Assembly (NCBI RefSeq): GCF_002797355.1 | Contig: NZ_KZ454939.1 | Location: forward strand, 1,149,828-1,213,827 | Direction of reading: 5' to 3' | Origin: Bacillus xiapuensis | GTDB taxonomy: Bacteria > Bacillota > Bacilli > Bacillales > Domibacillaceae | Length of the DNA stretch: 64,000 nt | In this document: piece after piece, positions 1 through 64,000 of the stretch | How positions within the stretch are numbered: position 1 is the first letter of the stretch | How the letters are laid out: each line of letters opens with the position of its first letter | Made by a program: the position numbers and the translations under genes | The notes under the pieces: generated by a model | Database searches by the model: none | Told to the model about the DNA's origin: nothing | What the model saw: the letters and a program-made list of their open reading frames with translations, nothing else

Positions 1-578
1 GCGATTATGAAAGAACGGAAGAAACCATCAATAATGAAGTGAACCGGATCCGTAAGAAAATTACCGAAAGCCCTTATAAAATCAGGGATTTAGGTATCCA
101 AGTGATGGTGGAACCGCCTAAGGCTAACGATCCCGAATCTCTGCCTCAGGAGCGAGTGGATGATATTCAGCAAATGCTTGGAACGATTGTGCGCACATCC
201 ATTGATAAAGACTTCGGTGCAGACATTACCGATCAAGACTTAAATGATAAAATCTCTGTCTCTGTTCAGCCGTTTAAAGGCAAAGTGGATTTTGAAGAAG
301 AGACAAAACCATTGCTTCCGTGGTGGGCCTATGTCATCGGTGGAATCTTGCTTGTCGTAATCGGGCTTCTCGTTTTCTTTATGATCCGTTCTCGAAGAAA
401 ACAAGAAGAAGACGAGGAGGAAGATTACGAGGAAGAAGCCTTCATTGAAGAAGAGGAATTAGATATTAGTGAGGTGCAGCCAGAAGGAAGCGCCAAGAGA
501 AAACAGCTGGAAAAAATGGCAAAAGAAAAGCCGGAGGAATTTGCCAAATTATTGAGATCATGGTTGTCAGAGGATTAG
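1..578 (+). CDS. fliF: FliF, flagellar MS-ring protein (C-terminal part; 5' end outside window)
   Basis: The frame is open from the first bases (codons in phase with position 3), so only the C-terminal ~191 residues are present. FliF forms the membrane-embedded MS ring on which the rotor and export gate assemble. One hydrophobic segment is visible (PWWAYVIGGILLVVIGLLVF), followed by a basic stop-transfer (RSRRK) and a very acidic cytoplasmic tail. The tail ends in EEFAKLLRSWLSED, the short helix that binds FliG in this family. fliG follows after 13 bases, as in the B. subtilis fla/che operon. The call rests on the TM-plus-tail layout and on context; the periplasmic ring domains cannot be seen. 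Confidence 0.93.
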   Translation, partial: DYERTEETINNEVNRIRKKITESPYKIRDLGIQVMVEPPKANDPESLPQERVDDIQQMLGTIVRTSIDKDFGADITDQDLNDKISVSVQPFKGKVDFEEETKPLLPWWAYVIGGILLVVIGLLVFFMIRSRRKQEEDEEEDYEEEAFIEEEELDISEVQPEGSAKRKQLEKMAKEKPEEFAKLLRSWLSED

Positions 579-591
579 GGGGGAATGAGAG

Positions 592-1605
592 TTGGCAGTT
601 AAAGAAAAGAAACTTACAGGCAAGCAAAAAGCAGCGATCCTTCTTATATCCCTTGGACCCGACGTATCCGCTTCCGTCTATAAGCATTTGTCTGAAGAGG
701 AAATTGAACGTTTAACATTGGAAATATCCAGTGTGAAAAAAGTCGATACTGAAGCGAAAGAAGAAGTATTTGAAGAATTCCATAACATCGCTCTAGCTCA
801 AGACTATATCAGCCAAGGAGGAATCGGCTACGCCAAGACCGTTCTAGAAAAAGCATTAGGGAAAGACCAGGCTCAGGCGATCATTAATCGGCTGACATCC
901 TCCTTGCAAGTCAAACCATTTGACTTTGCGCGCAGGGCAGATGCGGGCCAAATCTTAAATTTCATTCAGAATGAGCATCCACAAACGATCGCGCTCATTT
1001 TATCCTATCTTGATCCGCAGCAAGCCGGTCAAATACTGTCTGAATTGCCTCAGGAGGTTCAAGCGGATATCGCGAAGCGGATTGCCGTGATGGATATTAC
1101 ATCGCCGGAAATTATCAATGAAGTGGAGGCTATTCTTGAACGGAAGCTGAGTGCAACGGTGACGCAGGACTTTACCCAAACTGGCGGAGTCGAAGCAGTT
1201 GTGGAAGTGCTGAATGGCGTCGACCGATCCACAGAAAAAACGATATTGGATGCCTTAGAAATACAAGACCCTGAGCTTGCTGAAGAAATTAAGAAACGGA
1301 TGTTTGTCTTTGAAGACATTGTTACCTTGGATAATCGTTCAATCCAGCGGGTCATCCGGGATTGTGAAAATGAAGATCTATTGCTTTCCTTAAAGGTATC
1401 CAGCGAAGAGGTGAAAGAGGTTGTTTTCCGCAATATGTCGAAGCGGATGGTTGAAACCTTTAAAGAAGAAATGGAATTTATGGGACCTGTGCGTCTGCGG
1501 GATGTAGAGGAAGCGCAATCCCGTATAGTAGGAACCATTCGCAGACTGGAAGAGACAGGTGAAATCATCATAGCCCGCGGCGGGGGAGATGATATTATTG
1601 TCTAA
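592..1605 (+). CDS. fliG: FliG, flagellar motor switch protein
   Basis: Rotor/switch protein of the C-ring that contacts the stator and, with FliM and FliY, sets rotation direction. It has 337 residues, the usual length. The N-terminal region (KLTGKQKAAILLISLG) is the FliF-binding domain, a middle armadillo-like part contains EHPQTIALILSYL, and the C-terminal domain carries the charged torque helix region (DNRSIQRVIRDCENEDLLLSLK). It ends with the typical GEIIIARGGGDDIIV. The start is TTG at 592, read from a G-rich site (GGGGGG, about 578-583) 8 bases upstream; no better start exists. The 3' end overlaps fliH. Confidence 0.97.
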   Translation: MAVKEKKLTGKQKAAILLISLGPDVSASVYKHLSEEEIERLTLEISSVKKVDTEAKEEVFEEFHNIALAQDYISQGGIGYAKTVLEKALGKDQAQAIINRLTSSLQVKPFDFARRADAGQILNFIQNEHPQTIALILSYLDPQQAGQILSELPQEVQADIAKRIAVMDITSPEIINEVEAILERKLSATVTQDFTQTGGVEAVVEVLNGVDRSTEKTILDALEIQDPELAEEIKKRMFVFEDIVTLDNRSIQRVIRDCENEDLLLSLKVSSEEVKEVVFRNMSKRMVETFKEEMEFMGPVRLRDVEEAQSRIVGTIRRLEETGEIIIARGGGDDIIV

Positions 1606-2383
1606 TATTATTAAGTCTCAAAGTGCCAAGCACGTGGATAACGCCAGCAAAACCATTCAGATCAGAGTGATTCAAACAGAAAAAAAAACTTTCGAAGCTA
1701 GGGAAGCAGCGTTAGAAAATTCGGCGGTATTTTTTGAGAAGGATCGCCAAAAAGTCCTCGACGAAGCGCATGCACAGGCCAGCAGCTTGCTGGAGAGGGC
1801 ACAAGCGGAAAGCGAGCAAATCCGTCGGCAAGTGGAGCAAGAGAGACAATCTTGGCAAGAAGAGAAAAAGCAGCTGCGGGAACAGGCTTATCAAGAGGGG
1901 TATGAGGCGGGATTTCAAGAAGGCCGGAAAAATGGCTACAGCGAGTATGCAGAGAGAATCGCAACTGCTGTAAGGACCGTTGACTGCTCGAAGGAAGAGT
2001 ATATCAGAAACGTTCAGCATGCCGACCAAACCATCCTTGATATTGCCATAAAGTCAGCTGAAAAGATCATGAATCAGGTGTTAGAGGAGCAGCCGGAAAG
2101 GTTTTTCCCTGTGATAAAACAAGCGCTGAAAGATTTGTATGATCAAAAAGAAATACAAATTCATGTACATCCCGTTCAATATCCAATGGTCGTCGAGCAG
2201 AAAGAGGAGCTTGAAGAGATGATTCCGGCGGATGCCGCCTGCTATATTTATCCGAATGAAGAAGTGGGTGAGAACGGCTGCTATATAGAAACGGGCCAAG
2301 GAAGAATGGATGTGGGAATCGATAGCCAGCTTCATCAGCTGCGCGCGCAATTATTCGATTTGCTTGAGGGTGAAGAAGATTGA
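1598..2383 (+). CDS. fliH: FliH, flagellar export ATPase regulator
   Basis: Negative regulator and stator-like partner of the FliI ATPase in flagellar type III export. The protein is a long charged, Gln/Glu-rich coiled coil (about residues 30-120) containing GxxxG-like spacings (YQEGYEAGFQEGRKNGYSEY). A C-terminal domain resembles V/F-ATPase E subunits. An in-frame ATG at 1589 directly abuts the GGGGGAG site (1582-1588), which is too close to be used. TTG 1598 has a 9-base spacer and gives the family-like start MSNIIK, so I place the start there. It overlaps fliG by 8 bases and fliI by 4. Confidence 0.93.
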   Translation: MSNIIKSQSAKHVDNASKTIQIRVIQTEKKTFEAREAALENSAVFFEKDRQKVLDEAHAQASSLLERAQAESEQIRRQVEQERQSWQEEKKQLREQAYQEGYEAGFQEGRKNGYSEYAERIATAVRTVDCSKEEYIRNVQHADQTILDIAIKSAEKIMNQVLEEQPERFFPVIKQALKDLYDQKEIQIHVHPVQYPMVVEQKEELEEMIPADAACYIYPNEEVGENGCYIETGQGRMDVGIDSQLHQLRAQLFDLLEGEED

Positions 2384-3705
2384 ATCTGACAAAATTAACA
2401 GCCAAAATCGAACATTTGGACACATACAAGCATTATGGCCGGATAAAACGGGTGGTCGGGCTGATGGTGGAGTCACAAGGACCGAAAACCGCCATCGGAG
2501 ACGTTTGTCTGATTTATCCCAATAAAGAAAGCGCCCCTTCAAGCTATATTCGCGCAGAAGTCATTGGGTTTAAAGAGGACATGGTGATGCTGATGCCATA
2601 TGGAGATATTAGCGACATTTCTCCCGGCAGTCTTGTCGAACCGTTAGGAGGGCCTCTAGAGATTAAAGTCGGGCCTTCGCTGATTGGAAAAGTCATTGAT
2701 TCAATGGGTGATCCGCTCGATGGATCGATTGTTCCGAAAGCCTTAACAGCGGTTGGCACAGAACAGAAACCTCCCAATCCGTTAAGCCGTCCGCCAATTC
2801 GCGAGCGGCTGGAGGTAGGCGTGAGAGCCATTGATAGTATGCTGACAGTCGGCAAAGGGCAACGGATTGGAATATTCGCCGGCAGCGGTGTGGGAAAGAG
2901 CACATTGCTCGGGATGATTGCCAGAAATACGAAGGCGGATTTAATCGTCATAGCTTTAATAGGAGAGCGCGGCAGAGAGGTTCGAGAATTCATTGAGCGT
3001 GATCTCGGACCAGAAGGAAAAGCGCGTTCCATCGTGGTGGCGGCCACATCGGATCAGCCGGCGCTCATGAGAATCAAGGGCGCCTTTACCGCCACGGCTA
3101 TAGCTGAGTACTTTCGTGATAGAGGCTTGAACGTCATGCTGATGATGGACTCTGTCACAAGGGTGGCGATGGCGCAGCGCGAGGTCGGCTTAGCCGTTGG
3201 CGAGCCTCCAGCTACGAAAGGGTATACTCCTTCTGTTTTTGCTATCCTCCCTAAGTTGCTCGAACGCACTGGAACTAATCATGTCGGCACGATCACTGCT
3301 TTTTATACCGTTTTGGTGGACGGAGATGATATGAATGAGCCGATTGCCGATGCGGTTCGGGGAATTTTAGACGGACATATCGTTTTAGACCGAGAGTTAG
3401 CGAATAAAGGACATTATCCGGCCATCAATGTACTGAAAAGCGTCAGCCGCTTGATGAGCCACTTGGCCACGGATGAGCATCAGCAAGCGGCAATTAAGAT
3501 CCGCGATATGCTAAGCACGTATAAAAACTCGGAGGATTTGATTAATATCGGCGCCTACAAAAAAGGTTCTTCAGCAGAAATTGATCAGGCGATTGACTAT
3601 TACCCGAAGATTAATTCCTATTTAAAACAGCGCACAGATGAAAAAGTTTCGTTAGCTGACAGTGTGCAATCTCTTATTCAGTTAGCTGAAAAAGGAGAAT
3701 GGTAG
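2380..3705 (+). CDS. fliI: FliI, flagellum-specific export ATPase
   Basis: Hexameric F1-beta-like ATPase that energises and directs export of flagellar axial proteins. The Walker A motif GSGVGKST is at about residues 168-175; Walker B (VMLMMDSVTR) and the signature RAIDSMLTVGKGQRIGIFAG are present, with GYTPSVFAILPKLLER further on. The length of 441 residues is normal. The TTG start overlaps the fliH stop as ATTGA, implying translational coupling. The neighbours fliH and fliJ complete the soluble export complex. Confidence 0.97.
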   Translation: MNLTKLTAKIEHLDTYKHYGRIKRVVGLMVESQGPKTAIGDVCLIYPNKESAPSSYIRAEVIGFKEDMVMLMPYGDISDISPGSLVEPLGGPLEIKVGPSLIGKVIDSMGDPLDGSIVPKALTAVGTEQKPPNPLSRPPIRERLEVGVRAIDSMLTVGKGQRIGIFAGSGVGKSTLLGMIARNTKADLIVIALIGERGREVREFIERDLGPEGKARSIVVAATSDQPALMRIKGAFTATAIAEYFRDRGLNVMLMMDSVTRVAMAQREVGLAVGEPPATKGYTPSVFAILPKLLERTGTNHVGTITAFYTVLVDGDDMNEPIADAVRGILDGHIVLDRELANKGHYPAINVLKSVSRLMSHLATDEHQQAAIKIRDMLSTYKNSEDLINIGAYKKGSSAEIDQAIDYYPKINSYLKQRTDEKVSLADSVQSLIQLAEKGEW

Positions 3706-3706
3706 A

Positions 3707-4150
3707 GTGGGTTATCAATATAAATTTTCCAAAATACTGCAGTTAAAAGAGCGGGAAAAAGAAGAAACACAATCACTTTATGCGGAAGCGGCAAAAACTT
3801 TCGAGAAGGCAGCAGAAAAGCTCTATTGGCTGTTGAAAAAGAAAGAGGAGCTGATCGACTTTCAAGAGGTGAAAATGGCCAGTGGTTTTGCTATCCATGA
3901 AATTCAGCATTATCAGCAATTTGTTTCCAATCTTGAACAAACAATCAGCTATCAGCAGCAAATCGTCATGAATGCCCGCAGCCGCATGCAATGGTGCGCT
4001 CAGCAGTTAAAAGAAAAGAATATAGAAGTGAAGAAATACGAAAAGATCAAAGAAAAAGATGTTCAAAGATTCAATGAATGTTTGCGGATGAATGAGGCCA
4101 TGCAAATGGACGAAATCTCAGCCATTCAGTTTATGAACCGCGGAAAATAG
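3707..4150 (+). CDS. fliJ: FliJ, flagellar export chaperone-escort protein
   Basis: A 147-residue protein that is almost entirely heptad-like charged helix (for example KILQLKEREKEETQSLYAEAAKTF). This is the antiparallel coiled coil of FliJ, which inserts into the FliI ring much as F1 gamma does and recycles export chaperones. The GTG start lies one base after the fliI stop, with the AAGGAGAATGG site inside the end of fliI. The family diverges strongly in sequence, so the identification rests on length, coiled coil and position. Confidence 0.9.
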   Translation: MGYQYKFSKILQLKEREKEETQSLYAEAAKTFEKAAEKLYWLLKKKEELIDFQEVKMASGFAIHEIQHYQQFVSNLEQTISYQQQIVMNARSRMQWCAQQLKEKNIEVKKYEKIKEKDVQRFNECLRMNEAMQMDEISAIQFMNRGK

Positions 4151-4158
4151 GTGATGAT

Positions 4159-4779
4159 ATGGCGAAGAAAAAGAAAAAGGATGCCGCTGTAGCAGAAAAT
4201 CAAGAGAAAAGCAGTGTGTTTCAATGGGTGCTGTTTGTAATTGTGATTCCGCTTCTTTTCGCTATCACAATCGCTTTGATTGTCATGACAATTGCAGGTG
4301 TCAATGTTTTTGAAAAAGCGAAGGATATCGGTCAGAACATCCCGGGGATATCCAGCATGCTCGATGATGAAAAAGCCGATGAAAGCGGGAAACCAGCTCA
4401 AGAAAAAATGACTTCGTTACAGGCGGAATTAAAAAATAAAGAAGCAAAGCTAGAGAAGCTTCAGAAGAAACTGGATGATTCCGACAAAGAGATTGAAAGC
4501 CTGAAAACGGAAAGGGATCGTCTGGAAGTTCAATTAGAACAGCTTCAAAAACAAGCAGAAAAACCGAAAACGGAAGAGAAAAAAGCAAATACCTTAACGG
4601 CTACGTATAAAGAAATGTCACCCAAAAACATCGCAAATATTTTAGTCAATTTAAAAGACAATGAGGCGATTGCTATTTTGTCTGAATTAGATACGAAAAA
4701 GCAGGCAGAAATCATGGAGAAGCTTCCGCCGGCTACAGCTGCGAACTATACAAAAAAATTATCAGAGACAGCTCAGTAA
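4159..4779 (+). CDS. ylxF: YlxF, MotE-like membrane protein with MgtE N-terminal-type domain
   Basis: It has a short basic N-terminus (MAKKKKKD), one membrane segment (about residues 23-50, FQWVLFVIVIPLLFAITIAL), a long coiled coil (about 85-140, SLQAELKNKEAKLEKLQKKL) and a C-terminal domain (YKEMSPKNIANILVNLKDNEAIAILSEL). That last domain matches the helical repeat also found at the N-terminus of MgtE. The same gene lies between fliJ and fliK in Bacillus. In other bacteria MotE-type proteins act as MotB chaperones; a role here in flagellar assembly or stator function is inference. Confidence 0.88.
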   Translation: MAKKKKKDAAVAENQEKSSVFQWVLFVIVIPLLFAITIALIVMTIAGVNVFEKAKDIGQNIPGISSMLDDEKADESGKPAQEKMTSLQAELKNKEAKLEKLQKKLDDSDKEIESLKTERDRLEVQLEQLQKQAEKPKTEEKKANTLTATYKEMSPKNIANILVNLKDNEAIAILSELDTKKQAEIMEKLPPATAANYTKKLSETAQ

Positions 4780-4804
4780 TGAAAAAGGATAGGAGGTGGA
4801 AGGG

Positions 4805-6121
4805 ATGATGCAGGCAGTAACCGCCGCAGCGAACCAGGCAGCAGCCCCACAGGAAACGGCTCCAAAAACCGCTGCTTCAGGCAAGGGTTTTCAGTCGTTA
4901 TTGCAGGAACAAACCGATGTGGCTGCTTTGGAGCCAAAGCCGGATCAACAAACGCAATCGATCGCAAATAACATCGGGATATTGCAAGCAAAGAGCATGG
5001 AAGAAATCCCGGCTATTCCTCCGGCGTTAAAGCAACTACTCAAAGAATGGATGTCCGACGGGAAAATGCCGGCATTTTCAGACATTGCTGCTCTGCTTGG
5101 AGTGCAGATGGGGGAACTGCAGCAGCTGATTCAGCAGCTTTCAGAGCAATTAAATCACATTCCATTGAAGCAGGAAAGTGAAGATGCGGAAAGCCCATCA
5201 TTTGCCGAGGGCGAGGGGATCGCAGCGGAAAGCGTGCTGCACGTGATTCAGCTGCTGGCGGCCGCCGAGCCAAAGAATTGGCCGGTGAAGGAAAGAAAAA
5301 CCATCGAAACTATATTGCAAGCGGGAAAACTGTGGGAATTGATGGGCACAAAAGCTGACATGAACAGCAAACAGATTCAGCTGCATCAAAAAGTCAAACA
5401 GCAGCTGGAAGAATTGGCTGTTCAGCTGGGAAAGCAACTGCCGTCACCGAAACAAAAATCAGCGCTAATCTTGCAAAAAGCATTCACTCATTATCTTCAG
5501 CCGGCTGCTGACCGGATGAATAGCTCAAATTTACAAAATGCATTCATTCAACATGCCAACGGAAAAATAGTTGCCGATTCCAGAACCATAGCTGAACCAT
5601 CGGCTTTGGGGAAAGAAGGAGCACAGTCCATCCAGCCGCTGCTTCATACTTTAGGCAATACCGATCGCTTTACCATGACCGTGTCTACGAATCCGAAACC
5701 GATGAACATGGAACAGTTTATAGAAAAGTTCACGCGCATGCTTGGAAGCTCAAACATGGTCAAAACGCCAAATGGCCATAAGCTTTTGATTAAGTTATAT
5801 CCCGAACAGCTTGGCAGTTTGCGAGTGGAACTGCTTCAGCAAAATGGCGTGATGACAGCTAGAATTCTTTCCTCAACAGCGATGGTGAAAGATTTGCTTG
5901 AACAGCATGCCCACAGCTTAAAGCAAGCGTTTGGCCAGCAAAATATTGCTGTGGATAAACTGGAGATTACTTTCAGCCAGGCAGACCCGCAAAAGTTTGA
6001 TCGCTCATCACAGCAGCAGCAACAGCAAGCGAAACAGCAACAATCGCAAAAACAGCAGCCGGAACCAGAGGAGCAGCCTGCAGAGGAATTTAAAGATGTG
6101 CTATTAAATATCGAAGTGTAG
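4805..6121 (+). CDS. fliK: FliK, flagellar hook-length control protein
   Basis: Secreted ruler and switch for hook length; it changes export specificity at FlhB when the hook is complete. The N-terminal two thirds are Gln/Ala-rich and low in structure. The C-terminal Flg_hook domain is clear (LYPEQLGSLRVELLQQNGVM, then TARILSSTAMVKDLLEQHAH). A poly-Gln tail (HSSQQQQQQAKQQQ-like) precedes the end. The GTG at 4796 is part of the AGGAGG ribosome site itself (4791-4796), so the start is ATG 4805, 8 bases downstream. The length of 438 residues is within the variable range for Bacillus FliK. Confidence 0.93.
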   Translation: MMQAVTAAANQAAAPQETAPKTAASGKGFQSLLQEQTDVAALEPKPDQQTQSIANNIGILQAKSMEEIPAIPPALKQLLKEWMSDGKMPAFSDIAALLGVQMGELQQLIQQLSEQLNHIPLKQESEDAESPSFAEGEGIAAESVLHVIQLLAAAEPKNWPVKERKTIETILQAGKLWELMGTKADMNSKQIQLHQKVKQQLEELAVQLGKQLPSPKQKSALILQKAFTHYLQPAADRMNSSNLQNAFIQHANGKIVADSRTIAEPSALGKEGAQSIQPLLHTLGNTDRFTMTVSTNPKPMNMEQFIEKFTRMLGSSNMVKTPNGHKLLIKLYPEQLGSLRVELLQQNGVMTARILSSTAMVKDLLEQHAHSLKQAFGQQNIAVDKLEITFSQADPQKFDRSSQQQQQQAKQQQSQKQQPEPEEQPAEEFKDVLLNIEV

Positions 6122-6129
6122 GTGATCGT

Positions 6130-6765
6130 ATGGCAAAGATTGATCCAAGTTTATACTTGCAAAATAAGCCAGCAGAAAAAAGAACTGGAAACAGCAATTT
6201 GGGAAAAGATGAGTTTTTAAAAATCTTAATGACTCAGCTGCAAAATCAGGATCCGTTAAATCCGATGGAGGATAAAGACTTTATCGCACAGATGGCAACA
6301 TTTTCTTCTCTTGAACAAATGACGAAGATGGCTTCTTCCTTTGAGAAATTTATGCAAATGCAGCAATCTTCACAAATGGTCAGCTATCATTCGTTTGTCG
6401 GAAAAGAAGTCACTTGGCATAAGATCATTCCGAGTGAAGATGCGCAAGAAAAGCCAGCCGTTCAAGAAGGAAGCGGCACGATTGCTTCCATTCGCTATAA
6501 AGGGGACGGTGTGGAATTTACTCTCTCAGATGGCACGGTACTGGAGCCGGCCAATATTTCTGAAGTGAAAGGCGGAGCGTCTGGCGGAAGCAGCACGTTA
6601 GTGGAAGCCAGTCACTTAATCGGACATACCGTATCATGGAATAAAGACGGTAAGGAGCTTTCAGCGATTGTGCGCTCCGTTTCATCGAAGGAGGGCGCTA
6701 TCTTGCTGCATTTAGATAATGGCGATAAAATCCCTCCCTCTTCTTTAACGAAAATTGAAAAATGA
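6130..6765 (+). CDS. flgD: FlgD, flagellar hook assembly (cap) protein
   Basis: Scaffold that caps the growing hook and is needed for FlgE polymerisation. The conserved N-terminal block DEFLKILMTQLQNQDPLNPMED followed by FIAQMATFSSLEQM is present (about residues 27-65). The C-terminal half is beta-rich, consistent with the FlgD Tudor/Ig-like region. The length of 211 residues is fitting. It starts with ATG 8 bases after the fliK stop and is followed by an unusually long (110 b) gap before flgE. Confidence 0.95.
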   Translation: MAKIDPSLYLQNKPAEKRTGNSNLGKDEFLKILMTQLQNQDPLNPMEDKDFIAQMATFSSLEQMTKMASSFEKFMQMQQSSQMVSYHSFVGKEVTWHKIIPSEDAQEKPAVQEGSGTIASIRYKGDGVEFTLSDGTVLEPANISEVKGGASGGSSTLVEASHLIGHTVSWNKDGKELSAIVRSVSSKEGAILLHLDNGDKIPPSSLTKIEK

Positions 6766-6875
6766 AGAAGAGAGAAAAGGGGGCCGTTCAGCGCACGGCA
6801 ATGATGAGAAACAAAGTGAAAACGAAGGAAAGCGCCTGCGAATAACAGGCTTAATATGAAAGGGGAAATAAAACG
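6766..6875 (+). other. flgD-flgE spacer with two small hairpins
   Basis: This 110-base non-coding spacer is long for this tightly packed operon. It contains two short inverted repeats, GCCGT/ACGGC (6783-6799) and GCCTG/CAGGC (6834-6850), and then the flgE ribosome site AAAGGGGA near 6859-6866. No promoter that I can support and no U-tract is visible. The hairpins may only affect mRNA stability. Confidence 0.4.
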
Positions 6876-7661
6876 ATGCTACGCTCTATGTACTCTGGAA
6901 TTAGCGGAATGAAAGGATTTCAAACGAAGCTTGATGTTATTGGAAACAATATTGCCAATGTCAATACCTTTGGATTTAAAAAAGGCCGCGTGATCTTTAA
7001 AGATATGATCAGTCAGCAGATTTCAGGAGCCAGCGCACCTACAGGTACTCGCGGCGGAACGAATCCGCGCCAAGTAGGGCTTGGAAGCCAATTAGGCGCC
7101 ATTGATACGATTCATACAGAAGGAAGCACCCAAACCACGAATAGACTGTTAGACTTGGCAATTTCCGGTGATGGCTTTTTCCAAGTAAAGGACGGAAATG
7201 AAACTTTCTATACAAGAGCCGGAAATTTTTACTTAGATAAAGAGGGAACGATAGTCAATGCCGATGGCCTTAAATTAGTATTGTTAAATGGAGGGGCAGT
7301 TCCTAAAGGTGCGACAAAGCTGTCTATCGGGGCGGATGGAACTGTAAGTTACACAGATGCTAATGGTGCTCTAAAAACCGCAGGAACCATTCAGCTTGCC
7401 AAATTTGCCAATCCAGACGGACTGATGAAGGTCGGGAATAATTTGTTCTCTCCAACGCCGAACTCTGGTGATCCTGAATCTCTAGCTCCTGGAGAAGGAG
7501 GCAGCGGGAAAATTGTCCCCGGTACTTTAGAAATGTCTAACGTCGATCTTTCAGAAGAATTTACAGAGATGATTGTGGCGCAGCGCGGCTTTCAAGCGAA
7601 CACGCGGATCATTACGACATCCGATGAAATTCTGCAGGAGCTTGTCAATTTGAAACGATAA
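6876..7661 (+). CDS. flgE: FlgE, flagellar hook protein (short Bacillus type)
   Basis: Structural subunit of the hook. The N-terminal rod/hook signature is intact (MLRSMYSGISGMKGFQTKLD then VIGNNIANVNTFGFKKGRV). The C-terminal helix DLSEEFTEMIVAQRGFQANTRI, ending QELVNLKR, is the matching D0 domain. The 261 residues agree with the short Bacillus hook protein, historically annotated flgG in this operon. Position directly after flgD favours FlgE; a rod FlgG-like call cannot be fully excluded by sequence alone. Confidence 0.93.
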   Translation: MLRSMYSGISGMKGFQTKLDVIGNNIANVNTFGFKKGRVIFKDMISQQISGASAPTGTRGGTNPRQVGLGSQLGAIDTIHTEGSTQTTNRLLDLAISGDGFFQVKDGNETFYTRAGNFYLDKEGTIVNADGLKLVLLNGGAVPKGATKLSIGADGTVSYTDANGALKTAGTIQLAKFANPDGLMKVGNNLFSPTPNSGDPESLAPGEGGSGKIVPGTLEMSNVDLSEEFTEMIVAQRGFQANTRIITTSDEILQELVNLKR

Positions 7662-7680
7662 TAACTGATTTTTCAACATG

Positions 7681-7725
7681 AGGGAGGGGCCAGGGCTGGA
7701 GTCGTCACTCCAGCCCTGAAATAAA
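7681..7725 (+). promoter_or_regulatory. swrD translation initiation region with hairpin between SD and start
   Basis: The Shine-Dalgarno GGAGG (7683-7687) is 38 bases from the TTG start at 7726. Between them is a perfect 12-bp inverted repeat, CAGGGCTGGAGT (7691-7702), loop CGTC, ACTCCAGCCCTG (7707-7718). If the hairpin is looped out, the spacer is 3 + 7 = 10 bases, a usable distance. There is no U-tract after the hairpin (AAATAAA), so it is not a normal terminator. Phage T4 has genes whose SD is brought near the start by an intervening hairpin, as I recall. Confidence 0.65.
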
Positions 7726-7935
7726 TTGATCACAGTGACAAGATTAAACGGCAAACCCTTTTTAGTGAATGCGATTTATATTGAAACAATTGAAAGCTTT
7801 CCTGATACGACGATTACGCTTTTGAACGGAAAGAAATTTCTCGTCTGCGAGTCGGAGGATGAGGTGAGGAAGCGGATGGAGGATTTTTATCGCCGCGTGC
7901 AAATATTAGGGAAAATAGATTTCGGGGAGGATTAG
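7726..7935 (+). CDS. swrD: SwrD (YlzI/FlbD family), flagellar torque/swarming protein
   Basis: A 69-residue FlbD-family protein starting [20 protein letters not shown], with the family core (TRLNGKxFxxNAxxIExIE) and a C-terminal [13 protein letters not shown] helix. In B. subtilis SwrD raises flagellar motor power and is needed for swarming. The TTG start is the only one giving the full conserved N-terminus; a GTG at 7735 has no ribosome site. Its Shine-Dalgarno sequence is separated from the start by a strong hairpin. fliL follows one base after the stop. Confidence 0.92.
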
Positions 7936-7936
7936 G

Positions 7937-8389
7937 ATGGAAACTGAAACGCAGGAAGTAAAAGGAAAAAATAAACTGCTCACCATCATGCTCGTTCTAT
8001 TAACAGTAATTTTATTAGTAGGCACAGTTGCCATTATCATTATTTTAAAAACAACAGGAGAAGGCACTGCAAAGGAACCAACAATTGATGAAGTCATTGA
8101 ATCGTCAGTGGATATTCCTGAGATGACGACAAACTTGGCTTCAGACGACTATATCCGTATTTCATTTAAAATTCAAACGGACAGCCAAGAAGCTATGGAA
8201 GAAATGACCAAGCGTGATTTTCAGGCGAAAAATATTATTATTCAGCAGCTGTCAGAAATGAAGGCTGAGGAGTTAAAAGGAAAAGAAGGAAAAGAGCGCT
8301 TGACCAGTCAATTGAAATCAGAATTAAATGATATTATGCAGGATGGAAAGGTTCTTGAAGTGTATATCACCTCTTATATCATCCAATAA
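7937..8389 (+). CDS. fliL: FliL, flagellar basal-body-associated protein
   Basis: Single-pass membrane protein that surrounds and supports the stator. A short cytoplasmic N-terminus is followed by one TM helix (about residues 15-38, LLTIMLVLLTVILLVGTVAI). An extracellular domain follows with the family motif DDYIRISFKIQTDS and a C-terminal GKVLEVYITSYIIQ. It has 150 residues. Ribosome site GGGGAGGATTAGG precedes ATG 7937. It lies in the swrD-fliL-fliM order typical of Bacillus. Confidence 0.94.
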   Translation: METETQEVKGKNKLLTIMLVLLTVILLVGTVAIIIILKTTGEGTAKEPTIDEVIESSVDIPEMTTNLASDDYIRISFKIQTDSQEAMEEMTKRDFQAKNIIIQQLSEMKAEELKGKEGKERLTSQLKSELNDIMQDGKVLEVYITSYIIQ

Positions 8390-8421
8390 CGAATGCCATT
8401 TTATTTGACGGAGGTGAGCAC

Positions 8422-9423
8422 ATGGCGGGAGATATATTATCTCAAAATGAAATTGATGCCCTGTTGTCGGCTTTATCAACAGGGGAGATGGATGCAGATG
8501 AGTTAAAGAAAGAAGAAGAAGAGAAAAAAGTAAAAGTATATGATTTTAAAAGAGCGCTGCGCTTCTCAAAAGATCAGATTAGAAGTTTAACGAGGATGCA
8601 TGATAACTTTGCTCGCGTTCTGACGACGTTTTTCTCGGCTCAGCTGCGCACTTATGTACAAATCTCGGTCGTTTCGGCGGACCAAATTCCATATGAGGAA
8701 TTTATTCGTTCGATTCCCAACCGGACCATTTTGAATGTGTTTGAAGTGCCGCCGCTTGAAGGCCGGATATTAATGGAAGTAAATCCGAACATCGCTTATG
8801 CGATGCTTGATCGCTTGTTAGGCGGTCGAGGCACAAGCGTCAACAAGGTTGAAAATTTAACCGAGATCGAAACGAAGATTATGTCGAATATGTTTGAAAG
8901 ATCATTTGACAATTATCGTGAGGCTTGGTCGAATATTGTTGACATCGATCCGATGCTAGCGGATTTTGAAGTAAATCCGCAATTTTTGCAGATGGTGTCA
9001 CCGAATGAAACGGTCGTTGTGATATCATTAAACACAACGATTGGCGAAACAACGGGAATGATCAATATCTGCATTCCTCACGTTGTACTGGAGCCGATTA
9101 TTCCAAAGCTTTCTGTGCATTACTGGATGCAAACGTCCGATAAAAAGGACAGAGCACCCGGGGAAATGGAACAGCTGCAAAAGCGCGTAAAGAAAGCGGA
9201 TGTGTCTGTTGTGGCTGAACTGGGGAACTCCTCCATTACGATCGAAGAATTCCTGACACTTGACCAGGGTGATGTACTTGAATTAAACAGGCGGATTGAT
9301 GATCCGTTAACGGTCAAGGTGGGAAATATTCCGAAATTCACAGCCCAGCCAGGCAAATTAAATAAAAAGATTGCTGTGCAAATATTGGATACTATAAAGG
9401 GGGGAGAAGACGATGATGAGTGA
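8422..9423 (+). CDS. fliM: FliM, flagellar motor switch protein
   Basis: C-ring protein that receives CheY-P and transmits the switch signal. The N-terminal CheY-binding peptide is present (ILSQNEIDALLSAL, residues 5-18). It is followed by the CheC-like middle domain and a C-terminal SpoA domain (VVAELGNSSITIEEFLTLDQ then GDVLELNR). The length of 333 residues is normal. The 3' end overlaps fliY, whose ribosome site AAGGGGGGAG is inside fliM. Confidence 0.97.
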   Translation: MAGDILSQNEIDALLSALSTGEMDADELKKEEEEKKVKVYDFKRALRFSKDQIRSLTRMHDNFARVLTTFFSAQLRTYVQISVVSADQIPYEEFIRSIPNRTILNVFEVPPLEGRILMEVNPNIAYAMLDRLLGGRGTSVNKVENLTEIETKIMSNMFERSFDNYREAWSNIVDIDPMLADFEVNPQFLQMVSPNETVVVISLNTTIGETTGMINICIPHVVLEPIIPKLSVHYWMQTSDKKDRAPGEMEQLQKRVKKADVSVVAELGNSSITIEEFLTLDQGDVLELNRRIDDPLTVKVGNIPKFTAQPGKLNKKIAVQILDTIKGGEDDDE

Positions 9424-10588
9424 TGATATGCTATCGCAAGAGGAAATTGATGCTTTATTGAAAGGATCGGGAGAAGACGGCAATTCGAATGAGAAAGGAG
9501 CCAATGTGGAGGACTATTTGGATTCTTTTGAACAAGATACGCTAGGCGAAATTGGGAATATTTCATTCGGCAGCTCCGCCACAGCCCTCTCCAGCTTGCT
9601 GAACCAAAAAGTGGACATCACCACACCGGCTGTTTCCATTATTGAAAAAAGTAGGTTGAAGGATGAGTTTCCTCATCCCTATGTAGCGATTGAAGTAAAA
9701 TATACGGAGGGTTTTTCAGGCGTCAATTTATTAGTCATTAAACAAACAGATGCCGCGATTATCGCTGATTTAATGCTTGGAGGAGATGGAACCGACCCGA
9801 ATCCGGAACTGGGGGACATCCAGCTGAGCGCTGTACAGGAAGCGATGAATCAAATGATGGGCTCCGCCGCTACATCGATGTCGACCATCTTTAGCAAGCG
9901 AGTGGACATCTCACCGCCATCTATTGCCTTGATGGATTTAAAGGTTGGCGAAGGAGGGGAAAACATTCCGGAACAGGATTTGCTCGCCAAAATATCGTTT
10001 CGCTTAACGATTGGAGATTTAATTGATTCGAACATTATGCAGCTTATCCCAATTACATTCGCTAAAAGCTTGGTCAATGAACTTGTGAATCCGCCATCCA
10101 ACGAACCAGCGGAGCAACAGCCTTCGCCGCAAGCGGATCCAGTTCAGCCTCAGCAACAGGCGCCGTCTCAGCTTGCAGCTGAGCCTAACGAGCAGCCGAA
10201 CGAAGCTGCCGCGCAAGGAGGGAGTCAGACAATGCCTCAGCAACATGAAAGCCAAAGGCAATCACCGGTAAATGTGCAAACTGCGACATTTACCAATTTT
10301 GAACCGTCTCAGCTTCAAAAGCATGAAGCGCGCAATTTAAACATGCTATTGGATATTCCATTGCAAGTAACAGTAGAGCTTGGAAGAACGACTCGAACGG
10401 TGAAAGACGTTCTTGATTTAACTTCGGGTTCCATAATTGAATTGGATAAATTGGCTGGAGAGCCGGTAGATATTTTAGTTAACAGACGATTAATCGCCAA
10501 GGGCGAAGTGGTGGTTATCGAAGAAAACTTTGGCGTTCGGATTACCGATATACTGAGTCAAAGCGAGCGTTTATTAAATTTAAATTAA
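9413..10588 (+). CDS. fliY: FliY, flagellar switch protein with CheY-P phosphatase activity
   Basis: Gram-positive FliN-type switch protein that also dephosphorylates CheY-P. It begins with a FliM-like CheY-binding peptide (MLSQEEIDALLKG). Two CheC-family phosphatase repeats follow (DTLGEIGNISFGSSATALSS and LSAVQEAMNQMMGSAATSMS, each with the E-x2-N pattern). A Gln/Pro-rich linker (about residues 225-290) and a C-terminal FliN/SpoA domain (IPLQVTVELGRTTRTVKDVL) complete it. It has 391 residues. ATG 9413 and ATG 9416 are both possible; 9416 has the better spacing. It overlaps fliM by 11 bases. Confidence 0.97.
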   Translation: MMSDDMLSQEEIDALLKGSGEDGNSNEKGANVEDYLDSFEQDTLGEIGNISFGSSATALSSLLNQKVDITTPAVSIIEKSRLKDEFPHPYVAIEVKYTEGFSGVNLLVIKQTDAAIIADLMLGGDGTDPNPELGDIQLSAVQEAMNQMMGSAATSMSTIFSKRVDISPPSIALMDLKVGEGGENIPEQDLLAKISFRLTIGDLIDSNIMQLIPITFAKSLVNELVNPPSNEPAEQQPSPQADPVQPQQQAPSQLAAEPNEQPNEAAAQGGSQTMPQQHESQRQSPVNVQTATFTNFEPSQLQKHEARNLNMLLDIPLQVTVELGRTTRTVKDVLDLTSGSIIELDKLAGEPVDILVNRRLIAKGEVVVIEENFGVRITDILSQSERLLNLN

Positions 10589-10610
10589 TATTTCTTTAGG
10601 GGGAAACACA

Positions 10611-10973
10611 ATGGGTAATCGCATTTTAGTTGTGGATGATGCTGCGTTTATGCGCATGATGATTAAAGATATTTTAACGAAGAATGGCTTTGAAGTAGTT
10701 GGAGAAGCTGCTGACGGTGCCCAAGCTGTTGAAAAATATAATGAATTAAAGCCGGACTTAGTCACGATGGATATCACCATGCCTGAAAAAGACGGCATTA
10801 CCGCTTTAAAGGAAATTAAAGCGGAAGATCCCAACGCTAAAATCATCATGTGTTCGGCAATGGGGCAGCAGGCTATGGTGATTGACGCCATTCAAGCTGG
10901 AGCAAAGGATTTTATTGTGAAACCATTCCAAGCTGACCGTGTTATTGAAGCGATTTCAAAAACACTAGCTTAA
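10611..10973 (+). CDS. cheY: CheY, chemotaxis response regulator
   Basis: Single receiver domain of 120 residues. The acidic pair D9-D10, phospho-acceptor D54 (PDLVTMDITMPEKDG), Ser/Thr near 82 (MCSAMG) and Lys (FIVKPF) are all present. CheA phosphorylates it, and CheY-P binds the FliM/FliY N-peptides to change rotation. It sits between fliY and the export genes, as in B. subtilis. Ribosome site AGGGGGAAA precedes the ATG. Confidence 0.98.
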   Translation: MGNRILVVDDAAFMRMMIKDILTKNGFEVVGEAADGAQAVEKYNELKPDLVTMDITMPEKDGITALKEIKAEDPNAKIIMCSAMGQQAMVIDAIQAGAKDFIVKPFQADRVIEAISKTLA

Positions 10974-10986
10974 GTAGGTGTTACCT

Positions 10987-11664
10987 TTGATTAAACATTT
11001 TTTTAAGCCTTTCGCTTTTATAATATTCATTATGGCTCTGTTCACAGGCAATCACTCTGTTGCCTGGGCAGAGCCATTTAACAATAATGTTAAGGAGTGC
11101 ATGAAGCAGCCGGATAAATGCGGAGAGGAAACAGCTGAGAAACAGCAAGACAATCAAGGAAAAGAGGCTGGGAGGGATCAAGCAGTCGGCATCTCCTTTT
11201 GGGATGTGGCCAAAATGATCGGAGCTCTCATCTTTGTTATCGCCCTGATTTATTTCTTATTGCGCTTTATTAATCAGAAAAGCCGGTCGTACCAGCAGAC
11301 AAAACTGATTCAGCATATCGGAGGCACACCGCTTGGAGGCAACCGTTCCGTTCAAATTGTTAAAGTCGGCAGCCGTTTGCTCGTCCTTGGAGTCGGAGAG
11401 GAAGTCAAGCTGCTGAAAGAAATTGACGACCAAAAGGAGCACGAGCGAATTCTTGCTCAGTATAACGAGCAAATGGACCAAATGATTCAGCCGAAAGACA
11501 TCATGACGAAGTGGTTTAATAAAAGGAAAGAACAATCGCAAGAAACGGCTGAAGACCAAGCGGGATTCAAGCAAGTGCTTGAAAACAGGCTCAGTGATAT
11601 GAAAAAAGAGCGTCAGCAAACAATCAGTAAATTGAAACGCAAGGAGAATCAGCAAGATGAATGA
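10987..11664 (+). CDS. fliO: FliO (FliZ of Bacillus), flagellar export gate assembly protein
   Basis: Needed for stable assembly of the FliP ring of the export gate. A cleavable-type signal segment opens the protein (MIKHFFKPFAFIIFIMALFT, then AWA-E). A short extracellular stretch, one TM helix (VAKMIGALIFVIALIYFLLR) and a cytoplasmic charged tail with KLIQHIGGTPLGGNRSVQIV, the FliO core, follow. The frame is open from a GTG at 10978, but that GTG is inside the TAGGTG ribosome site, so TTG 10987 is preferred. It overlaps fliP by 8 bases. In B. subtilis the gene is called fliZ. Confidence 0.93.
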   Translation: MIKHFFKPFAFIIFIMALFTGNHSVAWAEPFNNNVKECMKQPDKCGEETAEKQQDNQGKEAGRDQAVGISFWDVAKMIGALIFVIALIYFLLRFINQKSRSYQQTKLIQHIGGTPLGGNRSVQIVKVGSRLLVLGVGEEVKLLKEIDDQKEHERILAQYNEQMDQMIQPKDIMTKWFNKRKEQSQETAEDQAGFKQVLENRLSDMKKERQQTISKLKRKENQQDE

Positions 11665-12322
11665 GTTTATGGAGTTTTTTAACAGCAGTTCGCCTGATCA
11701 AGTATCGACGTCTGTCAAGCTGTTTCTTCTGCTTACAGTTTTATCACTGGCGCCAAGCATTTTGATTTTAATGACCTGTTTCACCCGGATTGTGATCGTG
11801 CTGTCTTTTGTCAGGTCAGCATTGGCCACCCAGCAGACGCCTCCTACGCAAGTGTTAATCGGTCTGGCGCTTTTCTTAACGTTCTTTATCATGGCCCCTG
11901 TATTTCAGGAAGTGAATAATGAAGCGCTGACTCCGCTTTTCAATGAAGAAATCAATTTGGAAGAAGCGTATGATAGGGCGAGCTTACCGCTAAAAGAATT
12001 TATGAGTGAACATACGCGGCAGAAGGATTTGCAGCTGTTTTTAGATTATGCGGATGCCAAGCAGCCCAAATCAATTGAAGATATTCCATTAACTTCGTTA
12101 GTTCCGGCGTTTGCTTTAAGCGAGATTAAAACCGCTTTTCAAATCGGGTTTATGATCTTTATTCCTTTTCTCGTCATTGACATGGTCGTTGCGAGTGTTC
12201 TCATGTCTATGGGGATGATGATGCTGCCGCCGGTTATGATTTCCTTGCCGTTTAAAATTCTGCTCTTTGTTCTAGTAGACGGATGGTATTTAGTGATTCA
12301 ATCTTTGCTGCAAAGCTTTTAA
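11657..12322 (+). CDS. fliP: FliP, flagellar type III export gate protein
   Basis: Core of the FliP5FliQ4FliR1 export channel. It is a 221-residue multi-pass membrane protein. The family patterns LTVLSLAPSILILMTCFTRI, RSALATQQTPPTQVLIGLAL and LVPAFALSEIKTAFQIGFMI are clear, as is the C-terminal SMGMMMLPPVMISLPFKILL. The N-terminus lacks a long signal peptide, as in Bacillus FliP. The ATG overlaps the fliO stop. Confidence 0.97.
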   Translation: MNEFMEFFNSSSPDQVSTSVKLFLLLTVLSLAPSILILMTCFTRIVIVLSFVRSALATQQTPPTQVLIGLALFLTFFIMAPVFQEVNNEALTPLFNEEINLEEAYDRASLPLKEFMSEHTRQKDLQLFLDYADAKQPKSIEDIPLTSLVPAFALSEIKTAFQIGFMIFIPFLVIDMVVASVLMSMGMMMLPPVMISLPFKILLFVLVDGWYLVIQSLLQSF

Positions 12323-12335
12323 GTAGGTGGAAACA

Positions 12336-12605
12336 ATGAGTTCAGAAATGGTGATATCCTTAGCGGAAAAAGGAGTATACACAACCATTATTATTTGCGG
12401 GCCATTGCTCGTATTGGCTCTTGTCGTAGGTCTCGCAGTCAGCATTTTTCAGGCAACGACGCAAATTCAAGAGCAGACGCTTGCCTTTATACCGAAGATT
12501 GTCGCTGTGCTGGTTGGTTTGATTTTCTTTGGGCCGTGGATGCTTAGCCGGATGCTTTCTTATACTCTGGATATTTTTACAAATTTAACGAGATTTGTAG
12601 GTTGA
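12336..12605 (+). CDS. fliQ: FliQ, flagellar type III export gate protein
   Basis: Two-helix membrane protein of the export gate, 89 residues from ATG 12336. Both helices are visible (VYTTIIICGPLLVLALVVGL and VAVLVGLIFFGPWMLSRMLS), joined by SIFQATTQIQEQTLAFIPKI, the diagnostic FliQ loop. A GTG at 12327 is within the TAGGTGG ribosome site and is rejected as start. It is followed by fliR after 4 bases. Confidence 0.96.
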   Translation: MSSEMVISLAEKGVYTTIIICGPLLVLALVVGLAVSIFQATTQIQEQTLAFIPKIVAVLVGLIFFGPWMLSRMLSYTLDIFTNLTRFVG

Positions 12606-12609
12606 TGGT

Positions 12610-13386
12610 ATGGAAGCTTTATTGCCCAAAATATCGGTTCTATTATTAATGATTGTCAGGGTGAGTGCATTTTTTGTTACAATGCCCCTGTTTTCTTATC
12701 GAACAATTCCAGCTATGCACCGGATTTGCTTTTCGGTCGTGCTGGCTTGGATGATGTATTACGCCATTGATGCTCCGTCGCTGCAAGTCAATGGACAGTA
12801 TTTTATGCTGATTATCAAAGAAGCGCTTGTCGGGTTAATGATTGGCCTCGTTGCTTATATCATCCTGTCAGCGATCCAAATCGCCGGCGGCTTCATTGAT
12901 TTTCAAATGGGGTTTGCCATCGCCAACGTCATTGATCCGCAAACCGGCGTGCAAAGTCCGCTCGTTGGCCAATATTTATATATGTTTTCCCTGCTTTTGC
13001 TGCTTGCTTTAAACGGTCACCATTTAATGTTGGACGGAATTTTTTACAGTTATCAACTGATTCCGCTCGAGCAGACAAGCATTCCGTTTGGAGACGGCCG
13101 GATGGCGGAATATATCAGCCGGATGTTTAATTCCATGTTTATCATCGCCTTTCAGATGGCGATGCCGGTAGTGGCGGTGCTGTTCTTAGTGGACGTTGCT
13201 CTGGGAATTGTGGCGCGGACTGTACCGCAGTTAAATATCTTTGTCGTTGGTTTTCCGGTTAAGATCGGCGTAGCCTTCATCGTGCTGCTTGTTGTCATGG
13301 GAGTTATGTTAGCTGTTGTTCAGCAGCTGTTTGAAATGATGCTTTATACGATGCGGGATGTCATGAAGCTGATGGGGGGAGCTTAA
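12610..13386 (+). CDS. fliR: FliR, flagellar type III export gate protein
   Basis: Closes the export channel together with FliP and FliQ. It has 258 residues with about six hydrophobic segments. Family features include RVSAFFVTMPLFSYRTIPAM near the N-terminus, GGFIDFQMGFAIANVIDPQT in the middle and VPQLNIFVVGFPVKIGVAFI towards the C-terminus. It is in the conserved fliP-Q-R-flhB order. Confidence 0.96.
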   Translation: MEALLPKISVLLLMIVRVSAFFVTMPLFSYRTIPAMHRICFSVVLAWMMYYAIDAPSLQVNGQYFMLIIKEALVGLMIGLVAYIILSAIQIAGGFIDFQMGFAIANVIDPQTGVQSPLVGQYLYMFSLLLLLALNGHHLMLDGIFYSYQLIPLEQTSIPFGDGRMAEYISRMFNSMFIIAFQMAMPVVAVLFLVDVALGIVARTVPQLNIFVVGFPVKIGVAFIVLLVVMGVMLAVVQQLFEMMLYTMRDVMKLMGGA

Positions 13387-13388
13387 TC

Positions 13389-14471
13389 TTGCGCAATAGT
13401 CAATTGAATCTTCAGTTTTTTGCCGGAGAAAAGACGGAAAAGGCTACCCCAAAAAAGCGTCAAGATTCGCGAAAGAAGGGGCAAGTTGCGAAAAGTCAGG
13501 ATATCAATACAGCAATCAGCTTTTTCGCTGTATTCGGTTTCTTATTTATCGCAGCGTCCTTTATGGGAAAACGCATCATTCAGCTGTTCCATCATTCATT
13601 GGAAGATTATCTGCTCATGCCGGTGACAGAGGCGAATTTAAAGCTGATTGTCATGGAAATCATGGAGCAGCTCATGTATATTCTCGGCCCCGTGATGCTC
13701 GTTGCTTTATTAGCGGGGTTGGCAGCCAATTATCTTCAGGTTGGCTTTCTGTTGACGGGCGAGCCGCTGAAGCCCAAGCTGGAGAAGATCGACCCAATCA
13801 AAGGATTTAAACGGATTTTCTCCATGAGGGCGCTTGTGGAACTGCTGAAATCCATCATGAAAATCTCCTTTATAGGAGCGGTCACTTTTCTTGTGCTCTG
13901 GTCAAATATTGAGAAGGTGCTGAAGCTTTCCTTTAAATCAATAGCGGACTCGCTGCAAACAGTGGGCATCTTAACCCTGCAAATGGGGCTAGCGGCTTCA
14001 GCCGTCCTGCTTTTTCTGGCGGTTTTGGATTATCTTTATCAAAAATACGATTTTGAAAAGAGCATTCGCATGTCTAAGCAGGATGTAAAGGATGAGTATA
14101 AAAACATGGAAGGGGACCCGATGATTAAGTCGCGGATCAAGCAGCGCCAGCGGGAAATGGCTATGCGCCGGATGATGCAGGAGGTGCCTGAGGCAGATGT
14201 CGTCATTACGAATCCGACTCATTTTGCCATTGCCTTAAAGTACGATGAAGAGAAATTAGATGCTCCTTATGTGGTTGCCAAAGGGGTTGATTATATGGCG
14301 CAAAAGATTAAGTATATCGCCGGGGAGAATGACGTGACAATGGTAGAAAACCGGCCGCTTGCCCGCGCTCTATATGATCAAGCAGAGATCGGGGATCCGA
14401 TTCCAGAAGAATTCTTTAAAGCAGTTGCTGAAATTTTAGCATATGTATACCGGGTAAAAAATAAATTGTAA
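13389..14471 (+). CDS. flhB: FlhB, export gate and substrate-specificity switch protein
   Basis: Four-TM protein with a self-cleaving cytoplasmic domain. The N-terminus EKTEKATPKKRQDSRKKGQV is diagnostic. The autocleavage site NPTH starts at about residue 275 (VVITNPTHFAIALKYD), with cleavage expected between N and P. Interaction of this domain with FliK switches export from hook to filament proteins. The start is TTG 13389 behind GGGGGAG. It has 360 residues. Confidence 0.97.
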   Translation: MRNSQLNLQFFAGEKTEKATPKKRQDSRKKGQVAKSQDINTAISFFAVFGFLFIAASFMGKRIIQLFHHSLEDYLLMPVTEANLKLIVMEIMEQLMYILGPVMLVALLAGLAANYLQVGFLLTGEPLKPKLEKIDPIKGFKRIFSMRALVELLKSIMKISFIGAVTFLVLWSNIEKVLKLSFKSIADSLQTVGILTLQMGLAASAVLLFLAVLDYLYQKYDFEKSIRMSKQDVKDEYKNMEGDPMIKSRIKQRQREMAMRRMMQEVPEADVVITNPTHFAIALKYDEEKLDAPYVVAKGVDYMAQKIKYIAGENDVTMVENRPLARALYDQAEIGDPIPEEFFKAVAEILAYVYRVKNKL

Positions 14472-14495
14472 GTTTTGGTGTTAGGAGAGAGAAAT

Positions 14496-16532
14496 ATGAA
14501 GGCAAGAGATATCTCCGTGTTATTAAGTGTCATTCTGATCGTGGCTATGCTGATTATTCCGCTGCCTTCCTGGCTGCTGAGTGTATTAATTATTATTAAT
14601 ATTTCTCTTGCGCTATTAGTCTTGCTTATTTCGATGAATATGCGAGAAGCGCTGGAATTTTCTATTTTCCCTTCCCTTTTATTGCTGCTGACATTATTTC
14701 GTTTAGGACTAAATGTGTCGACAACGCGTTCCATTTTAACTAAGGGTGAAGCAGGCGGCGTTGTCGAGACGTTTGGAACATTTGTCGTTGGTGGCAATGT
14801 CGTTGTCGGAATGGTCGTATTTTTAATATTGATTATTATTCAGTTTATCGTCATTACGAAAGGTTCTGAGCGTGTGTCGGAAGTGGCGGCTCGCTTTACG
14901 CTTGACGCCATGCCGGGCAAACAGATGAGCATTGACGCTGATCTGAACGCAGGAATCATTTCCGAGCAAGAGGCGAAGGAACGCCGTGAAAAAGTCAGCC
15001 GAGAATCAGATTTTTACGGGGCAATGGATGGAGCCACGAAGTTTGTAAAAGGGGATGCCATTGCTGGAATTATCATTGTAATCATCAACTTGATATTTGG
15101 GATCATCATTGGAGCTGCGCAGCAGGGGCTGCCTCTTGCCGAAGCGGCAACAAGATATTCACTGCTAACCGTGGGGGACGGAATCGTCTCTCAAGTGCCG
15201 GCGCTGCTGATTTCCACGGCTACCGGTATCGTAGTGACGAGAGCGGCCAGTAACGGGAACTTGGGAGAAGATATCATGTCCCAATTGCTGGCGTATCCTT
15301 CCATGCTGTATGTGGCAGCCGGAACCATTCTGCTGCTCGGCATCGCAACACCCATCAATGATTTATTAACAATTCCGATTGCCGGAGCTTTGGCAGCCGG
15401 CGCATGGATGCTCAAGCGCGTACCGCCAAAAGATGAGGCCGACCTGATCGAAGCGGAGGAAGAGATCGAAACGGAAGAATTAAAGAGCCCTGAAAGCGTC
15501 GTGAATTTGTTAAATATTGATCCGATTGAATTTGAGTTTGGCTATGGTCTCATACCTTTGGCCGATGCCAATCAGGGAGGGGACTTATTGGATCGGGTCG
15601 TTATGATCCGGCGGCAGTTGGCCGTGGAGCTGGGCTTAGTCATTCCCGTCGTCCGCATTCGCGATAATATTCAGCTGCAGCCAAACGAATACCAAATTAA
15701 GGTTAAAGGAAATGTGATGGCTTCCGGGAATTTGCTTTTAGATCATTACTTGGCAATGAGTCCAAGTGAAGAAGAAGATTCCATAAACGGAATTGACACG
15801 ATTGAACCTTCTTTTGGCTTACCGGCAAAGTGGATCACCGAAGAAACGAAAGAACAGGCGGAAATTTTAGGCTATACCGTGGTCGATCCGCCAAGTGTAG
15901 TATCCACCCATTTAACAGAAGTCATAAAGGCCAATGCCCATGAACTGCTGGGCAGACAAGAAACACAGCAGCTTATTGATCATCTGAAAGAGTCCTACCC
16001 GATTTTAGTGGAAGAAGTGACACCTAATCCTTTATCCGTTGGGGAAGTGCAAAAAGTATTGGCCAAGCTATTAAAAGAAAATGTGTCGATTCGAAATTTG
16101 CCGATCATTTTTGAGACATTAGCCGATTACGGAAAGATGACCTCCGATACCGACTTGTTAACAGAATATGTTCGCCAAGCCCTTTCAAGGCAAATTACGA
16201 GACAATATAGTGAAAATGATCAGACATTAAAGGTTATTACGTTATCGGGAGGAATTGAAAAGCTGATTGCTGACAGCGTGCAGCAAACAGAACATGGCAA
16301 TTTCCTTTCCATCGATCCGACAGACTCCCAAAGAATTTTAGAGTCGATTGCTTCTCAAGTAGAACAGGTGGCCTTTATGCAGCAAACACCGGTGATTTTA
16401 TGTTCGCCTGCCATACGGATGTATATGAAACAGCTTACGGAAAGATACTTTCCTCAGCTGCCCATTCTTTCCTATAATGAACTTGAACCAAGTGTGGAAG
16501 TGCAGAGTGTTGGGGTGGTGAATATAGATTGA
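14496..16532 (+). CDS. flhA: FlhA, flagellar export gate nonameric ring protein
   Basis: Proton-channel and docking component of the export apparatus, 678 residues. The N-terminal half has about eight TM segments, and the FHIPEP-type block is seen as RFTLDAMPGKQMSIDADLNA with GAMDGATKFVKGDAIAGIII. The C-terminal cytoplasmic domain includes VSTHLTEVIKANAHELLGRQ. The frame is open from TTG 14475, but the TAGGAGAG site at 14482-14489 fixes ATG 14496 as the start. It overlaps flhF as TTGA. Confidence 0.97.
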   Translation: MKARDISVLLSVILIVAMLIIPLPSWLLSVLIIINISLALLVLLISMNMREALEFSIFPSLLLLLTLFRLGLNVSTTRSILTKGEAGGVVETFGTFVVGGNVVVGMVVFLILIIIQFIVITKGSERVSEVAARFTLDAMPGKQMSIDADLNAGIISEQEAKERREKVSRESDFYGAMDGATKFVKGDAIAGIIIVIINLIFGIIIGAAQQGLPLAEAATRYSLLTVGDGIVSQVPALLISTATGIVVTRAASNGNLGEDIMSQLLAYPSMLYVAAGTILLLGIATPINDLLTIPIAGALAAGAWMLKRVPPKDEADLIEAEEEIETEELKSPESVVNLLNIDPIEFEFGYGLIPLADANQGGDLLDRVVMIRRQLAVELGLVIPVVRIRDNIQLQPNEYQIKVKGNVMASGNLLLDHYLAMSPSEEEDSINGIDTIEPSFGLPAKWITEETKEQAEILGYTVVDPPSVVSTHLTEVIKANAHELLGRQETQQLIDHLKESYPILVEEVTPNPLSVGEVQKVLAKLLKENVSIRNLPIIFETLADYGKMTSDTDLLTEYVRQALSRQITRQYSENDQTLKVITLSGGIEKLIADSVQQTEHGNFLSIDPTDSQRILESIASQVEQVAFMQQTPVILCSPAIRMYMKQLTERYFPQLPILSYNELEPSVEVQSVGVVNID

Positions 16533-17638
16533 AGGTAAAAAAGTATAAGGCATCTTCCATGCCAGAAGCAATGAAAAAAATCAAATCAGAACTCGGAGCG
16601 CACGCTGTTATTTTGCAATCGAAAACGGTGTATTCGGGCGGGATTTTTGGCTTATTTAAAAAAAAGGGGATTGAGGTTGTGGCCGCCGTGGATCCTGACC
16701 GTGAGAAAAAGGCGCAGGAGCCAGTGCGCCCTGCTCCTGCGGAAAAGTTTTCCCCGTCAGATGCAGAGAAGCTTGCGGAGGAAATTAAAGAACTAAAGCA
16801 ATGGATGAAAAAGCAGGCCCATGCGGAACCTCTTTCTCTTCATCATTTTCCGGAAGAGCTCAGCCGTCCGCTGATACATCTGCAGCAGCAAGAAGTTGCG
16901 GAGGAGTTCATTGCGGAATTGAAGGATGTTCTTATAAGCAAATGGAAGCAAGAAAACGGACAAGTCAATCCAGAGACGGCGTTCGAATGGAGCCGTGAAT
17001 GGCTCTTGCAAAAAATTAGTCCAATCCAGCAGAAGAAGGCTCCTTTCATTAGTAAGTACATTCATATCGTAGGGCCAACCGGTGTGGGCAAGACGACGAC
17101 CATTGCCAAAATGGCGGCCAACAGCGTCCTTGAAAAAAAGAAAAAAGTCGCCTTTATTACAACAGATACTTATCGTATTGCAGCGATTGACCAATTGAAA
17201 ACCTACGCGGATCTTTTAAAAGTCCCCGTTGCGGTGGTTTATAAGCAGGAAGAATTCAAAGAGGCGATTGAGCGCTTCTCTTCCTACGACATCGTGTATA
17301 TTGACACAGCAGGGCGCAATTACCGCGATGCCCGTTACGTAAAAGAATTAAAAAATATGATGCTCTTTACAGGAGATATGACCAGCTGCTTGGTGATGTC
17401 ATTAACATCGAAAGAAAAAGATTTAAAAGAGATTATTGAGAAATTCTCCCTTATTCCGATCGATCAGTTTATTTTTACGAAAATTGACGAGACGGCATCC
17501 TATGGAACGATTATGAACTTAATATGCCAATATCGAAAAGGAGTGGCTTTTTTGACAAATGGGCAGGATGTTCCAGATGACTTAATTGTGCCGGATGCAG
17601 AGCAAATAGTTCATCTCCTTTTGGGTGAACGATCATGA
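16529..17638 (+). CDS. flhF: FlhF, SRP-type GTPase for flagellar placement
   Basis: Third member of the SRP GTPase family (with Ffh and FtsY), positioning new flagella. An N-terminal basic B domain starts MKVKKYKASSMPEAMKKIKS. The NG domain follows with P-loop GPTGVGKTTT (about residues 182-191), FITTDTYRIAAIDQLKTYAD, DTAGRNYRD and TKIDETASYG. It has 369 residues. The TTG start overlaps the flhA stop, with GGGGTGGTG upstream. FlhG, its GTPase-activating partner, overlaps at the 3' end (ATGA). Confidence 0.97.
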   Translation: MKVKKYKASSMPEAMKKIKSELGAHAVILQSKTVYSGGIFGLFKKKGIEVVAAVDPDREKKAQEPVRPAPAEKFSPSDAEKLAEEIKELKQWMKKQAHAEPLSLHHFPEELSRPLIHLQQQEVAEEFIAELKDVLISKWKQENGQVNPETAFEWSREWLLQKISPIQQKKAPFISKYIHIVGPTGVGKTTTIAKMAANSVLEKKKKVAFITTDTYRIAAIDQLKTYADLLKVPVAVVYKQEEFKEAIERFSSYDIVYIDTAGRNYRDARYVKELKNMMLFTGDMTSCLVMSLTSKEKDLKEIIEKFSLIPIDQFIFTKIDETASYGTIMNLICQYRKGVAFLTNGQDVPDDLIVPDAEQIVHLLLGERS

Positions 17639-18507
17639 GTTATGATCAGGCGGAAGGGCTGCGTCAAAAGCTCCATCAATTAAGAGGAGACACAGCCAAA
17701 ACCATTGCGGTCGTCAGTGGAAAAGGCGGCGTTGGAAAATCAAACATTTCCATGAATTTTGCCCTGGATTTAACACGTCATGGGAAAAAAGTGCTAATAT
17801 TTGATATGGATATTGGTATGGGCAATCTCCATGTTCTTACTGGCCAAACGGCTGATGGCACGATCGTTGATTTCTTTGAAAAAAACACGCCGCTGGAAGA
17901 ACTGATCGTGACAGGTCCGGAAGGTGTCGCTTATATTTTGGGAAGCTCCGGGCTTGGCCGCTTAATGGAATGGAATGAGCATCGCTTTGAGAGATGGATC
18001 TCTTCCATAGAGAGATTGCAGCACCACTATGATTATTTGTTATTTGATATGGGAGCTGGAGCAACAAAAGAAACGCTGGATATCGCTATGGCGGCGGAGG
18101 ATGTGTTTGTGATTACAACCCCTGAGCCGACTTCGGTAACGGATGCTTACTCAATGATCAAATATATGCATTTGCATGGCGGCAATGAACACTTTTATCT
18201 AATAGGCAATCGAGTGGAAACAAAGGAAGAGGGGCTGGATACGTTAAGCAGGCTGCAGAGAGCGGTGAGCCGTTTTTTGCAAATAGAGACGGAATTGCTG
18301 GGCGTTTTGCCTGAAGATCACACCGTCAGGAAAGCAGTTACGAACCAAGTGCCATTCTTGCTTTCTTTTCCATATGCACCGGTTTCTATTGCTCTTCAAA
18401 AGGCTGCCCGAAAGTACATGACAGGCTCTTTTGGCGAACCAGCTACGCAGGAGCCTGAAGGATTTATCCGAAAGCTTCGTCATTTTTTCTTGAAAGGCAG
18501 GGGCTGA
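17635..18507 (+). CDS. flhG: FlhG (YlxH), MinD/ParA-type ATPase controlling flagellar number
   Basis: Deviant Walker A ATPase, SGKGGVGKSN at about residues 28-37, with both signature lysines. The extreme N-terminus carries the DQAEGLR element (residues 4-10), the DQAxxLR motif by which FlhG activates the FlhF GTPase. The protein also has FDMDIGMGNLHVLTG (Walker A') and a C-terminal amphipathic region (FIRKLRHFFLKGRG) that could serve as a membrane-targeting helix. It has 290 residues and overlaps flhF by 4 bases. Confidence 0.96.
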   Translation: MSYDQAEGLRQKLHQLRGDTAKTIAVVSGKGGVGKSNISMNFALDLTRHGKKVLIFDMDIGMGNLHVLTGQTADGTIVDFFEKNTPLEELIVTGPEGVAYILGSSGLGRLMEWNEHRFERWISSIERLQHHYDYLLFDMGAGATKETLDIAMAAEDVFVITTPEPTSVTDAYSMIKYMHLHGGNEHFYLIGNRVETKEEGLDTLSRLQRAVSRFLQIETELLGVLPEDHTVRKAVTNQVPFLLSFPYAPVSIALQKAARKYMTGSFGEPATQEPEGFIRKLRHFFLKGRG

Positions 18508-18508
18508 T

Positions 18509-19609
18509 ATGAGAGGGAAAAAAGTATTAGTGGTCGATGATTCGGCTTTTATGAGAAAGTTGATTACAGATTTTTTATCAGCACATCCAGAATTGGACGT
18601 CGTGGCCACTGCTCGCAACGGAAAAGATGCGATTATTAAAGTCGAGAAATATCAGCCGGATGTCATGACAATGGATGTGGAAATGCCTGAAATGGATGGC
18701 TTGGATGCTTTAAGTCATATAATGAAGCATACGCCTACACCAGTTGTCATGCTCTCAAGCTTGACGAAAGAAGGGGCAGAGACGACGCTAATGGCGATGG
18801 AGAGAGGTGCGGTTGACTTTATTGCCAAGCCTTCAGGCACCATTTCATTGGATTTGGAACGAATTAAGGATGAATTAATCGAAAAAGTTCTGGCTGCCAG
18901 CGAGGCAAATATTCGGCCGATCGCGGAGCCTGCTGCTCCTCAGCCTTCTAATTTAGTTATAGAAAGAGAGAATAAGTCGCTTCGCCACCCGCCGAAGCTT
19001 AGCCTTAAGAATCGCGAAGGCCAGAGGGACAAGCCACTGGTTGTGATTGGCACTTCAACGGGAGGACCGAGAGCCCTCCAAAGAGTATTGACAAAACTGC
19101 CTGCTGATTTAGGCGCTCCTGTGCTAATCGTTCAGCATATGCCAGCAGGCTTCACTAAATCGCTGGCACAAAGGCTGGACTCCCTTTCTGCAATAACGGT
19201 AAAAGAAGCGCAAGACGGGGAGGTTATCAGGAAGAATACAGCCTACATTGCACCGGGCAATTACCATTTGAAAGTTAAAAAAGCGGGGGAGTCATTAGCG
19301 GTACATTTAGATCAGTCCCCGCCGGTGAACGGGCATCGTCCATCAGTAGACGCGCTATTTGAATCCGTCAGCGCAGTAGATGGCTTTATGAAAATTGCTG
19401 TTATTATGACCGGAATGGGCGCTGACGGGGCAGAGGGACTGATGAAGATGAAAGAGCTAGGGAAGGTGCGGGCGATTGCAGAATCTAAAGATTCATGTGT
19501 CGTATATGGGATGCCAAGAGCGGCCATCGCAACGCATCTAGTGGATGATGTTGTCGCTGTTAATCAAATCGCAGCAACAATTGAAAAGTATTTACCTCAG
19601 AAAGGGTGA
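18509..19609 (+). CDS. cheB: CheB, chemotaxis protein-glutamate methylesterase
   Basis: Removes methyl groups from (and deamidates) chemoreceptors when phosphorylated by CheA. It has an N-terminal receiver with phospho-acceptor D56 (MTMDVEMPEMDG) and a C-terminal esterase domain. The esterase catalytic Ser is in GTSTGGP (about residue 183), His in IVQHMPAGFT and Asp in MTGMGADGAEG. It has 366 residues. It starts two bases after the flhG stop with AGGCAGGGG upstream. Confidence 0.97.
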   Translation: MRGKKVLVVDDSAFMRKLITDFLSAHPELDVVATARNGKDAIIKVEKYQPDVMTMDVEMPEMDGLDALSHIMKHTPTPVVMLSSLTKEGAETTLMAMERGAVDFIAKPSGTISLDLERIKDELIEKVLAASEANIRPIAEPAAPQPSNLVIERENKSLRHPPKLSLKNREGQRDKPLVVIGTSTGGPRALQRVLTKLPADLGAPVLIVQHMPAGFTKSLAQRLDSLSAITVKEAQDGEVIRKNTAYIAPGNYHLKVKKAGESLAVHLDQSPPVNGHRPSVDALFESVSAVDGFMKIAVIMTGMGADGAEGLMKMKELGKVRAIAESKDSCVVYGMPRAAIATHLVDDVVAVNQIAATIEKYLPQKG

Positions 19610-19616
19610 GCGGCCT

Positions 19617-21656
19617 GTGGAAGTGAATCAATATTTAGAAATATTCATTGACGAAAGCAAGGAACATTTGCAAGCAGTAAATGAGAATCTATTAGAATTA
19701 GAGAAAAACCCGGATGATATGGCGATTGTAAATGAAATCTTTCGATCTGCTCATACATTGAAGGGCATGTCTGCTACGATGGGCTATGAAGATTTAGCCA
19801 ATTTAACACACAAGATGGAAAATGTGCTAGATGCGATTCGCAATCATAAAATCCATGTTACTCCTGAAATCTTGGATGTCGTCTTTGGGTCAATAGATGA
19901 TTTGGAAGCGATGGTCAACGACATCGCGGCTGGCGGCGATGGAAAGCGCGATGTGACAGATATAGTGAGTAAGTTATTGAGTATCGAAAACGGAGAGAGC
20001 ATTTCTGCAGCTGCGGAAACCGCCTCTGCGCAAGATGTGGCTGAGGCGCCGTCTTCGGCTGGATTAACGTACGATGAATTTGAACGCACCGTGATTCAGC
20101 AATCGGCGGAGCAGGGTTTCTCTTGCTATGAAGTCGCCGTTGAACTAAGAAGTGACTGTGTTCTTAAAGCGGCCCGGGTGTTCATGGTTTTTGAAGTTCT
20201 GGAAAAATGCGGAGAAGTAGTCAAGTCTTCCCCTCCCACAGAAAAGCTGGAAGAAGAGCAATTTGATGAGATGTTTACTGTGACGCTGATCACGAAAGAC
20301 GCCATGAACGAAATTGAGAGCAAAGTGAAAAAAGTTTCTGAAGTGGTCACTGTGACGGTGAGTGAAGTTGTCTTAGAACCGCTTAAAGTAACAGCCGTTT
20401 CAGAAACGGAAGAGAAAAAGCCGGTCCCTGCCTCAGCCGAGGCGAAAGCCCCTGATGCAGCGAAGGACAAGAAGAAGGAAAGAAAATCCACCAAGCAAAA
20501 AGCGGTCACTAATAAGACCATTCGTGTCAATATTGAACGTCTGGATATCTTAATGAATCTGTTTGAAGAGCTAGTGATCGACAGAGGAAGACTGGAGCAA
20601 ATTTCTGGAGAGCTTAATCACCCCGAACTAAATGAAACCGTCGAACGCATGTCCCGTACGTCGGGTGATTTGCAAAACATTATTCTTAATATGCGGATGG
20701 TGCCGGTAGAAACGGTATTCAATCGTTTCCCGCGGATGGTTCGTCAGCTGGCGCGCGATTTAAACAAACAGGTCAATCTGGAAATCATCGGTGCTGAAAC
20801 GGAGCTGGACCGTACAGTCATCGACGAAATCGGCGATCCGCTCGTGCATTTAATCCGCAACGCGATTGATCACGGGGTTGAAATGCCGGAGGAAAGAAAA
20901 GCAAAAGGCAAACCGGAAGAAGGAACGGTGAAGCTCAAAGCCTTCCATAGCGGCAACCATGTTTTCATAGAAATTGAAGATGATGGCGCTGGCATTAATA
21001 AAGAAAAAGTGCTGAGCAAAGCTTTAGAGAAAGGGGTCGTCACAGAGGAGCAGGCGGCTTCGCTGACAGACAAACAAATTTATGAACTGATCATGGCCTC
21101 CGGCTTTTCAACTGCTGATCAGGTATCCGATATTTCAGGCCGGGGAGTGGGCTTGGATGTAGTAAAAACAACTATCGAGTCGCTGGGAGGATCCATTAGC
21201 ATCGACGCTGTAGAAGGAGAGGGATCGATCTTCTCTGTTCAATTGCCGCTGACATTATCGATTATCTCCGTCATGCTTGTCGAAGTGGAGAAAGAGAAAT
21301 ACGCTATTCCGCTGTCATCGATTATTGAAACAGCGATTGTCAAGAAGGAAGATGTATTGAACGCTCATTCACAGCAAGTGATTGATTTCCGGGGGAAAGT
21401 TGTACCGCTCGTTTTCTTGGAAGAAATCTTTGATGTGCCGGCAGTCAGTGAATCGGATGAATACTATTCCATCGTCATTGTGCGAAAAGGAGACAGAATG
21501 GCAGGGCTTGTGGTGGATTCCTTTATTGGCCAGCAGGAAGTAGTATTGAAATCACTGGGCAATTATTTGACGAATGTATTCGCTATCTCTGGTGCTACCA
21601 TTTTAGGAGACGGACAGGTAGCTTTAATTATTGACTGCAATGCCTTGATAAAATAA
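19617..21656 (+). CDS. cheA: CheA, chemotaxis histidine kinase
   Basis: Receptor-coupled kinase that phosphorylates CheY and CheB. The P1 domain has the phospho-His at about residue 46 (RSAHTLKGM). A P2 region, an Ala/Lys-rich linker (about residues 270-310), dimerisation P3, the ATPase P4 (HLIRNAIDHGVE, DDGAGI, GRGVGLDVV) and the CheW-like P5 follow. The start is GTG 19617, 8 bases after AAAGGGTG; the longer open frame would extend back into cheB and lacks a site. It has 679 residues. Confidence 0.97.
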   Translation: MEVNQYLEIFIDESKEHLQAVNENLLELEKNPDDMAIVNEIFRSAHTLKGMSATMGYEDLANLTHKMENVLDAIRNHKIHVTPEILDVVFGSIDDLEAMVNDIAAGGDGKRDVTDIVSKLLSIENGESISAAAETASAQDVAEAPSSAGLTYDEFERTVIQQSAEQGFSCYEVAVELRSDCVLKAARVFMVFEVLEKCGEVVKSSPPTEKLEEEQFDEMFTVTLITKDAMNEIESKVKKVSEVVTVTVSEVVLEPLKVTAVSETEEKKPVPASAEAKAPDAAKDKKKERKSTKQKAVTNKTIRVNIERLDILMNLFEELVIDRGRLEQISGELNHPELNETVERMSRTSGDLQNIILNMRMVPVETVFNRFPRMVRQLARDLNKQVNLEIIGAETELDRTVIDEIGDPLVHLIRNAIDHGVEMPEERKAKGKPEEGTVKLKAFHSGNHVFIEIEDDGAGINKEKVLSKALEKGVVTEEQAASLTDKQIYELIMASGFSTADQVSDISGRGVGLDVVKTTIESLGGSISIDAVEGEGSIFSVQLPLTLSIISVMLVEVEKEKYAIPLSSIIETAIVKKEDVLNAHSQQVIDFRGKVVPLVFLEEIFDVPAVSESDEYYSIVIVRKGDRMAGLVVDSFIGQQEVVLKSLGNYLTNVFAISGATILGDGQVALIIDCNALIK

Positions 21657-21677
21657 TTGGTAGAAGGAAGGATCAAT

Positions 21678-22115
21678 ATGACTGAAACAGTAGCTCCGTC
21701 TGCAATCAAAGTAATCGCATTTCAATTATTAGATAAGGAATATGCGTTTCCTGTTCATCAAGTCAAATCAATTGAGAAATTAATGCATATTACGCGCGTG
21801 CCCGGAACAGTTCCTTTTATTAAGGGAGTGATTAATCTGCGGGGAGTCGTTATGCCTGTCATTGACTTGAGAAAAAGATTCAATCTCCCGAGCGAAGAAT
21901 ATAGTGAAAGCACTAGAATTATTATCGCCTCTCTCGAAGATATGGAAATTGGTCTTGTCGTTGACAGTGCCAATGATGTCTTAGACATACCGAGCGAGAT
22001 TATTGAACCTCAGCCGGATGTGGTCGGTTCAGTAGAAACGGATTACATTACTGGAGTGGCTAAGCTTGATAAAAGATTGTTAATTCTATTAAGTTTAGAA
22101 AAAGTATTTAAATAG
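21678..22115 (+). CDS. cheW: CheW, chemotaxis coupling protein
   Basis: Adaptor between receptors and CheA. It is a single CheW SH3-like domain of 145 residues with the core VPGTVPFIKGVINLRGVVMP followed by VIDLRKRF. The start is ATG 21678, behind GAAGGAAGG (21663-21671). An in-frame TTG at 21657 lacks a site. It sits between cheA and cheC as in B. subtilis. Confidence 0.97.
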   Translation: MTETVAPSAIKVIAFQLLDKEYAFPVHQVKSIEKLMHITRVPGTVPFIKGVINLRGVVMPVIDLRKRFNLPSEEYSESTRIIIASLEDMEIGLVVDSANDVLDIPSEIIEPQPDVVGSVETDYITGVAKLDKRLLILLSLEKVFK

Positions 22116-22126
22116 AGGCAGAAAAG

Positions 22127-22768
22127 ATGAACTATATTGAACAAATTGAACATTTTCATTTGGATGTCTTAAAAGAAATCGGAAACATCGGAGCCGGTCA
22201 CGCCGCAACAGCTCTGTCCACGCTGTTAAATAGAAAGATCGATATGATGGTTCCCAGTGTGCGCATTGCCGCATTTAACGACATGATGGAGATGGCCGGC
22301 GGAGCCGACCAAGAAATTGTGAGCGTCAGTTTGCGGATTGAAGGGGATATTACGGGAAACATGTTTTTTACCTTGTCTTTTGAGCAAGCGGAGCTTTTTA
22401 TCCAAAAGATGACCGGTGACCGCGAATTTTCTTTCCAGCGTCCTGATGACAAGCATCTGGGCTTTTCCGCCATGCAGGAGCTCGGCAATATCTTATCCGG
22501 TTCATATTTATCCGCACTTGGGGATTTCACCAAACTGCAGCTTTATCCATCTGTGCCGGAGCTCGCGATCGATATGTTTGGGGCTATCATTAGCTACGGG
22601 CTGGTGGAAGCCTCCCGGTACGGAGACTACGCCATCGTGATTGATACGGTGCTCGAGGATGCGGAAGCAACAGAGAGAGAAGAAGTAAAGGGCCATTTCT
22701 TTTTGCTTCCTGACCCGCAGTCTTTTCCCCCGCTCTTTCGCGCATTAGGGGTCGAGTTAAATGAATAG
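22127..22768 (+). CDS. cheC: CheC, CheY-P phosphatase
   Basis: Dephosphorylates CheY-P and pairs with CheD in adaptation. It carries two CheC-type active-site helices, LKEIGNIGAGHAATALSTLL (about residues 12-31) and FSAMQELGNILSGSYLSALG (about residues 112-131), each with the E-x2-N pair. It has 213 residues. The 3' end overlaps cheD by 8 bases, which fits their physical partnership. Confidence 0.97.
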   Translation: MNYIEQIEHFHLDVLKEIGNIGAGHAATALSTLLNRKIDMMVPSVRIAAFNDMMEMAGGADQEIVSVSLRIEGDITGNMFFTLSFEQAELFIQKMTGDREFSFQRPDDKHLGFSAMQELGNILSGSYLSALGDFTKLQLYPSVPELAIDMFGAIISYGLVEASRYGDYAIVIDTVLEDAEATEREEVKGHFFLLPDPQSFPPLFRALGVELNE

Positions 22769-23258
22769 CGTCGCGCCAATTGTAAAAGTAGGGATCGCTG
22801 ATTTAAATATCGTTCGTTCTCCCGGATCGATACGCACATCCGGGCTGGGCTCCTGCGTCGGCGTCGTCATTTATGACGAGCGGCTATCCTTGGGGGGAAT
22901 GGTGCACGTCATGCTTCCGGATTCTGCGCTCGCCAAAACAGAAAATATCAACAAAGCAAAATTCGCTGATACCGGGATTGAAGAATTACTGAGGCTCTTA
23001 AAAAAGGAAGGTGCGCAGTCATTCAGACTGAAGGCAAAAATTGCTGGCGGTGCTCAAATGTTTAAATTCAGTCCTCAAAGCGATGCCATGAGAATCGGTC
23101 CAAGAAATGTCGAAGCTGTAAAGGAAAAGCTGCGAAAGGAACATATTCAAATCGTCGCTGAAGATGTCGGAGGAAACAGCGGCCGGACGATCGAATTTTA
23201 TCCGGACACGTGCCAACTGCATATTCGGACGGTGAATAAAGGAGTTTGTGAGATTTAA
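22761..23258 (+). CDS. cheD: CheD, chemoreceptor glutamine deamidase
   Basis: Deamidates receptor glutamines and modulates CheC. The catalytic region TSGLGSCVGVVIYD (about residues 26-39; Cys near 33) and the conserved His (GGMVHVMLPD) are present, as is KIAGGAQMF. It has 165 residues. It starts inside cheC and its stop shares bases with the next ATG (TAATG). Confidence 0.97.
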   Translation: MNSVAPIVKVGIADLNIVRSPGSIRTSGLGSCVGVVIYDERLSLGGMVHVMLPDSALAKTENINKAKFADTGIEELLRLLKKEGAQSFRLKAKIAGGAQMFKFSPQSDAMRIGPRNVEAVKEKLRKEHIQIVAEDVGGNSGRTIEFYPDTCQLHIRTVNKGVCEI

Positions 23259-23611
23259 TGAGAGGGTCAATTTTCTGGAATATTTGGAGTTTGATTGCCG
23301 GTTTCACTCTTTATTTTTTGCTTTCTTTCACAAAAGGGGAGCCCCTGCCGGTGATTGCAGGGTCCTTTGCTGCTGGTGCCGTCTTTTTTATACTGACATT
23401 TATCGTGCGGTGGATGCTGCATGTGGCATTTCCGCCTGGAAGCTACGCGGATATGACAGAATATGAGGAGCAATCTTCTGATCAGAATAAGAAGGAAGAG
23501 ATGCCGGCAGCTTCTGCGAATTCAGATGGGGAAGTGAATCCTTCAGAGAAAAAAACGGAGATTAACAGTGAAAAAACAGCGGCTGTCATTCGCAACATGA
23601 TGAATGAGTAA
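23258..23611 (+). CDS. Small two-TM protein of unknown function between cheD and sigD
   Basis: 117 residues, ATG overlapping the cheD stop (TAATG), so it is probably translationally coupled and part of the operon. Two hydrophobic helices are visible (about residues 4-24, and 31-54 ending near HVAFPPGSYAD). A hydrophilic acidic tail follows and ends in a short helix, KTAAVIRNMMNE. I do not recognise a named family. B. subtilis has no gene in this position as I recall, though related Bacillaceae do carry small genes here. A role in chemotaxis or SigD biology is only inferred from position. Confidence 0.75.
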   Translation: MRGSIFWNIWSLIAGFTLYFLLSFTKGEPLPVIAGSFAAGAVFFILTFIVRWMLHVAFPPGSYADMTEYEEQSSDQNKKEEMPAASANSDGEVNPSEKKTEINSEKTAAVIRNMMNE

Positions 23612-23654
23612 AGGTCGCCCTGAAGTGAAAAACGGTTAGAAAAAGAAGAAGCGC

Positions 23655-23684
23655 TTGTCTAATCACGATCCCTTTCTTTAAAAT
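23655..23684 (+). promoter_or_regulatory. Possible sigma-A promoter upstream of sigD
   Basis: TTGTCT (23655-23660) and TAAAAT (23679-23684) are 18 bases apart in the 153-base gap before sigD. Both boxes are imperfect. It could give sigD expression separate from the 23-kb upstream transcript. A SigD-type TAAA...GCCGATAT motif was not seen here. Confidence 0.3.
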
Positions 23685-23764
23685 GCGAAACAGAAAAGAT
23701 CAGCCGCCTGATGATAAGGTTAGATACAATAAACTTCTCTACGAGTTCAATCCGAGGAGGAGAG

Positions 23765-24538
23765 ATGAGCATGGCTAAAGCCAACGTGAATGAAGAACAA
23801 CGATTATGGGCCGCGTGGAAAGGTAATCAAGATGCGCATGCAGGAAATTTGCTCGTAGAACGGTACATGCCCCTTGTTTCCTTTCATTCACAGCGGATAT
23901 CAGCCAATTTGCCGAAGAGCGTCAATAAAGAAGATATCAAGAGCTTAGGATTGATGGGTCTGTTAGATGCATTGCGAAAATTCGATCCTTCCAGGGATTT
24001 GAAATTCGACACGTATGCATCCTTCCGCATCCGCGGAGCGATTCTTGACGGTCTTCGTAAAGAGGACTGGCTGCCTCGAGGAACGAGAGAAAAAACGAAA
24101 AGAATTGAAGCTAAAATAGAAGAAATGGAACAAAAGCTCTTGCGCCAAGTTTCAGCTGCTGAAGTTGCAGAGCAGCTTGGAATGTCAGAAGCTGAGGTTC
24201 ATCAAGCGATGACCGAGCATTTATTCTCCCATGTGCTATCCATGGATGAGCAAATTCAAGATCATGATGAAGCGGATGGCAAAGGCTTTGTCCTGAAGGA
24301 TGAAAAGACGAAAACGCCCGAGGAAGAGCTTGTCAAGGGAGAGCTAATTGAAGAATTGACGGAGGAAATTACGAAGCTCACGTCGAAAGAGCAGATGGTG
24401 CTGAGTTTGTTTTACCATGAAGAACTGACCCTTACAGAAATCGGCGAAGTCATGAACCTTTCCACTTCTAGAATTTCGCAAATTCATTCTAAAGCGATAT
24501 TTAAACTGAAAAACCAGCTCCGTAAATTAAACCATTAA
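23765..24538 (+). CDS. sigD: SigD, flagellar/motility sigma factor (sigma-28 family)
   Basis: Directs transcription of late flagellar, chemotaxis and autolysin genes. Sigma region 2 is clear (PKSVNKEDIKSLGLMGLLDA, then FDPSRDLKFDTYASFRIRGA and ILDGLRKEDWLPR). Region 4 is also clear (LTEIGEVMNLSTSRISQIHS). ATG 23765 and ATG 23771 follow AGGAGG (23755-23760). The second has the better spacer (10) and gives 255 residues, close to the B. subtilis protein; 23765 gives 257. Position at the end of the fla/che operon is conserved. Confidence 0.96.
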   Translation: MSMAKANVNEEQRLWAAWKGNQDAHAGNLLVERYMPLVSFHSQRISANLPKSVNKEDIKSLGLMGLLDALRKFDPSRDLKFDTYASFRIRGAILDGLRKEDWLPRGTREKTKRIEAKIEEMEQKLLRQVSAAEVAEQLGMSEAEVHQAMTEHLFSHVLSMDEQIQDHDEADGKGFVLKDEKTKTPEEELVKGELIEELTEEITKLTSKEQMVLSLFYHEELTLTEIGEVMNLSTSRISQIHSKAIFKLKNQLRKLNH

Positions 24539-24558
24539 CAGATGGGTGGGGAAATAAA

Positions 24559-24861
24559 GTGGGCTTAGAATCGATTGACATGCAGCTGGCTCTCTCAAGG
24601 AGCGTGGAAGCGGGAAAAACCAGCCAGCAGCATCAGCAGCATGGCCAGCTGATGCAGGAATATGCTGGTGTTCAAGCGGAAAAAGAGCGCGAGAAAAAGC
24701 GCAAAACGGTGGTTGAAAAAGAAGAAGCGGCAAAGGCGAGCTTGACGGGTGAAGAGGGAGAAAGCGGGCAGCCGCTTCATCAGAACGGAAGAAAGAAAAA
24801 AGCAGAAGAAGCTCATGCAAACCATCCTTACAAAGGACAACAAATTGATGTTAGAGGATAA
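24559..24861 (+). CDS. Small hydrophilic protein between sigD and swrB
   Basis: 100 residues from GTG 24559 with GGTGGGGA upstream, in the operon 20 bases after sigD. It is highly charged, with a long Lys/Glu-rich central helix (EYAGVQAEKEREKKRKTVVE) and a C-terminal NHPYKGQQIDVRG. That tail resembles short conserved endings of small Firmicute proteins found near sigma-28 genes. No TM or catalytic motif is visible and no function can be given. The coding claim rests on start, ribosome site, spacing and absence of a better alternative on either strand. Confidence 0.7.
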   Translation: MGLESIDMQLALSRSVEAGKTSQQHQQHGQLMQEYAGVQAEKEREKKRKTVVEKEEAAKASLTGEEGESGQPLHQNGRKKKAEEAHANHPYKGQQIDVRG

Positions 24862-24867
24862 TGATTT

Positions 24868-25401
24868 ATGATGATGACAGCTTTCATACTCATTTCATTT
24901 CTATTGCACGCCGTTTCCTTGTTCGCCGTTATCTTGCTGTTTACAAGGCAGAATCGTTTGATCGAAGTGAAGAAGCAGCAGCAAAAGATCGCGAAGGACA
25001 TGGAAGAAATGATGGAAGCCTATCTAATAGAAATGAAAGAAGAAAACGAGAAATTCATTCGGGAGCTATCCGAACCGGTCAAGGAGCCGCCACCTGCGCC
25101 GTCAGACAAACAAACGGCTAAAGCGGAAGGAGCAAAGGGCACGTCACCCAATTTGGCGCTGACGCTGCCATCTCTGCAAAGAGCGAGAGCAGCAAATGGA
25201 TATAAATCGATAAGCAGTCAAGAGCAAGCTGTGGAAGAGGAAACGGAAGAGGCTTCCGCTTCCCCGGATAATATCGAAAGCCGGATTTTTCAGCTGCGCA
25301 ATCAAGGGATGAGCAATGAAGAAATTGCTAAGAAATTAAATAAGGGCAAGACCGAAATTGAACTGGCATTGAAATTTTTCAATGCCGGCAAAAATAGTTG
25401 A
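24868..25401 (+). CDS. swrB: SwrB (YlxL), swarming/flagellar assembly regulator
   Basis: Membrane-anchored protein that in B. subtilis promotes the switch to late flagellar secretion and swarming. There is one N-terminal TM helix (AFILISFLLHAVSLFAVILL), then a coiled coil (KKQQQKIAKDMEEMMEAYLI) and a low-complexity linker. A C-terminal HTH-like segment (IFQLRNQGMSNEEIAKKLNK) with GKTEIELALKFF is typical of the family. It has 177 residues from ATG 24868; GAGGA sits 9 bases upstream. It is the last gene of the fla/che operon. Confidence 0.9.
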   Translation: MMMTAFILISFLLHAVSLFAVILLFTRQNRLIEVKKQQQKIAKDMEEMMEAYLIEMKEENEKFIRELSEPVKEPPPAPSDKQTAKAEGAKGTSPNLALTLPSLQRARAANGYKSISSQEQAVEEETEEASASPDNIESRIFQLRNQGMSNEEIAKKLNKGKTEIELALKFFNAGKNS

Positions 25402-25426
25402 TTGCACTGCCGGTTTATGTTATATT
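25398..25426 (+). promoter_or_regulatory. Sigma-A promoter for rpsB, overlapping the swrB stop
   Basis: TTGATT (25398-25403), 17 bases, then an extended -10 TGTTATATT (TG at 25418, hexamer TATATT 25421-25426). The -35 overlaps the swrB stop codon (25399-25401). Confidence 0.7.
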
Positions 25427-25432
25427 TACTAA

Positions 25433-25545
25433 CGGTGTTAATACACACGCTCCCTGATTTGGACAGACGGTGCTGTATTTATACAGTTTCTGAACAAAGA
25501 TGATGAGAGCGGAGGACCATTAAAAACCATTAGGAGGAATTACAC
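25433..25545 (+). promoter_or_regulatory. rpsB 5' leader with hairpins (possible r-protein S2 autoregulatory leader)
   Basis: About 110 bases of untranslated leader follow the rpsB promoter. Two small hairpins are visible, GTGT/ACAC around TAAT (near 25436-25449) and CTGTAT/ATACAG (near 25473-25486). The ribosome site is TAGGAGGAATT. r-protein genes commonly carry autoregulatory leaders; that this one binds S2 is inference. Confidence 0.4.
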
Positions 25546-26289
25546 ATGTCAGTTATTTCAATGAAGCAATTGCTTGAAGCTGGTGTGCACTTTGGACACC
25601 AAACACGCCGCTGGAACCCAAAGATGAAGAAATACATCTTCCAAGAGCGTAACGGAATCTACATTATCGACCTTCAAAAGACCGTCAGAAAGGTCGAAGA
25701 AGCGTATAAATTCGTGAGAGAACTAGCTGAAAACGGCGGGAAGGTTCTTTTCGTCGGTACGAAAAAACAAGCTCAGGAATCCGTGAAGGTTGAAGCGGAA
25801 CGCGCTGGAATGTTCTATGTAAACCAACGCTGGTTAGGCGGAACATTAACGAACTTCTCAACTATTCAAAAGCGTGTTCAGCGCTTGAAAAACATCGAGA
25901 AAATGGAAGAAGACGGAACATTTGAAGTGCTTCCTAAAAAAGAAGTCGTTCAACTGAAAAAAGAGCATGAGCGCTTAGTTAAATTCTTAGGCGGAATCAG
26001 AGATATGAAAGATCTTCCTGACGCGCTGTTCATTATCGATCCGCGCAAAGAGCGCATTGCGGTTGCTGAAGCTCGCAAATTAAATATTCCAATTGTCGGA
26101 ATCGTTGATACAAACTGTGATCCGGATGAAATTGATTATGTCATCCCAGCGAATGATGACGCGATCCGCGCCGTTAAATTGCTGACTGGCAAAATGGCTG
26201 ATGCGATTCTAGAAGCTAAGCAAGGCGAAGAAACTGCAGAAGAAGCCGAAGAAGCGCAAGCCGAAGAAGCAGCTGCATCTGCTGAGTAA
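25546..26289 (+). CDS. rpsB: 30S ribosomal protein S2
   Basis: Start [20 protein letters not shown] and the family blocks [34 protein letters not shown] and [20 protein letters not shown] are intact. It has 247 residues with an acidic Glu/Ala-rich C-terminal tail. It has its own promoter and is followed by an intrinsic terminator before tsf, the usual partner. Confidence 0.98.
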
Positions 26290-26300
26290 GATGCAACGAA

Positions 26301-26337
26301 AAGGTGATAAGACGAGAGTCCCTTATCACCTTTTTTT
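26301..26337 (+). terminator. Intrinsic terminator after rpsB
   Basis: AAGGTGATAAG (26301-26311) pairs with CTTATCACCTT (26322-26332) over a 10-base loop, followed by a run of T to 26337. Readthrough is expected to feed tsf. Confidence 0.9.
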
Positions 26338-26350
26338 AAAGAAAAAAGCT

Positions 26351-26378
26351 ATTCGAAAGGTATAGAAGCCTTTCGAAT
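26351..26378 (+). promoter_or_regulatory. Hairpin in the tsf leader
   Basis: Perfect 10-bp inverted repeat ATTCGAAAGG / CCTTTCGAAT with an 8-base loop and no U-tract. It lies in the rpsB-tsf gap 55 bases ahead of the tsf start. It may be an mRNA processing or stability element; function unknown. Confidence 0.5.
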
Positions 26379-26433
26379 GCTGATGATAAATGCATAAAGG
26401 CTTTACATACGACTTGAAGGAGGAAGATTTCTT

Positions 26434-27315
26434 ATGGCAGTTACTGCTCAAATGGTAAAAGAACTTCGTGAAAAAACAGGCGCGGGCATGATGGACTGTA
26501 AAAAAGCGCTGACTGAAACAAACGGCGATATGGAAAAAGCGATTGATTTCCTTCGCGAAAAAGGCATGGCGAAAGCAGCTAAGAAAGCGGATCGCATCGC
26601 AGCAGAAGGTACTGCCTTCATCAAAAGCGAAGGCAATGAGGCGGTCATTTTAGAGGTGAACTCTGAAACAGATTTCGTTGCCAAAAACGAAGGATTCCAG
26701 CAGCTTGTGAAAGAATTAGCCGAACAATTATTAGCGAAAAAGCCGGCAACTTTAGAAGAAGCGCTTGAGCAAAAAATGTCCAGCGGCGATACCGTTGCTG
26801 AGTACATTAACAAAGCGATCGCTAAAATTGGTGAAAAGATCACTCTTCGCCGTTTTGAAGTCGTCACAAAAGGTGACAACGACTCTTTTGGGGAATACCT
26901 TCATATGGGCGGCCGCATCGCGGTATTAACGGTATTGGAAGGCACAACAGATGCTCAAGCTGCTAAGGACGTCGCTATGCATGCCGCTGCCTTAAATCCA
27001 AAATACATTTCACGCGATGCTGTTTCTGAAGAGGAAGTAGCTCATGAACGTGAAGTATTAACTCAGCAAGCTTTAAACGAAGGCAAGCCAGAGAAAATCG
27101 TCGCTAAAATGGTTGAAGGCCGCCTAGGTAAATTCTTTGAAGAAATTTGCTTAGTTGACCAGGCTTTCGTTAAAAACCCTGACCAAACAGTTGGAGAATA
27201 TGTAGCATCTAAAGGCGGAAAAGTGAAAGAGCTTGTGCGCTACGGTGTAGGGGAAGGTATTGAAAAGCGTCAAGATAACTTCGCTGAAGAAGTCATGAAC
27301 CAAGTCAAAAAATAA
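26434..27315 (+). CDS. tsf: Elongation factor Ts
   Basis: Nucleotide exchange factor for EF-Tu, 293 residues. The N-terminal UBA-like domain ([20 protein letters not shown]) and the signature [16 protein letters not shown] are present; the tail [20 protein letters not shown] is typical. The AAGGAGG ribosome site is 8-9 bases upstream of ATG 26434. Confidence 0.98.
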
Positions 27316-27390
27316 TTCTTTTCCATTGAGTACATAGAAAAGAATGAACCATCAAATGGAAATCCCTTGCCGATTGCTGGTGAGGGATTT
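27315..27390 (+). promoter_or_regulatory. Two hairpins in the tsf-pyrH gap
   Basis: ATTCTTTTC/GAAAAGAAT (27315-27323 with 27337-27345) and AAATCCCT/AGGGATTT (27360-27367 with 27383-27390). The second has an inner CC/GG. Neither has a strong U-tract, so they are weak terminators or stability elements. Confidence 0.4.
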
Positions 27391-27440
27391 CATATAGCGA
27401 GCATTAGAAAATAAACAAACCATTACATATGGAGGTTTAC

Positions 27441-28166
27441 ATGAGCATTCCTAAGTATAAACGTGTAGTATTGAAGCTAAGCGGTGAAGCGCTGGCTGGC
27501 GAAGCTGGCTTTGGCATTAACCCAGCCGTCATCAAGTCAATTGCTGAACAAGTGAAGGAAATTGCTGAACTGGATGTAGAGGTCGCAGTCGTAGTTGGCG
27601 GCGGAAACATTTGGAGAGGTAAGATAGGCAGTGAAATGGGCATGGATCGTGCAACAGCCGATTATATGGGAATGCTGGCAACCGTTATGAACTCCATGGC
27701 ATTGCAGGATAGCTTGGAGCAGCTCGGAATCGAAACTCGCGTGCAAACATCCATTGAAATGCGTCAAGTAGCGGAACCTTATATCCGCCGCCGCGCTATT
27801 CGTCATCTGGAGAAGAAACGAGTCGTGATATTTGCTGCCGGAACCGGAAATCCATACTTTTCCACAGATACAACTGCCGCTTTGCGGGCCGCTGAAATTG
27901 AAGCAGAAGTCATTTTAATGGCTAAGAATAATGTGGACGGCGTCTATTCCGCTGATCCTCGTGTGAATAAAGACGCTTTTAAATATGAGAAGCTTTCCTA
28001 TCTGGATGTCATTAAAGAAGGACTAGCTGTCATGGATTCTACTGCTTCCTCCCTATGTATGGATAATGACATTCCGCTGATTGTATTCTCCGTCACGGAA
28101 AGCGGAAACATTAAACGAGTTGTCATGGGAGATAATATTGGAACAATTGTTAGGGGGAAAGAATAA
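27441..28166 (+). CDS. pyrH: UMP kinase
   Basis: Converts UMP to UDP in pyrimidine nucleotide synthesis (bacterial hexameric amino-acid-kinase fold). Motifs [38 protein letters not shown] and [14 protein letters not shown] are all present. It has 241 residues. The in-frame ATG at 27429 overlaps the GGAGG site, so ATG 27441 is used. The stop shares a base with the frr start (TAATG). Confidence 0.98.
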
Positions 28167-28723
28167 TGCCAAAGCAAGTAATGGAACAAATGAAAGAAAG
28201 AATGACAAAAGCGATTCAAGCGTTTACGAGAGAATTAGCTTCCATCCGTGCAGGGCGTGCCAACGCTTCATTATTGGATCGGGTAATGGTTGATTATTAT
28301 GGAGCGCCGACGCCTATCAATCAGCTGGCATCGGTTTCCGTGCCGGAAGCCAGACTGCTGGTGATTCAGCCTTATGATAAAACGGCTCTCGGCGATATTG
28401 AAAAGGCGATTCTTAAATCCGACCTTGGATTGACCCCATCCAATGATGGATCCGTTATTCGTTTAGCTTTTCCAGCGCTGACTGAAGAGCGCCGGAAAGA
28501 ATTAGTTAAGCTCGTGAAGAAAGAAGCGGAAGATGCCAAGGTGGCGATCCGCAACATTCGCCGCGACGCAAACGAAGATTTCAAAAAGCTTGAAAAAGCC
28601 GGTGATATCACGGAGGATGAATTGCGCGGCTACACGGACGATGTCCAAAAAGAAACCGATCAATTTATTGCAAAAGTCGATAGCATCTCGAAGGATAAAG
28701 AAAAAGAGATTATGGAAGTGTAA
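28166..28723 (+). CDS. frr: Ribosome recycling factor
   Basis: With EF-G, splits the post-termination ribosome. It has 185 residues with [60 protein letters not shown] and the C-terminal [16 protein letters not shown]. Translationally coupled to pyrH, which is its usual partner. Confidence 0.98.
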
Positions 28724-28730
28724 CTGTTTT

Positions 28731-28762
28731 AAACCCTCTTCTTAGCAAGGGGGTTTTTATTC
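28731..28762 (+). terminator. Intrinsic terminator after frr
   Basis: AAACCCTCTT (28731-28740) pairs with AAGGGGGTTT (28747-28756) with one T-G wobble; the loop is CTTAGC, followed by TTTTATTCTT. Confidence 0.85.
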
Positions 28763-28855
28763 TTATGCACCTTTGCCTTCTTTTTAAACGTGCGGCTCGC
28801 TTGAAATAATAAATACATAAAATTCTACAAAGTAATCATCAATAGATTTTGGTAT

Positions 28856-28861
28856 TATAAT
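28856..28861 (+). promoter_or_regulatory. Likely promoter -10 for uppS-cdsA-dxr-rasP
   Basis: A perfect TATAAT lies 51 bases ahead of the uppS start in the AT-rich gap after the frr terminator. The -35 at the proper distance (TAATCA, 28833-28838) is weak, so the promoter may need an activator or another sigma factor. Confidence 0.4.
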
Positions 28862-28912
28862 AGAGAGTGATTGAATTTTAATTGGATGATGCTACATTTT
28901 GGAGGATATTTT

Positions 28913-29695
28913 ATGATTAATAAAAAGAAATTATGGAGCAAAAAGGAAAGCCATAATCCAAAAAATAGAATAGAGGAAATTAAGCAAGAGCCGGTGCCTA
29001 AGCATATTGCTATTATAATGGACGGGAATGGAAGATGGGCCAAAAAAAGAGCTCTTCCCAGAATGGCCGGGCACCATGAAGGCATGAAGACGGTTCGGAA
29101 AGTAACACGGCTTGTCAGCAATCTCGGCGTTCAAGCATTGACTTTATACGCCTTTTCGACAGAAAATTGGAAGCGACCGAAAGTCGAAGTTGATTTCCTG
29201 ATGAAGCTGCCAGAAGAATTTCTCGGCACGTTTTTGCCGGAGTTAATTGAGGAGAACGTGCGGGTGGAGATGATGGGAGACCGCGAACAAATCCCAGCCC
29301 ACACGCTATACGCTGTGGAGAAAGCGATGAAAGAAACCGCGGGAAATGACGGGCTTGTTCTCAATTTCGCTTTAAATTACGGCAGCCGCTCAGAAATTAT
29401 GGCCGGGGTAAAAAACATCATTCGTGACGCAAAGAGTGGTATACTAAGCGAGGATGACCTTAGTGAGGAATTATTTTCTCGCTATTTAATGACTCGCCAT
29501 TTGCCTGATCCGGACTTATTGATCCGCACGAGCGGAGAAATTCGCCTTAGCAACTTTATGCTCTGGCAGCTTGCCTACACGGAGTTTTGGTTTACAGATG
29601 TGCTGTGGCCAGATTTTACTGAAGCGGATTTGCTTGAAGCCGTGGAAGCATTCCAGCGGCGTACCCGGCGGTTTGGCGGTCTTACAGATAAATAA
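28913..29695 (+). CDS. uppS: Undecaprenyl pyrophosphate synthase
   Basis: Cis-prenyltransferase that makes the lipid carrier precursor for cell-wall synthesis. Catalytic Asp is at about residue 37 in IAIIMDGNGRWAKKR; LYAFSTENWKRP, NYGSRSEI and DLLIRTSGEIRLSNFMLWQL are also present. The start is ATG 28913 behind GGAGG (28901-28905), giving 260 residues; the longer open frame from TTG 28871 is not used. Confidence 0.97.
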   Translation: MINKKKLWSKKESHNPKNRIEEIKQEPVPKHIAIIMDGNGRWAKKRALPRMAGHHEGMKTVRKVTRLVSNLGVQALTLYAFSTENWKRPKVEVDFLMKLPEEFLGTFLPELIEENVRVEMMGDREQIPAHTLYAVEKAMKETAGNDGLVLNFALNYGSRSEIMAGVKNIIRDAKSGILSEDDLSEELFSRYLMTRHLPDPDLLIRTSGEIRLSNFMLWQLAYTEFWFTDVLWPDFTEADLLEAVEAFQRRTRRFGGLTDK

Positions 29696-29724
29696 CGAAT
29701 TGGATGATAGTTAGGAGTAGAAAA

Positions 29725-30516
29725 ATGAAGCAACGAATTGTTACAGCTGTCATAGCGGCAGCTGCTTTCCTGCCGATTGTGCTTTACGGGGGATGGCCGT
29801 TTGTGCTGTTAACGTATTTAATGGCCGTGATCGGTCTCGGAGAAGCCTTGCGAATGAAAAAAATCCCTTTGCTTTCCGCCCCTGGCACACTGTCGGTTCT
29901 CATGCTGTTTGTGCTGTTGATTCCTGAGCGATACACCAAGGCGATCGTACAAGCCGGATACGATAAGCTGCAGCTAATCTTGCTGATGGTCCTTCTGCTG
30001 CTCGTATATATGGTTGTCTCAAAAAACCGCTTCACGTTTGAAGACGCCGGCTTCTGCACATTATCTGTGCTGTATGTCGGCTTCGGTTTTCATTATTTCA
30101 TGGAAACCCGGGAAGCAGGTGCTCTATTTGTTTTTTTTGCATTATTTATTACTTGGGCAACCGATTCGGGGGCGTATTTTATCGGGCGTTCCTTCGGAAG
30201 GAACAAGCTTTGGCCTGAAATCAGCCCCAAAAAGACCATTGAAGGATCATTGGGAGGCATCTTATCAGCGGTGCTGATTGCTTTATTGTTCTTCTTCTTT
30301 GCGGATCTGCAAACAGAACTGCCGCAGCTGCTTTTGGCAACGGCTGTGTTGTCTGTTGCCGGGCAAATTGGCGATTTGGCGGAGTCGGCTTTAAAGAGGC
30401 ATTTTCACATCAAGGATTCAGGAGCGATTTTGCCGGGACACGGCGGCATATTAGACCGTGTGGACAGTTGGCTGTTTGTCTTTCCGCTTATCCATATTTT
30501 GCAAATTGTGAATTAG
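29725..30516 (+). CDS. cdsA: Phosphatidate cytidylyltransferase (CDP-diglyceride synthase)
   Basis: Makes CDP-diacylglycerol for phospholipid synthesis. It is an integral membrane protein with about eight TM segments and 263 residues. The CdsA signature near the C-terminus is complete (SALKRHFHIKDSGAILPGHG, GILDRVDSWLF). ATG 29725 follows TAGGAG; ATG 29704 lacks a site. Confidence 0.96.
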   Translation: MKQRIVTAVIAAAAFLPIVLYGGWPFVLLTYLMAVIGLGEALRMKKIPLLSAPGTLSVLMLFVLLIPERYTKAIVQAGYDKLQLILLMVLLLLVYMVVSKNRFTFEDAGFCTLSVLYVGFGFHYFMETREAGALFVFFALFITWATDSGAYFIGRSFGRNKLWPEISPKKTIEGSLGGILSAVLIALLFFFFADLQTELPQLLLATAVLSVAGQIGDLAESALKRHFHIKDSGAILPGHGGILDRVDSWLFVFPLIHILQIVN

Positions 30517-30540
30517 AGTTTGTTTGAGGAGATGAATAGT

Positions 30541-31683
30541 TTGAAGAAGGTCAGTCTTATAGGGGCTACAGGGTCCATCGGGATGCAAACGCTCGATGTG
30601 ATCGATCAGCATAGTGAAGCGTTTTCCTTAGTCGCTTTTTCAGCTGGAAGAAATATTGAGGAAACAAGAAAGATTATTGCTAAGTTTCAGCCGAAGCTTG
30701 TCTCTGTTCTAACTAGGGACGATGCGGACCGCCTGCGCTCTGAATACCCGTCTCTTGCCGTGATGCACGGGGAAGAGGGACTTGCAGCGGTCGCCGTCTT
30801 TTCCGAAGCGGATATACTCGTCAATGCGGTTTTGGGAAGCGTTGGCTTGTTTCCGACTTTGCAGGCGATTGAAGCAGGCAAAACGGTGGCTATAGCTAAT
30901 AAAGAAACGCTCGTCACCGCCGGGCATCTTGTGATGGAGGCTGCAGAGAAACAGCAAGTGCAGCTTCTGCCTGTTGACAGTGAACATTCGGCGATTTTCC
31001 AATGTTTGCAAGGAGAGCAGCCGAGAAATATCGAACGGTTAATACTGACAGCTTCCGGCGGCAGTTTTCGCGATCGCTCCCGGGAAGAGCTGCAGAATGT
31101 GACGGTAAAGCAAGCTTTAAATCATCCGAACTGGTCGATGGGAGCCAAAATCACCATTGATTCAGCTACCATGATGAACAAAGGGCTTGAGGTGATTGAA
31201 GCTCATTGGTTATTTAAGTTGCCATATGAGCAAATTGATGTTATTTTACATCGAGAAAGTATTATCCATTCAATGGTGGAATTTCATGACAGCTCGGTGA
31301 TGGCTCAGTTGGGCACACCGGATATGCGCGTTCCCATTCAGTACGCGCTTTCTTATCCAGACCGCTTGCCGAGATCGGAAGCAAAAAGGCTGAATTTAAC
31401 TGAAATAGGCCGGCTGCATTTTGAGAAAATGGACACAGGACGTTTTCGCATGCTGGCCTTAGCCTACCAGGCCGGCAAAGCCGGAGGAACGATGCCTGCG
31501 GTGCTCAATGCTGCTAATGAAGCGGCGGTAGCGGCTTTTCTGGACGGGAAAATTTCATTCTTACAAATAGATGAACTGGTCGAGCGGGCGTTGGAACAGC
31601 ACACCCTCATTGTTCACCCTGATTTAGAGACCATCCAGCAAACCGACAAGGAAGCGAGATTATTCGTCCACTCACTTTTATAA
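30541..31683 (+). CDS. dxr: 1-deoxy-D-xylulose 5-phosphate reductoisomerase
   Basis: NADPH-dependent second step of the MEP isoprenoid pathway, supplying precursor for UppS. The Rossmann start [55 protein letters not shown] and [20 protein letters not shown] are all present. The GAGGAG site (30526-30531) puts the start at TTG 30541 (9-base spacer), not at ATG 30532. It has 380 residues. Confidence 0.97.
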
Positions 31684-31699
31684 AAAGGTGGTTATACAT

Positions 31700-32959
31700 T
31701 TGAGTTCTATTATTGCGTTTATTGTTATATTTGGAGCCTTGGTTTTCTTTCATGAATTGGGCCACTTCATATTTGCCAAAAGGGCGGGCATCCTTTGCCG
31801 CGAATTCGCCATAGGGCTCGGGCCGAAAGTTTTCTACCATCGAAAAGGCGAAACAACCTACACATTGCGGTTGTTGCCGTTAGGAGGATACGTCCGCATG
31901 GCCGGTCAAGATCCGGAAATGGTGGATTTGAAGGCGGGTCACCGCATCGGTGTCCTATTTAATGAAAAGGAAGAGATCGTCAAAATCATCGTGAACGGCA
32001 AGGATCGCTATCCTGAGGCGCGGGTGATTGAAGTTGAACAAGCAGATTTAGAGCATCAGCTGACGATCCGCGGCTATGAAGACGGAGAAGAAGAACTGAA
32101 AACTTTCTCTATCCACCGGGAAGCTGTGCTGGTGGAGGATGGGGTTGAAAGTCAAATTTCTCCCTGGGACCGTCAATTTGATTCCAAAACACTTGGTCAA
32201 AGAGCCATGGCAATCTTTGCCGGACCGCTCTTTAACTTTATATTAGCTTTTATTGTGTTTACGATTATCGCCATTATTCAAGGGGTGCCAACCAATGAAG
32301 CGAAGCTCGGCCCTCTGGTCCCTGAAGGTGCAGCGGTTGAAGCTGGACTAGCCGAGGGAGATAAAGTCATCAGCATCAACGGGGAAGCAGTCTCCAGCTG
32401 GAAGGATATTCAAGCGACCATTCAAAAGAATCCTCAAACAGAAATGCAATTTACAGTGCAGCGCGGAGAAGAAACATTGAACATTTCCGTAACGCCTACG
32501 ATTCGGGAAGTTGAAGATCAGAAGATTGGAGTCATTGGTGCATACAGCCCGATGGAAAAAGACTTTTTCCAATCCATTGTATACGGGGCGAAGGAGACCT
32601 ATTTTTGGACGATTGAAATATTCCGTCTGCTGGGGAAATTAGTCACTGGGCAATTTTCAATTGATATGCTGTCTGGTCCGGTCGGCATCTATGTTTCCAC
32701 AGAAACAATAGCCAAATCAGGGATCATCAACTTGATGAAATGGGCGGGTGTGTTAAGCATCAACCTCGGAATTATGAACTTGCTGCCGCTGCCTGCGCTG
32801 GATGGCGGAAGATTATTATTCTTCCTGGTGGAAGCTATTAGAGGCAAGCCGCTTGATCGCCAGAAAGAGGGAATGGTGCACTTTGTCGGATTTGCTTTAT
32901 TAATCATGTTAATGATCGTTGTGACCTGGAATGATATTCAGCGATTCTTTTTACAATAA
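31700..32959 (+). CDS. rasP: RasP/RseP, site-2 intramembrane metalloprotease
   Basis: Cleaves anti-sigma factors, FtsL and signal-peptide remnants within the membrane. The zinc motif HELGH is at residues 18-22 of the first TM helix. A PDZ domain (about residues 195-265, EAGLAEGDKVISINGEAVSS) and the second metal-binding motif NLLPLPALDGGRLLF are present. The start is TTG 31700, 8 bases after AAAGGTGG; GTG 31688 is within that site. It has 419 residues. Confidence 0.96.
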   Translation: MSSIIAFIVIFGALVFFHELGHFIFAKRAGILCREFAIGLGPKVFYHRKGETTYTLRLLPLGGYVRMAGQDPEMVDLKAGHRIGVLFNEKEEIVKIIVNGKDRYPEARVIEVEQADLEHQLTIRGYEDGEEELKTFSIHREAVLVEDGVESQISPWDRQFDSKTLGQRAMAIFAGPLFNFILAFIVFTIIAIIQGVPTNEAKLGPLVPEGAAVEAGLAEGDKVISINGEAVSSWKDIQATIQKNPQTEMQFTVQRGEETLNISVTPTIREVEDQKIGVIGAYSPMEKDFFQSIVYGAKETYFWTIEIFRLLGKLVTGQFSIDMLSGPVGIYVSTETIAKSGIINLMKWAGVLSINLGIMNLLPLPALDGGRLLFFLVEAIRGKPLDRQKEGMVHFVGFALLIMLMIVVTWNDIQRFFLQ

Positions 32960-32964
32960 TATAG

Positions 32965-34686
<1,722 letters not shown>

Positions 34687-34810
34687 GAGTGGATGATTAC
34701 TTCTCCATTAGAAAATAACCGGTCCACAAGCCAGGCAACTGCCGGCGCGGCGCCTTCCTGACGCCAACAGGCGAAGGGGGCAGCGGCTGTCCGGCTGATG
34801 CGGGATAAAT
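34687..34810 (+). promoter_or_regulatory. GC-rich proS-polC spacer with alternative pairing to the terminator
   Basis: Non-coding and richer in G/C than its surroundings. CAGGCAACT (34732-34740) can pair with AGGTGCCTG (34816-34824), the left arm of the downstream terminator, at 8 of 9 positions. A further hairpin forms between CCTTCCTG and CAGGCGAAGG (about 34751-34777). This may be an antitermination arrangement, which is untested. Confidence 0.35.
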
Positions 34811-34841
34811 AAAAAAGGTGCCTGCTGCAGGCGCCTTTTTT
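34811..34841 (+). terminator. Intrinsic terminator between proS and polC
   Basis: AAAAAAGGTGCCTG (34811-34824) pairs with CAGGCGCCTTTTTT (34828-34841) around a 3-base loop. It is 35 bases ahead of the polC ATG. No clear promoter is seen between it and polC. Confidence 0.88.
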
Positions 34842-34875
34842 AGTCCCGGGCAAAATACATTTGGGAGGCATAAGG

Positions 34876-37800
34876 ATGAGTACAGAATCCCAGGGCAAAC
34901 GCCAACGGTTTCAATTGCTGCTGCAGCAGCTAAAGCTGACGGATGATACAATCATCAAGCATTTTGAAGGAGCGGAAATTTCAAAGCTGACCGTCGAGCG
35001 CAAATCCAAGAGATGGCATTTCTTGTTTGCAGTGAAACAGATCGTTCCATGTCAAGTGCTAGAGATATTTGCTCATGCGTTAACTCATGCGTTTAAAGAA
35101 ATCGCTGCCGTTACCTTTTCTGTTCAAGCGGAAAAAACAGACGTTTCAGAGGAGCTCCTCGCGGATTATTGGATGTTTTGCATTAAGCAATTAGACGGTA
35201 TATCGCCGCCGATGCTTGCCTTATTAAACCGCCGTCTTCCTGAAATTGAAGGGAATAAACTGATTGTCCGCGTTCATAACGAAGCGGAAGGGCTGGCATT
35301 GAAAGGCAAATACGGGGATTGGATTTCGAGAATTTATCAAAGTTATGGGTTTCCACCTGTCAGTCTGGGCATCGAAGTTTCCGAGCAGAACAAAGACACA
35401 GAATTTCAGCAGTTTTTAGAAGCTAAGCATAAAGAAGATGCTGAACGGGCGCTGCAAGCCGTTGCTGAAATGCAAAAACGGGAAACGAATGCCGGCGAGG
35501 GTGGAGAAGAATACGAGGGCCCGTTAATGATCGGCTTGAAGATAAAAAATGACGCGGATTTTAAAAGGCTGGAAGACATTCGCGATGAAGAGCGGAGAAT
35601 AGCCATTGAAGGGTATGTGTTTGAGGCGGAGACAAAAGAACTTCGCAGCGGACGCACACTTTTAACTTTTAAAATAACGGATTATACAGATTCGCTGCTG
35701 GTGAAAATGTTTTCCCGCGACAAAGAAGATGCGGCTCTTTTCGGCAGAGTGAAGAAGGGCATGTGGCTGAAAGCAAGAGGTACCGTGCAAAATGACACGT
35801 TCGTCCGCGATTTGGTCATGATTGCCAACGATATTAACGAGGTGGCTCCCGTTACCCGCGAGGATACGGCGCCGGCTGAAGAAAAAAGAGTGGAACTGCA
35901 TCTGCATACGCCAATGAGTCAAATGGATGCTGTAACACCAGTGAGTGATTTGGTTGCCCAAGCGAGCAAGTGGGGGCATAAGGCCATTGCGATTACCGAT
36001 CATGCGGTCGCGCAATCCTTCCCTGAGGCGTACAGTGCGGGAAAGAAACACGGCATTAAAGTGCTGTACGGGATCGAAGCGAATTTAGTGGATGATGGTG
36101 TTCCGATTGCTTATAATGAGGTGCACCGCTATTTGCCTGACGAGACCTATGTCGTATTCGATGTCGAGACAACCGGCTTATCAGCCGTCTACGACACGAT
36201 CATTGAACTGGCGGCTGTAAAAATTAAAGATGGGGAAATTATCGACCGTTTTGAATCATTCGCGAATCCTCATCATCCTTTATCAGCCACAACGATTAAC
36301 TTGACAGGAATCACGGATGATTTAGTACAGTCGGCTCCGGAAGTGGAGGAAGTGCTTCAGAAGTTTCAAGCATGGACACAGGATGCTGTTTTAGTGGCTC
36401 ACAACGCTTCTTTTGATATGGGCTTCTTGAATGCCGGCTATCAGCGGTACCAGCTGGGCAAAGCAGATAATCCTGTTATTGATACGCTGGAGCTGGCCAG
36501 ATTATTATATCCTACGATGAAAAATCACCGCTTAAATACACTCGCTAAAAAGTTTGATGTCGAGCTGACACAGCACCATAGGGCGATTTACGATGCGGAA
36601 GCCACCGGTTATTTATTATTAAAGATGCTGAGGGATGCCGCTGAAAAAGGGATCGAGTACCATGATCAATTCAACGCACATATGGGAGAGGGAAATGCTT
36701 ATAAACGGGCGCGTCCGTATCACTGTACCATTTTGGCTCAAAACGACACCGGCTTAAAAAATCTCTTTAAGCTTGTCTCCATTTCCCATATTAACTATTT
36801 TTATCGGGTTCCGCGAATTCCAAGATCCGTACTGCAAAAACATCGGGAAGGATTAATTATCGGTTCAGGCTGCGACAAAGGTGAAGTCTTTGAAAGCATG
36901 ATGCAAAAAGGGAAGGAAGAAGCGGAGAAAAAGGCCAGGTTTTACGATTATTTGGAAATTCACCCAAAAGAAGTCTACGCTCATTTAATCGAGCTGGAGC
37001 TCGTGCGCGATGAACAAGCGCTTGAGGACATTTTGCGAAAGATCGTTGAGCTCGGCGAAAAGCTGCAGCTGCCAGTAGCCGCTACCGGCAATGTCCACTA
37101 TTTACATCCAAGCGATAAAATTCACCGGAAAATATTAGTGAGCTCACAGGGTGGAGCCAATCCGCTGAACCGTCATGAACTTCCTGACGTTCATTTTCGG
37201 ACGACGAATGAAATGCTGGATGCTTTCAGCTTTTTAGGAAAAGAACAAGCGAAAAAAGTCGTGGTGGAAACACCCAATCTCATCGCTGACCGCCTGGAAG
37301 AAATTAAACCGATTAAGGATGATTTGTTTACACCAAAAATTGAAGGTGCGGATGAGGAAATTCGCAACATGAGCTATGACAGGGCAAAAAGCATTTATGG
37401 AGAAGAACTCCCTGAAATCGTGGAAGCCCGCTTGGAAAAGGAATTAAAAAGCATTATCGGCCACGGGTTTGCCGTAATTTACCTCATTTCTCATAAGCTT
37501 GTAAAGAAATCGCTTGATGACGGCTATCTGGTTGGTTCGCGGGGCTCTGTCGGCTCTTCTTTTGTCGCCACGATGACAGAGATCACAGAAGTGAACCCTT
37601 TGCCGCCCCACTACGTTTGTCCAAAATGCCAGACATCTGAATTTTTTAATGACGGCTCTGTCGGTTCAGGCTTCGATTTGCCGGACAAAAACTGCCCGAA
37701 TTGCGGCACTGCTTACACAAAGGACGGCCATGACATTCCGTTTGAAACATTCTTAGGCTTTAAAGGCGATAAAGTGCCGGATATTGACCTCAACTTCTCG

Positions 37801-39198
37801 GGTGAATATCAGCCGCGCGCCCATAATTATACGAAAGTCCTGTTCGGTGAAGACAATGTGTATCGGGCAGGTACGATCGGAACGGTCGCTGATAAAACAG
37901 CCTTCGGATATGTGAAAGGATACGCAGCTGATCATAATCTGCAGCTCCGCGGGGCAGAGGTCGATAGGCTGGCGAAAGGCTGCACAGGAGTGAAGCGGAC
38001 GACTGGCCAACACCCCGGCGGTATTATTGTCGTTCCCGATTATATGGATATCTATGATTTTTCACCTATCCAGTATCCGGCAGACAGTGATAAGTCCGAA
38101 TGGCGCACCACTCATTTTGACTTTCATTCCATTCACGACAATTTGCTGAAGCTTGATATTCTCGGGCACGATGATCCAACGGTGATTCGGATGCTTCAAG
38201 ATCTTTCAGGCATTGATCCGAAAACGATTCCGACCGACGATCCTGAAGTGATGAAGATTTTCAGCGGCACGGAATCGCTTGGAGTGACCCCTGAACAAAT
38301 CTTATGTAAAACCGGCACGCTGGGTATTCCGGAATTCGGTACGCGCTTCGTTCGGCAAATGCTGGAAGACACGAAACCGACCACTTTTTCCGAGCTGGTG
38401 CAGATTTCAGGACTATCTCATGGCACCGATGTATGGCTCGGAAATGCTCAAGAGCTTATCCAAAATGGAATTTGCGAGCTAAGCGACGTCATCGGATGCC
38501 GCGATGATATTATGGTTTATTTAATTTACCAAGGCCTGGACCCGGCCTTTGCCTTTAAAATCATGGAATTTGTGCGAAAAGGGAGAGGCCTGACCGAAGA
38601 AATGGAAGAGGAAATGCGCAATAAGAAAGTGCCGGAATGGTATATTGACTCATGCAAGAAAATCAAATACATGTTCCCAAAAGCACATGCCACCGCCTAT
38701 GTTCTGATGGCGGTGCGAATCGCCTACTTTAAAGTGCATCTGCCTCTGCTGTATTACGCTGCATACTTTACTGTGCGGGCGGAAGACTTTGATATAGAAG
38801 CGATGGTGAGAGGAACAGCCGCTATCAGATCCAGGTTGGAAGAAATCAACGCCAAAGGTTTAGATGCCTCGCCCAAAGAAAAAAGTTTATTGACTGTGCT
38901 TGAACTTGCTCTGGAAATGACGGAGCGCGGTTTTCGTTTTCAAAAGGTCGATCTGTACCGTTCGAGCGCGGATCAATTTGTAATTGACGGAGACTCCTTA
39001 ATACCGCCGTTCAATGCGATCCCGGGCCTTGGAACCAACGCAGCCTATAACATCGTCAAAGCGCGCCAAGAGGGAGAGTTTTTGTCAAAAGAAGATTTGC
39101 AGCAGCGCGGAAAGGTATCCAAAACCATTATCGAATATTTGGATCAGCATGGATGTCTCGCTTCGCTTCCTGATCAAAATCAGCTTTCCTTATTCTAG
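34876..39198 (+). CDS. polC: PolC, DNA polymerase III alpha subunit (Gram-positive type)
   Basis: Essential replicative polymerase with built-in 3'-5' exonuclease, 1440 residues. In order: an N-terminal OB/tau-binding region; PHP domain ([14 protein letters not shown], about residue 340) split by the DEDD exonuclease ([20 protein letters not shown], about 425); zinc finger ([10 protein letters not shown]...CPNCG, about 914); catalytic palm ([16 protein letters not shown], about 968); and C-terminal helix-hairpin-helix parts. ATG 34876 follows GGGAGG at 34863-34868 (7-base spacer); the longer frame from TTG 34861 is not used. There are no frameshifts or missing catalytic blocks. Confidence 0.98.
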
Positions 39199-39213
39199 CA
39201 TCAGATGCCCCAG

Positions 39214-39242
39214 TTGCATAAAATAGAGGGTTGTGGTATATT
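39214..39242 (+). promoter_or_regulatory. Sigma-A promoter of the rimP-nusA-infB operon
   Basis: TTGCAT (39214-39219), 17 bases, TATATT (39237-39242) with an extended -10 TG at 39234-39235. It begins 16 bases after the polC stop. Confidence 0.75.
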
Positions 39243-39276
39243 CTTTAATAGAAATACTAATTGATAACTCTCTTTG

Positions 39277-39312
39277 AAAGAGTGGGGCATCCCCACTCTT
39301 TCGTGTTTGTAA
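39277..39312 (+). terminator. Leader attenuator of the nusA operon (hairpin with interrupted U-tract)
   Basis: AAAGAGTGGGG (39277-39287), loop CAT, CCCCACTCTTT (39291-39301): 11 perfect pairs. The following tract CGTGTTTGTA is broken by G and C, as in weak terminators that depend on NusA. It lies between the promoter and rimP, about 60 bases before the rimP start. B. subtilis NusA is known to autoregulate through termination in this leader, as I recall. Confidence 0.65.
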
Positions 39313-39360
39313 AGGAGTTTCATTCTTGGTCAGGAAGGCTAGTCAACCAGGAGGGTATAT

Positions 39361-39831
39361 ATGAGTAAAGTAATTGAAATTGTTGAACAGCTGGCAAAAC
39401 CAATTGCGGAAGAGCTGCATTTGGAATTGGTTGATGTCGAGTACGTAAAGGAAGGAAAGAACTGGTTTTTGCGTGTGTACGTTGATAAAGAAACAGGAGT
39501 CGATATCGAAGAATGCGGCATTGTCAGCGAGCGCTTGAGTGAGAAGCTCGATGAAGCAGATCCGATTCCTTATAATTACTTCCTTGAAGTGTCTTCTCCC
39601 GGTGCGGAGCGGCCGCTCAAAAAAACGGCGGATTACGAGAGAGCCGTCGGCAAAAGAGTGAATGTGAAAACGTACGAGCCGATCGCTGGAGAGAAGGTTT
39701 TTGAAGGCACGCTATTGTCATTCGAAGAGAGTGAATTGACCATTGAATATATGGTGAAAACAAGCAAGAAACAAGTGCAAATCCCTATGGAGAAAGTGGC
39801 GAAAGCCCGCCTGGCTGTTTCCTTCTCTTAA
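39361..39831 (+). CDS. rimP: RimP (YlxS), 30S ribosome maturation factor
   Basis: Assists early 30S assembly. Family features are [40 protein letters not shown] and [16 protein letters not shown]. It has 156 residues, preceded by CAGGAGGG. It is the first gene of the nusA-infB operon, its universal neighbour. Confidence 0.97.
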
Positions 39832-39990
39832 CCGGGAAGAAGGGCGAGTAAGGGCTTGAGCATGGAACCCCGCAACCGCTTATCAGCAAGCGATTGCGGC
39901 TTGGGGCTGCAAGCTGCCGAGCGGCCTTCTATTTCAAAAAAAGGATCGCTAAAGCAGCGTTTGATCATATTTAAGGGGGCGGAACGTTCG
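39832..39990 (+). promoter_or_regulatory. rimP-nusA spacer with a strong hairpin
   Basis: A 159-base gap, long for this junction. The main hairpin is CCGCAA (39870-39875), a C/A mismatch, CGCTT (39877-39881), loop ATCAGC, AAGCG (39888-39892), TTGCGG (39894-39899). The frame of nusA is open through it back to 39856, but this has no ribosome site or homology and is taken as chance. The nusA site AAGGGGGCGG is at 39973-39982. Confidence 0.45.
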
Positions 39991-41109
39991 ATGAGCACTG
40001 AATTATATGATGCTCTTTTATATTTGGAGAAAGAAAAAGGAATTGAAAGAGGTTTAATTACAGAAGCGATTGAAGCCGCGCTGATTTCTGCATACAAACG
40101 CAATTTCAATCAAGCGCAAAATGTCCGAGTCGATTTAAATATTGAGACTGGCACAATGCGTGTTTTTGCCCGCAAGGAAGTCGTGGAAGAGGTTTTTGAT
40201 TCCCGCTTGGAAATTTCGGAAGCGGAAGCGCGCGAAATCAATCCGGCGTATGAAATTGGCGATATCGTGGAGATGGAAGTGACTCCGAAGGACTTCGGCC
40301 GCATTGCTGCGCAAACGGCCAAGCAAGTAGTAACACAGCGGGTGCGGGAAGCGGAAAGAGGCATAATCTATTCAGAATTTGTTGACCGCGAAGAGGATAT
40401 TATGACTGGAATTGTTCAAAGGCAAGATTCTCGCTTCATTTACGTAAGCCTTGGTAAAATTGAAGCGCTGCTGCCGCTATCTGAGCAAATGCCCAATGAA
40501 AGTTATAAACCGCATGACCGCATTAAAGTGTATATCACAAAGGTAGAACGCACAACGAAAGGACCGCAAATCTTCGTATCGAGAACCCATCCGGGACTGC
40601 TCAAGCGCTTATTTGAAATTGAAGTTCCTGAAATTTTCGATGGAACGGTGGAAATTCGTTCCGTTTCACGCGAAGCGGGCGACCGTTCTAAAATATCTGT
40701 TTACGCGGAAAATCCGGAGGTTGATCCGGTGGGAGCATGCGTAGGTCCAAAAGGAAACCGCGTCCAAGCCATCGTGAACGAACTGAAGGGCGAAAAAATT
40801 GATATCGTCAAATGGTCTGAAGATCCGGTTGTATTTGTGGCTAATGCCCTAAGTCCGTCCAAAGTGCTGGATGTACAGGTGGATGAAGAAGCGAAGGCTA
40901 CCACAGTTGTTGTGCCGGATTATCAGCTGTCTCTGGCGATCGGCAAACGCGGACAAAACGCCCGTTTGGCGGCTAAATTAACCGGCTGGAAGATCGATAT
41001 TAAAAGCGAAACAGATGCCCGTGAAGCAGGGATATATCCTCGGGAAGATGGCGAGGCACATCCTCCCGCAGATGAGGCTAGCGACTTTTCCTCCGAAGAA
41101 ATTGAATAA
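39991..41109 (+). CDS. nusA: NusA, transcription elongation/termination factor
   Basis: Binds RNA polymerase and nascent RNA, stimulating pausing and weak intrinsic termination. The N-terminal RNAP-binding domain begins [20 protein letters not shown]. The S1 domain spans about residues 135-200 ([20 protein letters not shown]), and two KH domains follow ([20 protein letters not shown] and [20 protein letters not shown]). It has 372 residues with the short Gram-positive C-terminus. The start is ATG 39991. Confidence 0.97.
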
Positions 41110-41122
41110 GAGGTGAAGAAAA

Positions 41123-41398
41123 ATGGCTAAATCTAAAAAAGTTCCGCTAAGAAAATGTGCGGCAACAGGCGAGATGAAAGCAAAGAAAGAAATGGTGCGG
41201 ATCGTCCGTTCAAAAGAAGGCGAGGTGTCCGTGGATCTGACGGGAAAGAAACCAGGCCGCGGCACTTACTTATCCAAAGATAAAGAAGCAGTTGAAATGG
41301 CTAGAAAAAGAGGCGTCTTATCAAGACAGCTAAATGCAGAGGTTCCGGATGCCGTTTATGATGAGCTGCTTGCTCTCGTGGAAAAGGGGAATCATTGA
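41123..41398 (+). CDS. ylxR: YlxR family protein (RnpM), RNA-binding
   Basis: A 91-residue DUF448/YlxR protein with the family pattern [20 protein letters not shown] and [20 protein letters not shown]. It is always next to nusA. It has recently been named RnpM for a role in modulating RNase P, as I recall; older work calls it a nucleoid/RNA-binding protein. AGAGGTGAAG precedes the ATG. Confidence 0.93.
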
Positions 41399-41401
41399 TC
41401 C

Positions 41402-41728
41402 ATGAAGCAGCCGCAATGGGCAGGGTTACTCGGGTTAGCTAATCGCGCAAGAAAGGTCATATCAGGTGAAGAGTTGACAGTTAAAGAAATTCAGAAAGGC
41501 CGGGCTAAGCTCGTATTGCTGTCGCGTGATGCCTCCCCCAATACAAAAAAGAAGATACAGGACAAAGCCGGGTATTATCAGGTGCCTGTAAAATGGGTGG
41601 ATAATCGCTATGCTCTGGGCCAAGCAATCGGCAAAGATGCAAGGGTGGTTCTAGCTGTTTTAGATGCGGGGTTTGCCGGCAAGCTTAGCTCCCTAATTGA
41701 TCAATGTGCGCGAGAAGCCGGTATTTAG
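41402..41728 (+). CDS. ylxQ: YlxQ, L7Ae-family k-turn RNA-binding protein
   Basis: L7Ae/L30e fold with GLLGLANRARKVISGEELTV, KAKLVLLSRDASPNT-like RNA-binding core and ALGQAIGKDARVVLAVLDAG. It has 108 residues, a few longer at the C-terminus (QCAREAGI) than I expect for Bacillus YlxQ. That extension abuts the decayed start of infB. In B. subtilis the orthologue is a k-turn binder, also called RplGA. Confidence 0.93.
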   Translation: MKQPQWAGLLGLANRARKVISGEELTVKEIQKGRAKLVLLSRDASPNTKKKIQDKAGYYQVPVKWVDNRYALGQAIGKDARVVLAVLDAGFAGKLSSLIDQCAREAGI

Positions 41729-41858
41729 CAAAAAAAAGCGAATGAACGCGCCCAAGACAAGAGCGCATCAAGCAAAAGCAGTCTCCGATAAGGAGAAAAG
41801 GTGACATGTAGAAGTCTCTAGCCATATCACTGTTATTGAAGAGGAGGCTATACAAACA
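41729..41858 (+). pseudogene. Decayed N-terminal domain of infB (relic)
   Basis: In other Bacillaceae IF-2 begins with a small domain (B. subtilis MAKMRVYEYAKALNVSSKE... as I recall it). Here frame 41741-41776 reads NERAQDKSASSK, alignable with YEYAK....SSK. After one extra A in AAAA (about 41774-41777) the next frame reads AVSDKEKR, a TGA stop (41802-41804), then [18 protein letters not shown] running in frame into the present protein. The residue spacing matches the intact family throughout. No ATG/GTG/TTG start with a ribosome site exists for it. The alignment is by eye. Confidence 0.65.
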
Positions 41859-43829
41859 TTGGATAAATCGTTAAAGAATAAATCATCTAATCAAACAAAA
41901 GCTGGTCAGAACAAACAAGCAGGCAATAGAGGTAAAGCAGGGGGCAAATCGCCATCCGGCAACAAAAAAGGATTGAATCAAGGAAAAGGGAATAATAAAA
42001 ATCAAGGCCGCAATAAAAATCAAGCCAAAAGAAATAATAAGCCGGCCCCGCAACAAGCCCCAAAAGTGAAAGAGCTGCCGGAAAAAATTACATTCACCGG
42101 TTCGTTAACGGTGTCAGAGCTTGCGAAGAAATTAAACCGTGAACCGTCAGAGATCATTAAAAAGCTCTTCATGGTAGGCATCATGGCAACCATTAACCAG
42201 GAACTTGACAGCGATGCTATTGAACTGATCGCCGGAGAATACGGCGTAGAAGTCGAAGAAGAAGTGCTGATTGATAAAGCGGATCTTGAAATTTATTTTG
42301 AGCAAGAAGACGAAGGGACCTTGATCGAACGCCCTGCTGTTGTGACAATTATGGGGCACGTCGATCATGGAAAGACAACTCTTCTGGATTCCATCCGGCA
42401 CACGAAAGTAACGGAAGGAGAAGCCGGCGGCATCACTCAGCACATCGGCGCTTATCAGATCGAAGCGGGAGATAAAAAAATCACCTTCCTTGATACACCA
42501 GGGCACGCAGCCTTTACAACAATGCGGGCGCGCGGTGCGAAAATCACCGATATTACCATTCTCGTGGTTGCCGCTGATGACGGAGTCATGCCGCAAACCA
42601 TTGAAGCCATCAATCACGCCAAAGCAGCGGAAGTTCCGATCATTGTGGCGGTGAATAAAATCGACAAACCGACAGCTAACCCGGATCGCGTCATGCAGGA
42701 ATTGACTGAGCATGGCCTTGTGCCTGAAGACTGGGGCGGCGATACGATTTTCGTTCCTTTATCAGCCAAGCATGGAGAAGGAATTGATACGCTGCTGGAA
42801 ATGATTCTGCTAGTGGCAGAAGTAGAGGAGTTAAAAGCCAGCCCAGATCGCCGCGCCATCGGTACAGTGATTGAAGCTGAACTGGATAAAGGACGGGGTT
42901 CTGTGGCGACATTGCTCGTGCAAAACGGAACCTTGCATGTGGGAGACCCTATTGTCGTCGGAAATACGCACGGCCGTGTGCGGGCTATGGTCAATGACAT
43001 TGGCCGGCGCGTCAAAACAGCGGGGCCTTCTACTCCGGTAGAAATTACCGGACTCAATGAAGTTCCTTTAGCTGGAGACCGCTTTGTCGTATTTAAAGAT
43101 GAAAAAACCGCCCGCCAAATTGGGGAAGCGCGTGCACAGGAAGCACTGCAGGCTCAGCGAAGCGAGAAAACCCGCGTCAGCTTAGACAACTTGTTTGAGC
43201 ACATGAAACAAGGGGAAATGAAAGAAATAAATATCGTTTTAAAAGCGGATGTGCAAGGTTCGCTTGAAGCGGTGGCGGCTGCTCTGCAAAAGATTGAAGT
43301 AGAGGGCGTCAATGTAAAAATAATTCACACAGGCGTTGGTGCTATCACAGAATCTGATATTATCCTCGCTTCCGCTTCCGATGCCATCGTGATCGGCTTC
43401 AACGTCCGTCCGGATGTGAATGCTAAGCGGGCGGCGGAAGAAGAAGAGGTGGATGTTCGTCTCCATCGCATTATTTACAAAGTAATTGAAGAAATCGAGT
43501 CAGCTATGAAAGGCATGCTTGATCCTGAATTCCAAGAAAAAATTATTGGTCAAGCGGAAGTGCGCCAAACGTTTAAAGTATCAAAAGTGGGAACTATTGC
43601 CGGTTCTTATGTGACAGAGGGCAAGGTGACCCGCAACAGCGGCGTGCGTTTAATCCGTGACGGAATTGTAATTTTTGAAGGGGAAATCGATGCGCTTAAG
43701 CGTTTCAAAGATGATGCCAAAGAAGTCAGCCAAGGCTACGAATGCGGCATTACCATCAAGAACTTCAATGATGTGAAAGAAGGAGACGTTATTGAAGCCT
43801 TTATTGAGGAAGAAATCGAGCGCAAATGA
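41859..43829 (+). CDS. infB: Translation initiation factor IF-2, apparently lacking the N-terminal domain
   Basis: GTPase that brings fMet-tRNA to the 30S subunit. A Lys/Gln/Asn-rich linker (about residues 1-65) is followed by the IF2_N domain ([20 protein letters not shown]), the G domain ([14 protein letters not shown] about 165, [12 protein letters not shown]) and domains II-IV. It has 656 residues. The TTG start has AGGAGG (41842-41847) 11 bases upstream; that site is made from old Glu-Glu-Ala codons. The N-terminal ~45 residues normal for Bacillus IF-2 are missing and survive only as a relic upstream. The result resembles the short internal-start isoforms known for IF-2. Confidence 0.94.
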
Positions 43830-44104
43830 TCGGCTATCTTGAAGTGGAATATTTAATTTATGATTCGCATTCTTTAAAAGAAAAGCGGGCGGTGCTCAAG
43901 CGGACAATGACCCGTTTAAAGCAAAGGTTAAATGTTTCCGTAGCCGAGATCGACCATCAGGACGTTTGGCAGCGTACCAAGCTTGCCGTTGTCACGGCCG
44001 CATCCTCCCGAAAAGCGGCGGAAAGAGAGCTGGAGAATGCCTTGCATTTTTTGGACTCTTTCCCCGAGTGGGAGCGTCTGGCGACTTCCTATGAATGGTT
44101 ATAA
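43826..44104 (+). CDS. ylxP: YlxP family protein (DUF503)
   Basis: 92 residues, [20 protein letters not shown] with [20 protein letters not shown] and [13 protein letters not shown], the DUF503 core. It overlaps the infB stop (ATGA) and precedes rbfA, its standard place. The function is not established; a role in ribosome biology is inferred from context. Confidence 0.93.
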
Positions 44105-44118
44105 AGAGGTGAAAAAAA

Positions 44119-44475
44119 ATGAGTCTTCGTGCTAATCGTGTCAGCGAACAGATGAAAAAAGAGCTGACGGATATATTAAATCGCAAAGTAAAAGATCCGC
44201 GCATCGGTTTTATCACGGTGACAGATGTGGAAGTGACAGGAGATCTTCAGCAGGCGAAGGTGTACATTACTGTCCTTGGTGATGAACAGAAGCGTGAAGA
44301 AACACTAAAAGCTTTAACAAAAGCGAAAGGATTCATCCGTTCTGAAGTGGGGCAAAGAATCCGTCTTCGCAAAACTCCTGAATTATTATTCGAATTCGAT
44401 GAATCGATTGCATACGGCAACCGCATCGAAACATTGCTTAGAGAGCTTGGCAGCGAGCCATCAGATCGCTCCTAA
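44119..44475 (+). CDS. rbfA: RbfA, ribosome-binding factor A
   Basis: Cold-shock-linked 30S maturation factor with a KH-like fold, 118 residues. Motifs [38 protein letters not shown] and [17 protein letters not shown] are present. AGAGGTGAAAAAAA precedes ATG 44119. Last gene before the structured gap ahead of truB. Confidence 0.97.
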
Positions 44476-44492
44476 GCAAGCGCTGGATTATT

Positions 44493-44586
44493 AGGTCTCT
44501 GGCCTCTTGAGTGAATATTATATAGACTGTCCATATGCTTCACATCTATATATCATTCTTAAAGAGGCTTTAGACCTCTTTTTTTT
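44493..44586 (+). terminator. Terminator with a competing long hairpin in the rbfA-truB gap
   Basis: The core terminator is AAAGAGG (44561-44567), loop CTTTAGA, CCTCTTT (44575-44581), then T to 44586. A longer fold is also possible: AGGTCT/AGACCT (44493-44498 with 44572-44577), GGCCTCTT with AAGAGGCT (44501-44508 with 44562-44569), GAGTGA/TCATTC (44509-44514 with 44553-44558) and ATATAGA/TCTATAT (44520-44526 with 44545-44551). It takes up the left arm of the core terminator, so the two folds exclude each other. Confidence 0.7.
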
Positions 44587-44616
44587 ACGGAAAATGGATG
44601 AAAGGAGAGGGGATGA

Positions 44617-45525
44617 ATGGATGGCATTCTGCCGCTTTGGAAGGAAAAAGGAATGACCTCGCATGATTGTGTGTTCCGCCTGCGGAAAATTCTTCAAACC
44701 AAAAAAGTGGGGCACACCGGGACGCTGGATCCGGAAGTGGAGGGGGTATTGCCAATTTGCATTGGGCGCGCAACGAAGCTTTCTGAGTACATCATGAACA
44801 CAGGAAAGACGTATATCGGGGAGGTCACGATCGGTGTTTCCACTACAACGGAAGATGCTTTTGGAGATATGGTGGAACAGCGGGCTGTCACTGAGCGCTT
44901 TTCAAGAGAAAAAATTGAACAGGTGCTGCAATCTTTAACGGGGGAAGTAGTCCAGACCCCGCCGATGTTTTCGGCCGTGAAAGTCCGCGGCAAACGCCTG
45001 TATGAGTATGCCCGGGAAGGAATTGAAGTCGAGCGCCCTTCAAGGAGAGTCATCATTCAATCACTGGAGCTGTTAGATGACCGCCAGGAATTTGCTGGGG
45101 AAACGGTGCGTTTTTCTTTTCGTGCTTCCTGCAGCAAAGGCACGTATATTCGGACTCTAGCCGTCATGATAGGGGAAAGGCTCGGCTATCCTGCCCATAT
45201 GTCTAAGCTAGTGAGAACATCCTCAGGAGGCTTCAAGCAAGAGGATTGCTTGACGTTAAAAGAAGTGGAGGCTAGGCAAGAAAGCGGGGAGATTTCCTCC
45301 TTTCTTCATCCGTTGGAGGCGGGTGTTTCTCATTTGCCGAAATGGCTGATAAGTGATACATTAGCAGGGAAAGTGAAACACGGAGCGGTTCTTGCGCAGC
45401 CGTCCGATTGGCCGCAGGGAGAAAGGGAAGCGGCTGTATTTGAACAGGGCCATTTGCTGGCAATATATCAGCTCCATCCGACAAAGCCGGGAAAGGTAAA
45501 ACCGGTGAAAGTATTGGCCGATTGA
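44617..45525 (+). CDS. truB: TruB, tRNA pseudouridine-55 synthase
   Basis: Makes pseudouridine 55 in the T-loop of tRNAs. The catalytic Asp lies in HTGTLDPEVEGVLPICIGRA; KTYIGEVTIGVSTTTEDAFG and GEVVQTPPMFSAVKVRGKRL are family blocks. It has 302 residues with a C-terminal PUA-like region. The start ATG 44617 follows AGGAGAGGGG. It is followed by ribF, with which it is commonly paired. Confidence 0.97.
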   Translation: MDGILPLWKEKGMTSHDCVFRLRKILQTKKVGHTGTLDPEVEGVLPICIGRATKLSEYIMNTGKTYIGEVTIGVSTTTEDAFGDMVEQRAVTERFSREKIEQVLQSLTGEVVQTPPMFSAVKVRGKRLYEYAREGIEVERPSRRVIIQSLELLDDRQEFAGETVRFSFRASCSKGTYIRTLAVMIGERLGYPAHMSKLVRTSSGGFKQEDCLTLKEVEARQESGEISSFLHPLEAGVSHLPKWLISDTLAGKVKHGAVLAQPSDWPQGEREAAVFEQGHLLAIYQLHPTKPGKVKPVKVLAD

Positions 45526-45545
45526 TTGGGAAGAAGGTTGAAAAA

Positions 45546-46496
45546 GTGGAAATGATCATGTTGAACCATCCTCATCAGCTGAATAGAAATGAACTGCCGC
45601 CGCTTGTCATGGCTTTAGGGTTTTTTGACGGGGTGCATAAGGGGCATCAGCGTGTGATTGAGACAGCTGTCAGGAAGGCCGGGGAATGGCAGTTTAAAAG
45701 CGCTGTTATGACGTTTGATCCCCATCCTTCTGTCGTACTTGGACATAAGCATCGGCCCATTCAATATCTTACGCCTTTAGCAGAAAAGCAAAAAGTCATT
45801 CAGTCTTTGGGGGTCGATTATTTATTTGTTGTGCGCTTCACGTCCGACTTTGCCGCTTTAGAGCCTCAGCAATTCGTAGATGAATATATCATTAACCTCC
45901 ATGTCAAGCATGTGGTAGCAGGATTTGACTATACATATGGAAATCTAGGAAAAGGGACGATGGAAACCATGCCTTTTCACGCGAGAGGCCTGTTTGAATC
46001 AACCACCGTCGATAAGCTTGAGTATCAAGATGAAAAAGTCAGTTCAACCAGAATTCGCAGGCTGATAAAAGAAGGAAAAGCAGAAGAAGCCACCTGCCTG
46101 CTTGGCCGGCCGTATCAAGCGGTGGGAACTGTCATTCATGGCGACAAGCGGGGGGGAAGCAAGCTAGGCTTTCCCACTGCTAATATTGATGTTGATGATG
46201 ATTACTTGATCCCTAAAACGGGCGTCTATGCTGTAAAGATCAAGGTCAAAGGGGAGTGGCATCCAGGCGTTTGCAATATTGGCTATCGTCCGACTTTCAA
46301 GAATCCAGAAGAAACATGTTTATCCATTGAAGTGCATATTTTAGGATTCCGCCACTCCATTTACGGGGAAGAAGTAGCGGTGCAATGGCATGCTTATTTG
46401 CGCGGTGAAAAGAAATTTGACAGCGTTGCGTCATTGATTAAGCAAATTGAACAAGATAAGCAGGCGGCTATGCAGTATTTCGCTGTTACCTCGTAA
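45546..46496 (+). CDS. ribF: Bifunctional riboflavin kinase / FAD synthetase
   Basis: Makes FMN and FAD (RibC in B. subtilis). The N-terminal nucleotidyltransferase has GFFDGVHKGHQ, MTFDPHPSVV and VVAGFDYTYG; the C-terminal flavokinase has HGDKRGGSKLGFPTANIDVD and YGEEVAVQWHAYLRGEKKFD. The site AAGAAGG (45531-45537) sets GTG 45546 as start. That gives an N-terminus (MEMIMLNHPHQL) aligned with B. subtilis and 316 residues. The TTG 45522 overlapping truB is rejected. Confidence 0.96.
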   Translation: MEMIMLNHPHQLNRNELPPLVMALGFFDGVHKGHQRVIETAVRKAGEWQFKSAVMTFDPHPSVVLGHKHRPIQYLTPLAEKQKVIQSLGVDYLFVVRFTSDFAALEPQQFVDEYIINLHVKHVVAGFDYTYGNLGKGTMETMPFHARGLFESTTVDKLEYQDEKVSSTRIRRLIKEGKAEEATCLLGRPYQAVGTVIHGDKRGGSKLGFPTANIDVDDDYLIPKTGVYAVKIKVKGEWHPGVCNIGYRPTFKNPEETCLSIEVHILGFRHSIYGEEVAVQWHAYLRGEKKFDSVASLIKQIEQDKQAAMQYFAVTS

Positions 46497-46502
46497 AAGA
46501 TA

Positions 46503-46531
46503 TTGCATATCATCTGTTTCTTTGCTATGAT
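46503..46531 (+). promoter_or_regulatory. Sigma-A promoter of rpsO
   Basis: TTGCAT (46503-46508), 17 bases, TATGAT (46526-46531) with an extended -10 TGC at 46523-46525. Confidence 0.72.
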
Positions 46532-46537
46532 AGTAAA

Positions 46538-46624
46538 TGCGTTATTTGAACCTTTGCTTGGCATTACGCCGCTCCGACGTATGCTCAGTAACAGGGGATT
46601 TGATAAAATAAGGAGGAATTACAA
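46538..46624 (+). promoter_or_regulatory. rpsO leader, probable S15 autoregulatory RNA
   Basis: The leader can fold with GCAT(t)ACG...CGTATGC (about 46563-46592) inside CCTTTG/CAGGGG (about 46554-46602), leading to the site AAGGAGGAATT. S15 leaders are known in Bacilli. The class of this one was not determined. Confidence 0.45.
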
Positions 46625-46894
46625 ATGGCATTAACACAAGAACGCAAGAACGAAATCATCAACGAATTTAAAACACACGAGAGTGATACAGGTTCTCCAG
46701 AAGTACAAATCGCTGTGCTTACAGAACAAATCAACATTTTAAACGAACATTTACGTACTCATAAGAAAGACCATCATTCACGTCGCGGTCTTTTGAAAAT
46801 GGTAGGTCGCCGTCGTAACTTGTTAACATACCTTCGCAATAAAGATGTGCAACGTTACCGTGAATTAATTCAAAAACTTGGCTTACGTCGATAA
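46625..46894 (+). CDS. rpsO: 30S ribosomal protein S15
   Basis: 89 residues. The complete S15 sequence is visible: [60 protein letters not shown]. It has its own promoter and terminator and precedes pnp, the conserved arrangement. Confidence 0.99.
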
Positions 46895-46904
46895 GCAATT
46901 CAAG

Positions 46905-46930
46905 AAGCGGGATTTTTCCCGCTTTTTTAT
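46905..46930 (+). terminator. Intrinsic terminator after rpsO
   Basis: AAGCGGGA (46905-46912), loop TTTT, TCCCGCTT (46917-46924), then T-run. Confidence 0.9.
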
Positions 46931-47038
46931 TAGGAGAAAAATGGTTGGGATTTGCTTCCATGTAATGATAAAAACAATGATTAACTTATGTTCATGAAGT
47001 AAATAATACATAAGATGGATAAATTCAATGTTTTAGCT

Positions 47039-47066
47039 TTGCATGCATTGCAACGAGTGTTATGCT
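47039..47066 (+). promoter_or_regulatory. Sigma-A promoter of pnp
   Basis: TTGCAT (47039-47044), 16 bases, TATGCT (47061-47066) with an extended -10 TGT at 47058-47060. It lies about 55 bases before the pnp start in an AT-rich gap. Confidence 0.6.
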
Positions 47067-47120
47067 AATAATTAGGGTTGAAAATTATTAACTTTTATTG
47101 ATATAGAGAGGGGTTCATTT

Positions 47121-49256
47121 ATGGAGCAAGGGAAACAAACATTTTCCATAGAATGGGCAGGCCGGCAGCTGACTGTTGAAGTCGGCGAGGTTGCTAAACA
47201 GGCAAACGGAGCGGCGCTCATCCGCTATGGAGATACCGTCGTATTGAGCACAGCGACAGCGTCGAAGGAAGCAAAAGCTGTCGACTTTTTTCCATTAACA
47301 GTGAATTATGAAGAGCGATTATATGCCGTAGGGAAAATCCCAGGCGGATTTATTAAAAGAGAAGGCCGTCCGAGTGAGAAAGCAACATTAGCGAGCCGGT
47401 TAATTGACCGTCCGATCCGTCCGCTGTTTGCTGATGGCTTCCGCAATGAAGTACAAGTGATCAGCATGGTCATGAGTGTCGACCAGGACTGCTCTCCGGA
47501 AATGGCCGCCATGTTCGGTTCATCACTGGCGCTTTGCATTTCCGATATTCCGTTTGAAGGTCCGATTGCCGGCGTGGTGGTTGGCCGGATCGACGACCAA
47601 TTTGTTATTAATCCTACAGTGGAACAGATGGAAAAGAGCGATATGAACTTAACTGTGGCCGGAACGAAAGAAGCGATTAACATGGTAGAAGCCGGCGCCA
47701 ATGAAGTTCCGGAAGAGGTCATGCTTGAAGCAATTATGTTCGGCCATGAGGAGATCAAACGGCTCATTGCCTTCCAGGAAGAGATCGTTAGTAAAGTCGG
47801 GAAAGAAAAGTTAGAAATAGAATTGTATGAAGTGGATGAGGCGATTGAGCAGCAGGTTCGCAGCCTGTGCGAACAGGAACTGCTTCAAGCGATTCAAGTC
47901 CAGGAAAAACATGCCCGCGAAGAAGCCATTCAAGAAGTGAAGAATGAAGTTATGGACAAATTCACAGCGGAGGAAGCGGATGAGGATACACTGAAACAAG
48001 TGGCTCAAACGCTGGACAAGCTAGTAAAAGAAGAAGTTCGCCGCTTAATCACAATGGAGAAAATCCGGCCGGACGGGCGCAAAATTGATGAAATTCGCCC
48101 GCTTTCTTCAGCTGTCGGCATTCTTCCGCGCACACACGGTTCCGGCATGTTTACTCGCGGACAAACGCAAGTGCTGAGCATCTGTACATTAGGTGCATTG
48201 GGAGATGTGCAAATTCTTGATGGACTGGGTGTAGAGGAATCGAAGCGATTTATGCATCATTATAATTTCCCATCATTCAGCGTAGGAGAAACGCGCCCGC
48301 TAAGAGCGCCGGGCCGCCGTGAAATCGGTCACGGAGCGCTTGGAGAACGGGCGTTAGAACCGATTGTTCCGAGTGAAAAGGAATTCCCTTACACGATCCG
48401 GTTAGTTTCCGAAGTGCTGGAGTCAAACGGCTCTTCTTCGCAAGCCAGTATTTGTGCGAGCACGATGGCGATGATGGATGCGGGTGTGCCAATTAAAGCA
48501 CCGGTAGCCGGAATTGCGATGGGGCTGGTAAAATCAGGTGAAAACTACACCGTTTTAACGGATATTCAAGGAATGGAAGACCATTTAGGGGATATGGACT
48601 TTAAGGTTGCCGGCACGTCGAAAGGCGTTACTGCGCTGCAAATGGACATTAAAATTTCAGGTTTAAACCGTGAAATTCTTGAAGAAGCCTTGCAGCAGGC
48701 TAAAGCAGGGCGCATGCAAATTTTAGAGCATATGATGACCATTATTTCCGAACCGCGGAAAGAGCTGTCCACCTATGCTCCGAAAATTTTAACAATGACG
48801 ATTAATCCTGATAAAATCCGAGATGTCATCGGACCAAGCGGCAAGCAAATTAACAAGATTATTGAAGAAACAGGAGTTAAAATCGATATTGAGCAAGACG
48901 GAACTATTTTTATCTCCTCCGTCGATGCCGCTAAAAATAACGAAGCCAAGAAAATTATTGAAGACATCGTACGTGAAGTGGAAGTTGGACAAATGTATTT
49001 GGGAACCGTCAAACGCATTGAGAAATTCGGCACATTTGTAGAATTATTCCCTGGAAAAGACGGCCTCGTTCATATTTCTGAATTAGCCGAAGAACGGGTG
49101 AGAAAAGTCGAAGATGTCGTGTCTCTTGGTGATCAGCTTCTCGTGAAGGTAATTGGAATTGACGACCAAGGGCGAGTAAACCTTTCTCGCAAAGCGGTAT
49201 TGAAAGAACAGAAAGAACAGAAAGAACAAGAAGAAAAACAGCAGCAATCTAAATAA
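47121..49256 (+). CDS. pnp: Polynucleotide phosphorylase (PNPase)
   Basis: Phosphorolytic 3'-5' exoribonuclease, the main mRNA 3' exonuclease in Bacillus. It has two RNase PH domains ([40 protein letters not shown]), an alpha-helical linker, a KH domain ([20 protein letters not shown]) and a C-terminal S1 domain ([20 protein letters not shown]). It has 711 residues with a polar Gln/Lys/Glu tail. AGAGAGGGG precedes ATG 47121. Confidence 0.98.
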
Positions 49257-49595
49257 TTGGAGGCTGTCTTATAAGAGCGGGGCTATTCCATTGCGAGTGA
49301 ATAATAGTGTTTTGCCAATTCATAAATACTATTGCTCAGCAGCAGAGGATGTCCGGCTCTTTGTTTTTTATAAGATCCCTGCTGATAAAGAAGGAAGAGA
49401 GGCACGAGAAGCCGGAGCGTAAGATCATGGCCATCTATGCCCGGTCCTAGCCTTTTTTTCTTCTGTTCAACAGAGGAGGAAAAGACTCCCTGGTTTAAGG
49501 ATTTGCTTTATATGCAGGCACAGCTTGCTGCTTATCCAAGTTCTACTTCCTGAGAGCCATTCATAATTTTAAATGGACGGGAGGAGGTATGGACA
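49257..49595 (+). other. pnp-ylxY intergenic region with a ~110-nt nested stem structure
   Basis: Non-coding. TCTTATAA/TTATAAGA (49267-49274 with 49368-49375), GAGC/GCTC (49275-49278 with 49356-49359), TGC-GAG with CTC-A-GCA (49292-49297 with 49335-49341) and AATAGT/ACTATT (49303-49308 with 49328-49333) nest into one long stem. A second, weaker hairpin (AGGC/GCCT, 49400-49403 with 49450-49453) runs into seven T and may be the pnp terminator. The ylxY ribosome site GGAGG is at 49583-49587. Confidence 0.5.
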
Positions 49596-50564
49596 ATGTC
49601 AGCTATTAAACATATGATAGGTATATTGATTATAGTGTCAGGTGTTCTGCTGCTTGTTGAAAGGACAGCAGTCGGTACGTATATTGATCAATTGAAGAAC
49701 GAAGCCGTCACCGTGCAAAGCTCAGTTTCATCGCTGAGAAGCAAGATCGGGCAAGAGGCAAAAAAGCGTTATGTTGAAGCGCAGGACGCCAAGATCGATC
49801 GGGTGTGGAAAGCGATTCCTGGCTATAACGGCCTTGAGGTCGATAGGGAAAAATCCTATAAAATCATGAAGAAAAACGGCGCCTTCTCACCAAAATATTT
49901 AGTTTACAAGCAAGTATCTCCCAAGCGCCATTTAGATGATTTGCCTCCTTCACCCATCTACCGGGGACATCCAGATAAACCGATGGTCAGCTTTGGCATT
50001 AATGTAGCTTGGGGAGAAGAATACTTGCCAAAGATGCTGGCAGTATTGAAAAAACATCGTATTCATGCTACATTTTTTTTCGAAGGACGCTGGGTGAAAA
50101 AGCATCCTGAATTGGCAAAGATGATCATAAAAGCCGGGCATGAAGGGGGCAATCACTCGTATTCTCATCCGGATATGGGCGTGTTAAGTGCCCGCCAAAC
50201 CCGGGAAGAAATGATCAAGACCAATGATGTGCTTGAAGCAACCATCAATGTAAAACCTTCATTATTTGCTCCTCCAAGCGGCAGCTTCGCGGATCAGACG
50301 GTCAAAGAGGCTGACAAGCTGGGGATGCGAACCATTTTGTGGACGGTTGATACAATTGATTGGCGAAAGCCCGCTCCGGATGAATTGATTAACAGGGTGA
50401 TGAGTAAGATCCATCCGGGAGCTATTATATTAATGCATCCAACCCATTCCTCATCCGCTTCATTGGATATGCTCATTCAAGAAATAAAGGCGAAACAGCT
50501 AAAAATCGATACGGTGTCCAACTTGTTAAGTGAGACGCGTGTGCATACAGAATACAGCCATTAA
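49596..50564 (+). CDS. ylxY: YlxY, sporulation-type polysaccharide deacetylase homologue, active site altered
   Basis: 322 residues. An N-terminal signal-anchor (IGILIIVSGVLLLVERTAVG) is followed by a NodB-fold domain. In active relatives the first motif reads TFDD or TFDIS; here it is SFGINVAWG, so the catalytic-base Asp is Asn. The metal motif HSYSH and the APPSGSF, TVDTIDW and ILMHPT motifs remain. This agrees with the YlxY subfamily and suggests weak or no hydrolysis. It is paired with mlpA, as in B. subtilis. Confidence 0.92.
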   Translation: MSAIKHMIGILIIVSGVLLLVERTAVGTYIDQLKNEAVTVQSSVSSLRSKIGQEAKKRYVEAQDAKIDRVWKAIPGYNGLEVDREKSYKIMKKNGAFSPKYLVYKQVSPKRHLDDLPPSPIYRGHPDKPMVSFGINVAWGEEYLPKMLAVLKKHRIHATFFFEGRWVKKHPELAKMIIKAGHEGGNHSYSHPDMGVLSARQTREEMIKTNDVLEATINVKPSLFAPPSGSFADQTVKEADKLGMRTILWTVDTIDWRKPAPDELINRVMSKIHPGAIILMHPTHSSSASLDMLIQEIKAKQLKIDTVSNLLSETRVHTEYSH

Positions 50565-50612
50565 CATAGAACAGGAGATGCTTTTTTCTGCAGCTAGAAT
50601 AGGAGGATTATT

Positions 50613-51848
50613 TTGATAAAGAAATTCACATGCGATAATGGTGTAAGAATAGTAATGGAAGAAATTCCAACCGTCCGATCCGCGGCTATAGGCATATGGA
50701 TCGCGACTGGTTCAAGAGATGAAACATTGGAAAACAACGGGATTTCTCATTTTCTTGAACATATGTTTTTTAAAGGAACAGAAACGAAGACAGCGAAAGA
50801 GATAGCTGAGAGCTTTGACAGCATTGGCGGTCAAGTCAATGCGTTTACCTCTAAAGAATACACCTGCTACTATGCAAAGGTTCTTGATAATCATGCGGAA
50901 TATGCATTAGAAACGCTGGCCGATATGTTTTTTAACTCTGCTTTTGATCAAGAGGAAATGACCAAAGAGAAAAAAGTGGTAGCAGAGGAAATAAAGATGT
51001 ACGAGGATACACCGGATGATATTGTGCATGATTTGCTGAGCAAAGCTGTCTATAAGAATCATTCTCTCGGTTATCCCATACTTGGAAACGAAGAAACATT
51101 AGCCAGCTTTACTAGAGAGAAATTAAAACAATATATGTATGATATGTATACTCCTGAGCGTGTTGTGATTTCCATTGCCGGAAATGTGAGGGAAGAGCTA
51201 GTGAATAAGGCGGATTCTTTATTTGGCCAATACGAAGGCGGAAGCCGGCCAGCGGGGCAATCGGCTCCCGAATTTTTCAGCCATAAAGTATCCCGAAAGA
51301 AAGAAACGGAACAGGCTCATCTCTGCTTAGGATTTGAAGGGCTGCCAATCGGCCATCAAGATATATACAGCTTGGTCGCTTTAAATAATATTGTAGGAGG
51401 CAGTATGTCTTCACGTCTCTTTCAGGAAGTGAGAGAGCAGCGCGGCCTCGCTTATTCCGTTTTTTCTTATCATTCTTCTTTTCAAGACAGCGGCCTTGTT
51501 ACGATCTACGGCGGAACGGGCGCTGACCAATTGGACCAGCTGTTTGAGACGATTCAAGAAACGCTTGCAACCTTACTGCGTACTGGCGTTACAGTGAAGG
51601 AGCTTCGAAACAGCAAAGAGCAATTAAAGGGAAGCTTGGTGCTCAATCTTGAAAGCACAAGCAGCCGCATGAGCCGAAACGGCAAAAATGAACTGATATT
51701 GAAAAAGCACCGCCCCCTTGATGAAGTGGTCCGCTTGATTGATGAAGTCTCTCTTGAAAGCGTTAATAAAATGGCTCAACGCCTGTTTAATAAGGATTTC
51801 TCAGCTGCTCTTATCAGTCCGGATGGAAAGTTGCCGGTTTCATTATAA
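50613..51848 (+). CDS. mlpA: MlpA (YmxG), M16-family zinc protease
   Basis: Pitrilysin-type processing-peptidase homologue, 411 residues. The inverted zinc motif HFLEH is at about residues 47-51 (GISHFLEHMFFKGTETKTAK), and the downstream Glu lies in ALETLADMFFNSAF. The second half contains MSSRLFQEVREQRGLAYSVF. The start is TTG 50613 behind AGGAGG (50601-50606). Ends in a strong terminator. Confidence 0.95.
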   Translation: MIKKFTCDNGVRIVMEEIPTVRSAAIGIWIATGSRDETLENNGISHFLEHMFFKGTETKTAKEIAESFDSIGGQVNAFTSKEYTCYYAKVLDNHAEYALETLADMFFNSAFDQEEMTKEKKVVAEEIKMYEDTPDDIVHDLLSKAVYKNHSLGYPILGNEETLASFTREKLKQYMYDMYTPERVVISIAGNVREELVNKADSLFGQYEGGSRPAGQSAPEFFSHKVSRKKETEQAHLCLGFEGLPIGHQDIYSLVALNNIVGGSMSSRLFQEVREQRGLAYSVFSYHSSFQDSGLVTIYGGTGADQLDQLFETIQETLATLLRTGVTVKELRNSKEQLKGSLVLNLESTSSRMSRNGKNELILKKHRPLDEVVRLIDEVSLESVNKMAQRLFNKDFSAALISPDGKLPVSL

Positions 51849-51856
51849 ATAAGCGC

Positions 51857-51889
51857 AAGCTCTTGCTGCATAGAAGCAAGAGCTTTTTT
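51857..51889 (+). terminator. Intrinsic terminator after mlpA
   Basis: AAGCTCTTGC (51857-51866), 9-base loop, GCAAGAGCTT (51876-51885), then T-run to 51889. Confidence 0.9.
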
Positions 51890-51926
51890 GTATGAGTGGA
51901 AAAGAGAAATTCACAACCGAGACAAT

Positions 51927-51954
51927 CACCTAAATGAATTTTTGTCATAGAATA
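51927..51954 (+). promoter_or_regulatory. Likely sigma-K promoter of dpaAB
   Basis: CACC (51927-51930), 15 bases, CATAGAATA (51946-51954). This matches the mother-cell sigma-K pattern (AC-rich -35, CATAnnnTA -10), with a spacer one base short of the usual. Dipicolinate synthase is a late mother-cell function. Confidence 0.6.
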
Positions 51955-51998
51955 TAGAAGTGAGCTGGAGATCAACAATAAGAAGGATGGTGAAGCCG

Positions 51999-52883
51999 AT
52001 GCTTACAGGCCTTCAACTGGCTGTGCTGGGAGGGGATGCACGCCAGCTTGAGATTATTCGGAAATTAACAGAGCTCGACGCGAAAATTTATTTAGCCGGT
52101 TTTGACCAATTAGAGCAAAGTTTCACCGGAGCTGTCAAAGAAAATATAGAAGATATTCCTTTTGAAGAAATAGATGCCGTTTTGCTTCCGGTTGCCGGAT
52201 TGCAGCCTGGCGGAAAAATTGAGACCGTTTTTTCAAATCATGATTTGCGTTTGACGAAAGAGATAATAGAAAGAACCCCTGAGCATTGTACGATCTTTAC
52301 CGGTATCAGCCCGTCTGCATTGACTCAGCTGGCCGAACAAACAGAGCGGCGCCTCATCCGGCTGTTCGATCGGGATGATGTCGCTATCTACAATTCAATT
52401 CCAACAGCCGAAGGTGCGGTGATGTTGGCGATTCAACATACAGATTTCACCATTCACGGTTCAACTGTAGCTGTGATCGGCATGGGAAGAGTAGGGATGA
52501 GTGTGGCCAGAACATTTAAGAATTTAGGAGCAAAGGTGAAGGTCGGTGCAAGAAAGAGTGAACACTTGGCGCGTGCGGTTGAAATGGGACTTGAGCCCTT
52601 TCATATTTCAAGATTGGCTGAAGAAGCAGAGTCCGCTGATATCATGATTAATACGGTCCCTACATTAGTGATCACAGCTCCTGCAATTGCAAGAATGCAG
52701 CCGCATACACTCATCCTTGATCTGGCTTCAAAGCCGGGAGGCACGGACTTTGAATACGCGGAGAAAAGGGGCATCAAAGCGATTTTAGCTTTAGGGCTTC
52801 CGGGGTTAGTTGCTCCGAAAACGGCTGGACAAATTTTAGCGGGAGTGCTGGCAGAGCTGCTGAAAACAGAAGATTCCAAATGA
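51999..52883 (+). CDS. dpaA: Dipicolinate synthase subunit A
   Basis: Oxidoreductase subunit that makes dipicolinic acid from a lysine-pathway intermediate in the mother cell (SpoVFA). The N-terminus is MLTGLQLAVLGGDARQLEII, with a central Rossmann motif VAVIGMGRVGMSVARTF and GLPGLVAPKTAGQILAGVLA. The start is ATG 51999 with GAAGGATGG upstream; earlier in-frame GTG/ATG codons add residues not seen in the family. It has 294 residues. Confidence 0.96.
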   Translation: MLTGLQLAVLGGDARQLEIIRKLTELDAKIYLAGFDQLEQSFTGAVKENIEDIPFEEIDAVLLPVAGLQPGGKIETVFSNHDLRLTKEIIERTPEHCTIFTGISPSALTQLAEQTERRLIRLFDRDDVAIYNSIPTAEGAVMLAIQHTDFTIHGSTVAVIGMGRVGMSVARTFKNLGAKVKVGARKSEHLARAVEMGLEPFHISRLAEEAESADIMINTVPTLVITAPAIARMQPHTLILDLASKPGGTDFEYAEKRGIKAILALGLPGLVAPKTAGQILAGVLAELLKTEDSK

Positions 52884-52898
52884 AAGGGGAAAACGATC

Positions 52899-53498
52899 AT
52901 GACCTTGCAGGGAAAGAGAATTGGCTTTGGCATTACGGGTTCGCATTGCACGTACAGCGAGATTTTTCCTCAAATTGAGAAGCTTGTTCATATGGGAGCT
53001 GATGTTATTCCTATCGTCACAGCAACAGTGAAGAATACCGGCACTCGCTTTGGCAAACCGGGTGAATGGGTGGAGAAAATTGAAGAAGCAACCGCCAGAA
53101 AGGTCATTGATTCCATTGAAAGCGCAGAGCCGCTCGGACCGAAGATGCCGCTTGATTGCATGGTCGTTGCGCCAATAACAGGAAACTCCTTAAGCAAGCT
53201 GGCCAATGCCCTGACGGATTCTCCCGTATTGATGGCAGCTAAAGCAACGATGCGGACTCACAGGCCGGTCGTTCTAGGCATCTCAACGAATGACGCACTC
53301 GGTTTAAACGGACAGAACATCATGAAATTGCTGGCTACAAAGAATATTTATTTTGTTCCGTTCGGCCAAGATAATCCGCATCAAAAGCCGAATTCTATGG
53401 TGGCCAGCATGGACCGTTTAACCGACACAGTTGAGGCGGCTTTAGCCGGAAAACAGCTGCAGCCTGTCATTATTGAGAAATTTCGAGAGGAAACTTAA
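52899..53498 (+). CDS. dpaB: Dipicolinate synthase subunit B
   Basis: Flavoprotein-type subunit (SpoVFB), 199 residues: KRIGFGITGSHCTYSEIFPQ, DCMVVAPITGNSLSKLANAL and VPFGQDNPHQKPNSMVASMD. It follows dpaA by 15 bases and precedes asd-dapG-dapA, which supply its substrate. Confidence 0.96.
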   Translation: MTLQGKRIGFGITGSHCTYSEIFPQIEKLVHMGADVIPIVTATVKNTGTRFGKPGEWVEKIEEATARKVIDSIESAEPLGPKMPLDCMVVAPITGNSLSKLANALTDSPVLMAAKATMRTHRPVVLGISTNDALGLNGQNIMKLLATKNIYFVPFGQDNPHQKPNSMVASMDRLTDTVEAALAGKQLQPVIIEKFREET

Positions 53499-53777
53499 AA
53501 GTCTTCTTGACTTTATATGAGGATAATAAAAGAGCGGGACTTTGAAAGCACGGTCTCCGCTCACACCATTCTTATGCCTTATGTGCCATTAGCCTGTTGC
53601 CAATACTTTCTGCAAAGTTTTCACGGAACCGGACAATTTGCTCTTCTTTTCAAACATGAATATGTTAAAATAGTAGCTATTAAAAAGTGTTATTACACTC
53701 TTTTTACTATTTTATATTATTAGAAAACACGTTACATACCTCAAGGTAATATCGGTGAATGGAAAGGGGAAGAAGTA
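53499..53777 (+). promoter_or_regulatory. dpaB-asd spacer: candidate promoter and start-proximal hairpin
   Basis: An extended -10 TGTTAAAAT (TG at 53663, hexamer 53666-53671) has no good -35. A hairpin follows at once: AAAAAGTGT (53682-53690), TATT, ACACT, bulge C, TTTT (53695-53704), then a T-rich tail. The pair could be a promoter with a very early attenuator or a terminator for dpaB overlapping the asd promoter. No convincing gene is present. Confidence 0.4.
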
Positions 53778-54830
53778 ATGAATAATAAAGGATTTCACGT
53801 AGCAGTAGTTGGCGCAACAGGTGCTGTCGGCCAACAGATGTTAAAAACATTAGAGAAGAGAGATTTTCCAATCAGTCAACTTACATTGCTGTCATCGGCT
53901 CGTTCCGCCGGGAAAGCAATTTCTTTTAAAGGGAATGAAGTGATCGTTCAGGAAGCAAAGCCGGAAAGCTTTGACGGGGTGGATATCGCTTTGTTTAGTG
54001 CGGGCGGTAGTGTTTCTAAAACGCTGGCTCCTGAAGCAGCTGAGCGCGGAGCCATCGTGATAGATAATACGAGCGCCTTTCGTATGGATCCAAGCGTTCC
54101 GCTAGTCGTGCCGGAGGTCAACAAAGAAGATTTAAGAGAGCACCGGGGAATTATCGCCAATCCAAACTGTTCCACCATCCAAATGGTGGCGGCGCTCGAG
54201 CCTCTTCGCCGGGCGTTCGGCTTGAAGAAGATCATCGTCTCTACGTATCAGGCTGTATCCGGAGCAGGAGCGAAAGCGGTTGAAGAACTGAATGAGCAGA
54301 CGAAAGCAATCATCAACGGGGAGAATTATGAACCGGGAATTCTGCCGGTGGGCAGCGGCAAGAAGCATTATCAGATTGCTTTTAACGCAATTCCGCAAAT
54401 CGATAAGTTCGAGGAGAATGGCTATACATTCGAAGAAATGAAAATGATTAATGAAACGAAGAAAATCATGCATATGCCTCAATTGCATGTGGCAGCTACT
54501 TGCGTCCGTCTTCCGGTGGCGACAGGACATTCAGAGTCCGTCTATTTTGAAGTGGAAAAGCAGGGCTTAAATGCTTCAGATATTCAGGAGCAATTAAAAG
54601 AAGCGCCTGGAATTGTGCTTGAAGACAATCCTTCCGAGCAAGTATATCCAATGCCAGCGAATTGCGTAGGCAAAAACGATGTGTTTGTCGGACGCATCCG
54701 TAAAGATCTGGATGAAGATGCAGGTTTTCATATGTGGGTCGTTTCTGATAACCTATTAAAAGGAGCGGCTTGGAACTCCGTTCAGATTGCAGAAACATTA
54801 ATTGAAATGGGCCTTGTTCAGGCGAAATAA
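53778..54830 (+). CDS. asd: Aspartate-semialdehyde dehydrogenase
   Basis: Second step of the aspartate family pathway (aspartyl phosphate to semialdehyde). NADP motif VAVVGATGAVGQQML and catalytic Cys in ANPNCSTIQMVAAL are present, as are VSTYQAVSGAG and HVAATCVRLPV. It has 350 residues. First of asd-dapG-dapA. Confidence 0.98.
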   Translation: MNNKGFHVAVVGATGAVGQQMLKTLEKRDFPISQLTLLSSARSAGKAISFKGNEVIVQEAKPESFDGVDIALFSAGGSVSKTLAPEAAERGAIVIDNTSAFRMDPSVPLVVPEVNKEDLREHRGIIANPNCSTIQMVAALEPLRRAFGLKKIIVSTYQAVSGAGAKAVEELNEQTKAIINGENYEPGILPVGSGKKHYQIAFNAIPQIDKFEENGYTFEEMKMINETKKIMHMPQLHVAATCVRLPVATGHSESVYFEVEKQGLNASDIQEQLKEAPGIVLEDNPSEQVYPMPANCVGKNDVFVGRIRKDLDEDAGFHMWVVSDNLLKGAAWNSVQIAETLIEMGLVQAK

Positions 54831-54870
54831 AAAGCCTAACGTTCACCAAGGACAGGTAGAGGTGTAAATA

Positions 54871-56112
54871 ATGAAAATCATCGTACAAAAATTTGGCGGA
54901 ACATCTGTCCGCGATCAGCAATCGCGATTAAATGCCAAACGTCATATTGAAAAAGCAATGAAAGAGGGGTACAAGGTCGTTGTCGTGGTCTCCGCTATGG
55001 GCCGTAAAGGCGAGCCGTATGCGACCGACACGCTGTTGTCACTAGTGAACGGGGAAGAAATGAAGCTGACTGCAAGAGAGCAGGATATGCTTCTTTCTTG
55101 TGGAGAGATTATTTCCAGTCTCGTTTTTGCAAATATGCTGCTGGATAATGGAATCTCCGCTTGCGCCTTAAATGGCGCCCAGGCGGGATTTATGACAAAC
55201 AGCGAACATACGAACGCGAAAATACTGGAAATGAAATGCACTAGACTGCTAAGCGAACTCGAAACCCATGATGTGGTTGTCGTTGCTGGTTTCCAAGGAG
55301 CCAATAAGGCGGGAGATGTGACAACAATCGGCCGCGGCGGAAGCGACACATCAGCGGCCGCTTTAGGTGCGGCTTTGGGAGCGGAGTGGGTCGATATCTT
55401 TACGGATGTGGAAGGGATTATGACGGCTGACCCTAGAATTGCCGATAAAGCCCGCCCGCTGGCTGTTGTGACCTATAACGAAGTGTGCAATATGGCTTAT
55501 CAGGGGGCAAAAGTCATCCATCCGCGAGCGGTGGAGATTGCGATGCAGGCGAAGGTGCCTATCCGCATCCGTTCCACGTATTCAGATGGTGTAGGAACGC
55601 TAGTGACGTCACTAGCTAAGCAAAACAAAGGGTCCGATATTCGCGAACGTTTAGTGACGGGAATTGCTCACGTAGCGGATGTAGCCCAAATCAAAGTGCA
55701 TGCGAAAAAGGACCACTATAATTTGCAGGCGGAAGTATTTAAAGCGATGGCGAATGAGCACATCTCAGTTGATTTCATCAATATTTCTCCTACTGGTGTC
55801 GTCTATACTGTGAATGGGAAAATGGCAGAGCACGCCCGAGAGGTGTTGCGAAGCTTAGGATACGAACCAGAAATTGAAAAGGGATGTGCCAAGGTTTCGG
55901 TAGTTGGAGCCGGCATGACTGGCGTGCCTGGAGTAACCTCGACGATTGTTCATGCGCTTGCTGATAAAGGAGTGCGCATCCTGCAGTCAGCAGACAGCCA
56001 TACTACGATCTGGGTGCTTGTCAAGAACGAAGAGTTAACCACAGCCGTTAATGCCCTGCATGATGCATTTCATTTGCATGAAGAACATTTTGAATATGAA
56101 TTTAAGAAATAA
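54871..56112 (+). CDS. dapG: Aspartokinase I (DapG)
   Basis: Aspartokinase with a C-terminal pair of ACT domains. The start MKIIVQKFGGTSVRD carries the kinase KFGGTS motif; TTIGRGGSDTSAAALGAALG and MAYQGAKVIHPRAVEIAMQA follow. It has 413 residues. In B. subtilis DapG is the diaminopimelate-inhibited isoenzyme serving cell wall and dipicolinate; assignment to that isoenzyme is by context. Confidence 0.95.
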   Translation: MKIIVQKFGGTSVRDQQSRLNAKRHIEKAMKEGYKVVVVVSAMGRKGEPYATDTLLSLVNGEEMKLTAREQDMLLSCGEIISSLVFANMLLDNGISACALNGAQAGFMTNSEHTNAKILEMKCTRLLSELETHDVVVVAGFQGANKAGDVTTIGRGGSDTSAAALGAALGAEWVDIFTDVEGIMTADPRIADKARPLAVVTYNEVCNMAYQGAKVIHPRAVEIAMQAKVPIRIRSTYSDGVGTLVTSLAKQNKGSDIRERLVTGIAHVADVAQIKVHAKKDHYNLQAEVFKAMANEHISVDFINISPTGVVYTVNGKMAEHAREVLRSLGYEPEIEKGCAKVSVVGAGMTGVPGVTSTIVHALADKGVRILQSADSHTTIWVLVKNEELTTAVNALHDAFHLHEEHFEYEFKK

Positions 56113-56138
56113 GCCGCTTAGAAAGAGGAGGAGAAAGC

Positions 56139-57002
56139 ATGGCTTCATTTGGTCGGGTCTCTACCGCGATGGTAACCCCTTTTGATTCAAAAGGGAATAT
56201 TGATTTTGGGAAAATTACGCAACTGGTTGATTACTTAATCGAAAATGGAACAGATTCAATCGTTGTAGCCGGCACAACAGGGGAGTCCCCTACGCTGACT
56301 TCCGAAGAGAAGATCGCTTTATTTAAACATACAGTTACAGCGGCAGCTGGACGAGTACCGGTTATTGCCGGTACAGGCAGCAATAATACAAAGAGCACAA
56401 TTGAGCTGACAAAGAAAGCGGAAGAAGCCGGTGTGGACGCGATTATGCTCGTTGCCCCGTATTATAATAAGCCGAATCAAGAAGGGATTTACCAGCATTT
56501 CAAAACAGCTGCTCTTGCTACTTCACTGCCGGTGATGCTTTACAATATTCCGGGACGTGCAGGGGTGAATATTGCGCCGGAAACGATCATTCAATTGTCT
56601 GAAATCGACAATATTGTCGCTGTGAAAGAAGCCAGCGGGGATATAGATGCGGTGACGGAAATCATTGCAAAAACGGCGAATGATTTCCTTGTTTATTGCG
56701 GGGACGATGGGCTGACTCTTCCCGTATTGTCTGTCGGCGGAGATGGAGTCGTATCGGTCGCTTCTCACATTGCCGGAAAGGAAATGCAGCAAATGGTCAC
56801 AGCTTTCCTTGAAGGCAATATTCAGCAAGCAGCGAAGATTCATCAAGAGCTGCTGCCTCTGATGAGAGGATTGTTTGCTGCGCCAAGTCCGGTGCCGGTC
56901 AAAACAGCTCTGCAAATCAAAGGAATGGATATGGGATCGGTTCGCTTGCCGCTCGTTCCTTTGACAGAAGCCGAGAGAGCCCGCTTACTGAAACTGCTCT
57001 AA
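56139..57002 (+). CDS. dapA: 4-hydroxy-tetrahydrodipicolinate synthase
   Basis: Condenses pyruvate with aspartate semialdehyde. The Schiff-base Lys lies in NIVAVKEASGD; VAGTTGESPTLTSEEKIALF and VMLYNIPGRAGVNI (Tyr motif) are intact. It has 287 residues; AAAGAGGAGGAG precedes the ATG. Its product is the branch point to DpaAB and to lysine. Confidence 0.98.
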   Translation: MASFGRVSTAMVTPFDSKGNIDFGKITQLVDYLIENGTDSIVVAGTTGESPTLTSEEKIALFKHTVTAAAGRVPVIAGTGSNNTKSTIELTKKAEEAGVDAIMLVAPYYNKPNQEGIYQHFKTAALATSLPVMLYNIPGRAGVNIAPETIIQLSEIDNIVAVKEASGDIDAVTEIIAKTANDFLVYCGDDGLTLPVLSVGGDGVVSVASHIAGKEMQQMVTAFLEGNIQQAAKIHQELLPLMRGLFAAPSPVPVKTALQIKGMDMGSVRLPLVPLTEAERARLLKLL

Positions 57003-57039
57003 TCATCCCGTTTGCACAAAAGCTGCAGGAATAACTAGA

Positions 57040-57192
57040 ATAAATAATCTTGATGCATGAGGCTGGGGCATAACTAAATTTGCTGACATGAAAGCCAAAT
57101 CTTGTGTTTTAATTAAATATGAAAAACGATAAAGCCGAACTATTACGAAGCTCTCCATTAGAGTTCTGAATAATAGTTCGGCTTTTATTATT
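57040..57192 (+). repeat. Terminator-bearing intergenic element, possible dispersed repeat
   Basis: It begins near GAGGCTGGGGCATAACT (about 57059) and ends in a perfect 12-bp hairpin GCCGAACTATTA (57134-57145) / TAATAGTTCGGC (57171-57182), with an inner GCTCT/AGAGT stem and a T-rich tail. Elements opening with GAGGCTGGGRCATAA and ending in such hairpins recur between genes in Bacilli and Staphylococci, as I recall. Only one copy is in this window. It also serves as the dapA terminator. Confidence 0.55.
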
Positions 57193-57265
57193 AGTTGAAA
57201 ACCTGTTATCCCCGCCTCATGATTGCGGGAATACATAGCGATGTTCCGCCGGACAGAAGAATGTA

Positions 57266-57295
57266 TTGGCTTTACTTTCCTTCATCCATTATAAT
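57266..57295 (+). promoter_or_regulatory. Sigma-A promoter of rnjB
   Basis: TTGGCT (57266-57271), 18 bases, TATAAT (57290-57295), about 52 bases before the rnjB TTG start. Confidence 0.7.
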
Positions 57296-57346
57296 AAAAC
57301 TATTGGTATGGGACGGGCTGGTCTTGTATATAGGAGGAATTATAAA

Positions 57347-59014
57347 TTGGGTAAGAAGAAAAACGAAATAATTAAAGTGATTCCGCTTGGCGGAGTAGGT
57401 GAAATTGGAAAGAATATGACGGTCATCGAAGTTGACCAGGAGATCTTTGTGGTTGATGCGGGATTGATGTTCCCGGAAAACGAAATGCTCGGGATCGATA
57501 CGGTCATTCCCGATATTTCTTATTTAATCGAAAATAAAGAGCGCGTAAAAGGAATTTTTCTTACTCATGGACATGAAGACGCGATTGGAGCTTTAGGCTA
57601 TGTGCTGAAGAAAGTAAAAGCGCCGGTGTATGGAACGAAACTGACGATTGCTTTGGCGAAGATGCGCTTGCGTGAAGAAAACGTTAAAGATGAAGTGAAG
57701 TACTACACCGTTCATTCGGATTCCAAGCTTCGGTTTGAAGGGGTGGATGTCACATTCTTCCGTACAACGCACAGCATTCCTGATTCACTCGGTGTTGCGA
57801 TTTTAACTTCAGAAGGGGCGATTGTTCATACCGGAGAATTTAAATTTGATCAGGCGGCTAAAGGCTTTTATGAACCGGACATCGGCAAGATGGCTCAGTT
57901 AGGCCGCAATGGTGTCTTTATGCTGTTGTCTGATTCAACGGAAGCAGAGCGCCCCGGACATACAACGTCTGAATCTGTGGTTGCTGGCCAGTTATCCGAT
58001 GCGTTTCATTCGGCGAAAGGGCGGGTGATTGTAGCTTCCTTTGCTTCCAATCTTGTCCGCATTCAGCAAGTATTTGATGCCGCTTATGAAAACGGCCGGA
58101 AAGTGGCAATCAGCGGAAGAAGCTTGCAGCGCGTCAATGATATTGCCATCAAGCTGGGCTATTTAAATGTCAAAGAGGATGTGCTAATTAGCCTGCAGGA
58201 AATCTCTGAATACCCGGATCACAAAGTGGTCATTTTAACGACAGGTGTTCAGGGCGAGCCAATCGAAGCATTGCAGAAGATGGCCAAAGGGGCGAATAAG
58301 CATGTCAAAATCAAACAAAACGATACCGTGTTGCTGACGGCGACGCCATCCCCTGGATTGGAGCTTCTGATGGCTAAAACCGTCAATCTTCTTTACCGCG
58401 CCGGAGCGACCGTATTAACAGGGGACCGCAAAGTTCATGTATCGGGACACGGCTTTCAGGAAGATTTGAAGTTTATGCTGAACATCATGAAACCGCGTTT
58501 CTTTGTTCCAATTCAAGGGGAGTACCGCATGCTGAAATCTCATGCGAAACTAGCTGTGCAGACAGGCGTGCCAGAAGAGAATATTTATATTCCCGAAAAA
58601 GGAGACGTCATCGAGTATAAGAACAATAAGCTTCGCGTCACTTCAAAGGTTTCAGCTGGAAATGTGCTGATTGACGGCATTGGCGTAGGAGATGTCGGCA
58701 ATATCGTTTTGCGGGACCGGAAGCTGCTTTCTCAAGATGGCATCTTTATAGTAGTGATTACATTAAGCAAAAAAGCAAAGAAAATAGTCTCCGGTCCAGA
58801 AATTATATCTCGCGGCTTTGTCTATGTGAGGGAATCCGAAAAATTAATGGATGAATCCACTAAGCTGGTCACTGACATTGTCGAAAAGAATATGGCTGGT
58901 GAATCGTTTGAATGGGCCAGCATTAAACAGGATGTCAGAGACCAGCTTAATACATTTTTATTTGAAAGAACAAAACGCCGCCCAATGATCCTGCCAATAA
59001 TCATGGAAGTATAA
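57347..59014 (+). CDS. rnjB: Ribonuclease J2
   Basis: Beta-CASP metallo-beta-lactamase ribonuclease that partners RNase J1 in mRNA decay. The metal motif reads LTHGHEDAIGALGYVL, so the final His of the canonical HxHxDH is Ala. That degeneration is typical of J2 and points to weak catalysis. The beta-CASP region (GHGFQEDLKFMLNIMKPRFF) and C-terminal domain are intact. The start is TTG 57347, 9 bases after AGGAGG; it has 555 residues. Confidence 0.95.
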   Translation: MGKKKNEIIKVIPLGGVGEIGKNMTVIEVDQEIFVVDAGLMFPENEMLGIDTVIPDISYLIENKERVKGIFLTHGHEDAIGALGYVLKKVKAPVYGTKLTIALAKMRLREENVKDEVKYYTVHSDSKLRFEGVDVTFFRTTHSIPDSLGVAILTSEGAIVHTGEFKFDQAAKGFYEPDIGKMAQLGRNGVFMLLSDSTEAERPGHTTSESVVAGQLSDAFHSAKGRVIVASFASNLVRIQQVFDAAYENGRKVAISGRSLQRVNDIAIKLGYLNVKEDVLISLQEISEYPDHKVVILTTGVQGEPIEALQKMAKGANKHVKIKQNDTVLLTATPSPGLELLMAKTVNLLYRAGATVLTGDRKVHVSGHGFQEDLKFMLNIMKPRFFVPIQGEYRMLKSHAKLAVQTGVPEENIYIPEKGDVIEYKNNKLRVTSKVSAGNVLIDGIGVGDVGNIVLRDRKLLSQDGIFIVVITLSKKAKKIVSGPEIISRGFVYVRESEKLMDESTKLVTDIVEKNMAGESFEWASIKQDVRDQLNTFLFERTKRRPMILPIIMEV

Positions 59015-59094
59015 AATCATAAAAAACCATTCTTGGCCTCAGTGCTCATGCCCTTCCCAGCAGAGGGAGTGAGAATGGCGCCATAAGAGGATTG

Positions 59095-59119
59095 AAAAGA
59101 GCCCCAGGGCTCTTTTTTT
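59095..59119 (+). terminator. Intrinsic terminator after rnjB
   Basis: AAAAGAGCC (59095-59103) pairs with GGCTCTTTT (59108-59116) around CCAG, followed by T to 59119. Confidence 0.9.
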
Positions 59120-59200
59120 CTGTCTTCGCAGCCTTGAAAGGATAAATTCAGAAAAAATGAGAAAGATATTCTTATTCAAGAATGAAAGGAGCAGATGGAG

Positions 59201-59950
59201 TTGGATACGGATCAGGATAGAAAGAGAATGGAGGCTGGAGCGGAGCCTAAAGAAACACAGGAAAAAACAGAATCCGCTTTAATGGAAAAGATTCAGCAGC
59301 TTGGCCAAACGAACGTTCCGCAAATGGCTAAGGATACATCCGTTCATTGTTTGACCATTATCGGTCAAATTGAAGGGCATTTGCAGCTACCTCCCCAAAA
59401 TAAAACGACCAAGTATGAACATGTGATTCCGCAAATTGTAGCCATTGAGCAAAATCCTGATATTAAAGGGCTGCTTGTGATCTTAAACACGGTTGGCGGG
59501 GATGTGGAAGCAGGGCTTGCCATTTCCGAAATGCTCGCATCTTTATCGAAACCGACCGTTTCTATCGTGCTCGGCGGCGGCCATTCCATTGGTGTGCCGA
59601 TTGCAGTCTCTTGCGACTACAGCTTTATTGCTGAAACCGCTACAATGACGATTCATCCTATTCGCTTAACTGGATTGGTCATCGGCGTTCCTCAAAGCTT
59701 TGAGTATTTAGATAAAATGCAGGAACGCGTCGTTAAATTTGTCACCAGACATTCGGGCATTCAAGAGCAAGCGTTTAGAGATTTAATGCTGGCGAAAGGC
59801 AATTTAACGAGAGATATCGGTACGAATGTGGTTGGTAAAGATGCGGTCAACTACGGTTTGATCAATGAAGTCGGAGGAATTGGCGAGGCGATGAAAAAAC
59901 TGAATAAATTCATTCAAGAGAATGAAACAGAAAGCAAGATGATCCAATGA
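59201..59950 (+). CDS. tepA: TepA, ClpP-like serine peptidase
   Basis: ClpP-fold protein (YmfB/TepA), reported to aid protein export and SASP degradation in spores. The polar N-terminal ~40 residues are followed by the Clp fold; the nucleophile Ser is in [12 protein letters not shown], with [17 protein letters not shown] nearby. ATG 59195 lies only 3 bases after AAAGGAG (59185-59191), whereas TTG 59201 has a 9-base spacer. I favour the TTG (249 residues). Confidence 0.92.
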
Positions 59951-60150
59951 TTTTATATACCACGATGCCTCAAGAACATATTTTCCCGCATGATTTTACA
60001 TCGGAGGAACTCGAGCTGATCTCCTGGAATGGCATTCCTCTTTATGCGGAGCGCGCCGATCACCAATATCGGGTCATTCGAATCGTCAGCACCGATCCAT
60101 CTCATTATTTGAACGACTCCCTTACACCCGGAAGCATGATTTCTCGTTAA
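59947..60150 (+). CDS. ylzJ: YlzJ-like small protein
   Basis: 67 residues starting [14 protein letters not shown], with ending [23 protein letters not shown] overlaps the tepA stop (ATGA), implying coupling. The gene is conserved between tepA and spoIIIE in Bacillus. Its function is unknown and it has no TM segment. Confidence 0.88.
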
Positions 60151-60177
60151 ACAGTATTAGAAGGATGCGAACAAATA

Positions 60178-60222
60178 TGCTATAATAAAGAAAGCAGCCA
60201 AAGCGGCTGCTTTCTTACTTTT
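60178..60222 (+). terminator. Extended -10 element fused to a terminator-like hairpin
   Basis: TGC-TATAAT (60178-60186) is followed after one base by AAGAAAGCAGCC (60188-60199), loop AAAGC, GGCTGCTTTCTT (60205-60216), ACTTTT. The hairpin is a good terminator for tepA-ylzJ. A transcript from the -10 would start within its left arm and so escape full folding. The -35 is weak. Confidence 0.6.
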
Positions 60223-60253
60223 ATGTAATAATCTATGGAGTAGGTGGTTGGCC

Positions 60254-62602
60254 ATGACTCGAAAAAGAAAGAAATCGTCTAGACGGACTAAGAAATCGCC
60301 GCAAATAAAAGAGGCATTAAAGCTTGAACTTATCGGCATAATATTAATTGCTTTGAGTCTAATAGGAATCATTCAGCTAGGAGCAGTAGGAAAAGCATTT
60401 GTTTATTTTTTTCGCTTTTTTTTCGGCCAATGGTATATGCTGGGGTTTATCGGAACCATCCTATACGGTACCTACATAATGGTTAAACGGGAAAGACCGC
60501 TTCTATTTCAGCGCAGGCAGGCGGGCGTGTATATTGTTGTCATCAGCCTGTTGCTATTAAGCCACGTAAAGCTGTTTGAGCTGTTAGGAAATGGCCGTTT
60601 ATTTGCCGAACCTAGCGTTTTGGTCAATACGTGGAAGCTGTATTGGCTGGAAGTGAAGGAAGGGGCTCGCTTAACGAGCGATCTCGGAGGCGGGATGATT
60701 GGAGCGGTTTTGTTTTCTGTCTCGCATTTTTTATTTGATACGTTAGGCACCCGAATTCTAAGCTTTGTTCTCATAATGATCGGTTTAATTTTAATAACGG
60801 GAAAATCGGCGGGAGAATTATTCAGTCAACTGTCTGCCGCTGTCAAGAAAAACATTCAAAAGCAATGGCGAGCCTTCCGGCAAGATTTAAAGGACTGGCA
60901 AAGCGAGAGGCAAACCCGCGCCCGCAAACAAGCGGAGAAAGATGAAGCAGCTGATCGCACCGTCAAGATCAAGGGGGTGTCCTCGTCTTCGGCGGCAAGC
61001 GAGGAAGAGGAGTTTGACCATTCCGATCCAATTATTTCAAGCTTTTCGGAACGGGCATATACAGAGGAACCGCATGCGGACAAAGAGCCAGCGGAGCCTG
61101 GCAAAAAATCAGCTGCAAAAGCGGGGGGAAAAGAGGAAGATGCGCCGGCAATCTCCTTTACTGAAGTGGAAAATAAAGATTATCAGCTGCCGCCGCTTAA
61201 ATTGCTGAAAAGGCCGAAGCAAACAGATCAAAGCAGGGAATACCAGCAAATTCATGCGAATGCCGCCAAGCTTGAAAGAACGTTCCAAAGCTTTGGTGTA
61301 AAGGCCAAGGTCACTCAGGTTCATCTTGGGCCTGCTGTTACAAAATATGAAGTTCACCCGGACGTGGGCGTAAAGGTAAGCAAGATTGTTAGCTTAAGTG
61401 ACGATTTGGCATTGGCTCTTGCTGCCAAAGATATTCGGATGGAGGCACCCATCCCGGGCAAATCGGCCATCGGCATTGAAGTGCCCAATTCGGAGGTGGC
61501 CGTTGTGTCCCTGCGGGAAGTCGTGGAAGCCAATGCCCATAAAAAGCCAGAATCGAAGCTGCTGATTGCTTTCGGCCGCGATATTACGGGAGAAGCGGTT
61601 TCAACGGAATTAAATAAAATGCCGCATTTACTCGTTGCAGGAGCAACGGGCAGCGGCAAAAGTGTTTGCATCAACGGAATTATTACCAGCATTTTGATGA
61701 GAGCGAAGCCTCATGAAGTGAAAATGATGATGATCGACCCTAAAATGGTGGAATTGAATGTATATAACGGTATTCCCCATCTGCTGGCACCCGTTGTTAC
61801 AGATCCAAAAAAAGCCTCCCAGGCCTTAAAGAAGGTCGTCGGTGAAATGGAGCGGCGCTATGATCTATTCTCCCATAGCGGAACAAGAAATATCGAAGGC
61901 TATAATGAACATATTAAGCGCCATAATGCAGCAACGGGAGAAAAACAGCCGCTTCTTCCATATATCGTCGTGATTGTGGATGAGCTGGCTGACTTGATGA
62001 TGGTTGCGTCTAAAGATGTGGAAGATTCGATTACGCGATTAGCTCAGATGGCTCGGGCGGCCGGCATTCATCTCATCATTGCCACACAGCGCCCGTCCGT
62101 TGATGTCATCACGGGTGTGATCAAAGCTAATATCCCATCGAGAGTTGCTTTTGCTGTTTCTTCGATGACTGATTCAAGAACGATCCTTGACATGGGCGGA
62201 GCCGAAAAGCTGTTAGGACGCGGGGATATGCTCTTCCATCCGGTAGGCTCTTCCAAACCCGTGCGAATACAGGGGGCCTTCTTATCTGATGAAGAAGTGG
62301 AGGATGTAGTGAACTTTGTCATCTCCCAGCAGAAAGCGCAATATCAGGAGAGTATGATTCCTGAAGATGTGCCGGAGACGAAGGATGAAGTGGAAGATGA
62401 ATTATATGATGAAGCTGTTCATCTTGTAGCTGAAATGCAGACAGCATCCGTTTCGATGCTTCAGCGCCGATTCCGCATCGGCTACAGCCGGGCGGCAAGG
62501 CTGATTGATGAAATGGAGCTTCGCGGGGTAGTGGGTCCCTATGAAGGCAGCAAGCCGAGAAATGTGCTGATTTCTAAACCGTCAGAGGAACAGTCTCCAT
62601 AA
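60254..62602 (+). CDS. spoIIIE: SpoIIIE/FtsK family DNA translocase
   Basis: Pumps the chromosome into the forespore and clears DNA from septa. Four N-terminal TM segments (to about residue 180), a charged linker, then the RecA-like motor: Walker [12 protein letters not shown] (about residue 460), Walker [36 protein letters not shown]. The gamma winged-helix at the C-terminus ([20 protein letters not shown]) reads polar DNA motifs. The start is ATG 60254, 6 bases after TAGGTGG. It has 782 residues. Confidence 0.97.
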
Positions 62603-62609
62603 AACAAGG

Positions 62610-62645
62610 GCCGGCTGAAAGCAGCAGCTAGCAGTCGGCTTTTGG
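62610..62645 (+). terminator. Intrinsic terminator after spoIIIE
   Basis: GCCGGCTG pairs with CAGTCGGC (one G-T) around a 14-base loop, followed by TTTTGG. Placed at about 62611-62644. Confidence 0.7.
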
Positions 62646-62703
62646 TTATCCTAAATGCAGACTCACTTTATTTGACTGCCGGATGATCAATCTGAAATCA
62701 TCT

Positions 62704-62750
62704 TTTCAAACTGTATTAAAAGGGAATATAATACCTATCATTACAATTGT
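62704..62750 (+). promoter_or_regulatory. ymfC promoter with a downstream palindrome
   Basis: TTTCAA (62704-62709) and TATAAT (62727-62732) are 17 bases apart. ACAATTGT (62743-62750) is a perfect 8-base palindrome near the expected start point and could be an operator for a GntR protein; that is a guess. Confidence 0.5.
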
Positions 62751-62781
62751 CATCAGACGTCACAGGAAAGCAGGTGGTTAC

Positions 62782-63507
62782 ATGACGATCAAGTCAGATA
62801 ATAGACATCTATATTTACAGATCATCGATCGCTTGAAGCGGGATATAGAAGCGGGAGTGTACAAGGGAAAAGAAAAGCTCCCCTCAGAATTCGAACTGGC
62901 CAAACAGCTCGGAGTCAGCCGGGCGACATTAAGGGAAGCTTTGCGCATTCTGGAAGAGGAAAATGTGATCACCCGAAGGCATGGGGTCGGCACCTTTGTT
63001 AATGCCAAGCCGCTGTTTACCTCGGGAATCGAACAATTATCAAGCGTTACGGATATGATTATTCAAGCAGGGATGGAGCCGGGTACGATCTTTTTAAGCT
63101 CCAACATCGAAAGCCCGACAGAGGAGGATATGAAGCGGTTTGGCAGTGAACCGGATGAGGACATTATCATTATTGAAAGAGTTCGTACAGCTAATGGGGA
63201 GCCCGTCGTTTATTGTCTGGATAAAATTCCAGTCAAGCTCTTTCCAAAGGAATACAATTACGACGATGAATCGCTATTTTCCGTGTTAGACCGTATTGGA
63301 AACCGGAAAATTTCTTATGCGGTCGCGCATATTGAACCATTCGGCTTTCATGAAAAGGTGTCGCCGATTTTGCAGTGTGATCCGGAAACCGCTTTGTTAT
63401 TATTAAAGCAGCTTCATTTTGATGATTCGGACGTTCCCATTCTCTATTCAATGAATTATTTTAAGGCGGATAAGTTTAGATTTCATGTGATGAGAAAACG
63501 GATCTAG
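62782..63507 (+). CDS. ymfC: YmfC, GntR-family (HutC subfamily) transcription regulator
   Basis: N-terminal winged HTH ([52 protein letters not shown]) followed by a UTRA ligand-binding domain (about residues 90-240, [20 protein letters not shown]). It has 241 residues from ATG 62782, after AGGTGG. The effector and targets are unknown. In Bacillus the gene always follows spoIIIE. Confidence 0.94.
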
Positions 63508-63954
63508 TCTTTTATCCCGCTGTAAAATGCCTTTCGGTCTCTTCCTTTAAGGACGGCGTCAGCAACGAAAGCCGAAGCGGGAGAACGAGGCATCTAAAGG
63601 CGCTGCAGCAGAACGCTGCGGCGGGTTAGTCTGGGTTCTTCTTTTCAAGCAGCGGGGATGAAGAAAACTCCGCTGCTTGAAGGTCACTTTACATAAAATC
63701 TATGCGGACGCCTACCGTGTTATGCCGAGCAGAAAATGAGAAAAGCCGTCCGTCCGCGGGCGTTTTTTTGTTAAGAACAGATGGGAAAAAGCCGCTGAAA
63801 CTCTCTTTCCAAAGAGAGCTCAGCGTGCAGTTCAATGTTCAACCAGCCGGCACTCGTGTATAGTGAAATTAAGTTTTTAATAATTGCGGGCATGAAGAAG
63901 GGCTTTATCGGATAGAAATATAGACATAGATGCATGGATAAGGAGGATCTTTAC
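63508..63954 (+). other. 447-base intergenic region with several strong hairpins
   Basis: No gene seen. There is a 14-bp hairpin TTCAAGCAGCGGGG (63644-63657) / CTCCGCTGCTTGAA (63668-63681, one G-T) without U-tract. A GC-rich stretch ends GGGCGTTTTTTT (about 63757-63768) and looks like a terminator, pairing with GGACGCC near 63706. Another hairpin, GCTGA-AA-CTCTCTTT / AAAGAGAG-C-TCAGC (63794-63824), has a two-base apex. A weak -10 TATAGT is at 63859-63864. Confidence 0.55.
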
Positions 63955-64000
63955 GTGACTTTAGTGGATGAAATAGTAAAAAAGAAAAAAGGATATACCC
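63955..64000 (+). CDS. Start of an unidentified protein (3' end outside window)
   Basis: AAGGAGG (63940-63946) is followed 8 bases later by GTG 63955, reading MTLVDEIVKKKKGYT to the window edge. The ribosome site makes a real gene likely. Fifteen residues are too few to name it; the N-terminus is basic and has no signal peptide or lipobox so far. Confidence 0.55.
   Translation, partial: MTLVDEIVKKKKGYT

Follow-up and report, generated by a model that had tools for sequence, protein, structure and literature searches.

The window, that is the whole stretch of 64,000 nucleotides of Bacillus xiapuensis analysed here, contains in its reading frames the gene order nusA-ylxR-ylxQ-infB-ylxP-rbfA, where nusA, ylxR, ylxQ, ylxP and rbfA are names that we assume for these genes, the name infB standing apart from this assumption. 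Counterparts of the gene row were found by tblastn in the 19-kb regions of the relatives, with ylxP missing from some of them (see below). The Pfam domains of the infB product follow one another as IF2_N (second copy, residues 82-131), GTP_EFTU, EF-G_D2 and IF-2, and domain order together with gene order identifies the protein as a bacterial IF2 (InfB), an essential factor of translation initiation. It exhibits one IF2_N stretch compared to two in the protein of the same-genus genome G001: the first copy, N1, located at the N-terminus and the mark of the long IF2 of Bacillales, is absent. The genome gave a single infB match and showed no second N1 elsewhere, only the infB place passing the IF2_N cut-off. 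In G001-G004, ylxQ is closed by a TGA directly ahead of the infB start, whereas the ylxQ frame of the window extends to a TAG. No sigma-70-type promoter was found at 41380-41900.

Table 1 Features of the ylxQ-infB region, in positions of the window.
Feature	Position	Strand	Remarks
ylxQ	41402..41728	+	Stop TAG 41726-41728 occupies the former position of the infB start, now lost
Decayed remnant of the 5' half of the N1 codons	41729..41805	+	Frameshift and TGA (41802-41804); no start codon or ribosome site left
6-codon ORF (GTG...TAG), outside the infB frame	41801..41821	+	Candidate from sequence only; AAGGAG 41790-41795, five bases upstream
Conserved block around the predicted start of the short IF2 form, once part of the N1 codons as well	41806..41867	+	62 nt
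Possible stem masking the ribosome site	41807..41854	+	41807-41810 and 41813-41819 with 41843-41849 and 41851-41854
AGGAGG, predicted ribosome binding site of the short form	41842..41847	+	11 nt before TTG; duplex of -12.3 kcal/mol with the 16S tail
infB, present form	41859..43829	+	TTG start 41859-41861; IF2 of 656 aa without N1
Second IF2_N domain (N2), retained	42102..42251	+

Remains of N1 between ylxQ and infB

The ylxQ stop and the infB TTG are separated by 130 bases (41729-41858), which the preliminary description had read as N1 across joined frames. The frames are as it described: the frame from 41729 reads QKKANERAQDKSASSK, and the infB frame reads AVSDKEKR, the TGA, and then 22 more residues. 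The similarity to the N1 of IF2 was also found at the level of DNA, the region being alignable base by base to G001 and G004, two genomes of the same genus in which N1 is intact and, on comparison of the infB starts, begins with ATG and GTG, respectively. The alignment showed that one extra base near AGCAAAAGC shifts the frame of the window, and that the N1 start and the ribosome site, both present beside the ylxQ stop in G001 and G004, are absent. The loss of start codon and ribosome site through several lesions, as first proposed, was thus confirmed, with the frameshift and the TGA in addition. The identity with G001 was 55/62 bases in the downstream part and 52/80 in the upstream part, compared to 0.35 at the four-fold sites of the infB body; as the match lies far above this value in the downstream part, with 52/80 upstream, a chance resemblance to N1 is excluded. 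In the same way, 53 of the 80 aligned bases of positions 41724-41805 matched the intact genome G019, with 4 gap columns. The region shows an intact counterpart in close relatives, lesions and a faster change, the features of a decayed coding segment, and is the decayed N1 domain of infB. Past the TGA, the TTG at 41859 is the first ATG, GTG or TTG of the infB frame.

Repeated loss of N1

We then compared the locus with its family, where a search of 24 genomes gave an IF2 match in 23; the remaining one, G017 (77% complete, without match), stands outside the loss counts. N1 was broken or missing in 16 of these 23 genomes, namely G000 (the label of the window genome in the comparison set), G002, G003, G023 and the 12 genomes with a match of genus g3 (Domibacillus-type), and was kept in seven (G001, G004, G005 and G019-G022). 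The lesions differ. A TAA at codon 3 and a lengthened A-run are common to G002 and G003, the latter having further breaks; in G023 the 5' half has decayed and one base is deleted; almost no N1 is left in any of the 12 Domibacillus-type genomes. The mildest case is G002, where the stop comes right after the old start, where the remaining N1 codons form an open frame from a GTG that has no good ribosome site, and where the loss may be incomplete.

A tree of 12 neighbouring genes, with N1 left out and 29 rows including six outgroups (a quick LG+G4 tree without mixture), required four N1 losses, its starred branches forcing one each for G000, G002 with G003, G023 and g3. Clades named after the tree was seen were rejected: a single loss, with all 16 N1-less genomes as one clade, gave a p-AU of 1e-98, G000 with G002 and G003 a p-AU of 5e-159, and G000 with G023 a p-AU of 2e-43. 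On the basis of the tree and of the different lesions, N1 was lost four separate times in this family.

In the whole order, an N1 profile match of 1.4e-15 or better was found in 286 of 299 genomes, G002 included, the best match in the window genome being 1.3e-5. The 13 genomes below that level are G000, six of g3, four belonging to genus g48, G272 and G223; the last is 80% complete, has no IF2 match and stands outside the loss counts. We took g48 as Priestia because the 16S of G184, one of these four, shares 99.9% identity with rRNA copies carried by plasmids of Priestia megaterium and P. aryabhattai. In the four genomes a clean in-frame deletion has removed N1 and left no decayed remnant, with N2 and the G domain kept; the N1-less infB retains the original ribosome site and TTG, matching the N1-bearing genomes of the genus, of which four, all of about 4 Mb, were read. 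In G272 (locus L151, from another family) there is no N1 match and the infB frame ahead of the G domain is short, with 149 aa. Priestia and G272 sit in other families that include N1-bearing members, and we count them as two further losses, giving six in the order, four by the tree and these two by family placement.

As a separate observation on the 16S genes, G184 carries two partial 16S stretches (positions 9-546), and the window genome, besides nine full-length 16S matches, carries two partial 16S-like stretches about 5.8 kb apart (G000:C2:813044-814221 and 818830-820006; model positions 9-1182, gapped).

Two linked genes were also compared. The ylxP gene is missing in all 12 Domibacillus-type genomes (L123-L134), where the infB stop lies 32-34 nt from the rbfA motif vs 297-299 nt, but its loss is not tied to that of N1, as G000, G002, G003 and G023 keep ylxP, and so do G184 and G272 (recognised by eye). 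The NusA protein ends 45-55 residues past the last GXXG, presumably the NusA motif, in 23/23 family genomes, with or without N1. This tail has 45-49 residues in the seven N1-bearing genomes, 45 in G000, G002 and G003, 54 in G023 and 51-55 in the 12 Domibacillus-type genomes; a longer tail goes with some losses and not with all, with no clear link. The acidic repeats of an E. coli-type NusA are larger than a tail of 45-55 residues, which therefore leaves no room for them in the NusA of this family.

Internal start and conserved block

We found an AGGAGG or AGGGGG, followed 11 bases on by a TTG, within the N1 codons of all seven intact family members, at the place of the present start of the window; the TTG is codon 46 in the numbering of G001. 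This spacing of 11 nt exceeds what is usually optimal. The duplex energies with the 16S tail, a tail present in the window genome, were -10.7 to -12.2 kcal/mol in the seven intact members, and such a site before the TTG gave -10.3 to -14.8 kcal/mol in the 16 N1-less genomes. Outside the family, 3 of 65 Bacillales loci reached -6 kcal/mol with an ATG, GTG or TTG there, the best with -7.9 kcal/mol; two loci reached -10.8 kcal/mol but have CTT at the start position. The survey listed 70 loci, 5 of them from the family, the 10 Domibacillus loci of the 80 standing outside the list as they have no N1. The family thus carries an in-frame internal ribosome site and start codon, as an IF2 isoform demands, and, since it is found inside N1 in 7/7 intact members, this start is older than the N1 loss. 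The preliminary description had placed the AGGAGG correctly on Glu-Glu-Ala codons; its view of a newly made site did not stand, the site being already there in the intact members.

The region around this start is nearly invariant. Between the window and G019, 58 of the 62 bases of the block were identical, compared to 0.42 at four-fold sites; between G023 and G019, 61/61 bases were identical with 2 gap columns, compared to 47/80 in the upstream half and 0.45 at four-fold sites. Over codons 29-48 of the seven intact genomes, 14/14 informative codons were invariant vs 101/526 later in infB. In 65 control sets from Bacillales (seven genomes each, overlapping, with a mean four-fold identity of 0.38-0.55 vs 0.46 for the intact seven), the invariant codon fraction had a median of 0.11 and a maximum of 0.30, and a run of invariant codons as long as the longest observed appeared in 0/20000 shuffles. 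It is on this run test and on the control sets that the freezing rests, the Fisher window having been picked after viewing the alignment. The block is conserved beyond coding need. As it stays frozen after the decay of N1 in G000 and G023, it seems to be the start of the short form, or the RNA around this start, rather than N1 that maintains its bases. G003 exhibits a deletion inside the block, and its loss looks recent. In the first half of N1 (codons 1-28; L014, L015, L018-L022), 11/19 codons were invariant, above the rest of infB.

The block might also serve chiefly as a regulatory RNA, such as a masking stem, with the start function accounting for its conservation only in part; we regard this as a possibility of lesser weight, compatible with the explanation preferred below. 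The predicted pairing of the ribosome site speaks for it, 96.4% of the cells of the possible stem being paired over 11 non-Domibacillus family sequences (10 distinct), and so does a different hairpin found at the same place in the Domibacillus-type genomes, between the ylxQ stop and an AAGGAGG. This hairpin was 100% paired over 10 distinct sequences, with 3/7 pairs changed on both sides (3 were reached in 21/500 shuffles) and z values of -3.31 and -2.00 in two folded sequences, and the consensus fold also pairs the ribosome site with the last ylxQ codons. Against this, the stem of the frozen block showed no covariation (0/11 pairs changed on both sides), its folding energy was ordinary in four sequences (z of -0.91, 0.26, -0.33 and -0.04), and no Rfam family was above cut-off at 41600-42000. 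That the stem hides the ribosome site is a suggestion only. The 6-codon ORF ends within the 5' arm of the possible stem and its translation could, speculatively, open it. More broadly, we tentatively consider that the end of N1 may double as a masked, translation-coupled start of the short IF2. A ribosome translating the long frame, or ylxQ in the case of Domibacillus, would open the stem in passing and the cell would set the long:short ratio; the overlap would have made N1 disposable and driven the repeated losses.

Probable origin of the short form and comparison with known systems

The explanation that we favour, and hold to be very probable, is that an ancestor used a single gene for both a long and a short IF2 and that some lineages kept only the short one. 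The family ancestor very likely already had the in-frame ribosome site and TTG inside the N1 codons and would have expressed both forms from one infB. As the short form could have done the essential job, the long form would have become dispensable, and four lineages would then have lost it separately. After the loss the old 5' half of N1 decays, while the 62-nt block at the start of the short form stays under selection, as shown by G000 and G023. The window genome would now make only an N1-less IF2 from the TTG at 41859, perhaps regulated by a stem that hides the site until a ribosome passes. A counterpoint comes from Priestia, where N1 disappeared by a clean deletion and the old start was retained, so that N1 loss can proceed without a hidden start. 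The 11-nt spacing, the possibly incomplete loss in G002, the deletion inside the block of G003 and the simple model of the tree also weigh against this explanation.

An origin in the reverse order, in which the loss came first and Glu-Glu-Ala and Leu codons that by chance supplied a ribosome site and a TTG were put to use only afterwards, is unlikely. The site does sit on codons of conserved residues, but a strong site with a TTG in every intact family member, set against the few other loci that reach even the weaker threshold, and the freezing of the codons around it in intact genomes argue for a start that came before the loss. It is highly improbable that the long form is still made from an unusual start by recoding, i.e. 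frameshift plus stop readthrough: some N1 residues are still legible in the separate frames, but both the shift and the stop would have to be passed, the in-frame ATG at 41742, which precedes the TTG, leads into the TGA and is without a recognisable ribosome site, and the 5' half matches intact relatives far less than the block does. Sequencing or assembly errors at a homopolymer-rich site, suggested by A-runs near the frameshift, can practically be set aside, as the preliminary description had argued, since start, ribosome site and frame are all altered and 16/23 family genomes have a broken or missing N1 with different, lineage-specific lesions; relatives with an intact N1, which it had named as counting against it if reads also corrected the bases here, do exist, and read support for such a correction is absent.

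We conclude that N1 loss is wider than one genome and that a spare start within N1 goes far to explain it in the family of the window. Four losses of N1 within one small family, with two further ones in the order by placement, constitute a natural experiment on the role of N1, and the frozen internal start clearly exemplifies a spare start preceding, and possibly permitting, the loss of a domain. Close species pairs with and without N1, together with P. megaterium, a tractable industrial species, make the question of N1 testable. N1 loss in these bacteria was not found in the open-licence literature searched.

In E. coli, infB gives three IF2 forms (alpha, beta, gamma), of which only the long one has the Domain I that holds N1 (PMC12297416, PMC13245402); the isoforms are also treated in PMC11005335. 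According to PMC12297416, Domain I binds NusA, and cells from which the domain was deleted grow 18% more slowly in LB, 15% more slowly in glucose and 41% more slowly in succinate medium; according to PMC13245402, both major forms are needed for best growth. PMC12297416 further calls the function of N1 obscure, presents NusA in E. coli as the first reported partner, with a modelled contact via KH2 and AR1, and describes the IF2 N-terminus and the NusA C-terminus as not conserved, other species needing study. It also mentions more than one IF2 form in Bacillus (citing Shazand 1990).

The system described here resembles the E. coli isoforms in that one gene has an in-frame internal start for a short form without N1. 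It differs in that the E. coli internal starts, at codons 158 and 165, lie far behind N1, whereas here the start lies at the N1 end, and in that E. coli keeps long and short forms, whereas only the short form seems to be left in the window. More than one IF2 form is a trait shared with Bacillus subtilis, reported there and probable for the family ancestor. The short IF2 of B. subtilis starts near codon 94. The 65 non-family loci mostly have no site comparable to that of the family at its position. As in the IF2 of the Priestia megaterium/aryabhattai type, N1 is gone with N2 and the G domain kept; unlike in the window, however, the Priestia N1 was removed by an in-frame deletion that kept the original ribosome site and TTG and left no remnant. 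Mitochondrial IF2 and archaeal aIF5B also have no bacterial N1; these differences are old and deep, whereas in the window the remains of N1 are still readable.

What the first reader, a model, noticed from the sequence alone, without database searches (positions are those of the whole stretch)
41726..41900. infB seems to have lost its N-terminal domain by mutation; a TTG inside the old gene is now the start
The sequence shows 130 non-coding bases between ylxQ and the infB TTG start that still read like IF-2 domain N1 when frames are joined: NERAQDKSASSK, +1 frameshift at [33 protein letters not shown], then straight into the present protein. Residue spacing matches the intact family (B. subtilis N-terminus recalled from memory). 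The start codon and its ribosome site are gone, so several independent lesions are needed, which argues against one sequencing error. The replacement ribosome site AGGAGG (41842-41847) is built from the old Glu-Glu-Ala codons. IF-2 is known to have short isoforms from internal starts in E. coli and B. subtilis; here the long form appears to be abolished and only a short form left. This would be a natural experiment on what the N1 domain does.
Basis: partly seen in the sequence, partly recalled or inferred. Interest (0 to 1): 0.75.

Follow-up and report, generated by a model that had tools for sequence, protein, structure and literature searches.

The report
Recurrent loss of IF-2's N1 domain
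This bacterium's gene for translation initiation factor IF-2 has lost its first domain by mutation and now appears to start at an internal site that its relatives also carry; related bacteria have lost the same domain independently, which gives a natural experiment on a domain whose job is still debated.

Summary
Between ylxQ (stop 41726-41728) and the infB TTG start (41859) lie 130 bases of decayed IF-2 N1-domain sequence, and no other credible N1 was found in the genome. A sequencing slip is very unlikely. In the window's GTDB family, 7 of 23 genomes with the locus have a complete N1 and 16 have lost it, by different lesions. The best tree gives four losses in the family; three are well supported. 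Three further losses, two by in-frame deletion, lie elsewhere in the order.

All 7 intact family members carry it at N1 codon 46, and its DNA is conserved beyond coding: in codons 29-49, 14 of 14 informative synonymous codons are invariant, against 102 of 529 after codon 49. The likely history: an ancestral start for a short IF-2 made the long form dispensable, and N1 then eroded repeatedly.

IF-2 with a single IF2N domain is already known (57 of 191 proteins; PMC1780047, passages read). What is new is the recent, repeated, traceable loss.

The parts
39991..41109 (+). nusA, upstream gene of the operon; in E. coli its protein is the reported partner of N1
   Evidence: ORF; C-terminal acidic tail kept in 16 of 16 N1-less family genomes
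41402..41728 (+). ylxQ (YlxQ, 108 aa)
   Evidence: ORF; 60 relatives found
41729..41807 (+). decayed 5' part of the former N1 coding region; original ribosome site and start codon gone, frame broken, TGA at 41802-41804
   Evidence: alignment to 10 family members, shuffles, mismatch counts
41808..41870 (+). conserved block: 3' part of the former N1 coding region, now leader and start region of short infB
41842..41847 (+). Shine-Dalgarno AGGAGG of the internal start
   Evidence: of 11 non-Domibacillus family genomes 6 have AGGAGG and 5 AGGGGG here
41859..43829 (+). infB, TTG start, short IF-2 of 656 aa with one IF2_N domain (residues 82-131, about 42102-42251), G domains and C domains

Best explanation
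The ancestor of this family made two forms of IF-2 from infB: a long one from the normal start and a short one from an internal AGGAGG...TTG site at N1 codon 46, as two-form infB genes do in E. coli and B. subtilis. In the window's lineage the long form's ribosome site, start codon and frame were lost. Only the short IF-2 is made, from the old internal site, whose ~60-nt DNA block is kept by selection while the rest of N1 decays. The same loss happened independently in other lineages of the family. Shown: the lesions, the intact relatives, the internal site and its conservation, the tree. Inferred: that the TTG site is used, that both forms were made ancestrally, that N1 loss is tolerated because of the internal site, and that any N1-NusA link is gone in these species.
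For: N1 is complete in 7 of 23 family genomes and lost in 16. In the order sample 379 of 397 genomes match the N1 profile; of the 18 without a match one also has no detectable infB. AU tests reject grouping the window with G002+G003, with G023 or with Domibacillus (p-AU 1.5e-77, 3.2e-4, 3.9e-3). The internal site is in 7 of 7 intact family members (-10.9 to -11.9 kcal/mol), against 3 of 48 non-family named loci at the same codon (-9.5 to -9.7). Synonymous codons in the block: 14 of 14 invariant against 102 of 529, and 0 of 605 other windows as high. Decay is unequal: summed over the 7 intact partners, the window differs at 195 of 539 upstream and 35 of 357 block positions, B. thermotolerans (G023) at 148 of 482 and 7 of 350, while intact pairs differ at 190 of 1847 and 34 of 1071. 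Single-pair p values: 1.8e-5 to 0.034 for the window, 1.1e-7 to 9.0e-4 for G023. Short IF-2 core stays under purifying selection, dN/dS 0.016-0.032 for three window pairs (dS near saturation). Two B. thermotolerans short-IF-2 clusters lie on 8 contigs, which may include redundant records.
Against: No expression, peptide or read data. TTG is a weak start, and 11 nt separate AGGAGG from TTG. Intact pairs also differ about three times less in the block than upstream, a ratio close to the window's, so for the window the case rests on the small excess in the block, not on the ratio. In G002 and G003 the contrast is not significant (p 0.09 to 0.80). AU does not reject one shared loss for G023 and Domibacillus (p 0.205), and the SH test does not exclude window + Domibacillus (p 0.09); G002+G003 with G023 was not tested. 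Internal sites at or below -8 kcal/mol beyond codon 10 also occur in 9 of 48 non-family loci. The predicted hairpin over the SD folds no better than shuffles (z -1.36 to +1.07 in seven family sequences) and has no covariation.
Confidence: 0.87

Rival explanations
1. Sequencing or assembly errors broke an intact N1 reading frame.
For: Indels in A runs are a usual error type, and one lesion here lies beside AAAA. Raw reads could not be checked.
Against: Start codon, ribosome site and frame are all lost, and 24 to 33 of 76 to 78 aligned upstream bases differ from each of the 7 intact relatives. Neighbouring ORFs are unbroken. Other family members have other lesions. Assembly: 3 contigs, completeness 100, contamination 0.04.
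Confidence: 0.03
2. The long form survives by a start or frame change not recognised here (non-canonical start, programmed frameshift).
For: Rare start codons exist in initiation-factor genes (recalled: infC AUU in E. coli). In G002 the N1 frame is still open behind a lost start.
Against: In the window the infB frame holds a TGA at 41802-41804 and the alignment to intact relatives needs more than one gap. The N1 profile does not match positions 1-15 here.
Confidence: 0.04
3. The upstream sequence never was N1; the genome simply has an intergenic spacer.
For: The upstream 79 bases are only weakly similar to some intact relatives (31 and 68 of 500 shuffles reach the score for G005 and G020).
Against: E 2.5e-7 for the N1 profile, and 0 of 500 shuffles against G001 and G004 for the upstream part. 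Same place between ylxQ and infB and similar spacing as in intact relatives (ylxQ stop to TTG 133 against 142-145).
Confidence: 0.02
4. The block is conserved only because N1 was lost recently and coding constraint held until then; it has no role of its own.
For: G002 and G003 show no significant contrast, and intact pairs show a contrast of similar ratio to the window's. The SD hairpin is statistically unremarkable.
Against: Synonymous codons are invariant in the block of the 7 intact genomes (14 of 14). B. thermotolerans has 0 or 1 changes in 50 block positions against 5 of 7 intact genomes and 3 against the other two, while 18 to 26 of 66 to 70 changed upstream. Domibacillus keeps ATGACAAGGAGG (ATGACGAGGAGG in G010) and a TTG in 12 of 12 genomes though the rest of N1 is gone.
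Confidence: 0.15

Closest known systems
Two-form infB genes (IF2 alpha and IF2 beta/gamma) of E. coli and B. subtilis
   Same: One gene, a long form and a short form from an in-frame internal start (PMC1805508 and PMC1780047, passages read; PMC12297416, introduction read)
   Different: Here the long start and frame are destroyed and only the internal start is left; that start lies inside N1 itself, at codon 46
IF-2 proteins with one IF2N domain (57 of 191 in PMC1780047, passages read)
   Same: Domain content: a single IF2N before the G domains; the authors infer that only the shorter form is present
   Different: Here the remnant, intact sisters and the retained start are visible, so the route of loss can be read on a tree. 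Which species the 57 are was not seen (figures not held)
Thermus thermophilus IF-2 (571 aa; PDB 5lmv, organism of that entry recalled)
   Same: Chain residue 5 aligns to window residue 84, so it begins near the single IF2N; [quoted passage not shown] stearothermophilus or E. coli (PMC4611024, passage)
   Different: Distant lineage; no remnant was looked for
   Same: Short IF-2 without N1, with congeners that keep it
   Different: In-frame deletion that keeps the original ribosome site and TTG start. A record titled P. megaterium CH447_14T (L046) keeps N1

Membership tests
Bacterial translation initiation factor IF-2 | IF2_N, GTP-binding, EF-G_D2 and IF-2 domains in order | tested here: met
   Pfam PF04760, PF00009, PF22042, PF11987 above cut-off
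Bacterial translation initiation factor IF-2 | nusA-ylxR-ylxQ-infB-rbfA operon order | tested here: met
   ORF list; nusA, infB and rbfA matched in relatives; gene names partly recalled
Long (alpha) IF-2 with N1 | N-terminal N1 copy of IF2_N joined in frame to the rest | tested here: not met
   One IF2_N copy in the window protein, two in the relative; frame and start lost
Short-form-only IF-2 (single IF2N) | One IF2N domain and no N1 elsewhere in the genome | tested here: met
   (next best N1 match E 0.148)
Two-form infB with internal start | In-frame internal start with ribosome site | tested here: met
   Site in window and in 7 of 7 intact family members
Two-form infB with internal start | Short protein actually made from that start | not testable with these tools
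   Needs N-terminal peptides or ribosome profiling
IF2 N1-NusA coupling (PMC12297416) | N1 bound to NusA KH2-AR1 | not testable with these tools
   Reported for E. coli; the NusA tail is not lost in 16 of 16 N1-less family genomes (judged by eye)

The most novel reading that the evidence does not exclude
A ~60-nt mRNA element embedded in the N1 codons is a dedicated, possibly regulated, start region for a short IF-2. It was gained in the ancestor of this family and so loosened selection on the long form, setting off repeated loss of N1. The species of this family, intact, freshly broken and fully cleared, would then be a graded natural series for what N1 does, for example coupling IF-2 to NusA.
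Probability: 0.4. Interest if true: 0.7.

Novelty: new variant of a known kind. Interest (0 to 1): 0.56.

Why it matters
N1 is present in 379 of 397 sampled genomes of the order, yet its role is unsettled. Proposals include binding of the ribosome (PMC7037019 and PMC4611024, passages), genome integrity (PMC12297416 introduction), a part in cold-induced condensates through the N-terminal region (PMC11838494, passages) and NusA binding (PMC12297416); the last three come mostly from E. coli. Closely related strains with and without N1, including fresh losses, allow those claims to be tested by comparison rather than by deletion alone. The case also shows how an internal start inside a gene may make the gene's own first domain expendable.

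Tried and rejected
NusA co-loss: I expected the NusA C-terminus to change with N1. By eye it does not: the stretch past KH2 keeps an acidic tail in 16 of 16 N1-less family genomes as in the 7 intact ones. This neither supports nor excludes an N1-NusA link in these bacteria.

SD-sequestering hairpin: an 11-pair stem over the AGGAGG site is predicted, but the seven family sequences fold no better than shuffles (z -1.36 to +1.07). On nine distinct rows (11 genomes) 96.0% of 99 cells pair, as in the column shuffles (96.2%), with 0 of 11 pairs changed on both sides; slid versions pair at 34 to 72%, which is expected when the stem was read off these sequences. Left as unproven.

A new promoter for infB: none found by the simple scan of 41100-41900.

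N1 supplied in trans: no second credible N1 match in the genome.

One loss for several N1-less lineages: AU rejects four of the five groupings tried. The fifth, G023 with Domibacillus, is not rejected, and the SH test keeps window + Domibacillus (0.09). IQ-TREE warned that 5000 replicates are few for AU.

Odds left as they were.

Full report
What is there. The window holds the operon rimP-nusA-ylxR-ylxQ-infB-rbfA-truB of a Bacillaceae (gene names partly recalled). ylxQ ends at 41728 and the first canonical infB start is the TTG at 41859, 11 nt after AGGAGG (41842-41847). The infB frame opens at 41805 after a TGA and has no earlier ATG, GTG or TTG. The encoded IF-2 has 656 aa and one IF2_N domain; B. 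aerolatus IF-2 has two.

Is it N1? A profile of 12 intact N1 sequences matches the window here at E 2.5e-7, over profile positions 16-54 of 55 with one TGA inside; the next best place in the genome is E 0.148. A DNA alignment with 10 family members shows the remnant in register. The 51 bases before the TTG score above 500 of 500 shuffles against each of seven intact relatives. For the upstream 79 bases, 0 of 500 shuffles reach the score for G001 and G004, but 1, 3, 7, 31 and 68 of 500 do for G019, G022, G021, G005 and G020. So the homology of the first third rests on the closest relatives and on position. The GGGGGTGA ribosome site and the start codon of the intact relatives have no counterpart in the window.

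Relatives. A scan of named genomes with YlxQ gave 60 loci, of which 59 hold infB. A regular expression for the N1 start found N1 in 54 and not in 5: FJAT-42315, B. thermotolerans, two Domibacillus and Priestia aryabhattai B8W22. The 54 include SAS-127, whose N1 frame is open but whose start is gone, and one Lachnospiraceae. In the window's GTDB family, 23 of 24 genomes have the locus. N1 is complete in 7 (G001, G004, G005, G019-G022). The lesions differ. G002 and G003 share a destroyed start region, and G003 has a further one-base deletion. G023 has no start, about 18 bases fewer upstream and a one-base deletion before AGGAGG. Domibacillus keeps only the last stretch before the TTG.

Outside the family. 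An N1 profile search of 397 genomes of the order gave no match in 18. One of them, G223, is incomplete and has no detectable infB; infB was found in the other 396. The remaining 17 are 9 Domibacillus, 5 of genus g48 and 3 of genus g109. For g48 I read 3 of 5: an in-frame deletion with ribosome site and TTG start kept, while the congeners G066 and G104 have N1. All 3 of g109 were read: IF-2 begins MSKVR and goes straight into the linker. G336 has kept the start but has two stop codons inside N1, while its congener G277 is intact. That these three are separate losses is inferred from the lesions and from relatives with N1, not from a tree. Because the search reads through stops, a match does not prove a working N1, so losses among the 379 matching genomes may be undercounted.

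How many losses in the family? A tree from six proteins (2982 columns, LG+F+R4, ultrafast bootstrap; some genes partial or missing in some genomes and outgroups) gives these supports: G001-G004 with the window 99, G002+G003 100, G019-G022 with G023 62, those two groups together 81, with G005 91, Domibacillus 100. With no regain this means four losses. AU tests reject the window with G002+G003 (1.5e-77), with G023 (3.2e-4) and with Domibacillus (3.9e-3; SH 0.09), and G002+G003 with Domibacillus (3.4e-3). They do not reject G023 with Domibacillus (0.205). G002+G003 with G023 was not tested. So three losses are well supported and four are best.

The internal start is old. In 7 of 7 intact family members a TTG at N1 codon 46 follows a site binding the anti-SD (tail recalled) at -10.9 to -11.9 kcal/mol. 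Among 48 non-family named loci with N1, 9 have a site at or below -8 beyond codon 10 (first 150 codons scanned), and 3 of these are at codon 46, at -9.5 to -9.7. Over codons 29-49 of the seven intact genes, 14 of 14 informative synonymous codons are invariant, against 11 of 19 in codons 1-28 and 102 of 529 after codon 49; none of 605 other 21-codon windows is as high.

Decay. Summed over the seven intact partners, the window differs at 195 of 539 upstream and 35 of 357 block positions, G023 at 148 of 482 and 7 of 350; intact pairs differ at 190 of 1847 and 34 of 1071 (sums; partners are related, so sums are descriptive). Single-pair Fisher tests give p 1.8e-5 to 0.034 for the window and 1.1e-7 to 9.0e-4 for G023. 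For G002 and G003 they give 0.09 to 0.80, not significant. Against the reading: the upstream-to-block ratio among intact pairs (about 3) is close to the window's (about 4), so coding constraint may explain part of it; the strongest case is G023. The infB core is under purifying selection in losers and keepers (dN/dS 0.010-0.063 over 12 pairs; synonymous sites near saturation in the window pairs).

Reading. The simplest account is an ancestral two-start infB whose long form was lost repeatedly. Two in-frame forms of IF-2 are known in E. coli and B. subtilis (PMC1805508 and PMC1780047, passages read). IF-2 with one IF2N was counted in 57 of 191 proteins (PMC1780047, passage), so the product is of a known kind. 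The function of N1 is open. PMC12297416 (sections 4 and 13 read, 11 and 14 in their first part) reports that in E. coli IF2 Domain I binds NusA, with the contact predicted to be mainly N1 and two following strands, and that deleting Domain I slows growth and lengthens the lag after a medium change. It adds that neither the IF2 N-terminus nor the NusA C-terminus is conserved and that other species need study. In this family the NusA tail past KH2 is kept whether or not N1 is. Papers on G. stearothermophilus and E. coli say the N-terminal domain binds or anchors IF-2 to the 30S subunit or ribosome (PMC7037019 and PMC4611024, passages). Species that have just lost N1 are a test of such claims.

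Print. Searches for IF2 N-terminal domain isoforms with Bacillus and infB, IF2 N1 and NusA, two forms in B. subtilis, loss and internal start, IF2N in Bacilli, Domibacillus with IF-2 (64), Priestia megaterium, B. megaterium and truncated IF2 (68) listed no paper whose title or abstract start describes N1 loss within Bacillaceae. Several lists were capped (15 of 47, 15 of 368, 12 of 167, 6 of 13, 5 of 6) and the library holds open-licence papers only.

Domibacillus detail. For 9 of 12 genomes the stretch from the ylxQ stop to infB was aligned. In 8 of the 9 a 6-pair hairpin can form whose 5' arm includes the ylxQ stop codon; G010 lacks the arm in the alignment. 48 of 48 cells pair and the covariation score is reached by 0 of 500 shuffles; 3 pairs have changes on both sides (30 of 500 shuffles reach 3), and pair types do not exceed shuffles (165 of 500).

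Noticed in passing
L106-L117 (Domibacillus), between ylxQ stop and infB AAGGAGG: Small hairpin whose 5' arm includes the ylxQ stop codon (48 of 48 cells paired in 8 of 9 aligned sequences, 3 pairs with both sides changed); function unknown, perhaps shielding infB's start from ylxQ translation.
   Followed up: partly
L127 (G336), from the ylxQ end (1552) to the opening of the infB frame (1709), infB strand: N1 with start and ribosome site kept but two stop codons inside, upstream of an open IF-2 frame; could make a free N1 peptide or be a fresh loss.
   Followed up: partly
L124-L126 (Priestia, genus g48): In-frame deletion of N1 with the original ribosome site and TTG start kept, in a genus whose other members keep N1.
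   Followed up: partly
P0010 (SAS-127) and P0018 (Bacillus sp. Hm123): Databases give these IF-2 proteins starts inside N1 (MCEYAK..., MSNKVV...). The DNA of SAS-127 shows the normal start is lost, so its annotated start is doubtful; the DNA of Hm123 was not read.
   Followed up: partly
window 41736-41796, - strand: Three terminator-like stem-loops on the minus strand inside the decayed N1 (mean 0.7, sd 0.8 in shuffles of 41100-41900).
   Followed up: no
P0002 (952 aa): IF-2 with the G-domain stretch repeated in tandem, on a contig of 23.8 kb; possibly an assembly artefact.
   Followed up: no
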